A DNA stretch of 64,000 bases, taken from NCBI RefSeq assembly GCF_003171515.1, contig NC_089393.1, forward strand, positions 2,542,001-2,606,000, read 5' to 3'. This stretch comes from Pyrenophora tritici-repentis (lineage: Eukaryota; Ascomycota; Dothideomycetes; Pleosporales; Pleosporaceae). The position numbers and the translations under genes are program-made. Below, piece after piece: positions 1 through 64,000 of this stretch (the stretch's first letter is position 1; the number at the start of each line of letters is the position of its first letter). The notes under the pieces were generated by a model. It was not told where the DNA came from. It saw only the letters and a list, made by a program, of their open reading frames with translations, and did no database searches.

Positions 1-74
1 GAGTCTTCGGAGAGGCGCAAAAGTCGTGCTGCTTTTTCCAATTCCTCAAATTGGTTCCTGATACGCTCCTCCAT
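1..74 (-). CDS. Partial gene cut by the left edge (N-terminal 24 codons)
   Basis: On the minus strand an ATG at 74 opens a frame that stays open to base 1. It reads M-E-E-R-I-R-N-Q-F-E-E-L-E-K-A-A-R-L-L-R and then L-S-E-D. The pattern of charged and leucine residues suggests an amphipathic helix or coiled coil. Only 24 codons are visible, so no family can be named. It could also be an internal exon start or chance. The frame is unrelated to the neighbouring gene at 782-1384. Confidence 0.35.
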   Translation of the reverse strand, partial: MEERIRNQFEELEKAARLLRLSED

Positions 75-781
75 TCCCGCGGTTGTGGGGCAAGTTGATG
101 AAGTAGGGGAGTGAGAGGTAACGGAGGTGAAATGTATGAGACTGCGCGTGAGAGCAGTAGATATATCAACTGGTGGTTATTCTAACCGAGAACGTTCATG
201 AACGCGCTTACACTGACGAATGAAACGCTAACTCTTTTGGGTATCTGTAGAGTCCAGTATCGCACTAGTGGTGAAACTCTGGAACTATACGTTCTGAATC
301 ACTCTAGAACATGCAAGTCACTGAAATCACCTCAGCAACAGCCAGATATCACAGAACCTACACAAGAGTTTTCCAAAACACCCTCTTCTTCTCCCTCGTC
401 AAGGTCGCGCTGCTCACGCAGGCCGTGATCTTCGCCATCGCGCTTGTCAAGCAAGAGGTGCATGGTGGCCAACGCCGGCACCGGTCGACGGGAGGGTAAT
501 GTGGCGCTGTTGTGCCGTTGTCAGACGATAAGGAGACAATTCGTTGGGTTGCGGAGGAGGCGTAAGAGTTGTTGTGACATTTGATCCGACATCGTTTTGT
601 TCGACTCGCGTTCCGCCTTCCGTCTGCCATCTTTTCTTCTTTGTTGTAGTTCCTACCACATACATGGCTTCTGCAATTGAATGTTCTTTTAGTAACCTGT
701 ATCTCTATTTGTCTCTGCGTGACATACAAGTTTGAGAGGCCTTTGTTTAACAGAGTATCCCACTCCATTGCCTTCCCACGC
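75..781. other. Intergenic, no gene seen
   Basis: Short open frames exist on both strands (up to 136 codons), but none shows domain content, a convincing start or splice-linked continuation. It probably holds the promoter of the left-edge gene and the 3' end region of the gene at 782-1384. Confidence 0.5.
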
Positions 782-1384
782 TCAACGTCCTTGTTTTCTT
801 GGATCTGGCGCGTAAATCTTTGTCCCTTGAGGCAACTTCCTCCTCCGCTCCTCCGTCCCTGTCATACTAACATCCTGCATGCCCGTCGTCAAACTCGACA
901 CCAAACCAGATGATCGGCGCCTTACCAACCCCTTCTCATTCCCTATAGTCGTACTATCCTGCCTCACCAGACCACGGACCCTCGTCTCACCACCCCGAGT
1001 CGGCGCGTGCGATCCCTCCGGTACATCTAAGCCCTCGTACCTCTTCCGCAACTCCACAAGGCTCAACTCCATTTGTCCGATGATTTGCTTTTCTTCGTGC
1101 ATCACTTCGCAGAGTTCTTCCCATACGCTTTGTATTTCGGGGGAAAGCGGTGTGCGCTGGGATGGTGGCGGTGCCGGAAATAGAGGTAAGAACTCTGGTT
1201 GTGGGTGTAGGAAGACTTCGGGTGAGGGGGGTCCTTCCACATGCGTGTAGAGGCCGATGCCGGTAACGTAGGGGGTTGTGCCAGGTGGGACGTGGCGCTT
1301 GAAGGCGTTTATGAGGTCGCCGTTCATGCGGTGTTTGCGGACGGCGGCTACATCGGGTGGGATGGTGTTGTTGGAGGATGTCAT
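782..1384 (-). CDS. Hypothetical protein, 200 aa
   Basis: I do not recognise a family. The open frame runs further upstream, but its first codon there is GTG and the upstream part looks like 5' leader. The ATG at 1384 (MTSSNNTIPPDV...) is the likely start. The protein has a proline-rich middle around residues 75-100 and then a charged, probably helical stretch (about 105-140). The C-terminus is basic and serine-rich, with RRRSSG near 160 and RRRK near 185. There is no signal peptide or membrane segment. The composition is that of a cytoplasmic or nuclear orphan with partly disordered ends. The neighbouring SDR gene points away from it. Confidence 0.6.
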   Translation of the reverse strand: MTSSNNTIPPDVAAVRKHRMNGDLINAFKRHVPPGTTPYVTGIGLYTHVEGPPSPEVFLHPQPEFLPLFPAPPPSQRTPLSPEIQSVWEELCEVMHEEKQIIGQMELSLVELRKRYEGLDVPEGSHAPTRGGETRVRGLVRQDSTTIGNEKGLVRRRSSGLVSSLTTGMQDVSMTGTEERRRKLPQGTKIYAPDPRKQGR

Positions 1385-2123
1385 TTTGACTGTGTGGGAA
1401 GTGTGTGTTCTGGTGTGGGTTAGTCTTTGTGGTTGCGTGTGATAAGTCACGGATCGAAAATGTGAAAGAGTGAGAATTGCATAAATTGCAGTGAAAAAGT
1501 AGATAATCAGAAGACGACAACCAAAAGGGAAACCCCGATCATACTGGCCTCTCCTCTTGCCAATAGTGCTCATGCTCACCTGTGTGCTGCTCCTTCGCAG
1601 AGAACTTTGTCATGCACTTCTCACATATTCAATGCTACAGAAAACGTACTTTCTGAATAGGAATGCGCAAAGTGATGACCTTGCAGTTCCAATCCTCAAT
1701 TTCAGTGTGCGCCTACAAACAACGTGTCGTAGTAACAGCTGTCGCGCGTGTCGTATCGATAAGCTCCACTACTAACTATCCCCAATCGGCACTAGCTCCT
1801 ATCATCCCCGCTACCTACTAATCCGCCATATCCAGACCACCACCATCCATCATCAACGCGTCATGTCTAAATACACAACATGTCGATCCGGTCTCGCTCC
1901 CGATCGAACTCCACAGTCTCAGGAACGCCGCTTTCTGGGACGGGAACCCTAAAAGTGCTGACATCAAGGTAAAATGGCATTGGCTGCTTTGTCCAAAAAG
2001 CAAACGTCACTGTGGACATGTGGTTGCATATCCATCGTACCCCCATGACCTTGGATCTGAGTAATCGGTAGCTACTTCTGCTTCTGTACAGTGACATAGG
2101 CCAATTAGTTGTTAGGTCCAGAT
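1385..2123. other. Divergent promoter region
   Basis: This 739-bp gap separates two divergently transcribed genes and should hold both promoters. I see no repeat, RNA gene or convincing ORF. A long open frame overlaps its left part on the minus strand, but it lacks an ATG start upstream of 1384. Confidence 0.5.
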
Positions 2124-3344
2124 ATGCAGTCTTTACGGTTATTTAGGTGTGCGAGTTCCCTTCGTTCTTGTTGCTTTGTTAACGCTTCTTGTCTCCGTCT
2201 GTCTCAATCTTCATTATCATCTCTACGAAGTTACTCCTCCTCCCCTGACAAGACAAACACCGACCGCCTCAAAGGCCCCGTCTCAACCCCCTCCTCTTCA
2301 ACCATGCAAACAGTCAAGAACACAATCGCCGAAAACCTCGGCAAAATCGTTTCAAACGCTCATGACCTCGCCCCAGCAGACCAGCGATTTTCTCTCGAAG
2401 AAACCCCTGACCTAACGGGCAAAGTAGCCGTCGTAACAGGTGGCTCCGAGGGCATTGGCTACGGATGCACGCACACCCTCCTCTCCCACAATGTCTCCAA
2501 ACTCTTCATCCTCTCCCTCTCCTCCGACATCGCCACTTCAGCCATCGACGCGATAAAATCTGAAATGGGCGAGGAAAAAGCCTCGCGCGTAAAATGGATC
2601 CACTGCGACATCTCCGACTGGGCCGCCGTTGCAAAAACAGCGTCTGAAATCGCGAGCAAAACAGACCGCCTCGACATCCTCATCAACAACGCCGCCCGAG
2701 GCATAATGACATACCAACTCGCCTCCAACGGCGTAGACCTGCACATGGCGCTCAACCACATGGGCCACGTAGTTCTAACATCGCACCTCCTGCCCCTCTT
2801 GAAGAAGACCTCTGAAAAAGGAGACAAAGTCCGCATCGTGCAACTCGGTTCAAACGCGCATGAAAACGCGCCCAAAGACACAAAATTCGCTTCCCTAGAG
2901 GAATTGAACCAGGATCTAGGTCCCATGGCACAATACGGTCGTACCAAACTCGCAACTATCCTCTACGCTAAATACCTAGCCCGCCACCTCTCGTCCTCGC
3001 ACCCGAATATCCTGAGCAATGCGACACATCCCGGTTTCGTCGAGACGCGACAAAGCGTCGATTTGATCCACGAGGCGTATCCGCTCGGGGGTTATGCGAT
3101 GAGTGTGGGTATGGCGCCGTTTAAGAAGACGCAGTTTGAAGGCGCTGTTAGCACGGTTTTCGCGGCGACCAAGACGGAGGGGAGTGGGCAGTATATTTGT
3201 CCGCCGGCGATTGTGGAGAAGGGGAGTGAGCTTGCGAATGATGAGAAGCTGGGTGAGCAGTTGATGGAGTTGACGACGAGGATTGTGAGGGAGAAGACGA
3301 AGAGTGAGAGTGAGGCTAAGGGGTGTCCATTTAAGACTTATTAG
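2124..3344 (+). CDS. Short-chain dehydrogenase/reductase with probable mitochondrial presequence
   Basis: A classical-type SDR of 406 aa counted from the ATG at 2124; the frame extends 15 nt upstream, but only to a TTG. Residues 1-45 are rich in Arg, Ser and Leu with few acids, as in a mitochondrial targeting peptide. The Rossmann fold begins with the NAD(P)-binding TGGSEGIG near residues 105-112. NNA follows at about 188-190, the catalytic Ser near 243 and the Y-x3-K pair (YGRTK) at about 271-275. This order is that of the retinol dehydrogenase/WWOX-like group, which reduces or oxidises carbonyls or alcohols with NADP(H) or NAD(H). The substrate cannot be read from sequence. The C-terminal CPFKTY is unremarkable. 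No intron is needed. Confidence 0.88.
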   Translation: MQSLRLFRCASSLRSCCFVNASCLRLSQSSLSSLRSYSSSPDKTNTDRLKGPVSTPSSSTMQTVKNTIAENLGKIVSNAHDLAPADQRFSLEETPDLTGKVAVVTGGSEGIGYGCTHTLLSHNVSKLFILSLSSDIATSAIDAIKSEMGEEKASRVKWIHCDISDWAAVAKTASEIASKTDRLDILINNAARGIMTYQLASNGVDLHMALNHMGHVVLTSHLLPLLKKTSEKGDKVRIVQLGSNAHENAPKDTKFASLEELNQDLGPMAQYGRTKLATILYAKYLARHLSSSHPNILSNATHPGFVETRQSVDLIHEAYPLGGYAMSVGMAPFKKTQFEGAVSTVFAATKTEGSGQYICPPAIVEKGSELANDEKLGEQLMELTTRIVREKTKSESEAKGCPFKTY

Positions 3345-3440
3345 GTAGAATAGATGGTGTAGACTTGATTTGATCATAGAGTAGTATCGGTTCGATTTTG
3401 GGTTCAACCACTACCTCCTTGATACAATGAGAAGAAGAAG

Positions 3441-3446
3441 AATAAA
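3441..3446 (+). terminator. Canonical poly(A) signal for the SDR gene
   Basis: An AATAAA hexamer lies about 97 nt after the SDR stop codon in a purine-rich stretch, in the right place for 3' end formation. The opposing gene (GCP2) ends at 3620, so the two genes converge here. Confidence 0.45.
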
Positions 3447-3619
3447 AAACTTTACTGAGTCATAATTCATGTCATTCCGAAAAAATGACTATGGTATCGC
3501 TCAAACAGCGCCTTACAGAACCATCAAACCCCCAAATACTAGACCAACCAAACACACAAAGTTAAAAAAAGGCCTCCCAACCTCCACCACCTCTTCACTA
3601 CTACCCCCAAATCACAGTC

Positions 3620-6452
3620 CTAAACAACACCCTCCATACCCATGGGCACCTGAAACCCACTCAACCCCTCGCCCGCACTCGTCAACCTCGCACACAAACT
3701 CAAGAAAACCACAGTCTCAGTCGCCGCCAAATAATTCAACGTATCCAGCAAAATCTTAAGATGCCGTGTAAAGTTCTCCTCGTACTTGGCCAGCATGTCA
3801 AACATTTTGTCTACGCGCTGGGGGTCGTAGACAAAGTGCGTGGTGGGGCGGTGGGTTGCTGATAGGAGGGCTGGGACGGGGGCTGATGGTTTCGAGGAGG
3901 AGGATTTGGAGGGGGGTGGAGGGGCGAAGGAGGCGTTTACTTGGGCGACGAGGTCTGGATCGCCGGTTACGAGGTAGCGGGAGAGAGAGTAGGTGAAGGA
4001 GGCGAACATGCTGCATGTTGACATTATTTTGTTGTTGATCTAGGTAGGTGTTAGTGTGGGGAGTGGGTGGATGAGTGTTGCGGGGACTTACTCGGAGCAG
4101 CTTACTGTTAGTAAGCATGCACTCTTTCAAACAAGTAGCAAGAAAGTCAACGTGGTCTTGCATTAGTTCGTCCACTGTTCGCTTCACTTGGGGAGCGGTG
4201 CCTTCTTCCTCTGCCGTCTTTGCTCGGCCTTTTGTGTCTTGCTTCTCCTCACTTATGCGCGACATCAATGATGTCCAATTGGGCTCAATGACTTCCGAGG
4301 TGCAGTAGTATGTGAGTTGTTGTACGAAGACGAGCATACGGGCGCGAAGTGTCCAGGCTCGGCGTTTCCACTGTTCGATACGCGGGTTCTTTGAGCGATG
4401 TTTCCAGGCTGCGTTCTTGCCTTGTTCGCCCCAGCACTTTGCGAGATCGGTCTCGAGGTGTTTCAGGCTGAGTAGGTATCGGAATAACAGCTGATATCGG
4501 GTGAGTGTGACTCTGCTGACTACGAGTGACAGCGGGAACGGCATCGCATAGTCGAAAACTAGCGCTTGGTAACCGGTAATGTTAGTATCGTCGGTAATGG
4601 GCGCTGAGTTTGCGGGGGTGTATGTGGATAGACCAGCAGTCGCGGCATCTTGATCAAGACCCTGGACATTGACAATCTTCATGAGCCAATTCGTAAGTCC
4701 AGTGTCATTGATTTGAACCTTGATATCCTCCTTGTATGGATCTTCTACAGCGACTGATCCAGCGTGACGAGTGGCGAGATCGAGCAGAGATTGCAGCTTG
4801 CCGACATTAACGTGCTTCGCTGGCTTCTTAAGCTCGAGCTCGCTCATTTCGAGGAAGTATGTGAAAAAATCGGATCGATCGAGGAAGAAGTAGTGCTTTA
4901 GCGAGCGTAACCGAGCGGGTAGTTGGTGTGTTGTCAGTAGCAGGTTGAGGAGCGAGGAGTTTGCGTAGGCGTATGAGGCATTGACATTGTCCAAGAAGCG
5001 TGGGTCATCGAAGCTTGTTGGCGCATCCTGCACAACTTTGCTAACGTCGACGCCGCCGCACTCGCGAACCACGTTAAGGTATTTCCCCGCTAAAAGGACT
5101 TTGTCTTTGACTGCTTCGAGCTGTGGTGGTACAAGCGCATCGCGTATGGTATATCTCTTCTCCCAGTACTCATCAGTATAGTCTTGGTCTAACCGTTCGC
5201 GCTTGATACTCCTTTGCTCTTTAATGAGGAACTCGGAATGTGGGTCCTTTATTCCTCCGTGATGTAGCCACTCGTTCAACATAGCCATGTACGGTCTGCT
5301 AGCTTCTCGGAGTAACGTGGTCAGTAATGTCCGCGCTGCAGGATCGCCTGACATTGACGATAGTCGCTTGGTGATGAGTCCCAGCACGCTGCCACCCTTG
5401 CATAGCTTCTTGGTTGTGTTTCCACCCTCCCGCAGCGATTCCAGAATGTTTTCGAAGTCGTTGCTGTCGTCGTCGGCGGAATCCTCATCTTTCTCATCCT
5501 CCAAGATGCCGTTCGCCTTCAGCAGTTCAATCCCTGTCGTATAGAGCTGGAAAAGCATATGACTCGTTTGTTTGGTGTGTAGGTTCAGTACGTGGAGGGT
5601 AAAGGAGTCGTTTGTCAGCAGCTGGTGCTCGAGTTGGGCAACAAGTGTAAGGTAATCCTTTAGTAACCGGCGTACCGCAGCGCACAAAGAATGGTTCACC
5701 GCACCGTACTCTTCCCTGCTCAGAACCTCAACACAGGTCTCTATAGCTATGTAGTGTGTGGCCGTCTTCAGCATCGATTTGGTCAGGTCTCTCAGACTAG
5801 GATCCAAGCCTGGCATCAGCCGAAACTGTGGCCCGACCAAGCGCTCTTTCTCTTCATGTGGATTGTAAACATCGCTGAATCGAATGTACTGTCCCTCAAA
5901 GCCCATAAACACGAACAAGAGATCCTCCAATATGGCCCTCTCCTGGGCCTCTAATGACAGTTGTGCGAGTGGTGTAGGTTGCAGCGACACGGGAGCAGTA
6001 GAGGCTAGAGGAGGAATAGAGATGCGGGTAGCGAGTGGGGCGGTCGTGTGTGGTATTAGAGAGGCTTGGGGCTCCCATGGCGGCTGGGGTTCCTGCTCCG
6101 ACTTTTGCGAGGCGGCGCTCCGAGACGGTCTCTCAATGTCTCGCGCTTGTTTCTCGGCGCGGGTTCGAGCATTCCGACTCTCACTCGAATGCTTCAACGG
6201 ACTCCTCGTGCGCCGTGTCTCCGTCTCGCGCTCCCGCACCTCTTTCTTCTCAGTGCGCCGCTCACCTGAGCCGGCTTGAGGTGCGCGCATAGAGGCCGAC
6301 TTTGTCCTCGCATGCGGTGCTGTTGTGGTGCTGCGACGGTCGATTTCCTCGCCAGAAGCGACGCGGGGTCGCGAAGTCGTGTGGTTGGCATTGACAGAGC
6401 GGCGATCAGCTGTGGACAGCGACTTCATTGGCGGCACGGTACGGGAGGACAT
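3620..6452 (-). CDS. GCP2: Gamma-tubulin complex component 2 (Spc97/Alp4 family)
   Basis: Two exons, complement(4092..6452) and complement(3620..4039), joined across a 52-nt intron with GTAAGT donor and CTAG acceptor, give 926 aa. Reading through the intron would give a spurious Pro/Arg-rich tail and lose the real C-terminus. Residues 1-145 are a basic, Ser/Arg-rich disordered leader. The GCP core starts near 172 with ILEDLLFVFMGFEGQYI, the family's typical opening. It continues with EYGAVNHSLCAA, LKDYLTLVAQLEHQ, SEFLIKEQ and the stretch around KYLNVVRECGG, all hallmarks of GCP2 rather than GCP3. The C-terminal GCP domain carries DRSDFF and FDYAMPFPLSLV and ends after YLVTGDPDL. It acts at spindle pole bodies and microtubule-organising centres, binding gamma-tubulin to seed microtubules. 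Confidence 0.93.
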
Positions 6453-7433
6453 GTTGGCGAGGAAGGCACTCCATGGAGCCCGAGCACGTAGTTGTTGATA
6501 GTCGTTGCGCTGGGCCCATGTTTGGGCTGCAGTAGCCGTGTTGATCGGGGTCCCGCTTTCCTACGCGTCAATTCACGCTAGCCATAACCGATTCCATGAC
6601 GCAGGCAGCCGGTTGAACCACCACTACACTGGGTTTTGGTATCGCGCAAGTTGGTCATCACGGTGGTGGCGGGTGACATACCAGTATGTCAGGTATTTCA
6701 CGTCACCCGGATGACTACACTCTTTTCACTGCTTCAGCTTTCCTTGCAGTTCATCCTCACCACTCAACGTATCTGGCGTATACAGTGGCATTTTTACACC
6801 AGCATGTAAAGTATTTCATGTCACCCAGGTGGCTAAACTCTTTCTACTGTATCAGCTTCCCTTGCAAATCTTCCTCACTACTCATACTTCTACTCAGCGT
6901 ATCTGGCGTATATAGTGGCTGTTATACACTAGTATGTTAAGTATTTCATGCCACCCGGGCGACTACATTCTTTCCGTTGTATCAACTTTCCTTGCAAATC
7001 CTCCTGAATATATGTATTTCATGTGAAGTTTCCGCGAGTTGAAAAAGAGAAAGCTATAGATAGAGATCGATACAGGTTGACACCCTCCATGTCATATGCG
7101 AAATGCGGTAAAAGACGAGTTTTTTAGAGCTCGAGCTGCTAAGCCTGAGTTCTGGTCTACGATAAAGGTTTGGTACCAAAACAACACACACACACAACTA
7201 AACACCAATAGGCGCGAGCCCATTGGGAGCGACCCATGGGTCGCGAGGGCACTGAAAGCACCGCAATATATGTATACAATGAGTCAACTTACATACACTG
7301 TCGATACTACATCAAAGAACTGAGATGACATGGTAAGGAGCTTGATATGTGCCAGAACACGTTCACTGGATTTCTACTATACATTGTCCTGTCTACCACA
7401 CCAATGTATCCATCAGCGTCTCGTATGCACTAT
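6453..7433. other. Intergenic region dominated by MITE-derived repeats
   Basis: The left part should hold the GCP2 promoter. From about 6664 to 7000 it is occupied by repeated MITE ends (separate entry). The rest is AT-rich and includes a short CA tract near 7185-7196. No gene is supported. Confidence 0.55.
6664..7000 (-). mobile_element. Serial, degenerate copies of a small MITE (family shared with 26535, 36166 and 40217)
   Basis: The string GTATTTCA(T/C)G(T/C)CACCC recurs at about 6693, 6811 and 6941, spaced 118 and 130 bp apart. Each is followed by similar sequence (GACTACACTCTTT..., CTTTCCTTGCA...) and preceded by CGTATCTGGCGTATA. Read on the minus strand, this is the terminal repeat and internal TA-GGCGCCA region of the MITEs elsewhere in the window. 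At 6668-6710 two ends face each other (GCGGGTGACATACC ... GGTATTTCACGTCACCCG). No transposase is present. Confidence 0.65.
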
Positions 7434-8291
7434 CTAGCGGAAGTGAGTTCCAATCTTGAAGCTGCCATCTTGCTCATAAGCCCACCCAACATGCCCACCC
7501 CCATCCTCTGTATCCTCCACATCCTCCTTCACACCCCCACGCAGGACACCCTTTCCGTTCTTGTCGTCGCCAACATCCACTCCCTCTTGCTCCATATTCT
7601 TCGCCCACTTGGCTGTAGCAGCCACAATATCTGCATTGACTGCTTCCAGCACCTCGGACTCGTCACCCTCGCAGCGCGCATTCCCCTCAGCCTGTACGAG
7701 CTCAACAGCCTCCAAATGCCGGCCTTGGCTCTTGAAGCTCAGTGCCCGCAGTTTGTCCGTGAATGACCTGCCCCAATCGAGAGGATGGAGGAGGGGGCGG
7801 CGGCTGCGGCGATCATAGCTACCCTCTTCCTGACGCGGTGTGATTTCGGGCGAGAAGATGTCGTCGGCATCCTGTAGCTCCCAATTTTGGATGATATGGG
7901 AGATGTTGTGGGTAGTCTTGCGCGCCGCACCGGAGCCGGCCTTGGAGCCGTGAACGTGCGAAAAGGTGGGCTCGACGGTGTAGATGATGTTGGGGTTCAT
8001 CTCGTCGTAGTGAAGGCGCGCTCTTCGATTGCGCACCGAGTCGTAGATGATGCACTGGTTGCCGTCGAGGTTGTTGTCGAGCTCGGAGCTCAAGACGATC
8101 TGCAAAGCCTCGTAGATGGCTTTTTCGTCCATGCTACGTTCAATGTAGGCTTCAAAGTGCCTTCCATGCATCTGCAGAATGATGATTTTGTGGTCTTCTA
8201 TGTCGTTGATGTGCTCGAGGTATTTGCTTTGATAGAAGAGTGTGATGGTAAGAGAATGAAGTGACGAGGCGTTGGAAAGATATACAGGCAT
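7434..8291 (-). CDS. Hypothetical protein, 285 aa
   Basis: A single open frame; the first ATG is at 8291 (MPVYLSNASS...). The frame continues six codons upstream to a GTG, so an upstream exon is possible. No family is recognised. The N-terminal ~110 residues look folded (alternating hydrophobic strands, e.g. HKIIILQMHGRHFEAYIE and NQCIIYDSVRNRRARLHY). The middle is polar. The C-terminal ~70 residues are acidic and glycine-rich (GVDVGDDKNGKG, EDVEDTEDGGG). A helical charged stretch around 190-225 could be a coiled coil. No membrane segment or signal peptide is seen. Codon use is like that of the neighbours, which argues for a real gene. Confidence 0.6.
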   Translation of the reverse strand: MPVYLSNASSLHSLTITLFYQSKYLEHINDIEDHKIIILQMHGRHFEAYIERSMDEKAIYEALQIVLSSELDNNLDGNQCIIYDSVRNRRARLHYDEMNPNIIYTVEPTFSHVHGSKAGSGAARKTTHNISHIIQNWELQDADDIFSPEITPRQEEGSYDRRSRRPLLHPLDWGRSFTDKLRALSFKSQGRHLEAVELVQAEGNARCEGDESEVLEAVNADIVAATAKWAKNMEQEGVDVGDDKNGKGVLRGGVKEDVEDTEDGGGHVGWAYEQDGSFKIGTHFR

Positions 8292-8448
8292 TTCGTTGGC
8301 AGCCGACACAGCAAACGCTCAATTGCGCTTCACCGTCAATTTCACCGCCAGTAACATGTCTCTCACCTGAACCTACAATGTAGGAGTGCAGGCCAATCAA
8401 CCGTGACGTTGAAGTTGTCAAACAGCCGGTGTTTACCTTCTTCACAAA

Positions 8449-8662
8449 ACAACGGTATTCACCTTTCAACACATAACTCGACTATATCTACTCCAATATT
8501 CAACTTTCTTTATACTACCCAGCAGCAGCCAAACACACCTAAAAACATCGGTCCGGTTATCAGCATACGAGTTGGGGGTGAGTAGTAGGCGACCACATCT
8601 TTTTGTAGTAGGTGACCCATTCTTTTTGCCCTCGTTCGAAACTCTGTAGGTTCAGTCTTTTT
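8449..8662. repeat. Direct repeat, copy A
   Basis: This copy shares with copy B (8739-8970) the blocks ATATCTACTC, TATTCAACTTTCT, CCAGCAGCAGCCAAA, GGTTATC, GTAGTAGGCGACC and GTTCGA, in the same order with diverged spacers. The preserved order over more than 200 bp shows an old duplication or two insertions of one dispersed element. Confidence 0.6.
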
Positions 8663-8738
8663 TGCCTCACTTAAGTAAGTCACTGCGCGCTTCTCGCTGT
8701 TTACTTTGTTTACGTCTCGCTTACCGTTGCCACCAGAC

Positions 8739-8970
8739 AACACGGTATTTACCTCTCAGCAAATGCCCACAACACAATGTATTCACTTTTGACATTTAGG
8801 CCATGTATATCTACTCTAGTATTCAACTTTCTCCGTACTAACCAGCAGCAGCCAAAGACAATGCTTAATCCCGCTACTCGGTTATCCGAGTGAGATTGGT
8901 AGTGGGTAGTAGGCGACCCATTCTTTTTTTGCAAGTTTTTGCCCCACGTTCGATTCTGGGTTGAGTCAGG
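8739..8970. repeat. Direct repeat, copy B
   Basis: Counterpart of copy A. It ends in GGCGACCCATTCTTTTTTTG and GTTCGATTC. The latter resembles an RNA polymerase III B box, but no good tRNA fold or A box was found, so a SINE origin is only a guess. Confidence 0.6.
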
Positions 8971-9494
8971 GTGACTCCACGTATTTTTGCGTTTTTGGAG
9001 TTGGGGCTACTCTGTGTGGACAAGGGCGTGTACGCTGGCATTGACGAGCTGGTTGTGGGCAGTGGCATGTGGGAGTCTTGACACGCTGAAAGGATGGGCA
9101 GGCATGCTCTAGTATTCCGACTGCAACATCATCTATCACCCTCTTCTCTTGCAGCATCTCACTCACAATCTTGAACGTGTACATACCCCAGCCGCATATA
9201 CACTCCACACTCGTCCCACAACTACAAATCTGTATACACCAAAGCAAACACACAGTAACATACCAATAATTCAATATAAACAGCGCTTCCATAGCTACAA
9301 ATACAGCCGGCGCTCAGATAATACATAATCATACTCTATGTACAGCTTCCCATGTCGACACCACCATACAAACGCCGACTCGTACAAGCATATCCCCTTT
9401 CTATCAAGACAACACCCTCTTCATTAAATAATACCGCATTTAACCATCGCCCATCTATCCTAGGATTTTGCAACAAAATAGCATTTCATCTGGT

Positions 9495-12400
9495 TTAACC
9501 AAGCCCTGTGCCCCGTCTTTCCATGCCTGGTCGTCCGCCACTCACACTACCTCTATGTACTCTGCCAGCACCACCGTTACCGCATCCATGCATCATATCC
9601 AAATCGACCGGTGTGCCCGCCCCGAGCGCAAAGCCATACGTCTCTGGTCCAGGCGCGAAAACGCCATCGTCGCCCAGACTGTGTTGTGGAGGAGGCTCAA
9701 CGTTGAAGGGCACAAAGTAACTACTCATTGGATCGAAGAAGTTATTAGTTGTGGCGTTTGGACCGAGGCCCATGGCTTCGAGGTTCCAGAAGGCGTTGTT
9801 GAAGTCGCTGGCTAGGTCGGGGAAGGGGGAGAGGTTGTTTGTGTGGGCCGAGTGGTCTAGTTGGTGGGCGTGTGGTACGTGCATCATTGAGGGCGAGGTG
9901 TTGAGGAGGGGAAGCCCGGAGTGTTGTTGGTTTTGGTGGTGTTGTGAAGCGAAGTCGGCGAGGAATTGTTGCGAGGAGGATTGGTGGTGTTGTTGTTGCT
10001 GTTGGGCGAAGAGCGTGTTTGGGTCGTAGCCGGCGGCGATGGCGGCGTCTATTGCGTCTTGCGAGGTCATGTTTAGGTGGTTCATTTGTTGTTGAGCTTG
10101 TAGTTGTGCGGTGCGGGATTGCTGTGAATGGCTGTTGTGGCGTTGCAATCGTGCTGGATCCGTATGGCTCGACGACGATATATCGGGTTTCGACACTGAT
10201 TTCGACTTGTTCTTGCGAGCGTGTTTGCGCTGTTGGTCTGATTTGGACGGCGGAGATAGCGAGGCGAAGAATTCCTCTACACTTTGCAGATCACTCTTGT
10301 GCCCCAGAACCGCATCCGTGCCTGCCTCTTTTGGAACTCCTTCTGCTGCGTCCTCGTAGTCTGTTTTCGAGACCCCGTGAGGATACCTATCAAACCAGTC
10401 TCCATACTGGAAGATGCTACCCTTCTTCTGCTCACTTGCATTCGACCCTTGCAGTTGAGCGTCGGCGTGTTGTCGGTACAACTCCTTCAAGTTCTCGGCG
10501 ATATAGTGGAACATTCCCCAGTACTTCTTCATCTTTGTCAGGTATTTGAGATTGTATGCCAAATACTTTTTCGATTGCGCTTCCAGCTTTGGGTTCTTTG
10601 AAAATACGCCGTGAATATGTACGGTCGAAGAGAAGAAGGCGGAATATCCAGCGAATGGCGCAACGACGTTGTGATCCATGGATTCGTGGATAAGCATCGA
10701 TATCTGGTTCGCAGCATCGAGCGCTGAGCGGGCGGATTCTGTAAGGAAGTCGTGCGGCATGTCCTTTGGTGGTCTGCTGCCTGCTGTTGAAGGTAGGGCG
10801 AAGCGGTGCATGAAGAGCATGATTTGCTGGTATAGGATATGGAGGTACAGGAACGAGTTTGCGGTTTTGCCAACAGCGTGGCTCTTGAGGTTCTCGGGGC
10901 TGAACACCAGCATCTCAGGCAATGCTGCCTTGAAGTCCTTTGCCTCCTTCTTGATCGCGTGATATGTCGAGTTGGATGACCACATTGGTTCGTCTTCACG
11001 CTCTTTGCCGCCCAGGTTCATGTACTTGATTAGTTTGCCCCATGTGCAGACCAAACGTATCGTGTAAGCCGCAACGCCCATGTTTTCGCGCGGATCCGAC
11101 AGGTGCCCACTGTCAGGCGGAACTGGGTTTGGTACAGTGCCTTCTAGGCTCTCGGTCGGCGCAGGTATCTCGTGAACGTATAGATGTTCCTTGACTGGTA
11201 GTTGCACTTCGATATATTGTTCATGAACAAACAATGGCCGGTCAGTACCAGAAGAGTTGAAGCGGTCCATCAGGAAGCAGGACCACATTGTCCGCCGCCG
11301 TATCTCTCGGTCTGTAGCGCTCAGGGGTTTCCTGTCCTTTTCGCTGACCAGCGGGTCGTATTCGTTTTCTTTGTGCAGTTGCAGTGCGTATGCCATTCTC
11401 TGTGCCATGCCGCCAAACATCCAGCTCCGTCCGCCCTGGCATGTGCCGAATTCATGAAGACCAAGTAAGAGATAGACTATCAGAATGGTGATGTTGGGTG
11501 TATCGTATCGTTTCAGCGAGATTTCTCGCGCGCGTTCCGCCCAGTGATCGCCTCGTAGGAAACATGGCTCTGTCCGTAATTGGGGGTGTGTAGAGAAGCG
11601 TGCTGATATAGCGCACAGCGCTAATATTAGTACTGGCGGAACCTGGCCCGCTGCTAGCTTTCTAATGAAACTGGGCTTGTGGAGAAGCGGATAGCTTTGG
11701 CAGTACACAAAGTCAAAGTACACTTCAGTTAGATGCTCTTGAATTTCTTTTGAAGGCAGGCTCTCGGCGCCTTCGGTGAGCAGTTTGCTCTCGGCTGATT
11801 CCTTGGACCGTGATGTCGAGCCAGCAATGTCCGGGTCAGGAACCTTTGCCTTGGACCACTCATCGAGCTCGTTGCCGAATGCTTCTTCGGCTGGACGCTT
11901 CTTGTTCGTGGGCGTCTTGGGCGGGGCGCCGGGGATAGCGGGCTTAACAATGGACCTGCCCACATTTGCGACAGAAGGTAGGCTTTCCTTGGGAATGAGT
12001 TTGACAACGCGGTCTTCCATGCGTTTGAGTCTCTTGTCCAGCATGGCCATGTAGTCGGTCCGCGGGGCAGCCTTCCGTGTGGTGACTTTGTAGACGCATG
12101 GTATCCTGCTTCTCAGACAGTGTTTGCATGCGGGCTTCTCACCGGAGCAGCGGATCTTCTTCCTCCGACAGGCAATGCATGCCAGTGGTAGCCTTTTCCT
12201 CTCTTTGCCAGCCTTTGTCTTCATCTCGCTCCACAGTGGCGGGTCCTGGATGTCGTCCTTGCTCTTTTTTGACGTGGTCGAATGGCCGTCTGTGCCATCG
12301 TTCCCGCCGAGCTTCATAGCAAGGGCCGAGCCTTCACTCATGGTATCCCCGATGGCGAGCATGTCCATGGCAGGCGCACTCCCCGCTGGACTGGTATTGG

Positions 12401-12749
12401 ACCCATCAATTCCTGGGCTGGCACCAATGCTCAGCCGGTGTGGGAGGGCACTGGCGGCACTCATGGCCTCCTCACTCATGTTCCCCACGCTTCCTCGGTG
12501 GTCAGCATAGCCAGGCTCGATTTTTGGCTGGATGCCGTCAAAGTCGGAGCCAAAGCCTCGGTTCGGGGCAAAGGCCATGTCGAAGTCGGAGTAAGAGGCC
12601 ATCATGTTAGTAGGACTCATACTGTTGGAATTCGGAGAGGCGCGCAGGTCAGACAGGCCAAAGTCGTTCAAAAGCAGCGAGTCGTCGTTGTCGAAGCGCG
12701 CATGCGAGGATGTAGCCACGGAGGTAGCGTTTGCGCCGGAGTCGGCCAT
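9495..12749 (-). CDS. Zn2Cys6 binuclear-cluster transcription factor with fungal-specific TF domain
   Basis: A single 1084-aa open frame from the ATG at 12749. The DNA-binding cluster has Cys at about 191, 194, 201, 208, 211 and 218 (CX2CX6CX6CX2CX6C), preceded by KERKRLPLACIACRRKKIR. A short basic linker and coiled-coil segment follow (MLDKRLKRMEDRVVKL, near 235-250). The fungal-specific regulatory domain spans roughly 340-640 (YPLLHKPSF, CAISARFS, GLHEFGTCQGGRSWMFGGMA, RRRTMWSCFLMDRF). The C-terminal third is Gln/His/Asn-rich, with a run of Q near 930-945, as in activation domains. The N-terminal ~170 residues are Ser/Gly/Asp-rich. The target pathway cannot be read from sequence, and no biosynthetic cluster adjoins it. 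It is long for the family because of the disordered ends. Confidence 0.92.
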   Translation of the reverse strand: MADSGANATSVATSSHARFDNDDSLLLNDFGLSDLRASPNSNSMSPTNMMASYSDFDMAFAPNRGFGSDFDGIQPKIEPGYADHRGSVGNMSEEAMSAASALPHRLSIGASPGIDGSNTSPAGSAPAMDMLAIGDTMSEGSALAMKLGGNDGTDGHSTTSKKSKDDIQDPPLWSEMKTKAGKERKRLPLACIACRRKKIRCSGEKPACKHCLRSRIPCVYKVTTRKAAPRTDYMAMLDKRLKRMEDRVVKLIPKESLPSVANVGRSIVKPAIPGAPPKTPTNKKRPAEEAFGNELDEWSKAKVPDPDIAGSTSRSKESAESKLLTEGAESLPSKEIQEHLTEVYFDFVYCQSYPLLHKPSFIRKLAAGQVPPVLILALCAISARFSTHPQLRTEPCFLRGDHWAERAREISLKRYDTPNITILIVYLLLGLHEFGTCQGGRSWMFGGMAQRMAYALQLHKENEYDPLVSEKDRKPLSATDREIRRRTMWSCFLMDRFNSSGTDRPLFVHEQYIEVQLPVKEHLYVHEIPAPTESLEGTVPNPVPPDSGHLSDPRENMGVAAYTIRLVCTWGKLIKYMNLGGKEREDEPMWSSNSTYHAIKKEAKDFKAALPEMLVFSPENLKSHAVGKTANSFLYLHILYQQIMLFMHRFALPSTAGSRPPKDMPHDFLTESARSALDAANQISMLIHESMDHNVVAPFAGYSAFFSSTVHIHGVFSKNPKLEAQSKKYLAYNLKYLTKMKKYWGMFHYIAENLKELYRQHADAQLQGSNASEQKKGSIFQYGDWFDRYPHGVSKTDYEDAAEGVPKEAGTDAVLGHKSDLQSVEEFFASLSPPSKSDQQRKHARKNKSKSVSKPDISSSSHTDPARLQRHNSHSQQSRTAQLQAQQQMNHLNMTSQDAIDAAIAAGYDPNTLFAQQQQQHHQSSSQQFLADFASQHHQNQQHSGLPLLNTSPSMMHVPHAHQLDHSAHTNNLSPFPDLASDFNNAFWNLEAMGLGPNATTNNFFDPMSSYFVPFNVEPPPQHSLGDDGVFAPGPETYGFALGAGTPVDLDMMHGCGNGGAGRVHRGSVSGGRPGMERRGTGLG

Positions 12750-14324
12750 GGTGTCAGCGGCAGCGTCTATTCTGGTGGCGCGTTCCGGTAGGGCTGACGG
12801 CGACGTGCATCAAGTTGCAGCAGTTCTTACTACAAGTCATATGCGCGTGTACTCGAGGTCTCCAACCAACATGGCAGGCGGAATTCAGGCGTCGGACTTC
12901 CAGACGTTCGTGTGTGCTGTGCTGGACCGGAGCGCCGGCCGAACAAGTGGATGGTAAGCTCCGGATTCTCCACAGGATAGTCGCGGGCCTTGGTTCGAGG
13001 CCAGTGGGGCGCTAGTTGGTATATCAAAGCGTAGTGCAGGTGCGTATGTGGGGAGGAGGAGAAGAAGTGGAAGGGATGTATGTGAGCGTCAGCACGTGCA
13101 ACAAAGAGGAATTGCAGCAGCAGGATAAAGACAAATGGCGGCACACCAGCAATACAGCACAGGACCGCGCACCATGACGGTGGGTGATGTTATGAGGGCC
13201 GTCTACAGCTGGCTGCAGCGCGGCCTGTGTCTCCGCCCATAGTCTGGCAGCCATGTCCATGCGGTATGCACAGGGGACGGAAGCATAGCGATGTAATAGC
13301 GCCTACAGGATTCGCAAGCTTGCCTCCCGTCGAGGTCCGATTAAAGCTCCATCAAACTCACTGGCCCACTCAAGTCACTGGCCGCATCTTGGCCGATGCA
13401 AGCCACATAATCCTTCGCTCCCCCACATGGCTTAGAGAGAGCGCTGCTTAATCAGGCATCACAAAGCAGGAGTCGCCATGTCTATACAAGCCACTGGGTC
13501 CCTGTGGCTACCTCACCCAAGTACTGTGCCGTCATAGAAGCTGTTTCTGCGCATCGCGAGGCTGACTTGTTGTCGTCGACGTTGTGGCGGGGACCCCTTC
13601 TCCATCACAGCAACAGCGACAGCTTGTGTTTTGCGGGGCGCCCGCCTTGTCAAACATGCAGACGTTGGGCGCACACGAGGAATATATGAACTAGAATTGC
13701 GACCTGCACCCCAATACCGCCCATATTCGCCATCCTATGTTCCGATTCGACCGCCTGCAACACATCTCGCGGCCCCGCGAAGTAGGCGGCCCTGCTCCGC
13801 GCAACGGCGCGCCGGTCGCTTAAGCTTTGGTGCTACATGCTCCTCCCATGCTCTCGTTGAGTGCATCACGAGGCCAACGTTGATGATGGCGCTGGGACTT
13901 GGGCGAGTTACTCTCTGCAAGGACGCCCACGACCGGGGAAAAGCGTTTCACTCCAAGCCTGCGCAATCTCATACACAAGGCTGGGGGTGCGTCATTGATG
14001 TTTGTGACTGACCTGACGTCTGCCCGCCGCTCATCAGTCCAAACTTGGCTTCCAGAAAAGCACCGCTGCACGGCCCTTGTTCCACGTATCCAGAGCTTAT
14101 CCAGTCAGTCTCTCACTGTCGGTACTGATTACTGATAAATAAGTAATTCCATTTGTCGGCGCGAATCGGCCTCGCCGAAAGCCAGCCCTCTGGTCATCCA
14201 TCTGCATACGTCGTTCATCACCGCTTCTGCGCAGGAAGACGCCCTGCCTTTAGCCAAATATGCCTTCCGTCAACCTACTTTACACCACATTCCCTTTTAC
14301 CCCGCGTAAAAAAAGTAAAACAGT

Positions 14325-14348
14325 CACACACACACACACACACACACA
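14325..14348. repeat. CA dinucleotide microsatellite, 12 units
   Basis: An uninterrupted run of 12 CA units lies in the gene-poor block. It is likely polymorphic between isolates. Confidence 0.9.
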
Positions 14349-14830
14349 TATCTTTACACAGATTGCTCAGGAACGAAAAGAAACCATGCTAAACCTACCC
14401 AACCACTCGCACATCACAGCGACGATCCTACTCATATATGACAATACGAGTCTATCTCTCCCCATCACACCCATCATATCTCATTCCAACCCGGCTTCTT
14501 TTCAAACACCCCTACCCAAGCCAGCCAGCCCCAGCTCAGCCCATCCAACACTCAGCAGCACAAAATCACCACCACCAACCCAGCCCGTTCGTCCGTCCAC
14601 CACGTGTCCACTCAGCCTAACGCCCTGCCTCCAAGTAATTAAGACTCTAAGCCCTACAGCACGCACGCACGCAGCATTACTCGTAATGCCCTTTTCTTTT
14701 ACTCAATCCAGATGCTCACACAATCGTGCCCATAAGGCTCTAACCGGGATCACCTTTTAAACACTGCACGGCATCGGCCCTTTTGTTAAAGCACCGGGCT
14801 ACAGTGGATCCCCTTGTCTAGAATATGGGC

Positions 14831-15070
14831 TCATTTCTCACTGCAGCGACTGCACACCACGCGATTTCTTTGGCGTTTTTTGCTGGGGGGTGATCCCGCC
14901 GGTCGTCTTTTGTTGGGGGCTTGCCATGCCTCTTGCCCTGGACTTGGGGGGTGAGCGTCCGGGGTTGGCGTGCTTGTTAGGGGGCTGGTCCGGCGTGGGA
15001 GGCTCGGTGAGTTTGTACTGTAGTTTGTGCGCTCACGTGATGGGCGTGGTGCGGTACCCGAGGTAAGCAT
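14831..15070 (-). CDS. Possible small basic protein, 79 aa
   Basis: An ATG at 15070 opens a 79-codon frame rich in Pro, Ser, Arg and Thr, ending in a basic run (KKRQRNRVVCSRCSEK). The CxxC at the end hints at a zinc knuckle, but nothing follows it. It could be a real small gene, one exon of a larger gene, or chance in a Pro-biased region. I cannot name a family. Confidence 0.22.
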   Translation of the reverse strand: MLTSGTAPRPSRERTNYSTNSPSLPRRTSPLTSTPTPDAHPPSPGQEAWQAPNKRRPAGSPPSKKRQRNRVVCSRCSEK

Positions 15071-15542
15071 GGTATGCGAGATGAGGGTTTGTGAAGGTGT
15101 GGTTGTGGTGTATAATGTGTCATGGATGGTTTTATAGCGTGTATAGGGCTGGAGACAGTGGTGATGCTGTTTGTTTCACTGGGTAATGCTATATTGTGAA
15201 ATCCCTATACTACCTAGTGCATGAATGACATCGAGTTCCGGTGACAGTTTAGAGACGCGGATACACGAATACGGTACCAGGCTCAATCTAACTGATCAAT
15301 AGATCCTGGACCACGGATTGTTATCAAGGAGCGGTGTATAGTCAATACCAAATATCATTCAGCTTTTCCCCATCCACCACTTCTTCTCACTACCCAAAAC
15401 ATGCCACATTGGATGTCCCAACAAATCCAACAAAAGAGCGTAAAGCGCGCCAAAGCATCGCCAACGATAAACCAAACAACCATCTCACCCCCTCCTTACT
15501 CACCCAACCAAATCACCACCCTACTGCATTTTCTCCACCCCT

Positions 15543-16290
15543 TCACCACCACCCGCAGCAGAATAATGCCCGTACTCCGTATAAGGACTGCACGCCCCGA
15601 TCAGCAAACGTCGCCATACCCTGCCAAAGGGAAAAGAGAACATACTCGTAGATGTGATACTTGTCATCGTTGTCTGGGAGCGACTCGTGCGGTGCCTTGC
15701 GCTCTCCTGTATCAGAGGTAGAAGGCATGTCACGCTTCTGCATCATGGTACCGTCGTCGTTGTCGTCGTTGTCGCTATCCCCTTTTGTCATCATGGTGTC
15801 GTCGGCGTCACCGTTGTCCTTCATCATCTTCATCATCTCCTCGTGTGTCATCTTCATGTGGCGTCTTGCCATCATCTTATCCGTATCCATCTTGCCGCCT
15901 TCGTCATCCACAGCCTCAGGGTACGTCCCATGCGAATCGTAGCGAGAGTAACCGCGCTTCTTCATATTCGTTACGTCTTCCACGGAAGCACCAGGGTAGC
16001 AGCCATAATTGCTGTGAGGCGTGTATGTAGCCATCTTCGTCCGTTTGGCCACGCCTTGGTCCGTCTTTGCGTAGTTTCCGTAGTCTGTATAGTAGGCGCC
16101 ATATTCGGCGTACGTCTCTACTTTGGGCTGGACTGCGTCGTGTGCCATGTTCATGGCTTGGCCATCTGTTTGGGCGTGTTATGAGGTGGGTACACATTGT
16201 TTATGGTGGAGACGTACCTGTCATATCGTGTGGAAGTGGGACTGCGGCTGCAAAGCCGGCGAGGCTGATGAGCAGGGCTGCGGGATGCAT
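15543..16290 (-). CDS. Secreted Kex2-processed (KEP-like) putative RiPP precursor, Tyr/Asp/Met-rich
   Basis: Two exons, complement(16218..16290) and complement(15543..16165), joined over a 52-nt intron (GTACGT...CAG), give 231 aa. Exon 1 supplies a clean signal peptide (MHPAALLISLAGFAAAVPLP). The body has dibasic Kex2-type sites at about 65-66 (KR), 93-95 (KKR), 125-126 (RR) and 168-169 (KR). They delimit Tyr-rich segments: ETYAEYGAYYTDYGNYAKT (41-59), then TYTPHSNYGCYPGA (71-84) and GYSRYDSHGTYPEA (96-109). The last two align as G-[CT]-Y-P-[GE]-A followed by an acidic V-[ED]-D. Such Tyr-containing cores between KR sites are typical of ustiloxin/asperipin-type precursors. Residues 110-195 are extremely acidic and Met-rich. 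A divergent UstYa gene lies 1 kb away (17289), which supports the reading. Alternative: an ordinary secreted effector-like protein. Confidence 0.68.
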
Positions 16291-17288
16291 GGTGAGGGAC
16301 TATCGGATATGGGAAGTAAGAGATATCGGGAGTAGTCTGGACTGAGAGTAAAGGAGAAGTAGAAGCTGTGATATATGCCACTCCCACTACGCGACCCACC
16401 CTTTTGTAGACAGCGCTGAGAGGCGAGTATCAAACCCAATCATGGTACAGAAATCGATCATGGTGACGATTGCGTAAGGTTCCATCCGTATATACAATAT
16501 ATTGTGATCATTCGAATTCTCTTTTGTTGACTCCGGGAGTCACATATTGACCACCTTGCGGGAATAGTGATGTTGTTGCTTGAGGTCGTCCAGAGACGCA
16601 TTCAGTGTCGCGTATTTGACCGGAAGTTCTGTGGAAGCCACAGCTTAGATGCTCCACACGAGCGGGTGCTAAGTGTTGTCTCCGATGAGATCAACCATTG
16701 GCTTGGTGTTGAATTCCGTGAGAACAGCAAATCTGTACATCGTTACTGCGAAGACTATAAAGTGCACCCGGGCGGGACTGTCACAGTCGGCTTAGGCAAG
16801 TTTGCTCACTGCCGTCTCAATCCAGAAGTGGTGCGGGCTTCTGTGATGGATATGAGCGCGAACGAGTCAGAAAGCCGGTTCATGTTGACATTTGGATATC
16901 ACTATACAGGTTCCTCAATGGTGGTGTGATTGTGACTGGTCAGACAACAAGTACCCCCATAGACGTCGCTAGAGCAATTACTCTGCCAGTTGAGTGGTAT
17001 ACATGTTTTCTTGCACTACATGGCCAACGTGTCTGACATCTATGACAGCCATCATTGTGTCACAACTTGTCATGAATGGCTGGTCTTGTCGTACGGGGTA
17101 TTTATTCGTACTGTACGTCCTACCTGTGACGAGAAAGGGAACTGCCGACGGCAGGCACAGGGTTTTGACACTTTGGTTGGATGTAGTTTACTTCATCGTT
17201 CTTCTTCCCGCCGCGAAATCAGATCTGCTTGACTTTTGTCGCTTGTTCCTTCGACTTCGATCGTGCGGATTTGTGTGGAGGTCTCATC
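16291..17288. other. Shared divergent promoter of the KEP-like and UstYa genes
   Basis: 998 bp between the two start codons. On the minus side a TATA-like ATATAT lies about 80 nt upstream of the KEP-like ATG, followed by a CT-rich leader. A head-to-head layout with one shared regulatory region would allow co-expression. A 119-codon ORF lies inside (separate entry). Confidence 0.5.
16570..16929 (+). CDS. Uncertain ORF, 119 aa, between the KEP-like and UstYa genes
   Basis: From the ATG at 16570 the frame is open for 119 codons (MLLLEVVQRRIQCR...SSMVV). It has no signal peptide, and no family is recognised. The second half (YKVHPGGTVTVGLGKF, SESRFMLTFGYHYTG) reads like beta-strand protein sequence, so a small gene or a fragment of a lost cluster gene is possible. 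Its place in a probable shared promoter argues against it. Confidence 0.25.
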   Translation: MLLLEVVQRRIQCRVFDRKFCGSHSLDAPHERVLSVVSDEINHWLGVEFRENSKSVHRYCEDYKVHPGGTVTVGLGKFAHCRLNPEVVRASVMDMSANESESRFMLTFGYHYTGSSMVV

Positions 17289-18337
17289 ATGTTCAGCATC
17301 TTTCACCGTCGTTATGAGCACACCCGTTTACCCCAGCGCGACTCAGAAAGCCACGACAGTGATACCTTGCTACCATCCTCTTCTTCAACTTCACTTACTC
17401 TGAAACCTGCTGTTAGCCGTTCAAGTCGCGATGTTCAGGTAGCTGTAAGGACACTCATCCTGTGTACCATATTATATGTTGGCGCAGCAATATGGATGGC
17501 TTTCGGCATGAGTAAGATCACCTTGTTAGCCAATCCTGATGAATTCTGCATTCATCATATTTCACGATATTGTAAGTGGAAGAAGATGGATGTCAAATGC
17601 AATTACTAATAAGCTCAGCACCGGTTGTCAGAGACGTAAAGCCGAACTGGCATACACAGCAGTTCAACGGAAGCTTTTTACATCAAAACATATATCGACA
17701 ACCAGCGAGTCCAGAGGTCGACGCAGCGTGGGCGGCGCTCGGCGTGAACTGTAAGTAACGCCGACCTACAGAGGGCTTGATTGACTGGTTCTCCAGATCG
17801 AAGCGTGGTCGTACCCGAGAACGAAGCTGGACAAATGGGGCTGCGGCCTGACCAAGTCAAAGTGAGCCAAGAGTATGGTGGTGGATTCCCAGCGAATGTC
17901 GAAGGCCTGCATCACCTGCATTGTTTGGTAAGTACCAGGAACGGAATACCCACTGAATGTTGTTGATTGTTTTCAAGGACCTCCTCCGCAAGACGCTGCA
18001 TTGGAACTACGACTATTACTTGGCCAAAAAGCAAGGACCTTTCGTGAACAGCGAGTATATTGTGCGCGTGCACACGACACATTGCTTGGATATCTTGCGA
18101 CAAACTCTAATGTGCAACCCGGATATCGGTGTGTTCGGTCAAGTGTGGTGGCAAGCTGGAGGCGAGTCGGAGCCGACGCCCTTTGTCGACTTCAACTCAA
18201 AGCATCGATGCCGGGATTTCGAGGCCATACGCGAGTGGGCAGAGGCGCATCAGTTGCCACCTGAGGCGACAGTGAATATGAGTCGCTTCTACGAGAAGCC
18301 AAAACCAGGGGATTTCATCTCCCCAGAAATACCTTAG
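17289..18337 (+). CDS. UstYa-family (DUF3328) membrane oxidase
   Basis: Four exons, 17289..17571, 17619..17750, 17797..17927 and 17978..18337, with introns of 46-50 nt, give 301 aa. The N-terminal ~50 residues are cytosolic and polar. One transmembrane helix lies at about 53-75 (VRTLILCTILYVGAAIWMAF). The lumenal domain carries the family's conserved block (VKPNWHTQQFNGSFL, IYRQPASPEVDAAW) and both copies of the HxxHC motif, HHLHC at 177-181 and HTTHC at 214-218, so the putative metal site is intact. In ustiloxin, phomopsin and asperipin pathways such proteins oxidatively cyclise Tyr-containing core peptides in the secretory pathway. The gene points away from the KEP-like precursor (start at 16290). 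Without the second motif and the neighbour it could belong to the cyclochlorotine-type branch of the family, so the substrate stays an inference. Confidence 0.9.
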
Positions 18338-18506
18338 GAGGGGGCAAGCGCTGATGTCAGTCAGGCGTAGGATAGTTCAGGGTAATCCATGGCCAAGTTA
18401 CTTTTTCCTCAGCTACATGCTGCTTTTTATACAAGCATTCGCTTCGAAATCGCGCTATGCACTGTGATGAATGGCGCAAAGACGGCACTGGACAGCAAAG
18501 CTCCGT

Positions 18507-19091
18507 TCAGTTCTGTCGCGGCTTGACGACGCCATCGTGGACAATGTAGTAGACGACTGTGCTGTCCGAGTCTACTGTCGCTAATACGACACGCTTTGTT
18601 GTCCTCCAGGGATTGGCTGTGTCCCCTCCAGTATTTGACGAGCCTGTTGTAGGCGGGACCATACTGATAACATCGAACACGCCAGCTAGCTTACGCAGCG
18701 TCCACGTCTCGTTCAGTCTGGTAGGCAGTACCCATTCTCGTTCAGGCTCCGCTTTGACCTCCAGTCCACCTGCCTCGCCCGCAGCGCGCGCTTTCCTTTC
18801 GCGGTCGGCCTTCTTCAGCAACTCCACTTGCTCATCGGGATGAACGTATAAACGTTGCGGTGGTAGGCCAGAGACCAGCGGACGGGGTAGAAGGTCGTTG
18901 GTAGTCGGTGAGTGCGTGTGCACCTGCAGGTCCGACCAGTAGTGCTGATACTGGAGGTTGTGCAGTATCTGGCGGGCGAGCGATTGCTCATTCGGAAGGT
19001 GCGTGTTGCCTGCGGGCGCCGATACGAACGTCTGTAAATGCGCCGGCGCGATGGTATGTTTCAGGTCCGCTCTTATTGAGATTGCCGTCAT
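18507..19091 (-). CDS. sen15: tRNA-splicing endonuclease subunit Sen15
   Basis: A single exon of 194 aa. It has the Sen15 nuclease-like fold with the diagnostic C-terminus (VLATVDSDSTVVYYIVHDGVVKPRQN region, about 169-194). An N-terminal helix region (SLARQILHNLQYQHYWSDL, near 37-55) and PLVSGLPPQRLYVHPDEQV (about 71-89) are typical of fungal Sen15. With Sen2, Sen34 and Sen54 it forms the heterotetramer that cuts introns from pre-tRNAs. Sen15 is a structural, non-catalytic subunit, and no catalytic triad is expected here. Charged linker residues 95-115 are likely flexible. It ends about 170 bp from the 3' end of the UstYa gene, convergently. Confidence 0.88.
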   Translation of the reverse strand: MTAISIRADLKHTIAPAHLQTFVSAPAGNTHLPNEQSLARQILHNLQYQHYWSDLQVHTHSPTTNDLLPRPLVSGLPPQRLYVHPDEQVELLKKADRERKARAAGEAGGLEVKAEPEREWVLPTRLNETWTLRKLAGVFDVISMVPPTTGSSNTGGDTANPWRTTKRVVLATVDSDSTVVYYIVHDGVVKPRQN

Positions 19092-19389
19092 AGTGAAGGC
19101 TGGGCGACGACGAGCGCTGCAGGGCGATTGGTGGTGCGTGGCGTTGGGGTGAAGGAAGCTATGCGGTTGCGGAAGGAGCGAAGATCTTGAATGCCACCCC
19201 GCCAGTCATGGGAGCACTGCCGAGCAACCACGACCGCTGTGAATGGAAGGAGCAACGCGGCCCAGGCAACAAACAAGACTTCTCATTCTTAAGCCTCGTC
19301 CATTCTGATCTCTCCGACAACACTCAGCGATAAAGACTACTGAGTTTGGCCTTTTGAAATCACGCTACAATTACCAGAAATCCATCATC

Positions 19390-20035
19390 ATGCTCGCATC
19401 ACTCTCCATCTCCACACTGCTGCTTTTGGCTAGCGCTGCCGCCGCCCAGGACATCGTCGCGACCTCGCCTTTCGTCAGTCCCACGCCTACGGGCGAGGAA
19501 GCCTTCACTATCCAGACGTCAACACCCGCAGCGACGCCGGTGGATCCTTGGCTGTGCTATCAAGCATGCTTGCAGGAACCGTGCCCGTCATGTACGATCT
19601 TCATCAAACTCTCTTCTCGCATTGAGACTAACCTGACTAGGTCCGTCTGGTAGCATGATGAGCATCCTGCCAGTCTCGTCAGAGTCTGTCGTCACTGCCA
19701 TCGACCCCTCTCTCTCTACCGTGACGGGTATCATGTCAATTCCACCTCTCAAGACAGGAACTGTTGTCGTCTCCATCATCACCGACCCATCTCTTTCAAC
19801 CGTGACGGGCAACATGACGATTCCTCCTCTAGAGACGCCCGAGTCTTCTGATGGTCTCATGTCGATTCCCGCCGGCGAGACGCCAATTTCGACAGATTCG
19901 CCCACGACTGCGAGCAGTGTCTCGGCAACAAGGTCTGCACCGGCTCAGGTGACGACGAATGCCGCTGTGTTCATGACAAAGGACCTTGGTATTCCGTGCA
20001 TGGTTGCAGTTGCAGGTGCTCTCGCGCTTCTGTAG
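19390..20035 (+). CDS. Secreted, probably GPI-anchored Ser/Thr-rich protein
   Basis: Two exons, 19390..19591 and 19641..20035 (49-nt intron, GTACGA...CTAG), give 198 aa. The first in-frame ATG upstream (19354) would add 12 polar residues ahead of the signal peptide, so the ATG at 19390 is preferred (MLASLSISTLLLLASAAAA). A small Cys cluster follows (WLCYQACLQEPCPSC). Next come two copies of a DPSLSTVTG-x-M-[ST]-I-PPL repeat and a third partial copy, MSIPAGETP. The C-terminus ends in a small-residue site and hydrophobic tail (CMVAVAGALALL), as in GPI anchor signals. It is probably a cell-wall or surface mannoprotein. No known enzyme domain is seen. Confidence 0.75.
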
Positions 20036-20692
20036 ATGGAGCTTGTCTGTGTAGCATGTGTGTGTATGGCAGGTTCACATGCTTCCTCCATGATGAGGTT
20101 CGGCCAAGTCGGGACTACTCCGGTGGCCAACTCTATTCCGCCACACCACACTCACTGAAAGCGATATGTCATAAGTTCAACAGATAGTTAGAGTAAAATC
20201 AAACAATATTCATCAACTCATCATCTCCCAAGTCTTACCAAGGCAAATGCTGCAGCGTAATGTATTGTGGCGGAGCCGTCATACGCGTATTTGTATCGAG
20301 CAAGCGGGTTTTTAGATGCGCGTTGTGGCTGGCGGCTGCACATGTGTGGCTCGACAACTGCGGCTTGTGGGTCTGGTCGGGCCTGCCTGGGGTTCCTGGG
20401 AGCCGCCACCCCTTCACCAGTCTAGGCCGTCGCGTCCTATGCCAACAAATAGTGGTAGCTCCTTGTAAACATGTCGCTCCTCATACAGCTGCTGCTTTTA
20501 TTCAAAGCAGATTACTCTTCACTCCCGATTTACCCGCCCAAGTGACGCTTTGCGAAAAGCAACGGGATCGTCCAGTGATATTATTGAACAAGCTATTAAC
20601 CGATTAAGCTGGGGCATTGTGCTGCGGGCGCTGCGGACCGGACTACTTACTCTACAAAAGAAGGCACCTCCAGGTAGCTGTCTTCAACAAAC
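20036..20692. other. Intergenic, promoter of the membrane-protein gene
   Basis: 657 bp; no gene, RNA or repeat was recognised. Short ORFs on both strands lack support. Confidence 0.5.
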
Positions 20693-22129
20693 ATGGCTTC
20701 CAATAGCAGCATACCAACGCCAGTGCCGTTCCCACAACCTGAAGGCATTCGCAACCCAAACCCATCGAGCCCTGTAGCAGAGTCGCCTTCGACAAACCCA
20801 CGCGCACGAACCTCCACCGGTGCGTCATCGATTTCGAGTAAAATACGTACCGCGACGGGAAAGTTGATCGAGGCAAACCCTCCACCTGGCATGTGGGCAG
20901 CCACTGGCACGACCGCAGCCAGAGCACCCTCAATATCGGACATACGGAGAGGTTCTTTTGGATCCACAGGATGGTGTGAAGAGACACAACGGAGGAGAGC
21001 AGGATCAAGAACAAGTCAGGGGGAGGACTCTACAAACGTGGAGCTGGCAGAGCGATCTAGTGCTCAACGGAGAACGTCGTCAGGCAACGTGCTAGACGGC
21101 GAGCCTTTCCCTGCCTTGGCCGAGGAGGATACACGAGAAGCAGCTGGATATGATGGACAGAAGGACAGCTTAACCTCTGGCATGCGGTCAAACCACAGCT
21201 CTGAGACAGTAGGAGAGCACCTCGATAACGCGCAGCAACCAAAGAGGACAGCTTCAGGACATGTTTGTCTACCCATGTTCCCCTGCGTCAACATACTAAT
21301 GCTGCGATAGTACGCCAACGGCTATATACCACCACCCAAGCTGCCATGGAAACAGTCATTCGCCATCGGTTTCCAGGGCTTCTTCAAGTGGTTCTTGACC
21401 CCCAGCGGTTTCCTCATTACTCTCTATGGTCTAAACGTTGTTGCTTGGGGTGGCATGCTCTTTCTCCTACTTTGCAACGCTGCGCCAGCCATGTGTACAC
21501 CCACCTGTGATGACATCAACTCCCCACGGCGAAAGTGGATAGAATACGATTCGCAAATTCTCAACGCACTCTTCTGCGTCACAGGTTTTGGTCTGGCACC
21601 ATGGCGCTTCCGCGACCTATACTGGTGGGCATGGTGGAGAATTGGAGGCGCAAAGCGCACAGAAACAGGCATCCGACGACTTGCAGGCATACATCGAGGA
21701 TGGTTCAGACTTCCCGGCTCAGACGAACTACCTGACGAAGCCAATGCAACTGTCGTCGATCCCGAAGACCCCGCTGTACCTATTCCAGTCAAGGCAATTC
21801 CGGACCCACCACCTACTGCAATCCGTGCCCCACCCACAAAGAGCTGGAAGATGGATTTCGTCATCTGGATGAATGTGTGTAATACATTTTGTCAGGTTCT
21901 TCTCTGCTTCTACATGTGGCATTACAATCGCATTGACCGACCGTCATGGGCTACGGGGCTATTTGTCGCAATCGGCTGCATTGTCGCTGCTGCTGCCGGC
22001 ATCCTGATGTGGCACGAAGGCAAGAATGTCAAGAAAGTCGAAGGTGTGCCTGTGCGTAAGGCTTATGGGGACACGGAAGCACAGTCGAGCATGCCCTTGG
22101 TGGCTACAGCTGTGGCGACAAAATCCTGA
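20693..22129 (+). CDS. DUF2985-like integral membrane protein
   Basis: Two exons, 20693..21262 and 21311..22129 (48-nt intron, GTTTGT...ATAG), give 462 aa. Splicing restores the conserved stretch YANGYIPPPKLPWKQS-FAIGFQGFFKWF-LTPSGFLITLYGLNVVAWGG. Residues 1-190 are polar, Ser/Thr/Pro-rich and disordered. Four hydrophobic segments follow, near 225-250, 280-300, 390-415 and 425-445. Between the second and third lies a cytosol-type loop with RRLAGIHRGWFRLPGS. This architecture matches the fungal DUF2985 family, whose function is unknown. The membrane location is inferred. A four-helix transporter-like role is possible, but no transport motif is visible. Confidence 0.78.
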
Positions 22130-22631
22130 TGGCGCCCAGCTCTTGGATTGATGCTCATTGGAGCGGAGTGCCCTATTTGTCTTGGCATACACACCTTGAT
22201 ACGTTTGTACACCTTCAGTCTTGCAAGATACCCAGTTAACATTCTACTATTTCAACCAAAGTTACTTGCATTCACACTATATTTTCTTTTGAGTCAAACT
22301 TTGTTCATCAAGTTTGAACCACGTCAGCAAGACGCTTTTTCAGCGAGAAAGAAGGTTTCGGCTGCCCCCTCGGACTTCACCATGCATCACCGGACCCTGT
22401 CAGCCTTGTGCTGCATGCTTGCCGAGCTCCCCGGACAGGCCGAATGCAAAACCCAGGGGTTGATCTGTTGATCAAAATGACGTAGCATCGTCGCGCAGAT
22501 TATGGCCTGGTGATGGTTGCGCGGAGTCTGTTGGTATATATTTGGCCAAGGCCTTGTATCGCATCTTCACTCTCCTCATGCTGATTACAGAGCACTAATA
22601 CCTTTTGCGACCGAACGATAGATACGAAGAC
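22130..22631. other. Intergenic, promoter region
   Basis: 502 bp between two co-oriented genes, AT-rich in the middle. No feature beyond short ORFs was recognised. Confidence 0.45.
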
Positions 22632-23561
22632 ATGGCAGCACAGGAATACTACCTGGGCACGCAAGGTGCACATGAACTTCCAGGCAACCACTCATACCCA
22701 CCACAACCACCAAAGCCGCCACAGTACCAACAACCACCCCCAAGTCCCTACAGCAATACTTCAGGATACGCAAACACACCACCTCCAAACTACTCTCCAT
22801 ACCCCCATCCACAACACCACCAACCATACCTCGAGAAATCACCACATATCATGCCAGCGCCCTACCCCCAAACACCACCATCCGGCTACCACCCCTCCCA
22901 ACACTACACAATGCCCCAACCCCACCATCAACCTTCGCAAACCAACAATAACAGCAACTACCTCGGCGTCTCCACACAACAACCTATAAGAAGCCACTCC
23001 CAACCCCCCACGCGCGTCCACTTCACAGACCACGACTCAGACACCAGCACGAGTCTCGGCTCCATCTCTTCCAGCGACGAAGGCCCCGCTTCTCCCCCAC
23101 TACCACGCCGCCACCACCGCTATCAAAGCCACTCCCGTCCTGACCGCGCACATACACCAGATCCCTACACCACTACTAGCAATTACAACCACCCCTACGA
23201 CCGTGACCGCTCCGATGACAGACACCGCCGCTACAAGCATAGCAGCGACAGGTACAGCGACAAGGAAAAGGATAAATCACATAGCGGCGCGCATAAAACT
23301 AGGGATACTTTTCTCGGCGCGGGCGCAGGCACGATTATCGGGGATGCGATTTTTCCTGGGCTGGGTACCGCGGCGGGGCTTGTGTTGGGTGGATATGGGG
23401 GGAGGAAGTATGCGAGGGAGAGAAGTCGGAGTGAGGTTGGGGGGAAGGATAGGGATGGTGAGAGGGATGGGGGGAGGAGGGGGAATGGGAGTAGAAGGAT
23501 GGGGGGTGAGGAGTGGGATGATAGGAGTAGGATTTTTAGAAAGGGTGGAGCTGTTCGGTAG
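22632..23561 (+). CDS. Pro/His/Tyr-rich protein with glycine-zipper segment
   Basis: 309 aa from the ATG at 22632; the open frame extends 27 nt upstream but begins with TTG. Residues 1-120 are extremely Pro/His/Tyr/Gln-rich (PPQPPKPPQYQQPPPSPY). Residues 130-240 are Ser/Asp/Arg-rich with many HRR and DRDR runs. A glycine-zipper hairpin, FLGAGAGTIIGDAIFPGLG and TAAGLVLGGYGGRKYARERS, lies at about 232-270. It is followed by a basic Gly/Arg/Asp tail. Proteins of this shape are common in filamentous fungi and are usually annotated only by the zipper. Membrane insertion or self-assembly is plausible. The codon bias changes sharply at the zipper (C-rich before, G-rich after), which is unusual within one gene. 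Confidence 0.7.
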   Translation: MAAQEYYLGTQGAHELPGNHSYPPQPPKPPQYQQPPPSPYSNTSGYANTPPPNYSPYPHPQHHQPYLEKSPHIMPAPYPQTPPSGYHPSQHYTMPQPHHQPSQTNNNSNYLGVSTQQPIRSHSQPPTRVHFTDHDSDTSTSLGSISSSDEGPASPPLPRRHHRYQSHSRPDRAHTPDPYTTTSNYNHPYDRDRSDDRHRRYKHSSDRYSDKEKDKSHSGAHKTRDTFLGAGAGTIIGDAIFPGLGTAAGLVLGGYGGRKYARERSRSEVGGKDRDGERDGGRRGNGSRRMGGEEWDDRSRIFRKGGAVR

Positions 23562-23574
23562 ATGCAGTTGTGAT

Positions 23575-23637
23575 AGATGATAACGTTGATGATGATAACG
23601 TTGATGATGATAACGTTGATGATGATGACGATGATGC
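23575..23637. repeat. 15-bp minisatellite (GATAACGTTGATGAT)
   Basis: Three consecutive near-perfect units and flanking GAT-rich partial units lie directly after the stop codon of the glycine-zipper gene, in its presumed 3' UTR. Confidence 0.85.
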
Positions 23638-23774
23638 TTATGTCTTGGTTGGCTGCTGGACAGTGAACCACTAGGATCCATCTACAATATAACCCTTTTT
23701 CACTCTTCACTAGCACTTGCATCATCGTTGTTAAAGAGCAAAGTAGTTGATCACCTACTAAACATTATATTCGG

Positions 23775-24060
23775 CATGTGCGTCTTCAATCACGTGGGCG
23801 ATAGCGCTACCTAGCCTTATTTCTACCTTCGCCCCATCCATCTAAACCATGCATGTCTTCAACCGCCTCCTGGCGATAGCATAGCACTGGCTGTGTATCC
23901 CTTCCCCCTCACCCCTTCTTTTGAAGATGTATGTCTTTGACCGAACATGCGGTAGCATTCCATCCTCACCCTAACATGACAGTAAAATTCGACAAAAATA
24001 AGAATTATACCGGGTGTACGTCTTCAACTACCGTGATGGCAGTAGCATCACACCCTCATT
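23775..24060. repeat. Four degenerate ~73-87 bp tandem units
   Basis: The motif GTCTTCAA (or GTCTTTGA) followed by a CGNNNTGGCGATAGCAT-like block occurs at about 23782, 23855, 23933 and 24020. Each is followed by CAC/CCTC sequence. Order and spacing indicate a decayed tandem array between the converging glycine-zipper and ERG24 genes. Confidence 0.55.
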
Positions 24061-24106
24061 TGCTATCCAAGCAGATGAGTGAAAAAACATGTTCGAAGAC
24101 AAGCCC

Positions 24107-25692
24107 CTAGTAAATACCAGGGACGATTCTCCAGGGAACAAGCTCAACGTAGCGGTCCCAGTCCTTTCCGTACTTCCTCCTGCACTTCTCCTCGTCGCGC
24201 CTCTCGCGGTGGACGAGAAGAATGGCAAAATAGACCATGAAGAAGTAGGTGAAGATCATGCCCCAGCCCTTGGCCTCGTCAGGTACTACGTATTTGCCGT
24301 AGGCGTCCTTGAAGAAGTAGGCGTCGGTTTGCGTGGCGGTGATAGGGTGTTGCGCAGAGTTCTTGATCAGGTATCCGGACATGGCCGTGGGAAGGACGTA
24401 GGACCAGCTCATGAGCCAGTCACCGAGGTAGTTGATGTGACGTGCAGTTCCCCACCATCCGCTGATGAGAAGCTTGGAGCCAGCCTCGGTCTCAATGTAC
24501 TTGAGGTGCTTGACACGCGGGTCGTCGGGGTTTGTCCTGAAGCGGTTCTTCTCGTTGTTGACAGCGCGGAAGATGTAGTAGCCAATACCCTGGACTGCGA
24601 GCACGCCAGCGACACCGTAGAGACCGAGATCAACGGGGTAGACAGAGAGGTAGCGTGTTTGGATGGTGTAGGTGAATGGGACCCAGACGAGGTCGCCAAA
24701 GGAAAGCATCATACCGAAACCATCGGCGATGATGTCAATGGTGGTGAGAATGGCAGGCTCCATGTACAAGGCGTCGAAAGTGTAGACAGCCTGTGCAACG
24801 GTAATAAGAATAATGGAGTCTGTGACACGGCCAAAGTTGCGGTATTGCTGCACGATGAAGGCGAGATCCAGAATGATCCATCCCAGCATCCCAGGGCGTA
24901 GTTCACACCATGCCTTGATGTCTACCTCGCCGAAGATTGGCAAGTCGACACGTGGGTTCAATTCACGGCCGATGAACCAGTCGTAAAGCATGTTGCCAGT
25001 ACGACCGCCAGCTGCGAGCTCGCGCATGGACGGATCTTTGGGGTGCTTGACACTGAAAGAAGAGACGTAGCAGTAGGTGGCCAGGAAGTAGGAAATGAGA
25101 ATGTTGCTGGTCAGAATGCCGATGTAGTTCTCGTGGATAAAAGTCCAGACAGGGAATTCGGCGCCGTAGACGGCTGTACCAGCTCCAAGCATGGCCATGA
25201 TGAAAAGGGCCGAGTTCCAGGCTGATATGAATTAGCGCAAGTTACTTATTGTATATGATGAAAACATACCGTTGAACCTGTACATGAGCCTTCCACCAGA
25301 CCTGAGCTCAGTGCCTGCAACCTCCTGTCCAGGAAGGAATCGGTACAAGGTCAAGCTCAGCATGTAGTAACCCAGGGTGCCGAGGAAGGCCTGCGTGTTA
25401 AGCAGACCAGAAAAGCCAGTCCATCCCACCTCCTTCTTCAACTGTTCGAGGCTGAAGCTGTAAGGGTGAAGAAGAACAGGTGCCGGGCATCCAGAGATGT
25501 CATTGCACAAAAACGTAAAGACATAGACCAAGACCGGGAGACCAAAGGAGATGATGAAAGCTCCAGGGCTGAGAGGAGATTAGCGCCGTGATCGTCAGGG
25601 TCGCAAAAAAGACATAACACTCACGGTCCTAGAAACTCATAACCATGAGGCTTCTCATCGAGCGACTTCTTCTCGCTCTTGACTTTCGACAT
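24107..25692 (-). CDS. erg24: Delta(14)-sterol reductase (ERG24)
   Basis: Three exons, complement(25625..25692), complement(25270..25568) and complement(24107..25221), with 56- and 48-nt introns, give 493 aa. The N-terminus reads MSKVKSEKKSLDEKPHGYEF and then LGPPGAFIISFGLP. Multiple hydrophobic segments follow throughout. The ERG4/ERG24 signatures are present: LLISGWWGTARHINYLGDW near 385-403 and, at the C-terminus, RRDEEKCRRKYGKDWDRY then VPWRIVPGIY. The enzyme reduces the C14=C15 double bond made by CYP51 in ergosterol synthesis, in the ER membrane with NADPH. It is a target of morpholine-type fungicides. Erg24 rather than Erg4 is chosen from the N-terminal EFLGPPGA and the ELNPR/IGRELNPRVDLPIFGEVDIKAWCELRPG context, but the two are related. 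Confidence 0.92.
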
Positions 25693-26155
25693 GGTTAGAT
25701 ATCGATTTGTCGCGTTCCCTGGCTCTTGCGATGTCGAATATCCAATCCCGTGGATCCGTAAGTAAACAGACTGGTCGAAAAGGGGTTCGTCGCGTCCCTT
25801 TCACAACAACAACAATGCCTCAGCTCCTTTCGATCGATAGTTTACAGCGCGCCTGTTCCGATGAGCACCGCGGATTCCGTCTCTTATAAGTTATTCAGCT
25901 GGGGCTGAGCACATTGGAACGATGGGACGATTCTTCGGAAAGGTGTCAACCGTAATGACGCGCACGATCCAGTCTTGGCCGCGCTAACCGCCTCGGCTCT
26001 ACGGGCTGGGTTCCTGACAAGGGTGCGCGGCCCCGGAAGCCAACGTGTTGCGAAGATTAGCAATCGTACCATAGATGCATGGATCTTCAACCTTCACTGT
26101 CACCATCTGCCCGCCATCCCAAACTGTATAGCGCAGTGCGCTCGCCCCCTCGACC
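25693..26155. other. Divergent promoter between ERG24 and the Mrl1-like gene
   Basis: 463 bp shared by two head-to-head genes. No unambiguous TATA box or sterol-response element was identified by eye. Confidence 0.5.
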
Positions 26156-27488
26156 ATGATAGCCCTACTGTACTCGCTTTTGCTGCTGGTAGCATCATCG
26201 ACCTTTGCGACGGCTGCCTCGGACAAACCGCTCAAGCCATGTACCGTCATCTCGCCCACGTCGGAACGCTTCTTCGACTTGAATCCTATGCGCCGCCTGC
26301 CACCCTCCAAGGAAGACGGCAAAAAAAGCAACAAGAAAGAGGCCGAAGAGGGCAGCTGGCATGCCCGGGGCTATGATTACAATGCAAACTTCACCATCAA
26401 CTTCTGTGGCCCGGTTGTGGAGGAATTGGATGCGGTACAAGATTTGGACAAGGGCATGTGGAAGAATGTTAGCGCATTCTACGAAAAAGGAAACAAGCAG
26501 TGGGCTATTGGGTGAGTCTCTATCCCAAGCAGATCCTGGGTGGCATAAGATACTTGACACGACAGTGTACAAAGACCACTATAGGCGCCACACATACCTA
26601 TGTGCTTGCCCACACTGTCAAGTATTTTATCTCACCCAGGTGCGAGAAAAGAATATGGGGGAGACGAGCAGACGAATAGTGCGGACCAGGCAGGAGGATA
26701 CCTTTGAGGCGCAACACTAACACTTTCTCCCCAGACTCGAGAGCTCTGAACCCATCTTCCGCGGTCGCAAACTTATTCTAAACTACACTGGCGGCTCTCT
26801 ATGCCCTTCGTTGAAATCCAAGCGCTCACTTGAGCCCGCCTCGCTCGACACCCGAGAGATCATCGACGGCGATGACGACGACGACGACAAGAAGAAAAAG
26901 CCCAAAGAAGCCGAGCGCCGCAAGACCACCGTAATCTCCCTCCTCTGCGATAACGACCCGCTGGCCAAGACGTCCGTCTCTTTTGTCGCCGCCGTAGACG
27001 ACTGCGCATACTTCTTCGAAGGCCGCTCGCCCTTTGCATGCGGCGGCGTCCACCAAGAGACACAAGCGCTCGGACCGGGCGGGGTATTCGGCGTAATAGC
27101 CATGATCGCGGTGCTCGTATATTTCGCCGGAGGTTGCGTCTACCAGCGCACAGTCATGCACCAGCGCGGGTGGAGACAGCTGCCCAACTACGCCATGTGG
27201 GCCGGCATATGGCGTTTCTTCTCGGTGAGTCTATTCAGATGCTGTCGCGGGCGAAGCAGGATCGGTGTTTGATGGACGTTTTTCTCGTTTCTCGCCGCAA
27301 ACCACTCTGGAGTGCTGACGTTGTTCAAGGACATGTTCATCATCCTTACGTCTTCTTGCGCACGCTTCATGCCCGCTCGCAGGGGCTATAGCCGCGTTTC
27401 CCTCGGCCAGGATAGCAGTCGTAGGGGGAGGCGGAATGAGGATGAGGACAGGCTGATAGATAACTTGGATGAGGAGTGGGATGATTGA
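26156..27488 (+). CDS. mrl1: Mannose-6-phosphate-receptor-homology sorting receptor (Mrl1-like)
   Basis: Three exons, 26156..26511, 26735..27224 and 27330..27488, give 334 aa. A signal peptide starts the protein (MIALLYSLLLLVASSTFATA). The lumenal domain has the MRH pattern: PCTVISPTSERFFDLNPMRR, NFTINFCGPVVEE, YTGGSLCP, ISLLCDND, then VDDCAYFFEGRSPFAC. One transmembrane helix lies at about 247-270 (VFGVIAMIAVLVYFAGGCVY). The cytosolic tail ends in acidic DEEWDD, after RRGYSRVSLGQ and an acidic EDRLIDN box as in cargo-sorting tails. It probably sorts vacuolar hydrolases between Golgi and endosome. Intron 1 is 223 nt, four times the local norm, because it holds a MITE (26535-26640). Atg27 is a related alternative, but the tail favours Mrl1. 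Confidence 0.8.
26535..26640. mobile_element. MITE inside intron 1 of the Mrl1-like gene
   Basis: Imperfect 25-bp terminal inverted repeats: the left end is CCTGGGTGGCATAAGATACT then TGACA (26535-26559), and the right end (26616-26640) is its reverse complement at 22 of 25 positions. The internal sequence has the family core TATAGGCGCCACACAT. At 106 bp it is shorter than the copies at 36166 and 40217. No coding capacity. Confidence 0.85.
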
Positions 27489-28085
27489 TTATAGCGTGGC
27501 CATTCATCTTGGCTATGCACGTATGATATGGGCATTTGCGGCGTTTGGGTATGGGTGACTGGTCGCTCAGGAGCGTCTTCACCGACAGGCATACCAGTGG
27601 AATGGGTTACCGAAATAGACTTCCACAACATAGTACATGATACATATATTTACAAAGAAACATCAAGGAACTCACTGGCATGATTGTTCTGCACCGAACT
27701 TGTATGTAGTCATTTTGCTGCATGTACTGACTTCCTTTGCGCCTTTCTGTATTCTTCATCCTCGACTAGCATCCCTATCGAAGCGTTATCATAGCGATAC
27801 CACTTATGAAAGAAAAGCGCCTTGTACCGTAGAAAACAGGTGACGCCTAGTTCCGCCAACATGGCATATGCAAAATGACTGAAAGAAACACCAGTACCTC
27901 AGCGTACAGCTAGAAAGCTGCGGGAACATCCCATCAAATTAACCAGTCCGTAGATGGTATCCTTGCCAGTCCCGCTCCACAATATGACAAACACCATAGG
28001 GGCATAGAGCAGTAATAAAGAAAATGAAAGGGGTATCGGGAATTAGGGTATGTGTTGTCCATGTGGAAATACTCGGGCTGGGTTC
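27489..28085. other. Intergenic between converging genes
   Basis: 597 bp; it should hold both 3' UTRs. No gene or repeat was recognised. Confidence 0.45.
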
Positions 28086-31000
28086 TCATGCTTCCATGGC
28101 AGTGCTGTCGTTGCCCATGGGCTTGCCACTGTTGATGGACTCGTTGACGACTGTGTTGGGCTTGAAATTGTTCGTGGCCTCGACGATGATTGAGCTGCCG
28201 TTGTCTGTGGGCTTGACACTGTTGATGGCCTCGTCGGTGATTGAGCTGTCGTGAGCGCCGCGGATAGGTTCTTCAGCAGATTCAGACATATCAACGTCTT
28301 CTACATAAGCATGAAGCGGCTTATGAGCTTTCGAGCCGTCTCCAGTGTCACCGTGGTGTGAACCAACATCTCCATGGGCGATAGGCTCCAACTGAACAAC
28401 GATGCTGCTCAAAGCCTCTCTAACCTCATCCCTCAGCTGGCTCTCTTCTTCCGACAGCAAAGGTACGGGCTGGTCGCTCGCAACACCGCTCATAACACGC
28501 ATGTAGTCAGTGCCCATCCGCGCAGCGAACCACTCGGCCTTTTCCTCCATCGCTTCACGCAATTTTGTGCACATGTCATCCAGATGTTTTTCCACTTTAC
28601 TGGTTGCTTCATCAAACATTCCGGGGCTTTCTTGCTTAACGTGATCCTCCATGTGGTCTTTCATGCGCTTGTACGACCCTTTGCCATGCTCCATAGCGCA
28701 ATACTCGTAGGCATCATGCATAGCCATCGCAACGCACGGTGTAAAGTCACGGTTTGCCTCACGTTGGAGCTCATTCATCTGGTTGATGAGGTCCATTCCG
28801 AAATCCCGGAGGAACTGCTCGTAATGGGTGAGCTGTCCCTTCAAGATGGATATCTTAGCCAAGCTCATGCCACTATCATTGCCGCGTTCTTGGATGGCTT
28901 CGTGAAACTTGTGAAGAAGCTTTGCTGAGTTCTCGATATGCGTCTCGATCTTTCCGGGAAGGTGAGATTGAAAGGTCCGCTCCCAGGGTGTAGCAAGGCG
29001 TTTGAGGATCGGGTCAACACTGTACTTAGTCAGTATCACAGAGCTCGCGTGTTTGCTAGCAAGAAAGACGCACTGCACTAAAAAAAAGCAGAAAGTGATC
29101 TCACAAGCACTTACAGATCAGAGTTGAAATCACGATGACCAGCACTCATAGAGCGGTAGACACCGTCACGTCGGACGACGGCCTTGTATGTTGACCACGG
29201 GAGACCACCTTGATCTTTATAGCCCCAGGCGTACGCTGTCACGGGTGCAGCTTTCACAGCTTCGTTAATGAGTTCCGGGTACTTGTCGTTCACCTGAGTC
29301 TTTACACAATGTCGCATCTCTTTGAAGCAAGCGCGGACTGCTTCGTTCAAGCCCTTTGTTAACTCGCTCAACTTCCGCCTTAGGTAACTGATTCCTTCCC
29401 GCTTACTCTCCTCGGTCACTGGGACGCTAGTGCCATCATTTGACAACCATAGCTCAAACCTAGTCAAGATTTGGGCTAGGTTTGTCAAGAAAGCGCGGCT
29501 AATTCGGAGACGCCCAGCCTCTGTAAGCTTTCGGCAATGAGCCTGAAGTTGGGGAATTTCAGTTTCATCTGGAGAAACGAATCCTGGTACTGGTTCATCC
29601 TTCAGCATGCGTCCGCACATCTTTTGGTATGCGCGGCTGCTGACGCAAAAGACTGGCAAGGAATTGGCGACTTGAGCATAATCTCGAATCTCTATATCGG
29701 GATTGAACTGATCCTCGTCCTCCTCAGCAGCGTTTTCCTGGTCAATTTCTTTGATGCCGTCGGCAAAGTCTTGCTGGATAGCAGTCTTGGAATAGTAGTT
29801 GCGTCCAGCGATACAGATACGACTCGCCTTCGCCTTCACCTCGTCTTGTCTGGCATTCAGCTTACGAATCTCAGCCCTCAGTGCCTCTATCATCTTGTTG
29901 ATTTCGGTACCTTCGCTTCTAGCAGTCTTCTTCGTCTCTCTGAGGTCCTTGAGCTTGGATTTGACGTCCGTCTCAGTGAGTTTCTGTCGTGCCACCAGAA
30001 TCGTGACGTCATTGTCGTCGCCCTCACTAGACTTATCCTCATCAGAGGCGATGAACTCATCATCTGAATTTTCCTCAAAAGTCCTGGGCTTTTTTGATGG
30101 GCGTCGATCCAAGCTCGTATCCTTGCGCTTGCTAGTCTTAGGTAAAGGTGCAAAGACAGGTATGCCGTCCTCGATTTGCTCCTGGAAGTCTTCCCAAATC
30201 TCAATGTCTTTGGCTATTTCTGCTATAGCAAGCTTGTAGACCTGTCGGGTCTCCTTCAGATCCTCAATCTTGGCATGAACTTGGCGAATCTGCTCATCGC
30301 AATGCTCGTATCGCTTGTTCAACTCCGAGACTTCGTCCTCTAACCCAAGACTGTCACTAGCCTCTGTAACGGAAATATCATCTGTCTTTGAGCAGATAAA
30401 TGTCATATTCGAGAACCCGCCGTCGTATTTGAGTTGACGTTTGAACGAGTCACCGAGGAGGGTCTTGGCAGCCTTGTCGTCAACAGCACGGTTGATAGGA
30501 GCAACAATCCAGAGACCAGTACATTGCTTCAGGTAGCCCTGAGCAACAGCAGCTCGTGCAGCATTACTATCGTGGACGCCAGGAAGATCGACAATGACAG
30601 CGCCTGTCGACAGTGCCGGACTCTTTGTATATATCCTCACGACTTTGATCAACGGCCAGTACTCCATCACACGCGCTGCCTTTGGCACCGAGATCTTGGG
30701 CTTTTCTTTGTCTTTTTTGGACACCTTTTCTTTGCTGTCAACATATCGCTGTAGCTCCTGATGGAATCGCTCTGGTTGGGCGGCGCGTATGTATTTCACG
30801 GTCCCAAGAGTGTTGACGACAGACTGTTTGTTCACAAGTTCGGTTATAGTGTGCTTCCACAAAGCGTCCTTGGTGACGCAGGGATAGACCGCATGGAATT
30901 TCGCCCAAGCAACTCCCGCTTCCGAGTTAGGGTTCACTGCTTCGCGAGAAAGCGTACCGTTATCCGTGAATTCCTGCATGAGCACTGTAAGCTCCCGCTC

Positions 31001-32102
31001 CCAGTCCTCTGAGCTGATGAATTCAATTTCAGCGCGGTATTTGGAGGACGGATCGACATCTTCGTTGAAAGAAATTTCAGTCACAACTGCAGTACAGGCA
31101 CGCATGCAATTTGTCGGTACTAGGCGTTCTTCGTCAAGCATAGCGTTAATTACACTGCTCTTTCCAGCACCAGTGTTTCCGACAACACCAACAATGGTAC
31201 GTGTCCGGACTGTTTGCTGAAGAACATTCTCGATTGCATTCATCCATGCCTTTGAGTCTGCATTAGATTCTGCATACTGCGAGAACTTCTGTCTCAAGCG
31301 CTTGATGATCTCTGTTGACGCATTCACGCCAGCTTCGAGGATGTCCGGATCTCGCTGCTCGATGATTTGGCGAAGAACTGAATCATAAGACGCACCCTGT
31401 GCTTGACGGATTCCATCTAGAGATCGTTCTCGGTGGAACACATTATTGGGATCGAAGGCGTTTGCCGCTTCTTTTGAAGTGTCCTGAACGACCGATGGGA
31501 CAGATGCGTTCTCTTCCTTGATGCCGAGGCGTCCAGGCTTTTCGATACACCGCTCCGGTGAAGTCCTGGTGAGCGACGCCGTTCGTATGGTCAGTGTACT
31601 GGTAGATGACTCAGATATCTCGCGAGGTTGTTGCTGTGACTCATGTTCCATGGTCGATCTCTCCCTGTGACGCGCTGGTTGAGAGTGCTCACTGGATTGT
31701 CTGGCTTGGTCGACCGTAAAGAATACCAGATCGTCGTTTGGTGCAAGATAAGAACTGACGGAATCATTCTGATCCACTAGCTGACCTTTGAACGAAAGGC
31801 GCACGGCGGCAAGATCGAAATGCTGTCGGTATGCTCTCTGAATTTTCTCGATGGAAACTCCCTGTGTAGGCGTTAGTGTACTAGAGAGGATGGATCGAGC
31901 GCTTTGGGATAGCTGGCGAAGAGAATACTGCACTTACGTGATTTACTTTTATCCAAAGAAAGTCCGATCCTTGCAGGATACTCTCTGGGAGTTTCTTGTA
32001 GTCAAGCACCCCAATCAAACAAACTCTGGGATCAAGCGGGGTCTTGGGGGCAACACTCCTCGCCTGTTTCTCAAAGCCATCCCAGTCCATCGTCGTCTCC
32101 AT
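28086..32102 (-). CDS. SLIP-GC-like dynamin-type large GTPase with SUMO/ubiquitin-like N-terminus
   Basis: Three exons, complement(31938..32102), complement(29115..31861) and complement(28086..29019), with 76- and 95-nt introns, give 1281 aa. Residues ~48-108 (FLWIKVNHGVSIEKIQRAYR, AAVRLSFKGQLVDQNDSVSS, YLAPNDDLVFF) follow the strand-helix-strand order of SUMO-like beta-grasp domains. A disordered linker runs to ~215. The GTPase domain has the P-loop GNTGAGKSS at about 283-291, switch Thr in RACTAVVTE, DLPGVHDSN (DxxG) at 480-488 and SKTDD at about 546-550. A long charged coiled-coil region with a basic, acidic insert (KRKDTSLDRRPSKKPR, about 655-720) follows, then a helical effector region. 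The C-terminal ~70 residues carry three degenerate repeats of [ST]-I-x-[DE]-EA-x-NS-x-KP. The human namesake is a nuclear GTPase of germinal-centre B cells; the fungal role is unknown. Confidence 0.85.
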
Positions 32103-33286
32103 GTGAGCCGAAAGCTCTGACTATGCAGGTGTAAACTACCTTTTGGCTGGCAGCTGCAACTGGGTTGCGAGGGAGTTGTGTCAACACCGACGCTGAAAAA
32201 CGTCAACAGATGTAGGAGGCTGTGAACCGTGCCACTAACTGCGGCAAAGTTCGGGCGGTGAAGGGCGAATGGGTAGAAAGGACATGTGGGGTTGACAAAC
32301 GCTCATGCCATGTTGGGTTGTGGCGCTAGCACGTGATTGGCGTTGGTCATGATGGTATGCCTGTTACCTTCCCCGCACAAACTCGCACCTGCCTCCCAGT
32401 TATCGATTATCAAAAATGTCATTGTGGCATTTGAGACCGTCAAATTACAGCAATTTCCTCCAAAGACGTCTTCTCAGCAACCTATCAAGCATGTGGGGGC
32501 AGCAATCGTTTGTCGCTCTCTAATGCTCTATCTCCCACCCGTCATGTAGTGCGATGTCATGGAGAGTCTTTACGATTGCATCTATCAGTGTTTCATCACG
32601 GTAATCACCCATAGGAGATCCAAAAATTCCACTTCTCAACGAAAAAAGAAAACGATTACAGCTACAGCTCGACCCTGATCCGAAATTGAGTGCCTCACCC
32701 TAATCAGTTTGTCATTGCTTGCCGTTGCATTTCTGATCAGTATTTATGTATTCCCGTTCTCAAACCTCTCGTCAAACACGTTCTTGCTCTACCACACGCC
32801 CTCTCAGTGACTATCAAGCAGCTGATCCAGCTGTTTCATAGGTATACACTATCAGAGATTTGAGCCGCTCCGAACAACCGTGTAGTAAGGCCTTCCGAAT
32901 ACGTCCTCTAGCTTCTGTCTCGGAAGTTCTGTCTCAGCGTTCGTCTTTCATAAGACGTGTTTTTGTTTTTACACTGTCATCGAAGGACCTAAAGTCTCGA
33001 TTGTAATTCATGCACAAGGGCTTCACAGCGTCTGGCTTACATTCACAGCGTATTGCCTAACATTTCGATAATGCTTCTCGAACTTCTAGTCACAATGCAT
33101 TGTTTCGCCTTTGTTCTCGAAGATACTTCCTTATTCTGCATCCATTGCCTGTGTTGCTCATACGTCTCAGTGCTTTGTCTCATTGTACCCTCGCGACTTT
33201 CCACGATGGCCTTGTGCTCAATACGTATACTGGGATGGACTCATCCGAATATGGTATCACATATCTTAATTTATTATTTGATAGCA
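32103..33286. other. Intergenic, promoter of the GTPase and leader of the broken HExxH gene
   Basis: 1.2 kb, AT-rich to the right. An in-frame open stretch from about 33053 precedes the chosen start at 33287. It encodes a Cys/Leu-rich hydrophobic run that I treat as untranslated. No other gene is seen. Confidence 0.45.
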
Positions 33287-34616
33287 ATGGCCGAACAAAA
33301 CTCACGAAGTAAGCGCATTGCCCCTGAGACCTGTTCGGGCATCAACGGACTTATCGCAACATGCAACAAAAACGATCGCTTCAAGCTTTTGGAGGACGAT
33401 AGCGTCCTTCCAGTGAACTTGAGCAGCCCTATTCACCCTCTATTCAATTGGTTCGATACCGAAGGGCCGATGCGTCAGATGCTGCAACTCGCCTCGCAGT
33501 TCATCGCCCATGATTCTCTCCTCGCAGTTCATCGCCCATGATTCTCTCCTCGTCTTCTTTGTACCCCTCTTATATGGACGCGAACTGACCAGCACGATTA
33601 ACCCTAATAACAAGACTCATCTTTCAGATCCCTTGGCTGATATATCTGAACAGAAGCGCAACGAATATATATGCGGGGTACGCGACGCTCTTCATTGCCT
33701 CAGCCACAGCGTCACTTTTCAATTCCAACCGCCTGAGAAGCGAGTATACGCTCAAACACTGCTCAGCGATCAGAGACCAACTCATTCAACGTCATGTTTC
33801 CCTGGTTTTCAGCGCAAGCATGCATGCAGGATCGAAATGGCTGATTATTTTCGCGATTTCTATACAACAGGTCAGTATGCAACGTCGTCTCGCTGCGCAC
33901 AATTTCGACACGATTTCTTATTCGCAGCAACGCTTATACATGAGATTGTGCATGCAATTGGTGTGATGAGGCGAGGTAACCTCAGTGAGCCACATATTAG
34001 GACGGATTGTCCAGAGACTGAGTGGGGCTATGGCTGGGAACATTTCATGTTTGGCTGCGTTATAAATCCCCAAGACAGGACAAGACCTGGTACACATCTT
34101 CTTATGCGCAAGCTATGGGCAGGCCAAAGGATGGCCGAAAGAGCTGGAGGAAAAGAATACACGGACGTGCCGATGTTTTACATTGCGCAGTGGTTTCGCA
34201 CAGAGACATGGGATATCATAGCGAAACAAGGGCCAACCGCCATCGCTGCGCCCATTGCTAACTTCAAGATTCAATCTTGCAATGAATTGAGCGCTTGGAT
34301 AGTGAAAAGTCACCACCTAGAGATCAAGCAGGATTTGATTACACTTCAATCACAGTGGCAGCAGGAGGTTCCTTCAGGTCACTCACAATCGTCGATCAGT
34401 CGCGTGCGAGCCAAGATACTTTGGAGCACTGTGACAGAGAGACGGTTGCAAAAAAGCAACGTGCGAACACCCGCGCGCATGTCGCGCAGCTCGCAGCATT
34501 GTTCGACTCATGTTTCTGGCGCACTCTCTGCTAGCTCTCGTATTTCTAAGAAACGCCGTGCCGACTCGCTGGATGAGTGCGACCGCGCCAAAAAAGTTAT
34601 AATACGGACAGTATGA
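33287..34616 (+). pseudogene. HExxH metallopeptidase-like gene, frameshifted by a 28-bp tandem duplication
   Basis: Frame 1 starts at the ATG 33287 (MAEQNSRSKRIAPE...) and runs to a stop at 33541. The same protein continues in another frame to 34616. The switch coincides with an exact 28-bp tandem duplication (33493-33520 and 33521-33548). Since 28 is not a multiple of three, the second copy breaks the frame. One copy would give about 433 codons. The downstream part has the zinc-binding HEIVH in a hydrophobic helix (FLFAATLIHEIVHAIGV), followed by EWGYGWEHFMFG, which could supply a third ligand. The C-terminal ~90 residues are basic and Ser-rich. No family name is secure, and no intron that would remove one copy was found. 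The gene may be recently dead, polymorphic, or a sequencing/assembly artefact. Confidence 0.75.
33493..33548 (+). repeat. Exact 28-bp tandem duplication (2 units)
   Basis: Units 33493-33520 and 33521-33548 are identical (CTCGCAGTTCATCGCCCATG + ATTCTCTC), and the next four bases, CTCG, begin a third unit. The perfect identity suggests a recent event. Confidence 0.95.
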
Positions 34617-34920
34617 GCAGCAATTGCATACAAGCAGAGAGTTTACTATTTCAAGTGTCATTCGCATAGCGTCACGACTTCGCTTAGTTTTTTATCAATT
34701 TGATGTACCAGTACCAGCGATATACCCTATAAAACCCTTGTCAACGTAATAAGATAGTCTCACAGTAGCAAACCATTTTAGTCACATGCGCAGTCTCAAA
34801 GTTGTTTGCCCCGCCCCGTGGAAGCTTCTGCGTAACTCTGATATAAAACGTTCACCGGCATTCCCTGCTTCGGCATTCATAGCAAGCTTTACACCAGAAC
34901 CTCAGACAACTTAAAACCAC
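34617..34920 (+). promoter_or_regulatory. Promoter region of the RING gene with TATA box
   Basis: 304 bp between the broken HExxH gene and the RING gene. A clear TATAAAA at about 34842-34848 lies 79 nt upstream of the ATG at 34921, with a GC-rich CCCCGCCCCG just upstream (about 34809-34818). This is a good fit for a fungal core promoter. Confidence 0.6.
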
Positions 34921-35670
34921 ATGTCAACTCAAGCAGGCCTTCCCAGTCATGCGGAGTACATCAAAAGTCTTATACCCGTCGCGATATGCTCGGCAGCAGG
35001 TTCCTGTCCAATATGTCAACTAGAGTACGAAGAAGGCCACTCACCAATCCTCCTCCGTGACTGCGGACACATCTTTGGTAAACCATGCATCCTCAGGTGG
35101 TTTGAAGAAGGTGCAAATACATGCCCTTTGGATAGGAAAACGCTCTTCGCCTCGCACATGGATCACGAACAAGACGGGAGTTCATCGTTAGTCCCCCTCG
35201 GGTCTACCCAGAACCAAGATATCGACCTTGGCTCAGACTCCCGCAGACCAAACCGGAGACTACGGCGAGTGCGTCATTCCTACGCTCAATATCGCTGTCT
35301 CTACTTCGGCGGCGAGATTATCGGGGTCAACGGTCGTCTCACATCTCCAGGGTGTCGGCTTGTCGTCCGCGATCTCTGGTATTATGCAGAGCTTCTAGCC
35401 CAAAGGATACAGTTTCATCCTGATGATCTCTGTTTTTGTTCCGTCAGTGAGGACGATATCATTCGACTCATAGAGGATGCGCTACCCAGGGGCGTTGACC
35501 CAGATGGAAATGAGCACATTCGACCGCTGTTGAGCAGTATAGCGCGGACGATGCTGAGTTCACAGGAGGAGGCCTGGTCAGAGGGCCGTGGAGCCACGAT
35601 CCAAAGAGAGGATCTGGAGCGTTGGAGTGGGAGTCTTTGGGAGGTGTGTGGCGGCTATGATGAGGATTGA
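34921..35670 (+). CDS. RING-type zinc-finger protein (putative E3 ubiquitin ligase)
   Basis: A single exon of 249 aa. The RING lies at about 29-73: CPIC, then CGHIFGKPC, an ILRWFEEG helix and CPLDR. The last pair is C-P-x-D rather than C-P-x-C, so Asp may act as the eighth ligand, as in some variant RINGs. The C-terminal two thirds (LRRVRHSYAQYRCLYFGGEI, WYYAELLAQRIQFHPDDLCF, EDDIIRLIEDALPRGVDP) is unrecognised but looks folded and may bind substrates. There is no transmembrane segment. Small single-RING proteins of this layout are frequent and lineage-specific in Dothideomycetes. The E3 role is inferred from the domain only. Confidence 0.8.
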   Translation: MSTQAGLPSHAEYIKSLIPVAICSAAGSCPICQLEYEEGHSPILLRDCGHIFGKPCILRWFEEGANTCPLDRKTLFASHMDHEQDGSSSLVPLGSTQNQDIDLGSDSRRPNRRLRRVRHSYAQYRCLYFGGEIIGVNGRLTSPGCRLVVRDLWYYAELLAQRIQFHPDDLCFCSVSEDDIIRLIEDALPRGVDPDGNEHIRPLLSSIARTMLSSQEEAWSEGRGATIQREDLERWSGSLWEVCGGYDED

Positions 35671-37069
35671 TGCTGCCTTGGTGTAGAGAGGAGGCGATAT
35701 AGCTGGGGATGTATAGAAGGGCGGATGAATGATATGGTCAAGAACTGGCAATGTACTCGTTTACATGACCTACTGCTTCTTTATCCGGCGCATGGCTAGA
35801 AAACGCAATATGCAAAGTCAGTACGCACACCATCTTTAATGCGCTTTTCTAGCACAGCCGTAATGCCAATTATGTGCGCACCATGATACGCGTTGCATCA
35901 AGTTTTTTGCGTCAACACTGGTTGAGAGTTCGAAGTGGTATTTCTATCCGACTCGTGACACTGCCACTAGCACAGATTATATGGCTCGATATTCAGGTAA
36001 GTAGCCATTGAAAGCATGCCGTGTGGGTTCGAGCACGGAAAAGTCTTATTCCAAACCTCTGAATTTCCACTATGTGCGGCTTTTGGAGATGTGTGACGTA
36101 ATTTACCGATGTGGTTTTTCTCCCACGAAGCTGCGGGGTGCTCCGGCTCTCCTTATAGTTTCTTACACCCGGGTGATATGATATACTCAAAATCTTAGTA
36201 TAAAAATCTTTATAGGCGTCGAATACGCTTATTAGCAATAGAATAGCGGGTTCTCCCCGTACTGTCGCTGTAAACCATATTATGTCACCTAGGTGCTCGC
36301 AACAATCGAACATCTGTTTTCATTACGGTTGTTCCTCTCGCACCCAATAATAACACCAGAATCGACATCTCATAGATATATGGCATTTGGGAATCCCAAT
36401 ACAAAAATTTGCGGGAGAAACTCCGAACGTCAAACAGACGATGCTCCTCATCTACAAGGCCACGATCGTATTCCAGCGTGCCCGGATGAATTGATGTTTA
36501 CGGGCTAGGCTCAGAACGCTTCCTAAATGTATGAATAATTGAAGATACCTTTTTGTCCCTTCCTCTTGCTGTTGTGTGGTGTGTGGCAAGTTTGTCACAT
36601 GATGAGGTTAGAACGTTCTGATGTTTCCCAGAAAGCTACGGAATTTCTGGAACGAAGCACGGGCTACTCACCCTCGCCGTCACCAACTCGACCCCCACTT
36701 TTCGCATTAGCTCATCAGTTGACTCAAATCTGTTAACACACTGCACCAAGCATTCCCATAGTCCTTATTGCAGGTTGATCCAAACACAATTACTCCACAC
36801 TCAATTTGCGTTGCGCGGGCGCCTCAAGCTCCGTTCAGCTCCGGCCAAAGAGCCCTGTCGAAAAACCCTCACCGCCAACGTGCTAGGTCACACAACCTGG
36901 AAACAATAGCAGCTCCAAGAGCTTGACCACTCTATTGACTCACGTTCACCTCAGTCAAAACTTAGTCATCAACAAATATATTCCTGTGACAGTCGCAAGC
37001 TTTGTTTAGTCCTTGCCACCAACAGATCAACTCGCCGCAGCCAAAACACTTTCACCATCACGCGCAACC
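35671..37069. other. Intergenic with a MITE copy
   Basis: 1.4 kb. The left part is the RING gene's 3' flank. A MITE sits at 36166-36295 (separate entry). The right part should hold the promoter of the gene at 37070. Short ORFs lack support. Confidence 0.5.
36166..36295. mobile_element. MITE copy, ~130 bp
   Basis: Left end ACACCCGGGTGATATGATAT, right end ATTATGTCACCTAGGTGCTC: inverted repeats of the same family as at 26535 and 40217. The internal region TTTATAGGCGTCGAATACGC, AATAGCGGG and TACTGTCGCT matches the copy at 40217 block by block. No coding capacity. Confidence 0.8.
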
Positions 37070-39286
37070 ATGGCTCCACATTCAAATATTCCCTACAACC
37101 CCGCCGACCTTGGCGCATCAAACACGCTGCTGCCAGAGGATGTGTTTGGACATGTCGATCTTGCGACTTTGTCAGACATCCACAAGTTCCTTCGCGAGAG
37201 CGAGATGCAAGACGACATTGAGCTCGCCGCATGGGTCCAGGCAAACTACCTACACGGCCAAATCGAAGATCATTCAACGGCGATCATTCGGACTGCCCAG
37301 GGATTTGGCCAACTCGACAGAGCTTTTCGTCGGGTACGATCTCTCACCAACAAAGCCCAAGAGAAGTGGCCATTTTTCGACAGGAACTTCAAGCAAATGT
37401 CAACGACAACAGTCCGCAACAATGCCCGCGGGGAGGCCGCCCCAGGCGTCAAGTACTCCATTGAAGCGAGCAAAGAGATTTCGATGACGGCAGCTGGACA
37501 GCAGCATATCTCTGTATCTAATGGATTGGACACCCCCAAAGGTAAGTGATACAGCATTCAACCTAACAAGGGCAAGCTAACGATAATATCAACAGATTCT
37601 CCAGTACCCCAACTCCAAGTGCCGTTTGGTACAGCAAGACCGAGCCGCTTTCAGGCACGTAAGAGTCAGTTTCCCGGTCCTGCGCGACGATCTCGCCTTG
37701 CTTCATCCGACTTGCCGCCAAAACCTACTCAACTACCTGAGCCGAACCAGAAGTCTCAACAACAGGAAGTCATCACCCCGCAAGAGCTGCCAAATCAGAC
37801 CGGTACGTTGCAAATTCCCTCACTGCGCTAGACCTTTCTACAGCCTGCCATCGTACTAGATGGCTCACCGACCTCTTCAACCCCCCACTATATTTCTCTC
37901 AGTATATACACTAACAAAGAGACACCAGATATCTCCTCCGAGCCAAGTGTTCAAGCAATGAAGCAGCCTGAGGCCGTCCAGGCCGAGGCCACTCAGCCTG
38001 ATGCACCTCGAGTCGAAGCAACGCCTGGTGCGGACTCTGTGATTGGAAAAGAGTCGCCCCTTTCAAGCCCTCCCATTGGTTCTCAGTCACGTGATAGCAG
38101 TGCCATGCTCAGTCAAGAACAAGAAGCAGACACAGTTCGCGATACTAGCCATGGTAAGGTCCGTGGCCCAAATGGACGCTATCTACCCAGCAACGAAGTT
38201 TCGCCTGCGACCAAGAAAGTAGCAAAGCCGAAGAAGCCGAAGAAGGGTGGGCGCAAGCCAGGTCTCAAGCCTGCAAAAACAGAAGAGCCTCTTACATCAA
38301 AAGCGGTTTCCGGAGAGTCTGCAGTCGAAGGGACCGAAGAAAACGTTTCCACAAACACACAGTCTTCTTCATCCACGGCCTCTACTGAAGAACCTGAGGG
38401 AACTGGCGAGATCGTTGTCCAAGGCACTGACACTGTCACGTCTCCTGACATCAAGAACGAGGAGCAACAAGTGGAGACAGGAACAACATCCGATACAAGA
38501 GTCACCGCAGCATATCTTCTTGCAGCAGAGGCAGATGCGGTTCCATCAAATCTGGATCGACTACCCCCCAGTTCACGAAAGACTTACAAGCGGAAGAGTG
38601 AGCCGACTGCTCCTTCAAGTGCTCGTAAGCGCGGCAAGTTTGGCGGAATTGTAGGTCGTCCCAGAAGGTCAGATCAGCTCAAACTCTCCCAAGAAGAGCC
38701 GGTAGCAGAGACACAGCAAGAACCTCAGATGCAAACGCGACGAAAGACTCGCCACTCTGCTGCAGCCAACATGGGAAGTACTGGAGTTGCAACCATCACA
38801 CCCACACCCAAGGCGAATATGGAGTTGTCTGCTCAGGAAGAAGGCGTCGTGATGAGTGGTGCTGAGGGAGACATGCACGCAACTGCTGGTCATGAGGAGC
38901 CTGAACCTGATGCTAGCAAAGTCTCCGCACACTCAGCAGCTCCTTCGCCACCACCAAATTCCGAAGTTGACATCCTGGACGCGGCCCTGACGGCTACTTA
39001 CTCTCTCGCTCCCTCACAATCAGTCACCTCCAGTGCGTCACTTGCTACTCCTGACCCTGCCGTAGCCGACGGAAAGGAGGCCGCATACCTACCGGGCCAT
39101 GTGGAGCTGATTGCACGCATAACAACTGCTAACGGCAAGATGGAGGTACCCATTTTGGAGGACCAGGTCAATACCGACGAAGTGAAGATGATCAGGAAGT
39201 ATGCAGAATGGAATGCAGCGGAATCGGCAGTGCCAGTCCCGTATGCTCAGTTCAGAAAGATCTTCTCTTTTGTAAAGGATTCTTGA
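37070..39286 (+). CDS. Low-complexity protein with AT-hook-like motifs (putative chromatin protein)
   Basis: Three exons, 37070..37541, 37596..37802 and 37929..39286 (54- and 126-nt introns), give 678 aa. The N-terminal ~130 residues look folded and helical (LPEDVFGHVDLATLSDIHKF, DIELAAWVQANYLHGQIED, FGQLDRAFRRVRSLTNKAQE). A long Ser/Thr/Glu/Pro-rich disordered part follows. It carries GPNGRYLPSN and then a lysine-rich KKPKKGGRKPGLKP, and later RKRGKFGGIVGRPRRSD. The GRKPG and GRPRR cores resemble AT-hooks, so DNA binding is plausible. The C-terminal ~75 residues look folded again (GHVELIARITTANGKMEVPI, EVKMIRKYAEWNAAE, QFRKIFSFVKD). I recognise no named family. Confidence 0.72.
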
Positions 39287-40216
39287 TTCGGAGTCAGAAT
39301 AGGGGAACGTACTTGTAAGGAGGGGTATCAGCATAGCGAAAGCAGACTGCAAGGGTCTCAATGATCTCGGTGGTCTCGAACTACACTAAAAGTTCTACAA
39401 GCAATTGATATCGACATGCGCCAATTAGTCTAGTCATCTCGGGATACCTTCTCCCTATTCCTTCATCCATCCCCTGATTATTATTCCATCTCGCCGTTAA
39501 ATCTTACTCACGTCTCAAGTCTCATCCGCTGCGGTACCCTTCCATCGCGGAGTTCACAGCTGCCGTTCAGGCTAGGAATTCTCTTTGATCGTGAATTCGC
39601 TGCATCGATGTAATCTCTTGAAGTCTTTGGATGCGGTAGGTTTGGGTGCCTCGGGTCGACTGTATCATGGTAACCTGCCGTTCAATCCACCTTCGGCATG
39701 GCCGATGCCAGAGCGTGGCTATGATATGTTCTGCAAGGTTGTCGCAATGTCCCGGGCAGCCCGAGTAGAATTTCCAACGTAAATAGATATGATCAAGACT
39801 TAGAAAGTCTCGTCATTGGACGATGATGCGGGTTGTTTACCGACGCCGTATAGTATGTCATACGGCGTCCCAGTAGGAGTTTTGCGCAGTCGCTTCTCCT
39901 GATGAACGGCCGAGACTGCTCGCCTTAATCTTGAGGCCATGTTTAGTGCGAAACCGGCAACTTATCGTCACTCCGACGCTTCTAATCTCGTATGGGCCGA
40001 ATCTGCATAGTGGGGCGTAGGCTGTGGAGAAGCTTATCTTCCCTTAAAGAGGTAACATTTGAGAGCGCTTATAATTGGAGCGAAGAAGAAAGACAGACTG
40101 TGCTGAATTTATTCCACCGTTCGGACGTGTGCAGGCTTCAGAGATGTTTGGAGCGGCGATGTATCGTCGCGGGGTACCTAAGCACTTTAGACTAGGTAAT
40201 GGACTTGTAATACCGG

Positions 40217-40348
40217 CACCTGGGAAACATGAAATACTTCACACCCTGGTATACAAAAGCTACCATAGGCGCCAGACATGCGTATTAGGAATATAATAGC
40301 GGGGTATATTGGTACTGTCGCTATGAAGTATCTTATGTCACCCAGGCG
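40217..40348. mobile_element. MITE copy, ~132 bp
   Basis: Left end GCACCTGGGAAACATGAAAT then ACTTC, right end GAAGTATCTTATGTCACCCA then GGCGC, an imperfect ~25-bp inverted repeat. The inner sequence (GTATACAAAAGCTACCATAG, GCGCCAGACATGCGTATTAG) aligns with the copies at 26535 and 36166. Transposase absent. Confidence 0.85.
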
Positions 40349-41253
40349 CTAGAACCCTCTAGTGTAGGTCCTTGCAGTCTTGTATGATACCAAATAAGAC
40401 TTCTGAGGCAGTGAGCAGTGCTAGAGTGAGCAGTGACGAAGGAGTCTGCCTTGTTTGTAATATTTAGGTCGGGATATAGGAATAAGGACATCAAGCTGGT
40501 TTTGCTAGTACTAAGCGCGGTACAGCCCACACGGATTCATCTATGCGCATACAGGCTAGCCTGGTCAGTCGACGCCGTTATGTTCCAGGCGTTCTCATCA
40601 GGGATGTTAATGAGCGAGCTTCTGGAAGAAAGACTTTGAAGAAAAAAAAGGTTACGTATTGGCATTGCCTTGGCTGAAGGACAAAGAAAACAAAGGTGTC
40701 AGGCAATTTTATTGTTGTGGAGTACAGCATCGAGACACAAAGGCAGACTACCTACCCAGGAAGTTGCCCAGAGGACGTAGATTCTGGACGGAGGTCCAGA
40801 ACGGACGAATGAGTGGCATCAGCAGCTAAGTCGCGAGGTCTGTACTTTGTGAGCGTCACATAAATTGTCTGTCTAAGCTGTTGATCAGTTGTTGGTCAGG
40901 TGTTAGACTGGCGCCATCGTGCATGTGTCAGTGTGAACAGCATGCCAAGATAGGGGCATGCAGCCTCGGTTGCTTGTCGCGATGAAGTTTAGCGCGCCAT
41001 CCACCTAAAATTAGACCGGGATGAGGCAGTGCACAATCATCATTCACATCATTTTTGGATGATCGCTTCTCCCGATACCACCGCCACCGCTCGACTCGTT
41101 ACATTGGATGCTTAGAGTAGGATCAATACTGTTTGCGCATTCCATCCAGCAGTATGATTCATCTGGCGCTGAAAGCTGAGGCGAGCGGCTAGCTAGACAA
41201 CGGTCGAGTGACAATATACCACATCGAGCCTGGCCCTTTGCCTCCGGTACCCA

Positions 41254-41645
41254 TCAGATCATCGTGTGCGGGGCGTCGAGAGGCTTCTTGGTGGCCGTAT
41301 CCGTGTTGATTACGGCGACTTTGTTGGAGCTTTGGCCTGAAGCATTAGGCCAGCAGTCCGCCTCAACTCTTTTCCAGAAGATCCATAACGGCTCCTGGAA
41401 CTTGCGTCCATTTCCGTCGTGGCTTGACTTCAGCTGGAGACTCTTTTTGGCCTCCGCCTCTTTGAATTCATTGTAGCATGCATTAACCCAGCAGCCTGCG
41501 GGCCTTTCTGTAAGAACGCTCCCTTCCGACAAGTACAGGATTTCCGCCCTGCCCCTGCGCCCAACAGCACCACTGCCACCCGCCACCACGCCGCACTAAA
41601 CGTCTCGTCCATATACATTGCTCCTGTCCTACCTAGTAATACCAC
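41254..41645 (-). pseudogene. Possible decayed or mis-spliced small gene
   Basis: An ATG at 41645 opens a frame (MYMDETFSAAWWRVAVV...). An overlapping second frame runs to 41254 and reads like protein in its last 80 codons (NACYNEFKEAEAKKSLQLKS, GRKFQEPLWIFWKRVEADCW). The second frame has no ATG of its own. A frameshift or an unrecognised intron could join them. It may also be chance. Confidence 0.25.
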
Positions 41646-41860
41646 ATACCCGGGCCCTCGGAACCATAGAGGAATTAGAGCTGTCAGAACTGCGAATCGG
41701 CTATCAACGTCGTCTAAATTGGCTCTAATACTACAGCTGTGCAGTAGCGCAACACCACTACGCTGCGACTAGCATCCATTTCAACACCAAGCTTTTGAGT
41801 CTGGCCTGCATCCCTGTTTTCAGCCTTGGATACTTCTGCATACCGAACAATCCCTTTAGC

Positions 41861-43210
41861 ATGCAGTTCGACGCCCAGCTGCTGACGATCCCGACCATAT
41901 TTTCAAACTATAAGCCCGAGGACGTGCCGTCTAGCATCAAGTCTGTCATCAATTACAACTTGTCCTTTCAATACAACGATATCACCCCAGCGCATAAGGA
42001 AAGGACACGTCACATGGCAAATCACAACCACAGGTCCAGTCAGTCGCAAATAGAAAGCGAGCTTTGGCTCAACATGCCAGCTTCTGCAAGGCGATCGCAA
42101 GAGCAAGATTACAGATTAGAGCAATCGGCGTATCAAGCAACTTCGCATCGCATTAGTACACACTCGTATGGCTCAGCTTCATCGCCAAGAAGACCTGCCA
42201 TTGCTACCAGCTCGGATCTCAACAAGCCACTACCGCCATCACCTTCGGGTTCGCAGACACGATCTCGTAAACCGACACCGTTGAGTGGCCCCGGCCGCCA
42301 CGAGGCTCCGACCCAGCTGAACCAATCCCATCTTCGGGCCGAGCCTTACCACCACAATCAAAGGTACACTACTAGCCTCCATCTGGATACAGATAGTTCT
42401 CATCACCATGACTATTCTCGCAGCATGCCCAGTTCGCCCTACGATCATAGCCAGTTCCTATCCGCCAACCCAGCTACAATTCCACGAGCCCACTCCTCTG
42501 CTGCCGACTACTCAGAACCTACGCAGTACCTCCCGTATTCTATGTCATCAGAGCAACAGTCGGCTCGTCCTCAGCAACAGCGCGCTGTTTCTATGAGCCC
42601 CTACTTCGACACGACAGCACCACTCCGATCTCGCACCCATCCCGAGCCTACTCTCAGCCCCACAGCACGCGAAAACATGTCCATCCGACCACGTCCACAT
42701 ACGACATATCTTTCACCCACAGAGAATTTTACAGATATCACGCAGTGGCATCTCTTTGCAGAGGCAATGACCGGGTTACCAACCAACTCAGAGCCTTTTT
42801 CGCCTACCGGAACTCCACAGCTTCAAGGCTCGCTCTTCGCTAGACGGAGCGCCAGTGATACGATACCCATTCCGCTTCAAAATCCGCAACGATCTTCGCA
42901 GAGACTACCAAGAGACAACTGGCAATACTACGAATCATCACGCACATCGTCACGAGCAGTGACTACACTCAACCACAGCTTACCGGTACCAAATCCGCCT
43001 CGTGTGGCATACCAGCAGTGGCAACCGCCACTGCACATGAATGCGGTCACTTCGGAGCTGCAAATGCTTGGACTGAACGATGCTCCCGAATCCGATGATG
43101 AGTTACCGGATTATCAGCAGAGTCAGGCGGAGATGGAAGCGAAGAAAAGAAGAGAAGCATCCGCTCGGGCGAGAGAATTGGAAGCAAGGTGGAGAGGTGC
43201 TCGCGGATAA
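41861..43210 (+). CDS. Ser/Pro/Gln-rich hypothetical protein with C-terminal coiled coil
   Basis: 449 aa from the ATG at 41861; the open frame runs 66 nt further upstream but begins with TTG. A second ATG at 42014 (MANHNHRSSQSQIE...) may be the true start, because residues before it look less typical. Most of the chain is disordered and rich in Ser, Pro, His, Arg and Tyr, with SP/TP sites (NKPLPPSPSGSQ, SRKPTPLSGPG, FSPTGTPQ). A conserved-looking island reads FTDITQWHLFAEAMTGLP. The last ~60 residues are ELQMLGLNDAPESDDELPDY followed by a charged helix (EMEAKKRREASARARELEAR). No named domain. A role in signalling or morphogenesis scaffolding is only a guess. Confidence 0.65.
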   Translation: MQFDAQLLTIPTIFSNYKPEDVPSSIKSVINYNLSFQYNDITPAHKERTRHMANHNHRSSQSQIESELWLNMPASARRSQEQDYRLEQSAYQATSHRISTHSYGSASSPRRPAIATSSDLNKPLPPSPSGSQTRSRKPTPLSGPGRHEAPTQLNQSHLRAEPYHHNQRYTTSLHLDTDSSHHHDYSRSMPSSPYDHSQFLSANPATIPRAHSSAADYSEPTQYLPYSMSSEQQSARPQQQRAVSMSPYFDTTAPLRSRTHPEPTLSPTARENMSIRPRPHTTYLSPTENFTDITQWHLFAEAMTGLPTNSEPFSPTGTPQLQGSLFARRSASDTIPIPLQNPQRSSQRLPRDNWQYYESSRTSSRAVTTLNHSLPVPNPPRVAYQQWQPPLHMNAVTSELQMLGLNDAPESDDELPDYQQSQAEMEAKKRREASARARELEARWRGARG

Positions 43211-46200
43211 TTACCATACATATAAATTCACGTACTTAGAATTTGCAAATGCGGAGGCTACGGAGAGAAATACGCATTCACCACATGAACGACGGAACCT
43301 TAATACTATCGATTAAATCACCCCCAGATTTTCTGCATTCAACAAAGAGAAACCTCGAATATTAGTCAGGATAATGTGAGTGTACATACATGGCTCTCCT
43401 GACACCTAGCAAGACTACTCTACTGTCACTAGGGGTGAATAGCAACGGCATGCGCACGCGAGGTCAGCACAGCCCTACACACATTACCGAAATATGCATC
43501 ATCATGCGTTCGTAGTGTAACGATCTACACCCTTGCTTCCGTGTCAACGGTGACATTTCCTAAGTATCGGAACCTACACTACACCGAGTTTTTGGCCCCT
43601 TATCCAGTAGTTCGGCTGGTGTGCGCGGGAACGCGATGAATAATGGGTTTGTATGAGGTAGTAACACCTGTTTGCCGAGATGGCTTCGGAGATGATCCGC
43701 CACAAGTTCAGCGTACCCTTGTTAGCGGCAATAGTGAAGACTTCTCGCGCCATGCCGAGTGTCACTGTGTCGAACGCTAGGAGACTCTAAAGGGTGCTTT
43801 GGCCCCTAAATTCATTAACGTTCCGTGTTATAGAAGCAGTTCATTCCGTTCCAAGTATGGTGGCGGCTCAGGTACGGCCAACTGCCATACTTTGACAGCC
43901 ACGTATTCCGCGGAGCGGAGTGTAGGCACTTGACATGCCGTCCGCGGGGTGTCCGTTCGCACGGCAATTAGAGCGGTAGATGCTAGAAGCAAGCAAAATA
44001 TGCCTTGCGGAGTGCCTCGAATCGTGCGGAGATTTGATGCGGGATGTGTACCCGTGATGTACTTCGATCAATCTGGGGATAGAAACAGATTATCATCGGT
44101 CAAGACGCGGGGTGCAATCTTCAAGTAGTAGCAGAGCCGATCTTGCAGGAGTCCAAATATGCAACCAACAAGCATTATACAGGCCCTGAGTAGATTGAAC
44201 TCAAGATATCATCGGCTTTCTTTCTTTGATATACTCAATTGGAAAGATGTATCAGTATACTTACTTTATCCAGCCAAGTCCCCGCAGCATGTGGTCACAA
44301 TCCTACAAGACCCACTATCGGTCGTACTAAAGCGCTAAAACAATGCATAAAAGATATGCACTCTTCGACGACATGACTTCACATGCAGGGATTGGGGGCG
44401 GAAAAGCTTATGTCCACATGACTACTCCCCGCTTCATTATTGTAATTTCGACTATACTCGGGGTAGGAACCATGGACCAAGGCTTCAGTTCAGTAGCACG
44501 CAACACCATGCCGAATTCATTGCGGAAGAATGCTGCGTGTTGCCCGAATGGTGTGTGTATGCATGTGACGATACAACACGCCATAGCTGCACTCATCCAT
44601 CGAAAAGAATACAACGATGCAATAATCATCTAGCCCCTTTCTTCACCAGGTAACACTCCTTCTCAAACGCTCTGCAGGACAAAGAAAATGGTGGGTTGCC
44701 ATCAAAAAATCTGTGTAGGCTGATCATATCCGGCAACCCTGCAAAATGAGGCTGTGCATGCAAGTCAGATGCACCTGCGGGCCGGGACGATCACCAGCTT
44801 GCGAAAATAGCAGATTGTGCATAATCAAGGAGTCTGAGTGAGATTGAATGTGGAAGGTGACAAATGGGTTGTAATGTCAAGACTATGCGCTGTAACGGAG
44901 TCTTGGGATGGTTGAATGACGTGGGTGCGTGGTGGTGCTGGTGTGGGAGCGTGCATAATTAGGTGATTAGCTTGCAGCTGCAGGTCACCATACATCGCAA
45001 CTGTGTGGATTTTGGCTTGGATATAGGTTACATGCAACAGTTACGATGGACTGTAGGACTTATTTATTTGGCGCATATAATGTTGATGCTGAAGTACAAG
45101 AGATCTCAATGTGTTGGACTGTTCTAGGGAAGCAAGATCTTGGAAGGTGTGATGTGGTGTGTACTAGAAGTTTGTTAAGGTATAGGAGAAGACATGAAAG
45201 CTAAAGAAGCTTGATGGAGCTTCCTTTAGATTAGGTAATCCAGGGGGTTTCGGGTTTAATGTATATGATGATGTCCGCAAGCGCGTTTCGCTGGTAATGT
45301 AACTGCTAGCTGGTGTTCGCCTTGAAGCTAAGTTACCTAGGAGTCGGAATGCTCGGAACGATCCGAAATGTGTCTTCCACATCTCTACGGCTAGAATTCC
45401 TCGCCAACACCACTGATATAATGTTCCTTTATTGCACCAGCCTCTTCGCAAGGTAGCGTATACGCTCACGATAAAAAATTCTCTTTGATCACGATTTAGC
45501 CTGTTGCTTGAGCCTCGCACAGCCACACCTGTTCAGCCTCGTGCTTCAATGTTACCACTACAGGCGATCTCATTCGTCCTGTAACGACTGAATGTTCAAA
45601 AGCGTATCAAATGGTCGAGTTATCTTTGCAAGAGTTCTCTTGTGGAGGCAGGGCTAAGTAAAGGGCTTCTACCTAGCTCTCGCTGATACAAGACAACTCC
45701 TAGGGACAACCACATCGACTTTGCAGCCTCAATTTCATGATTCTTGTTTCCAAAGTTTCTCGCTACGAAAATTTTAACTCATTGGTAGTGGTCCGGAACT
45801 ACTCAACACAGCAGATGTCAACTACTTCAACACCGACAAATCCCAAGGGAGGTTCAGACACTTACTAGAGCGACCGAGACCTCTGAACTCGGGTCATTAG
45901 TCCCAGAGCCGACGAAAGGTAGCTTGCATCTGTATCTGCATCTTCGGAAAATATGCTTTGCGATTCTTACTTCCTACGCAAACCATACTACCCCAATGTA
46001 CCTACTAGAATGAGAGGATATGGCGAGCCGTTCTTTGCGGTGATGTACGAAAGGTACAGAATAACATAAAGGCTAAGTATGAGCAGAATTCCGATGAAAG
46101 GAACGATACTGGTCATGACAAGGGATGGTGAGGGGCATTACAAGCTGACTATGTGACAAAGAACCATTTAGTGAGGGTAACTCACAAAGCGCAAGACCAT

Positions 46201-46913
46201 GAGGAAGGTTGTACACATGTACCAGCATTGCTACGTGCTCATCGAACGGGTCAAGACACGGAAGCACAAAGACTTTGCTATCCATGTGGGCGTGGGCAGA
46301 ATCGAGCCATCGGCATGGGAGGAGGCAACGGCAGTGGAGAAGACAATCATTCTAGGCTGAAGTTCGCTGTTCCGCACAGATGAAGTATTCTGGACACTAG
46401 AATTCCGAATTTTGCAAACTGCTCATGGATCCTAGAGGCCATGATGATATTCTGATATGAATGGGGATCTGCGCGCAACAGTGAAGTGGAAGGACAGATG
46501 CAACGAGCGAGTGGATGAAGGACCCTCAATCATGCTGGAATTAGAAATCATCATATCGACCCCCCCTCCTTAGACTACCTAAGCCTTGTAAGCATATGAA
46601 GTATTCTTCACCTACATGCAAGGTATAGGAGAATAGCTAGAGGCTGTTGACGTCAACAAAGAATTATCGTCTTTCACGATATATAACACCTTATACAAAC
46701 TGCTCGAATAGTTTCAAGAAAAATGGAAATTGCGAAAGACATGCACTTGTCGATAAAGATAGCGTGGTGGTTCAGTCCGACGCATTTCGACCATCGTTCA
46801 CGCTAACGGTCAAAGTAGACTAGCGCCTCGCTTGGAACCCACGCTTCAAAATCGAGAGATGCTGCGACACGACAAACTTTCACGACTTCGACCAACGACT
46901 CAAAGCCGCCAAA
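43211..46913. other. Long gene-free block
   Basis: 3.7 kb without a supported gene. ORFs of 60-120 codons occur on both strands (for example 44343-44633 + and 45164-45526 -), but they lack domain signs or proper starts. No MITE terminal repeat of the local family and no tRNA-like fold was found. The right end holds the eS7 promoter. Confidence 0.5.
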
Positions 46914-47748
46914 ATGTCCGCCAACGCTCTGAACAAGATCGCGCCCAACAGCCCCTCGAGGCAGACTCCCTCTGAGATTGAGACCAGCATCGCCAACGCA
47001 AGTTTTCCCCGGCAATTGCGCACATTGGCGATGGCAGGACTAACACACGACAGGCGTTGACTGACCTCGAGAACAATGTGCCTGACCTGAAGGCTTCTCT
47101 GCGCCCCCTACAGTTTGTCTCTGCTCGCGAGGTATGAAAAACCCGAACACCACGATGCGCTCTCGAGCGTCGCCTACACACCTACAATGTACAACTGAAG
47201 AGGCGGTGGGCACTGGGCAGCAACAATAAGCTGACACCAGGATTCTTAGATCGAGGTTGGCCACGGACGCAAGGCTATTGTCATCTTCGTCCCTGTTCCC
47301 CTTCTTGCCGGATGGCACAAGGCCCAGCAGCGGTATGTATTTTGTCTAAAACGGCTATCTAGCATTTACTAATTCGTTCAGTCTCACTCGTGAGCTCGAG
47401 AAGAAGTTCTCCGACCGCCACGTCCTGATCGTTGCTTCCCGCCGCATTCTCCCCCGCCCCAAGCGCTCCAACCGCTCGCGCTCTTCCCAGACCCAGAAGC
47501 GTCCCCAATCGCGGACTCTCACCGCTGTCCACGACGCCATCCTGACCGACCTCGTCTACCCCGTCGAGATCGTCGGCAAGCGTCTCCGTACCCGCGAGGA
47601 CGGCAGCAAGATCCTCAAGGTCGTTCTCGACGAGAAGGAGCGTGGCGGTGTCGACTACAGGCTCGACACCTACAGCGAGGTCTACAAGCGCCTCACTGGC
47701 AAGGGTGTCAACTTCGAGTTCCCCCAGAGCCAGCAGACCGACTACTAA
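46914..47748 (+). CDS. RPS7: 40S ribosomal protein eS7
   Basis: Four exons, 46914..46997, 47054..47131, 47250..47332 and 47382..47748, give 203 aa, the usual eS7 length. The protein starts [20 protein letters not shown]. It contains [20 protein letters not shown], then [20 protein letters not shown] and, in the last exon, [20 protein letters not shown] and [20 protein letters not shown]. It ends in [11 protein letters not shown]. This small-subunit protein is needed for 18S rRNA maturation. Intron 1 appears to use a GC donor (GCAAGT...CAG): no GT donor restores the frame there, whereas GC..AG joins codons exactly (SIAN-ALTDL). Introns 2 and 3 are GT..AG, of 118 and 49 nt. The several introns near the 5' end are typical of fungal ribosomal genes. 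Confidence 0.95.
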
Positions 47749-47945
47749 ATGTAGATGGGTTGTTGGGTTCGGTCTCGTTTAAACTACATGGTTCAGGAGT
47801 ACGGCAGGGCTTCGGATATGCATCATGTACCGGCATCAAAAAGGAATGAGATGATATGACTGCCTTGAATAGGCGCCCCTTCAAGATACCATTGCAATTG
47901 ATTTCTTTCTTGTGAAAGCTGTTCTTGGTGCGACTACTGCAATGT

Positions 47946-48816
47946 CTACTGCCTATCCAGTTCCGGGTAATGTCTGAATATGCCCATGCCATATGGCTGC
48001 CTCCTGTCGCTTCCCAAGTACTCTTTGATACCCTTTGCTTCCTTCACACTGTCATAGAATGTGCTAAACAACAGGGGGTAATCCTTCTTCCTCGCCTCTA
48101 TTTCTTTTGGGAAAGCAAATTGGAGCCCGTCCAGTACCTGCCACACGCTTGTATCCGCATAGGTCAGACTGCTACCAACAAGGAACTTGCCCTGTCCCTG
48201 TGCTTCATTGCCCTTGAGCACGCGCTCGAAGAAACCAAGGAACTTGGGGATGCGCGTCTGCCTGAAATCTTCGGACTTCTTGAGCGCTTCTTCCTTTTGG
48301 TTTTCATAGTAGTCTGCGACGGCAATGGGGTGGTGTGTGTCGTGCGCTTCGTTGTTGAGGTCCAGTGCCGTCAATGTGTGCGATAGGACCCAGGCATTCT
48401 CCGCCTCATCTGCACCGGCGAGGTCGAGCTTATTGCCCAAGTAGGAGAGGATGGAGGGTGTTTGGTAGATGAGCAACGGAGCGCCGCTCTTGCCCTCGCC
48501 AGGGATACGAAGAGCGGGTGGTGCGAAGGCGGGAGGGTTTCCGTCGGACCCGGTGCTTTCTTGCGATATGAGTGAGGTTATCACCGTCATACCTGTGTCA
48601 GTGTCAGTGTTAGTGCCAGAGCAGCGCATCATGTGGGCAATGCTACGGACCATCCTCAGACTCAATGGCAACATCTTTGTAGGAGACGCCTGCTGCTTCA
48701 AACGCCAGACGGATGAATTCGCCGCGCCCAGGGATGCCAGGCCAGTACAGCAACTCGTACGGAGGCTGAGTGCGGGCCTTCTTGTTCGGAGAATTGGCGA
48801 GCGTATATGGTCGCAT
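47946..48816 (-). CDS. Glutathione S-transferase-like protein
   Basis: Two exons, complement(48651..48816) and complement(47946..48592), with a 58-nt intron (GTCCGT...CAG), give 270 aa. The thioredoxin-fold N-terminus reads PPYELLYWPGIPGRGEFIRL. Tyr of ELLYW is the likely catalytic or glutathione-activating residue. TPSILSYLG marks the end of the domain, and the helical C-domain follows (GFFERVLKGN, FLVGSSLTYADTSVWQVLDG). The layout resembles sigma-class GSTs, which conjugate glutathione to electrophiles. An upstream in-frame ATG at 48900 would add an Arg/Ser/His-rich leader that could target mitochondria, so the start is not certain. The insert GSDGNPPAFAPPALRIPGEG between strands is longer than usual. 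Confidence 0.85.
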
Positions 48817-50223
48817 CGCAATTGAGTTCCAATGGTAGGATCTAGCGAGTTGGTGGAAGCTATGTGAGCTGTTTAAAGGTCGGAAGCAAGTGCGAAGCAT
48901 TCAATTGCGGTTGGAGCGATGCGACAATGTCACATAAGTCGAATGAGGCCGTACTATGTCATATTATGTCATACTATGTGCCAGTGCCGCTGCAGGTGTC
49001 TGGCGTCATTGTGGGGTAGCCGTTGGTTCCGTGGTGCTGACAACATCCATGCGGAACCGTGTGTTGCCAAGACATTGGTTTTGACGTAACTTCCATCTTC
49101 GTTCGGATGTTTACATGTTTCTCGGAGAAACTTGGAAATGGATTCTGACTAGTTGGACGGAGCTGCAGTAGTACATAAGTGCATTAAAGTTTTGGGTCTG
49201 CTGCTCCTGTCGCTGGCCCAAGTGAGTCGGTCCGACAGATCAGGACCCTCGTCAAGATTCGCGAATAACTTCGCTAACACCGGGGTGGAAGAGAAGTCGA
49301 GCCGATTACAGATGGCAATCGGCTCATCTTTTCTTTATGTCCGGCGATAAATTGCATCCCCTGCTACACATCACCTTGGCGTTTAACATATCGTGACATG
49401 ACACGACCATGGAGCCCTGAGCACATCAGATTGCATGTCTTGTCAGGCAAGCCTTAGCCTTGGAACTTTGTATTTGGACCATTTTACTAGATTCAGCACG
49501 CAGAACAACTAGCACAATCTCCGCGCGTAGACGCTTATGTCCATGGGCTTATCTCCATGTAGTAACATGTCTGCCCCGACGAATTCCGCTATACGATCAC
49601 GATCCAAATAATCTAGAAGGTTCCTGTGGGTGGCTGTGGACTGTCAAACTTGTGTGTCATAGTACCGCTTTCGAAAAGATGAATGAACCAGCTGCATACC
49701 ACTGCTATAGGCATAGGCGCAGTCTTCATAAAGCCCTGAAACATAAGAAGACGGCCCTGTGCATTGCCGACCACGCCCCAGTTTTCTCTGTAAAGGGGGT
49801 AATGTAAACCACAAGGCGATACGCTCGCCTGTGCCTCCGCATTGCTTACGGTAGCTCCTGCGCACAAAGGGCTGTGCCATGTCCACGGAAGAAGCAACAC
49901 GTTTATCTACATAGCTGCGCGTCATGTTCGTCCACGCCTGCCCTCTCGTTGTTCGCAATATCTCTGCAATACCAATCAATCTTCTTATCCAGCAGTATTT
50001 ATGCCAACTCAAGACAATTGCAGCATCACATTGCTGTTCTTGAAACGTGTGATCGCCCGCCCTAATGTCACTTCTGGTCTAGACCTCCCGCCCGGACCCA
50101 TTCCCCCACTGCGACGCTAATTTCATCGCGACGAGGCCTGGAGTGCTGCCTTCAGTCAGCTTCACTGACACACCCGAACGACGATCGACAGTCATTCCAC
50201 CACAACTTCAACCACACACCAAT
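48817..50223. other. Intergenic, divergent promoters
   Basis: 1.4 kb between the GST and CCCH genes, which point apart. Near 48952-48980 the unit TACTATGTCATA repeats in short imperfect form. No other gene or repeat was recognised. Confidence 0.45.
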
Positions 50224-52384
50224 ATGTCCGACTACAGTGATTACGCACGTTTATTGCATCAGATGCAGAGTTTTCGTGCATCTGATGAAGCCCGCGAGCA
50301 ATTCGTTAGCGTACGTCGCAGTGTTTATGAGTCCCGGGGGTCGCCTGTCGCCTCGCTCGCCCCGATCCAAAAACCTACCATACTAACCCTGGTGTCAACA
50401 GGAAATCTTATCAAAGTACCAGGCCCTGGCAGAAGAACATGCCAACTTGAAGAATGATTATTTGAGTGAAAGAGATATCAGGAGAAATTATCAGAGGACT
50501 GTTGATGAGAAACAGGCCTTGGTGGGGGAACATGAACGCCAGCTCGTACGGCTGCTTATCTGCTGAGCCCAATCTCAGCCTTGTTTTGTGCGCCTTCTGA
50601 CCCGAGTGTAGCAAGCCAGTTCCTTCGTTTTGGCACTTATTGATGGTGATGGGGCTATCGTAAGTCCTCTCTTGTGGTTCAACCCGACCGTGTCGTATCT
50701 ATTGCGGCCGTTAACCGGTTGTGTCTGTAGTTTGAAGACGCCTTACTCCAAGCCGCTGGTGGCGATGGAGGCTCCGAGGCCGCATCCCGTTTGTATCATG
50801 CGATTCGGGGCCATGTTGCGTCCCTGTACAACAACTCGGGCAACTGGCCTATTATGGTTCAGATTTATCTAAGCCTTGATAAGCTGGCGATCAAGTTGGC
50901 CTCGGTCGGCCTGCTTCGCTCTCCGCAGGAATTTCGAGCTTTTGCGCAAAGCTTTAGCGTGAATCAGCCATTGTTTAGTATTATCGACGTTGGTCAAGGC
51001 AAAGAGAGAGCCGACCACAAGATTAAGGGTACTAGATCTTCCAAGATCACAAACGATCTATGCTAACGCAAATGCAGAAATGCTTCGTACATTTAGCGAT
51101 AACCCTACCTGTCGACACATCATCTTCGGTGGCTGTCATGATGCAGGCTACCTTCTAAACCTCGAGCACTTCAAACATGACATGCTTAAAGCAAGTCAGA
51201 TCACTCTTCTGGAAACTACCCCAGCGTACAGAGGATTCACCGACCTGAACAATTTCAAGCGCGCTCGCTTCCATGACGTTTTCAAGAACGAGCCTTTGCC
51301 CGATTATGCACCTCCCATCAATGGATTTGGTCAGCTGGCGGTACAATCTCCTGTACAACTTGCAGTACAGCCGCCCATTCGTTCGAATACGAACAACGTC
51401 AGCACTTCTCCTACTATTATTTCGAGGTCGGCGACGTCGCCTTCGCCCAGTGTAACTCCACTATCATCCACCACGCCGGGCGAGTCTAACAAAGACTCTT
51501 CATGGGGTAAGTAAGACTCTGTAGGTGTGCATGACACACTTTGCGATCTCATTCTTACCGCATCATTCATCCTTAGACCCCACGAATGGCTTTCTTATGA
51601 TCTTTTCTCATTTCAATCTATAGCAGTACTAACGAGTATGCTAGCTACCGTAGGCAAGACGGGTGCTCCCGCGAATGGTAGCATTTCGATTGCCCCGAAT
51701 ACTACTGCGACCACTAAGAAAAGTAAAAAGAAATACGCTTATTACAACAAGGCTGAGCAACGTCTCGATGAGCCTCTCCCATCAAAGGATCCCGCTGCAG
51801 CAGCTTCGCTCGAAATGCGCATGAAGAAAGTGGGCAAGAAGGTGTGCAATCATTGGTATGTACAAGCGGAAGAGCACTATGCCAAAACCCAGGTCCCCGT
51901 TTTTTTCTGCGTTGTTGCCTCGTGTATCTCTTGCATTGGAAGACAATTGTTCGGCAAATGGGTAAGCTGACTCGTATCACAGGCATCTCGGCGGCCATTG
52001 CGAGAACGGTGCCTTTTGTAACTTCCAGCACGAACCAAAACTTACCGCAGGTGAGCTCAATGCTCTACGTTACAAGACCCGCAGTTTGGCTTGTAAGAAC
52101 AGATACTGTGAGAATATCGATTGCTGTAAGTTTGGCCATCGGCCACAACCCTACAGTTCCCCATTGATGCTAACTTTCCATCAGACCTTGGCCACCAATG
52201 TGCTCTTGAACGTGACCAGGGCTTTTGTCCGTATCCCGAAAACTGTGAGTATCATCCTTGCATTGGCTGCGTGTGAGCATATCTAACTATTCGCTTTGCA
52301 GGCCACCTACGTAGCACCCACGGTATGGATAGGGTCAAATACGTCAGGTACGACAAAGATGGCAATGCGGACTATGCCCCCTAG
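50224..52384 (+). CDS. CCCH zinc-finger protein of the fungal IDGDG-domain family
   Basis: Nine exons, 50224..50310, 50402..50545, 50612..50659, 50731..51028, 51078..51506, 51645..51855, 51983..52125, 52185..52244 and 52302..52384, give 500 aa. All junctions are GT..AG and frame-consistent. Residues 1-80 form a charged coiled coil (EILSKYQALAEEHANLKNDY). The folded domain begins ASSFVLALIDGDGAIFED and includes HAIRGHVASLYNNSGNWPIM and FGGCHDAGYLLNLE. A Ser/Thr/Pro linker follows. The first finger is C-x8-C-x5-C-x3-H (CNHWHLGGHCENGAFCNFQH), built across intron 6. A second Cys/His cluster spans CKNRYCENIDCYLGHQC and CPYPENCHLRSTHGMDRVKY, built across introns 7 and 8. It probably binds RNA in the nucleus or cytoplasm; the target is unknown. 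Confidence 0.87.
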
Positions 52385-52928
52385 GTACTTGAACACTGTA
52401 TGGGCGCCGAGGGATGCAAAGTTGTTGGATGGTGTATTGCATATCGAAAATGACCATACCATTCTGGTGGCCCTAAAATGTCAAGTCAATTTTATTTGGT
52501 AGCATCTTCGAATAACCACCGAGTAGTATAGTCGCATTGTGAAGAGCTTCAAGCTATGTGGATCATGCACTGCTTTGATGTGTGATCTTGCAAAAGTATG
52601 ATGTAGACGAGACTTGTGTTCAAAGGGTGAAGCAGGCATCCATTTCGACCTAGGCGCAAATTGACCAGTGCGTGGACGAATGAACTTCCCGGCCATGAAG
52701 TCATGGGACTTCCTTCATGAGCGGCGAACATACGGATTCGTCAAATTGTAACTCCTGCGCGAGGTGACACTGTCCGGATGTGGTCGGTTCAATTTGTATC
52801 GCGACAATTTGTTCCGATTGCTTTCCGGCATGCCAAGATCAGGGTCTACCAATGCCTGTCACTCCTCGCACCCCGACCCCGCCGATACACATCTTCATCT
52901 TATTTCCCTCCTAGAGCTCCAGCTTCCA
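52385..52928. other. Intergenic between converging genes
   Basis: 544 bp; 3' flanks of the CCCH and deacetylase genes. No feature recognised. Confidence 0.45.
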
Positions 52929-54060
52929 TCACGCGACATCTTTCGGAGGCAGATTACGAACCGCTCCACCCGTCACAGGATCCCGATACCAATTCTCTTC
53001 TGGATCGTTCAAGCACTCGCCAACTGTCACCATCTTAAACCCATATTCTCGCGCTTGATTGATCATGAATTGCGTAAAACCATGCACCGTACGCTCGTGA
53101 GTATCGTGCGCTATGCCCAGCCAGGCTCGGATGCCGAAACGATTGGTCGGAGTCTTCAATCTGCCGAGAAACTGTTCTTCAGCAAAAGTGTAGTTTCCTG
53201 CCCAGTCGCGTGGCTCGATGTCGTTTGAAGTCTTTCGTAGAACAGTCAGTTTCGTTTCTGTGTTACCGGGGGTTGAGTGGTATCTTGTCAACTCACCACA
53301 TGGTACCCTAGCTCACCCATGTCGGCCTGACAAGCGGGGCCGCATGCGTTGAACGGTGGGCGCATGTATGTCGGGAAGAAGCCTAGGATATCATTGAGCG
53401 CAATCTCTGCTTTTACCATCTCATCTCTACGTTGTTGCGAACCCAGCGCCTCGTCCATGTTCTTGTGACCCCAGGTATGTCCAGCGATTTGGTGTCCTTC
53501 ATTGTACATCCGCCTGATGATTGCAGGGGTCTTGTCGCTGCGATGATTGACCAGATCTTCATACAAGTGGATGGCCTTGATAAAGAAGGTTGCTTTGACG
53601 TTGTTGGCTTTCAAGATATCTAACAAGTCCGGAGTCCATTGCGAAGGGCCGTCGTCGTATGTAAGCGCAAGCGTGTCTTCCACAGTGCAACTTGTGAATC
53701 TCTTTCCATAGGGAACGCTCCCTAGCCTTGGTCGGGGAGTAGTTGATGTGTTGAAGCCAGGGGGCCATTGAGTGCCATCGCATGCTAATCCATACTCAAG
53801 AAGGCAGATTGGTGCGCCAGCTTGGTCTGGATTTGACATGCGGTACCCCTGCCGGATCAGAGTCAACAAAATCGAATCCAAGAACACCTAATTATACGTA
53901 CATTTTGCGAGCAGCAACAGTTACAAGATGGTTCAAGAATCCCTGGTTCACACCTTCCATAGGTGAGGTTCACAACGCTGAGCAGTGGCTGTACTACCGG
54001 ACAATAGTTCCCCAAGGGATAGTAATAGAACGGATCCAGAGCTCCTAGCGCACTACTCAT
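52929..54060 (-). CDS. Polysaccharide (chitin) deacetylase, CE4 family
   Basis: Three exons, complement(53902..54060), complement(53297..53848) and complement(52929..53231), with introns of 53 and 65 nt, give 337 aa. The NodB domain has motif 1 TYDDGP (metal and catalytic Asp), motif 2 GHTWGHKNM (H-x3-H here as HTWGH) and motif 3 MRPPFNACG. Upstream, a Cys-rich segment (YGRCEPGILEPSCNCCCSQN) spans the first exon junction and resembles a degenerate chitin-binding module. No signal peptide is seen before it, so a further 5' exon may be missing, or the chosen ATG at 54060 is internal. The enzyme removes acetyl groups from GlcNAc polymers at the cell surface. It neighbours a UDP-sugar dehydrogenase and a chitin-synthase-like gene, which suggests a joint pathway. 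Confidence 0.85.
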
Positions 54061-54422
54061 GTTGAACTCAAGATTTCAGTGACGGATATTGGGGCATCGA
54101 ATGACTCTTTTAGATCTTGCTCTCCACAATTTAGACCCTGCATCGCTCTTGCTAATATCAATCACATATAAAGAGATCTACGGTACACCGGTCGTAATGC
54201 AAAACATCACCGCTCGTATCGACATGTGACGAATCCACTCGTCGAACGAGAATTTCCACAGAAGGCCCGATCCGGAAACATGTTGGCAGGAACTTCCGGT
54301 CTTCCTGCGCTGATAGCGGCAATATTAGGGTACTGAGTTGCGCGGACCGAATAAGACCCACCATTTGACTAATTTCCAACAAAAGAAACCAATAGGGTTT
54401 TTGACCGCAGCCGAATCCACTA
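54061..54422. other. Intergenic between co-oriented genes
   Basis: 362 bp; promoter or missing 5' exon of the deacetylase and 3' flank of the dehydrogenase. Nothing else seen. Confidence 0.4.
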
Positions 54423-55727
54423 TCAACGTTGCCAGACTTCCACCCGAACCCCGGTCAAGCTGCGCAATATGTCGTAGTCTAATGGAGGTTGTTTCACAGC
54501 CACCACGATTGCGTTGAACGATTCCAGAACATCTGGCTTCCAAAGACTGTCTTCCAACTTCTGGACTCCACGTATGGACTCCTGACTTACCAAGGGGTCG
54601 CAGAACATCAAGTCTACCTCGCCCGAGCCGCGCAGGAAGTTCAATAGCTGCAGGCCAGGCGAATGGGACAGATCTGACTGACCAGCTTTGAAGCCGAGAC
54701 CGACCACTAGCACCCTTGGTCGATGAGCAGCACCGTGCATCCTATGACTTTCGTCCAATATCAATGTGAGAAGCTGGCTGGCGATACGGGAAGGGCGCGT
54801 CATCATCCTTTCGTGGGCTTGTTGGAGGAGTGGTAGGTTGCAAGTCGACATCAAGTAAACCGGATTGACCGGGATACAATGGCCCCCGATGCCTAGTGAG
54901 GGGTACATGGGGAGGTATCCGAAGGGTTTACTCGCGGCCGTTTGAGCTACTTCGAAAGGGTCAATACCCAGCCCTTGGCAGGCGTCGGCCATCTCGTTGG
55001 CGTAAGCGATGGCTATTGTTCGTTGGCAGTTTTCGTATAGCTTCGACATCTCCGCTACCTCGGGCTTGCTGACCGGGACTACAGTATCGAACACGGTCTC
55101 ATAAAGTTGCGTGATGGCTCTCAGTGATCCTGGGACTATGTCGTCAAGCCCAGAAACAACTTTGGGTATCGAATTGGGCGGAGGGTCGACTCGTCCAGGA
55201 TCGATACGCTAATTGAATGTCAACATTGGTCGTTCTTTTGCTTTACTGGACACTCTCACCTCTGGCGACATCCCGGCCAAGACACCAAGTGATCTAGCCA
55301 ACGGCCCGAGAAACTCCCTCGTCATACCAACTGCCACTGTGCTTTCTACCACCACTATTGACCTGTCGGTCACGTAGCGATCGAGCATGCTTATCGCGCT
55401 GCGAACATATGAAGAGTCGACTTGGCCATTTAATGCCAGAGTAGTCGGAACACAGACGAGGAAATGCGACGCGTCGGTCAAGACCCTTTCATCGTTTGAG
55501 AACTTTACGTGGTCTAGTCGATGGTACTTCTTGCGCAATTCTTCTATCCGCGAGGCCGACACGTCGTAGCCAATGACCTTGAAGGCGGAAGAGAAGACTT
55601 CCATGAGGTGTTCTCCGACATAGCCCACCCCGATGATTGCAACAGTTGTGGATTTATCGGACTTGTTCAAATGACAATTGAGAGCCTCCGGTGAGCTTTG
55701 AGTCATTGTAGTTGTGTTAGAAACCAT
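54423..55727 (-). CDS. UDP-glucose/GDP-mannose dehydrogenase family enzyme (UDP-sugar 6-dehydrogenase)
   Basis: Two exons, complement(55260..55727) and complement(54423..55208), with a 51-nt intron, give 417 aa. The ATG at 55727 (MVSNTTTMTQ...) is preferred. An in-frame ATG at 55856 would add a hydrophobic leader, so a membrane-anchored form cannot be excluded. The NAD-binding GVGYVGEHLMEVF opens the N-domain at about residue 34. The middle helix holds KLYENCQRTIAIAYANEMAD. The active-site Cys lies in GIGGHCIPVNPVYL. The C-domain has VLVVGLGFKAGQSDLSHSPG and ends in VEVWQR. The enzyme oxidises a UDP-hexose (or UDP-HexNAc) to the uronic acid in two NAD-dependent steps. It is divergent from housekeeping fungal UDP-glucose dehydrogenases and nearer in style to bacterial ones, though only a phylogeny could show transfer. 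Confidence 0.88.
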
Positions 55728-56516
55728 GGTGAAATTGATGACGATGTATGAGCTAAGAAACACAGCGAATCTAAAGAAGTAGAGCGAATATGCTAGTTTC
55801 TGCATATTTAGGCATGCCCGTATATCAACCTCTTCTATGGTACAATTTGACTCCATATTGGTATCTTAAGCCTCGATGCCGATTCGTGCCAGGATTTAGC
55901 TTCGGTACAATTAAGGTACCGGTGAAGCGGACGAATCTCGGTTTTACCCCTGGATTGCTGCGACTGCGACGTTGATATTGAGCGCTTCTCGAACAACAGG
56001 AAACAGTTTAGCCCGAGCGCGAATGTGAGTTCTAGATCGAGTCATGTAGCGAGGAAAAGAGTAAAGAGTGACACGCCGCAGTCGCGACACGGTTTGGGGG
56101 ATGTTTTCTGCTGTTGCTGCCATTCTCTACCGTTTGCGAATACGGTGTCAGACTCATGAAAGGTAACATTTCTATTTTTAGGGGGTCGTATTGTGCTGTC
56201 AGATTCAACATACTCTCTAGCATCTCAGCGTCAGTGCGTTCGATATGCAAACTGAGGTTCGCTATAGCAGGTCCTCATATATGGTGAAACAACGGACCAT
56301 ATAGGTCTCCGCTTTTTCGGTCTTCTGCTCAGAAACTAATGCGACACTCCGTGGGTCCATATTTTCCATCGGTTGACTTTCTGCATGTATAGCTCTTGGC
56401 CTACACCGCTGTCACGCACCTGAAAAGTATGCAACATAACTAAGTAGATACTTCAAATCGTATATCTACCCACGCCAACATTCATCTTTCCAATCAATTA
56501 GCCAATAATCCTCAAC
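55728..56516. other. Divergent promoter between the dehydrogenase and chitin-synthase-like genes
   Basis: 789 bp shared by head-to-head genes, a layout suited to co-regulation. No clear operator motif was found by eye. Confidence 0.5.
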
Positions 56517-58336
56517 ATGGATATCATCGATACCGCAAGCTCGGGGGCTCATATCGCAGGCGAACTCAAAAACACCCCTGTGAACTTGCGGAAGAGGCCG
56601 CTCGGAATACCCTCTCGGACGCTGCGTAGCGCACTCGAACATTTACCCTCCGTCAATCTGCGTAGGCTGCGGATTGAGAAACATGTGGCGCTTTCTATCC
56701 TCATACCAGTAAAGTAAGTAGTAGAGGTCCCCTCTTCACTCATCCTGTGAGACCTCGTTCGCTAACTACCGACATACAGTCTGACCATGATATACATGTT
56801 CACGGACTACACTAAGTTCTTCTGGTATTTGTTTCCGATCCTTATTCTTCGCTCGTGGATGGATTTTGTCGAGATATCTCTCATCATCATCTTCTACATC
56901 TACCAATGGTTATACCCGCATACTCCAAAAATTCCACACAGATTAGAAAGCTTTGTCTACTTGTTTTGCTGCTACAATGAGACATATCCTGAGCTGATGA
57001 TCTCACTGGATTCGTTGGCTGAGCAGAAACAACTGGATGCCCATAAGAAAGCTATTATCGTAGTCTGCGATGGTCGGGTACGTGGCAAGGGCATGTCCAA
57101 GACAGCCGCAGCCCATCTGAAAGAAGACATCATTGAGCATCCCACAAGTACCCTTATGTCTGAGGCTTATACTGCATGGGACGGTAGTTCGATGGATGTC
57201 GAGATTGTGAGGGGTGAATTCAGAGGTCTCCCAGTCATCTGCCTCATCAAAAACGAGAATCGGGGAAAAAGAGATGGAATTATTCTAATCCGGTCGTTCC
57301 TGCACAAATTCAACCAGCGCGAATCAAAGCCCTCGTTGGCAATGCTCTCGCCCAAGCTCTTTGCCGAACTCACAGGCTTCGTCACGGGTGCATCCATCCG
57401 ATCAGTGGACTACGCCGTCGGCATAGACGCGGACACAAGGTTTGATCCCGAGTGCGTCTTCAACCTCATCCAGGCCATCAGAGAAAGCGACCGCGTCATG
57501 GGCGTAACTGGGTACATCCGACCAGACCCCAAAACCCTGGGACCATTCTCCATCTCTTACCTCTACCAAAACGCCGAGTACATGGTTGGCCAGCACCGTC
57601 GTCGGCTACGCCAAAGTCTCACCAGCGGGAGGGTAACTTGTCTACCCGGATGCTGTCAGATACTGCGGGTGGCGGAATGTACCATGGGCGATGACATCTT
57701 GGGGAAATTCGGCTACTACCCCAGAGACACCGACGGCCTGTTCCGAACAGTGCGGTCCATGATGAGCGAGGATAGAGATCACGTCTGTCTTGTTCTCGCG
57801 GAAAACGCTCACGTCCAGACGCGCGTATGTCTCTCTGCGTGGGCGTTTACAACTGCGCCCACCACCCCTTCGGTCTTCCTGAGTCAACGCCGCAGATGGA
57901 CGTTAGGACCACTTACAAGCGATAGTTTGCTTGTTAGTCGCAAGTCGACAGGCTGGGTTGAGAGAGTCGCAGCGATGTCTTCTTTGATACACTTGTTGGT
58001 GAATCCAGCACTTTTCCTTTCAAAGTTCTACCGTACGTTACCGCTACAGCTGCGTTTGACGATACTGCTCTGACATTTGGAACAGGACGTGTAGATCCGA
58101 CGACTAGGTATTATCTGTTCTTCTTCGAGAACTACCGCATGGTTTGGGACTTGTTGGTTATTGTCGTATCCATGGGGTCGCCTACCGAGGCCGTTCAGTT
58201 GTTCGTTGGGTCTATGATGTATGGCTATTTCGCCCCGTTGGTCAACTTCATCACTCATCTCTACACTTTATACAAGCTGGATGATTTTCGATGGGGCAAG
58301 ACGAGAGTGGTGGTTGCGCAAAAGGCGGAGACGTGA
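56517..58336 (+). CDS. Chitin-synthase-like family 2 glycosyltransferase
   Basis: Three exons, 56517..56713, 56780..58032 and 58086..58336 (66- and 53-nt introns), give 566 aa, short for a chitin synthase. It lacks the long N-terminal and myosin-like regions of the classical classes. Two membrane segments lie near 73-110 (FFWYLFPILI, ISLIIIFYIYQW). The GT2 core includes VYLFCCYNE, IVVCDGRV, GKRDG (about 228-232) and GIDADT (about 280-285). The processive motifs are MSEDR (about 394-398) and SQRRRW (about 434-439). Further membrane helices follow, and the C-terminus holds LDDFRWGKTR, the chitin-synthase signature DDFxWGxTR. It should polymerise a UDP-sugar and extrude the chain across the plasma membrane. 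GlcNAc is the default guess, but hyaluronan-like or other hexosamine polymers are possible. Confidence 0.88.
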
Positions 58337-58396
58337 TTCTGCTGCTATATACCGTAAAACATCTCTCATCTTCTTTAGGTCTGAGCCTGAGCCCTT

Positions 58397-59179
58397 TCAA
58401 AGCTCGACTACCTCTCCCTGGTCAAAGCCATTCGATTGCGCAAAGTAGTAACCACGCTGATTTGTGACGAGTCTGGTCCGGTGAGATTCGTGTTCAAAAT
58501 CACAGTTGAAATGCGTGTGTCCGAACGCCCACACCGTCACACGTTCCGAGGAGAAGCAAATATCCTGGGAGAGATCAGTCATGAAGCCAGATGAAATATT
58601 ACTGCTCTTGTGTTTGGGATCGATAGCACGAGCATCTTCGGTCGGAGAGTAGTGTGTCATGATAACGATCTTGCGGTCCGATTCGTCCATGAGCTTCTGA
58701 GTTTCAGCGTTGAGCCAACGAAGCTCGGATTCGTGCTTCTGCACGTGCTCCTCCACGGTCCAGTTCTCGATGTGGTAGAAATCATTGAGTCCAAAGTTGA
58801 CATAGTCTTTTTGAGCAGGTGTGATGTTGGAGAAGAGCGTGCAACCGAGAATAGATACCGTTGGCGAGAGATCGTACCGGGTTTGGTCAAGGAGGACGAA
58901 CTTGCCACTTGTTTGTTGTTCGGTTTCAGCTTGGAGCGTAAGGAGATATTGTTTGCTAGCCGCATAAGACGAGTGGTATGACTCATGGTTGCCGAGCACA
59001 TAGAAGATGATTTTGAATCTAGCCAGGTGTTTTTGAAGAAATTCGATCAAACCGACGTCTTTGGTATAGCCGATGTCCCCGAGCAGCGCAAGGTACTCTG
59101 CTGTTGGAGTAATCTCAAAGACATCGTACGCCGCTGGAGCTTCCAGATGAAGGTCAGACAGGATTTTTATTTTTACCAT
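58397..59179 (-). CDS. Calcineurin-like metallophosphoesterase
   Basis: 260 aa from the ATG at 59179 (MVKIKILSDLHLE...); the frame runs 36 nt upstream but begins with GTG. All metal-site motifs are present in order: DLHLE (about 9-13), GDIG (about 34-37), GNHE (about 64-67), the His of MTHYSP (about 175-180) and GHTHFN (about 221-226). It is a small single-domain member of the metallophosphoesterase superfamily, with no signal peptide. Its substrate is unknown; small cyclic nucleotides, nucleotides or phosphoproteins are possible. It converges on the chitin-synthase-like gene with only 60 bp between the stop codons, which need not imply a shared function. Confidence 0.88.
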   Translation of the reverse strand: MVKIKILSDLHLEAPAAYDVFEITPTAEYLALLGDIGYTKDVGLIEFLQKHLARFKIIFYVLGNHESYHSSYAASKQYLLTLQAETEQQTSGKFVLLDQTRYDLSPTVSILGCTLFSNITPAQKDYVNFGLNDFYHIENWTVEEHVQKHESELRWLNAETQKLMDESDRKIVIMTHYSPTEDARAIDPKHKSSNISSGFMTDLSQDICFSSERVTVWAFGHTHFNCDFEHESHRTRLVTNQRGYYFAQSNGFDQGEVVEL

Positions 59180-59767
59180 GCCTGTGGTGGTTGATTGATT
59201 GAGGTGAGGATGCACAAGGTTACTTGAGCTGAAGGTTGTGACGGGGCGCTGCGCGAGGTGTAATTCCTGCTAAGCCTTATTTAGTTAGCGCTATTTGCGC
59301 AGCCAGCGCTTAATTGCCAGCCCGTTCTTTCAACAAAAGCATCAAAACACGTCCACCTGTAATGTTTTGAACAACCCAGACTGCGTCGCTGCTTATTGAA
59401 CAGCTACTTTCAATACTTGAACAATGGCTGAAGGCTTTGTAAAGGGGCAAGGCGATTCTGAGTGGCTACATCTAGACGATAGGCCCGTTGCATTAGCACA
59501 AGTTCGGGCTTACAACGTAGATAGCTTGATAGCTTGTATTTTGTTAAATCCAATCTTTCTCCACACTCTTGATCGATCCCTCACACTATACATGTTGAAA
59601 AGATTATTGAACTTAATAGTAGCAATAAGTATAAGGAAGGCAGAGTTCTGCTAAGAGAGCGTTGAGACAGCCCTGTCTATATTTCGGTAGTACTTCGGTA
59701 GTAATCAAGACACCCCTGTCGGCAAGAACTTTTGAAAGCCACCTCCGTACACACATCATATCCCCCG

Positions 59768-59956
59768 ATGCTGCCCAATGTACCGCCTCGATCCTACTTC
59801 GGTCCGACTCGCACCGAGCTCAGGTATACGTTCGTAGCACCCACGTTCATAGACAAGAAGAATACCAATACACGAGATTATCTTAGTTACCGTTATTCAC
59901 CGTACGATCGTACAGAAGCCTACCAACAAGTTCAGATGGCGGATTTAGAACACTAA
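59768..59956 (+). CDS. Small ORF or gene fragment, 62 aa
   Basis: The ATG at 59768 opens 62 codons (MLPNVPPRSYFGPTRTELRY..., ending MADLEH) with a protein-like residue mix and many Tyr and Arg. The frame is open further upstream without an ATG. It may be the remnant of a larger gene. No family recognised. Confidence 0.22.
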   Translation: MLPNVPPRSYFGPTRTELRYTFVAPTFIDKKNTNTRDYLSYRYSPYDRTEAYQQVQMADLEH

Positions 59957-60282
59957 AACACCAAATCGACGCGCTCACGATCTAATAAACTGTCTAAACT
60001 CAGCCCAACAAAACACCAAATACTTGCAAATATTTGCTAATATTACGATCTTTATGCTTGTTTGTTCGGTAAAAAAAGCTACCCGTGTTTAATTCATGTT
60101 TGTTTGTTGCGGAGTGTGCTACCTGCATGACGGAAAGCGTTAGTCGCTACCAGGTTCTAAAGTTGGTGCTCTCGATTCGAGCGCATTGTTTCGTGGGAGG
60201 AAAGACAAGGCTAGGCTTGTAGAAGACCGTATCAGTTCTAGGTGGGTTGGGAAGCTCAACTTAGTCTGCGAGTTCCGCCTGC

Positions 60283-60597
60283 TCATGTGTCAATTCCCAA
60301 TGTTAGCCAAGCATCGAGCCCAGAATCATGAAACGCACTCATAGGATCGGATGTTTGACAACAATGCGATAACATTCGTTCCCACCGATCGATATGATTC
60401 ATACTAGCGCTGACAGTGGCTGCAACCGCTACGCTGATCAAGGCGTCTAGCACGAAGAGCTCGGCTCTCACTGCGTCAATGTGCAGCTTACAGGACGAAG
60501 TAGAAACTGGTGTATTCGCTTCTCGAGAGGGGTACGAACAGCTAAAAGTGGTGCAAGTCATCAAGCTTGCGACGACGTCTCGAAAGAAGCTAGTCAT
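60283..60597 (-). CDS. Possible small protein, 104 aa
   Basis: An ATG at 60597 starts 104 codons, with a hydrophobic helix near 46-65 (AELFVLDALISVAVAATVSA) and several Cys. It lies directly downstream of an AT-rich gap and is unrelated in frame to the GTPase gene. It could be a lineage-specific small protein or chance. Confidence 0.3.
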   Translation of the reverse strand: MTSFFRDVVASLMTCTTFSCSYPSREANTPVSTSSCKLHIDAVRAELFVLDALISVAVAATVSASMNHIDRWERMLSHCCQTSDPMSAFHDSGLDAWLTLGIDT

Positions 60598-60829
60598 ATT
60601 GTGACGGTTATGAGGAGAAGCAGATCACGTGTGCCACGTGGTGGCGATACGTCATGTAAACAGACCCTTCTGCTGCCTTCTTAAAGGTCAGCATGAGAAA
60701 CAGAACACGACACAAAAAAATATAGTCTGATTACTGCCTCGCGCGGTTACACCTTTAAATTATTGCATTCACTGCAACAAATATACATAGGGATACAGGA
60801 AGTAGAGGGACTAAGTATAAGACTGGCCT

Positions 60830-63800
60830 TTACATCCCTAGAACATGAACAGCGCTACGAGCTCCATCTACCTTTTCCTTTACTAACTTCAACTCGGCTT
60901 CCACTCGGCTTCTAAAGTCTGGGTCTCGTTCGCTTTCCAATACTGTGTTTCCATCCTTGAGTATCTGTAGGTCTGCTTCTATAAGCTGAACCTGCTGTCT
61001 TATACTTTCATTGACCTTCTTTTGCAAGGAACAAGCGATGTCTCTAAAATCTGCCTTGCAAGCTCTCCTTTGATCGTTGAACATGTGCACAGAGCCAAAT
61101 GCTCCTGTCATTAGAGTTTTGCGACGGCGGTCGCTGCCAGAGCCTGTAAATCTTCAATAACTGCAAAACTTGGAAATGAAGACCGGAGTATACGAGCTTA
61201 CCATATTCCATGTTTGCTGCGTGATATGTATCTTGCATGTACCTGCCTATGAAGGCTGTTTGGACGGGGGCCAATGCATCTGTTTTGAGTTCGAGAAGCT
61301 TATCGTGAAACTCTTCGATCGCATCTTCAGTACCGTAGAGTGCGAGGTCTTTGCGATGGTTCAGTGTCTCGAACAACGTTTGTACTACTGGTCGAGGAAT
61401 ATTCGCAACATTCGAGTCAGCCTCGTCTTGAGACGAAACAATGCCCAGGACATTTTCAAAGGCATCTGCAATTGCGCCAAGCAGGTCCTGCACACGCACT
61501 TCCAGGTCCAACGCGAGATTAGTCCAGACATTCACCATATCAGTCTTCATGTGGTGTATTGCCTCTTCATTCCAACAACGGTAACCTATAGCACCGGTGG
61601 AGTAGTCTCCATAGTTGGAGCAGAAAGCTTTGTACGACGAATGATACCACTGTTAACTGATTAGCCAGCTTCTCGTATCCCGCTATTACGCACATACTCC
61701 ATGCCAACTCATGCTTGCTTCTCTAGCACTGGTAGTCCATTGTGTACCATACTGTCCTTCTCGACGATCAGCATGTAAAAGAACACTGTAGGGATTATAC
61801 ACACGCATGCATTTGTCAACCTGGTTACCGAATTCTGCTTCCACATCTCGAGAAATATGATAGATTCGAGACTTTGAAGACATGATCTACCAGTTCAAAT
61901 CAGCAAGGACATTCCTGAGAGGCTCAAATCCGTATCAGGTGCGAATTGAAAGCTTATCTCAGTTCTAATCAAGAATGTATGTGTACAGGAAAGTGCACTA
62001 CTCACCTCATCTAACGCATTTTTGATCACGTGAACTGTACCTAGTATCTGTTTTTTTTTCTCCGCGCTTACACTGCTGGATCCAGCCTCAACCCAAAGCT
62101 TCACGGACCCAAGAAATGCAGGTACTTTAACCTTGATGACTTCTACGCTGACACGAAGCCGACTGTCCGCGACAATTCCAATGCAGTACTTTCGAAGCCC
62201 TATGATACCGCTCTCGACGAGATAAGGAATCGACGCCAAGGTGGGCTTCTCACGATGGTCCCAGTAAGTTGTGTTGCTGACACAGAATGTTCTGAGTGTG
62301 GTAGCAATTGGATGCTCTCGATATTGCTCCAGTAGTCCATCAGAAACTTTGGCATTCCGTAATCCGATGACCAGAGTGCGAAGCTCGAATTCATTATTTT
62401 CCTTGGACCTTTGCGCTTTGCGGTACTCACGCTCCAGTTGTCTGAGGTCATGTTCCTCTTCCCGAGTAAGGTTCGTCTGGTCTCGCTCGAAATTATCGAT
62501 ATCTTCCCTTTTGGAATCTACCTCAAGCCCATAATCGTGGATCTTTTTCTGAAGTTCCTCAATTCTTGCTCTTTCTCCTATCCAGTCGTGCTTAGCTTCC
62601 CGCATCTGGACATCTTCAGACCTCGTGCAAACCACGTCGATTTTCGATAGGTTCGCGCGACGTGCCAGTTCGAAGATCTCTTTGATGCTCTCATCTGTCA
62701 TGGCTCGATCGATCCGAGTGACGGCAAAGATTTGATGGCATTGGCGAACGTACCGCTCTGTGATGGCTTTGCGAGCAGAATTCTGATCACGGAGTCCTGG
62801 AAGATCCGCTATGATGAGTCCTTTACTCAAGATATAAGCGTTCAGGTACACACAAATCTTTCGGATGAATGGCCATCGTGTCTGTGATACACTATTGTTC
62901 GATGGGTCAATCGAATCTGATGTTAGTTCTCTGAGCCGTGCAGAGCATCGCTCAATTGTGCCGAATGATTGCTGGCCTTGCAATCGAGGCAGCAGCGCTG
63001 ACGCCCAGTCGACCATCAAGCCTACAGCACGATCAAATTCCATAGAAGAAAGTGCATTGGGGTTCTCGTGTAGCTTTTCCCTGAAGATTGCTTGGAAGGT
63101 TTGCGTCGCGAGATCGGCTTTCCTTCTTAGCGCCTTTCCCCCACTCTCGCCTTCTTCATCTCCGCCGTTGCTCTTTGGAGCCTTGAGAAGCGATTGGTAG
63201 TCTCGGTGTGCTCTTAGTAGTTCTTCGAATTGTCTCCTCAACTCGTGTAAGGTGAAATAGTCAACGTGGATAGTAAAATCGTCCCTTTCGTGAAACATGT
63301 ATTCTGTAACAGCAGACGTGCAAGCGGTACCATTATTGCTCTATTCACGAAGGTTAGTTATGTGGTTTTAGCGAGTCCGAAGTAATCACTTACCGCTCTA
63401 GCCAGATCCACCTTGTCGAGCAATGAATTGATGAGGCTACTCTTACCCACACCAGAATCTCCGATCAAGCCAACGATCCGGGATGACGGTAATTGTAGGG
63501 CTGCCAGGTCTAATGCTTGTTGGTGAAGGCCCTGGATGGTAGATCCATTTTCGAGATGTAATTTCGAGCTGGACAAGACTTGGGCCATTCTCAAGACCTG
63601 AGTTCTGACATCAGAAAGATGTTGTTCGACTTGGGTCAAGTGGGCAGGGGGCTCTTCGTCTTCGACTCGATGAATTCTCCGGGTAATACCAGATCCAGAG
63701 CGACGAGGACGGGCCGGAGAAGGAGAGAGAGTTTCGCATGACCGTGACGTCACTGGTATAGAAGCCGTGTCATGGGACCCTGTCTGAAGATTCTCGAATT

Positions 63801-63999
63801 CTGCAACCAGGCTATCATTTCTGGACCCACGGTCAATTCCAGGAGTCAATGGAGTGACGTGAATCGAGGGCGTCGAGATTGTCCGCTGCAAGGGCGTTTC
63901 TGACATATTTAGCGATGTTAGTCTCAGGTCACGGACAGCATCAAGCTGCTCTTGAACGTAGTCTTGATCATGAATCTGCTGAGTAACTCTTTCGTGCAT
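60830..63999 (-). CDS. Second SLIP-GC-like dynamin-type large GTPase (reaches right edge)
   Basis: Five exons, complement(63394..63999), (62006..63340), (61698..61886), (61202..61649) and (60830..61143), give at least 963 aa. The ATG at 63999 is at the window edge, so the true start may lie outside. Residues 1-130 are disordered. The P-loop GLIGDSGVGKSSLI lies at about 177-190, interrupted only two lines later by intron 1. A switch Thr lies in GTACTSAVTE and DLPGLRDQN at about 381-389. The G4-like VVCTRSED is in the region equivalent to SKTDD. A coiled coil (LQKKIHDYGLEVDSKREDID, EHDLRQLEREYRKAQRS) follows. The C-terminus has GSGSDRRRKTLMTGAFGSVH, assembled across intron 4, and a helical end. 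It shares gene order, intron style and motifs with the GTPase at 28086 but lacks a visible ubiquitin-like start. Function unknown. Confidence 0.85.
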
Positions 64000-64000
64000 G

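Follow-up and report, generated by a model that had tools for sequence, protein, structure and literature searches.

The pathways to ustiloxin, phomopsin and asperipin-2a share UstYa-family oxidases and Kex2-processed precursors, and UstYa genes lying beside such precursors are a known kind of locus. Known ustiloxin-type precursors carry many near-identical repeats. We analysed a 64,000-nucleotide window (C4:2542001-2606000) of the 40.9-Mb, 41-contig genome of Pyrenophora tritici-repentis, in which an original prediction had placed a Tyr-rich precursor divergent to a UstYa oxidase. The window pair resembles the ustiloxin, phomopsin and asperipin-2a systems in its signal-like N terminus, dibasic sites, Tyr-containing repeats and adjoining UstYa gene. 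It differs from them in that the candidate precursor has five degenerate repeats, which are not distributed one per Kex2 piece, and a Met-rich acidic segment; unlike ustiloxin-type clusters, the window also has no tyrosinase, S41 or S8 match. Like fungal KEP (Kex2-processed repeat) proteins, the precursor looks secreted and combines four [KR]R sites with repeats, but by generic self-alignment its repeats score weakly, and their spacing is uneven. Particular to the window pair are its own core motif, its few degenerate repeats and its Met-rich acidic piece, which together make it somewhat unusual.

A UstYa-family oxidase gene divergent to a Tyr-rich repeat protein

The oxidase gene (17289..18337, + strand) encodes a 301-amino-acid UstYa-family (DUF3328, PF11807) protein in four exons (17289-17571, 17619-17750, 17797-17927 and 17978-18337), separated by three introns, each with a GTAAGT donor and an AG acceptor; an alternative form of 296 amino acids, with its second exon starting at 17634, is also possible. 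The protein scores 192.3 bits with the PF11807 profile (cut-off 25), covering profile positions 11-220 of 220, and carries HxxHC motifs at residues 177 (HHLHC) and 214 (HTTHC) together with a single hydrophobic, transmembrane-type segment by hydropathy (residues 51-74). The predicted DUF3328/UstYa protein with both HxxHC motifs and one transmembrane helix is thus borne out by profile, motifs and hydropathy alike. Its paralogs in the genome are distant, with 25-39% identity over matched segments. A sequence search of the PDB gave no meaningful match to the oxidase (best E 0.57), and no relative of it was found in viral contigs.

The start codons of the precursor gene (16290, - strand) and the oxidase gene (17289, + strand) lie 1.0 kb apart in divergent orientation, as had been proposed, and no Pfam-recognised gene separates them. 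The spacer between the two ATGs (16291..17288) contains one open reading frame (16531-16926, +) of 132 codons. Its codon score is positive at 19.7 bits, a level of at least 19 bits being reached by 25 of the 112 window ORFs of 100-180 codons, several of which lie opposite real genes; this ORF matches no Pfam family and lacks paralogs in the genome.

To the left the pair is flanked by a Zn2Cys6/Fungal_trans regulator (9498-12809, -) and to the right by Sen15 (18507-19091, -), beyond which come a putative secreted Ser/Thr-rich protein, a DUF2985 protein and ERG4/ERG24. These neighbours look like ordinary chromosomal genes rather than a tailoring cluster. Exon by exon, the window holds no match to PF00264, PF03572 or PF00082, in line with the predicted absence of tyrosinase and peptidase genes. 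No tailoring gene, and specifically no adjoining transporter or methyltransferase gene, was detected among the chosen ORFs that we scanned against Pfam (20 + 10, plus 3 proteins); with the scan limited to chosen ORFs, it could overlook a transporter or methyltransferase gene that is small and split into several exons.

Three other features of the window are recorded here in their own right. The Ser/Thr-rich protein just past Sen15 (19354-20035, +) contains an imperfect 27-residue repeat and, by eye, a hydrophobic, GPI-like C terminus. At 27937-28272 (-), near DUF7605 and dynamin-like GTPase genes, we observed 17-residue imperfect repeats (EAINSVKPTDNGSSIIVEATNNFKP... in a neighbouring frame). 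Positions 6762-7005 hold a 130-bp tandem duplication with 82% matches.

A second intron adds a fifth Tyr repeat

The precursor gene (15521..16290, -), defined by its gene model and codon score, encodes 219 amino acids in three exons (16290-16218, 16165-15646 and 15587-15521). Intron 1 spans 52 nt (16166..16217). Intron 2, of 58 nt (15588..15645), had been overlooked in the original prediction, so that the signal-like N terminus and intron 1 of that model stand but its 3' end does not: the one-intron form reads through intron 2 and terminates at 15543 in ...YEYVLFSLWQGMATFADRGVQSLYGVRALFCCGWW, instead of at 15521.

Intron 2 has a GTATGT donor, a CTGAT branch-like site with its A, by our own count, 13 nt before the intron end, and a CAG acceptor; across this window, donor, branch-site and acceptor strings at such spacing have a density of 0.22 per kb on each strand. 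Its removal gives the tail KYHIYDPYTEYGHYSAAGGG... and the protein end ...KYHIYDPYTEYGHYSAAGGGEGVEKMQ. This tail contains YTEYGHY, resembling the upstream YAEYGAY and YTDYGNY, and the spliced protein therefore carries five [YH]xx[YH]GxY copies. In local alignment the spliced tail scores 38 against repeat region A (equalled or exceeded in 32 of 2,000 shuffles) and 37 against region B (equalled or exceeded in 1 of 2,000), whereas the unspliced tail, compared with region A as the sole target, scores 18, a value equalled or exceeded in 520 of 2,000. The codon score of the tail is +4.3 bits when spliced versus -7.1 bits when unspliced. Given the likeness of the tail to the repeats, the codon scores and the rarity of such splice strings, we accepted intron 2.

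Anatomy of the candidate precursor

All precursor features lie on the - strand. The protein begins with a signal-peptide-like N terminus, MHPAALLISLAGFAAA (16243..16290), for which 11-residue hydropathy reaches its maximum of 2.28 at residue 7, the best value from residue 21 on being 0.11; by eye, cleavage would fall before VP. Repeats 1 and 2, YAEYGAY-YTDYGNY (residues 43 and 50; 16071..16112), are followed by a Kex2-type KR site (residues 65-66; 16041..16046). Repeat 3, HSNYGCY and then PGA (residue 75; 15996..16016), precedes a KKR site (residues 93-95, with [KR]R at 94-95; 15954..15962), and repeat 4, YDSHGTY and then PEA (residue 100; 15921..15941), precedes an RR site (residues 125-126; 15861..15866). 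A Met-rich acidic segment (residues 116-169; 15732..15893) ends in a further Kex2-type KR site (168-169), and repeat 5, YTEYGHY (residue 200; 15563..15583), lies in the corrected C-terminal exon. The signal peptide, KR/RR sites and shared G-[CT]-Y-P-[GE]-A motif of the original prediction are recovered here, with a hydrophobic signal-like segment, four [KR]R sites and the sequences GCYPGA and GTYPEA. Its description of few imperfect repeats and an acidic, Met-rich part also fits: there are five degenerate repeats, and the 54 residues of 116-169 include 13 Met and 14 Asp/Glu. In its Met/Asp-rich part the DNA contains two short 9-nt tandem repeats.

Cleavage at the dibasic sites would yield five pieces (17-66, 67-95, 96-126, 127-169 and 170-219), four of which hold repeats. 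Because repeats 1 and 2 share one piece and the piece 127-169 is repeat-free, there is no one-to-one alternation between cores and cuts; 127-169 has no Tyr, 10 Met and 12 acidic residues.

At E up to 0.01 the precursor had no Pfam match and at E up to 10 no paralog in its own genome, and a PDB sequence search gave nothing meaningful (best E 0.33). The one match in other genome contigs, 44% over residues 54-94 (L033), was judged to be chance: it shares the stretch SVEDVTNMKK and lies in a gene read as a bacterial efflux adaptor beside an outer-membrane-factor-like gene.

The repeats are visible through one short motif

Among shuffles of the mature precursor, 14 of 5,000 reached the observed count of four [KR]R sites, and two GxYP occurrences were matched by 11 of 5,000. 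None of 5,000 reached four Yxx[YH]GxY copies, an optimistic value because the motif was first spotted in the precursor sequence itself. The count over other ORFs is a better control for the motif than shuffles: of 2,742 ORFs that are 40 or more codons long, the precursor exon-2 ORF alone has at least two [YH]xx[YH]GxY copies. These ORFs come from 193,307 bases of the window and the 13 other UstYa regions, which is a biased background. In pairwise alignments of the repeat regions, the observed scores were reached in 3 (B-C), 67 (A-B), 37 (A-C) and 49 (C-tail) of 2,000 shuffles.

Generic measures were far less telling. With repeats each bounded by Kex2 sites as the test of cores, we found five repeats, two of them in one piece, and a marginal best ungapped self-alignment (score 42, equalled or exceeded in 22 of 300 shuffles). 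By similarity between dibasic-bounded pieces, the precursor shares ranks 10-12 of 416 ORFs. Such marginal scores indicate that the repeats are visible via a single short motif, outside which they are degenerate. A loose filter on dibasic sites and Tyr content is passed by 22 ORFs in the window and the 13 UstYa regions, and such a filter by itself therefore carries little weight. The YGxYP[..]A motif alone is likewise at chance level, since the corresponding DNA pattern TAYGGNNNNTAYCCNGRNGCN occurs at four places in the genome, the precursor being one, versus three for the reversed pattern. We rejected the frames at the other three places as precursor relatives, as by eye they have neither Tyr repeats nor dibasic-bounded repeats.

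UstYa regions, Kex2 and tailoring genes across the genome

PF11807 has 23 match segments in the genome, spread across 14 regions including the window. In all 14 regions we scanned the unspliced ORFs that reach 80 codons for internal repeats and considered the best 25 rows of this self-alignment scan, setting aside by eye the rows from L027, L029, L030, L031 and L032 as low-complexity or not recognisably secreted. Within these rows, 1 of the 13 other regions (L021) showed a clear secreted repeat protein encoded divergently from the neighbouring oxidase, and the other 12 showed no recognisable secreted repeat protein. The unspliced ORF of the window precursor is itself absent from the best 25 rows, so degenerate precursors elsewhere would escape the scan too.

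The L021 repeat protein (398 amino acids; L021:2154-3347, -) begins with MRFSAITLLALGATTTA, and its start lies about 1.5 kb from a PF11807 match (L021:4805-5398, +), the pair occupying G000 C6:2341653-2344897. It looks secreted and consists of many long near-identical repeats, PHHAGKAKKGGKKAQRDAEAQEFATQEEEDAHFADLHTR-like, with His/Lys/Gly-rich units. The L021 pair, a second candidate precursor/oxidase pair, is like the window pair in its divergent layout, but the sequences are unrelated. Since no Tyr is seen by eye in its repeats and a single [KR]R site occurs in its frame, L021 backs the layout and not the chemistry.

Two further regions, L022 (G000 C9:1011500-1021400) and L025 (G000 C4:2964000-2973999), each contain several HxxHC-bearing UstYa-like frames and are probable multi-UstYa clusters; neither is represented among the best 25 rows of the repeat scan.

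P_proprotein has one match in the genome (C8:628252-629526), in an 852-amino-acid frame that also holds the best S8 match, a combination expected of Kex2. A Kex2-type protease gene is thus present once. Genome-wide, tyrosinase, S41 and S8 gave 25, 6 and 16 matches, respectively. The tyrosinase matches at C7:223489-224254 and C15:13796-14561 have identical scores and spacing and represent a duplicated segment or a redundant contig.

Discussion

On balance, we favour the reading that this is a minimal two-gene UstYa/Kex2 RiPP locus making Tyr-cross-linked peptides, a judgement drawn from sequence. Several observations favour it: the PF11807 domain with its HxxHC motifs and transmembrane segment, the five repeats, the dibasic sites, exon 3, the Kex2-type gene elsewhere in the genome and the recurrence of the layout at L021. 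The fifth Tyr repeat gained from the corrected gene model strengthens it further. It is weakened by the generic repeat measures, the uneven arrangement of cores and cuts, the Tyr-free repeats and single [KR]R site of L021, the absence of a recognisable secreted repeat protein from the rows of the other 12 UstYa regions and the failure to find a tailoring gene beside the pair. The original proposal that the pair makes a modified peptide is upheld in part: the anatomy fits a Kex2-processed precursor beside a UstYa oxidase, but chance adjacency retains some probability.

Under this reading, the signal peptide suggested by the sequence would take the precursor into the secretory pathway, where the UstYa protein would sit as a single-pass membrane protein with its HxxHC domain on the lumenal side. 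By analogy with the family, and with the ustiloxin, phomopsin and asperipin-2a pathways in particular, the HxxHC domain would oxidise the side chains of YxxYGxY, the most likely outcome being links between Tyr residues of one repeat. Kex2 would cut after residues 66, 95, 126 and 169, releasing 17-66 with two repeats, 67-95, 96-126 and 170-219 with one each, and the Tyr-free, Met-rich 127-169. Export would then proceed by ordinary secretion, making a dedicated transporter unnecessary. What the sequence shows directly is the reading frames with their splice signals, the domain, the motifs, repeats and dibasic sites, the adjacency and a Kex2-type gene in the genome; the processing, the cross-linking and the joint action of the two genes we infer.

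The alternative that survives best is that the Tyr/Met-rich secreted protein, Kex2-processed or full-length, is an unmodified extracellular protein (a wall protein, metal binder or effector-like protein) and that its adjacency to the UstYa gene is due to chance. We consider this unlikely, though a serious contender, and judge a purely accidental adjacency of the two genes similarly doubtful. Degenerate repeats that are unremarkable in generic scans, a large acidic Met-rich region and cores out of step with cuts would all be natural in such a protein, and UstYa matches in as many as 14 genome regions make chance neighbours possible. Against this, Tyr is clustered in heptad-like repeats at a frequency unmatched by any of the 5,000 shuffles, the divergent layout recurs at L021 and the interval between the two genes is free of Pfam-recognised genes.

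The UstYa protein could also act in trans in some other pathway, with the precursor modified by a different enzyme or by none. The many PF11807 segments in the genome, and the presence of several HxxHC-bearing frames in some regions, would provide for such crosstalk, but the low identity of the oxidase to its paralogs, and the position of its candidate substrate as its neighbour across the divergent spacer, render this improbable.

Copper dependence is known for a DUF3328 relative, which brings in a more elaborate version of the two-gene idea that we regard as speculative and improbable. Here the acidic Met/His segment of the precursor (HMKMTHEEMMKMMK...DGTMMQKR) would bind copper in the secretory pathway and load the neighbouring UstYa enzyme if the family is copper-dependent, making the substrate self-equipped, such that two genes suffice; the five differing repeats would each give a different product. 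The 9-nt tandem repeats in this segment weaken the idea, since slippage alone could have grown it. Least probable is an artefactual gene model, or a decaying gene, for the precursor, given frames that remain intact through two canonical introns and a codon score for the whole spliced frame of +83 bits versus -160 and -100 bits in the other two, even though that score is partly a reflection of amino-acid composition.

If the two-gene RiPP reading is true, one oxidase and one secreted precursor would make up a complete cross-linked-peptide locus set among ordinary chromosomal genes, and cluster-based mining would overlook such two-gene loci. With its YxxYGxY unit and small gene number, the pair would offer a tractable case for learning which residues UstYa enzymes join.
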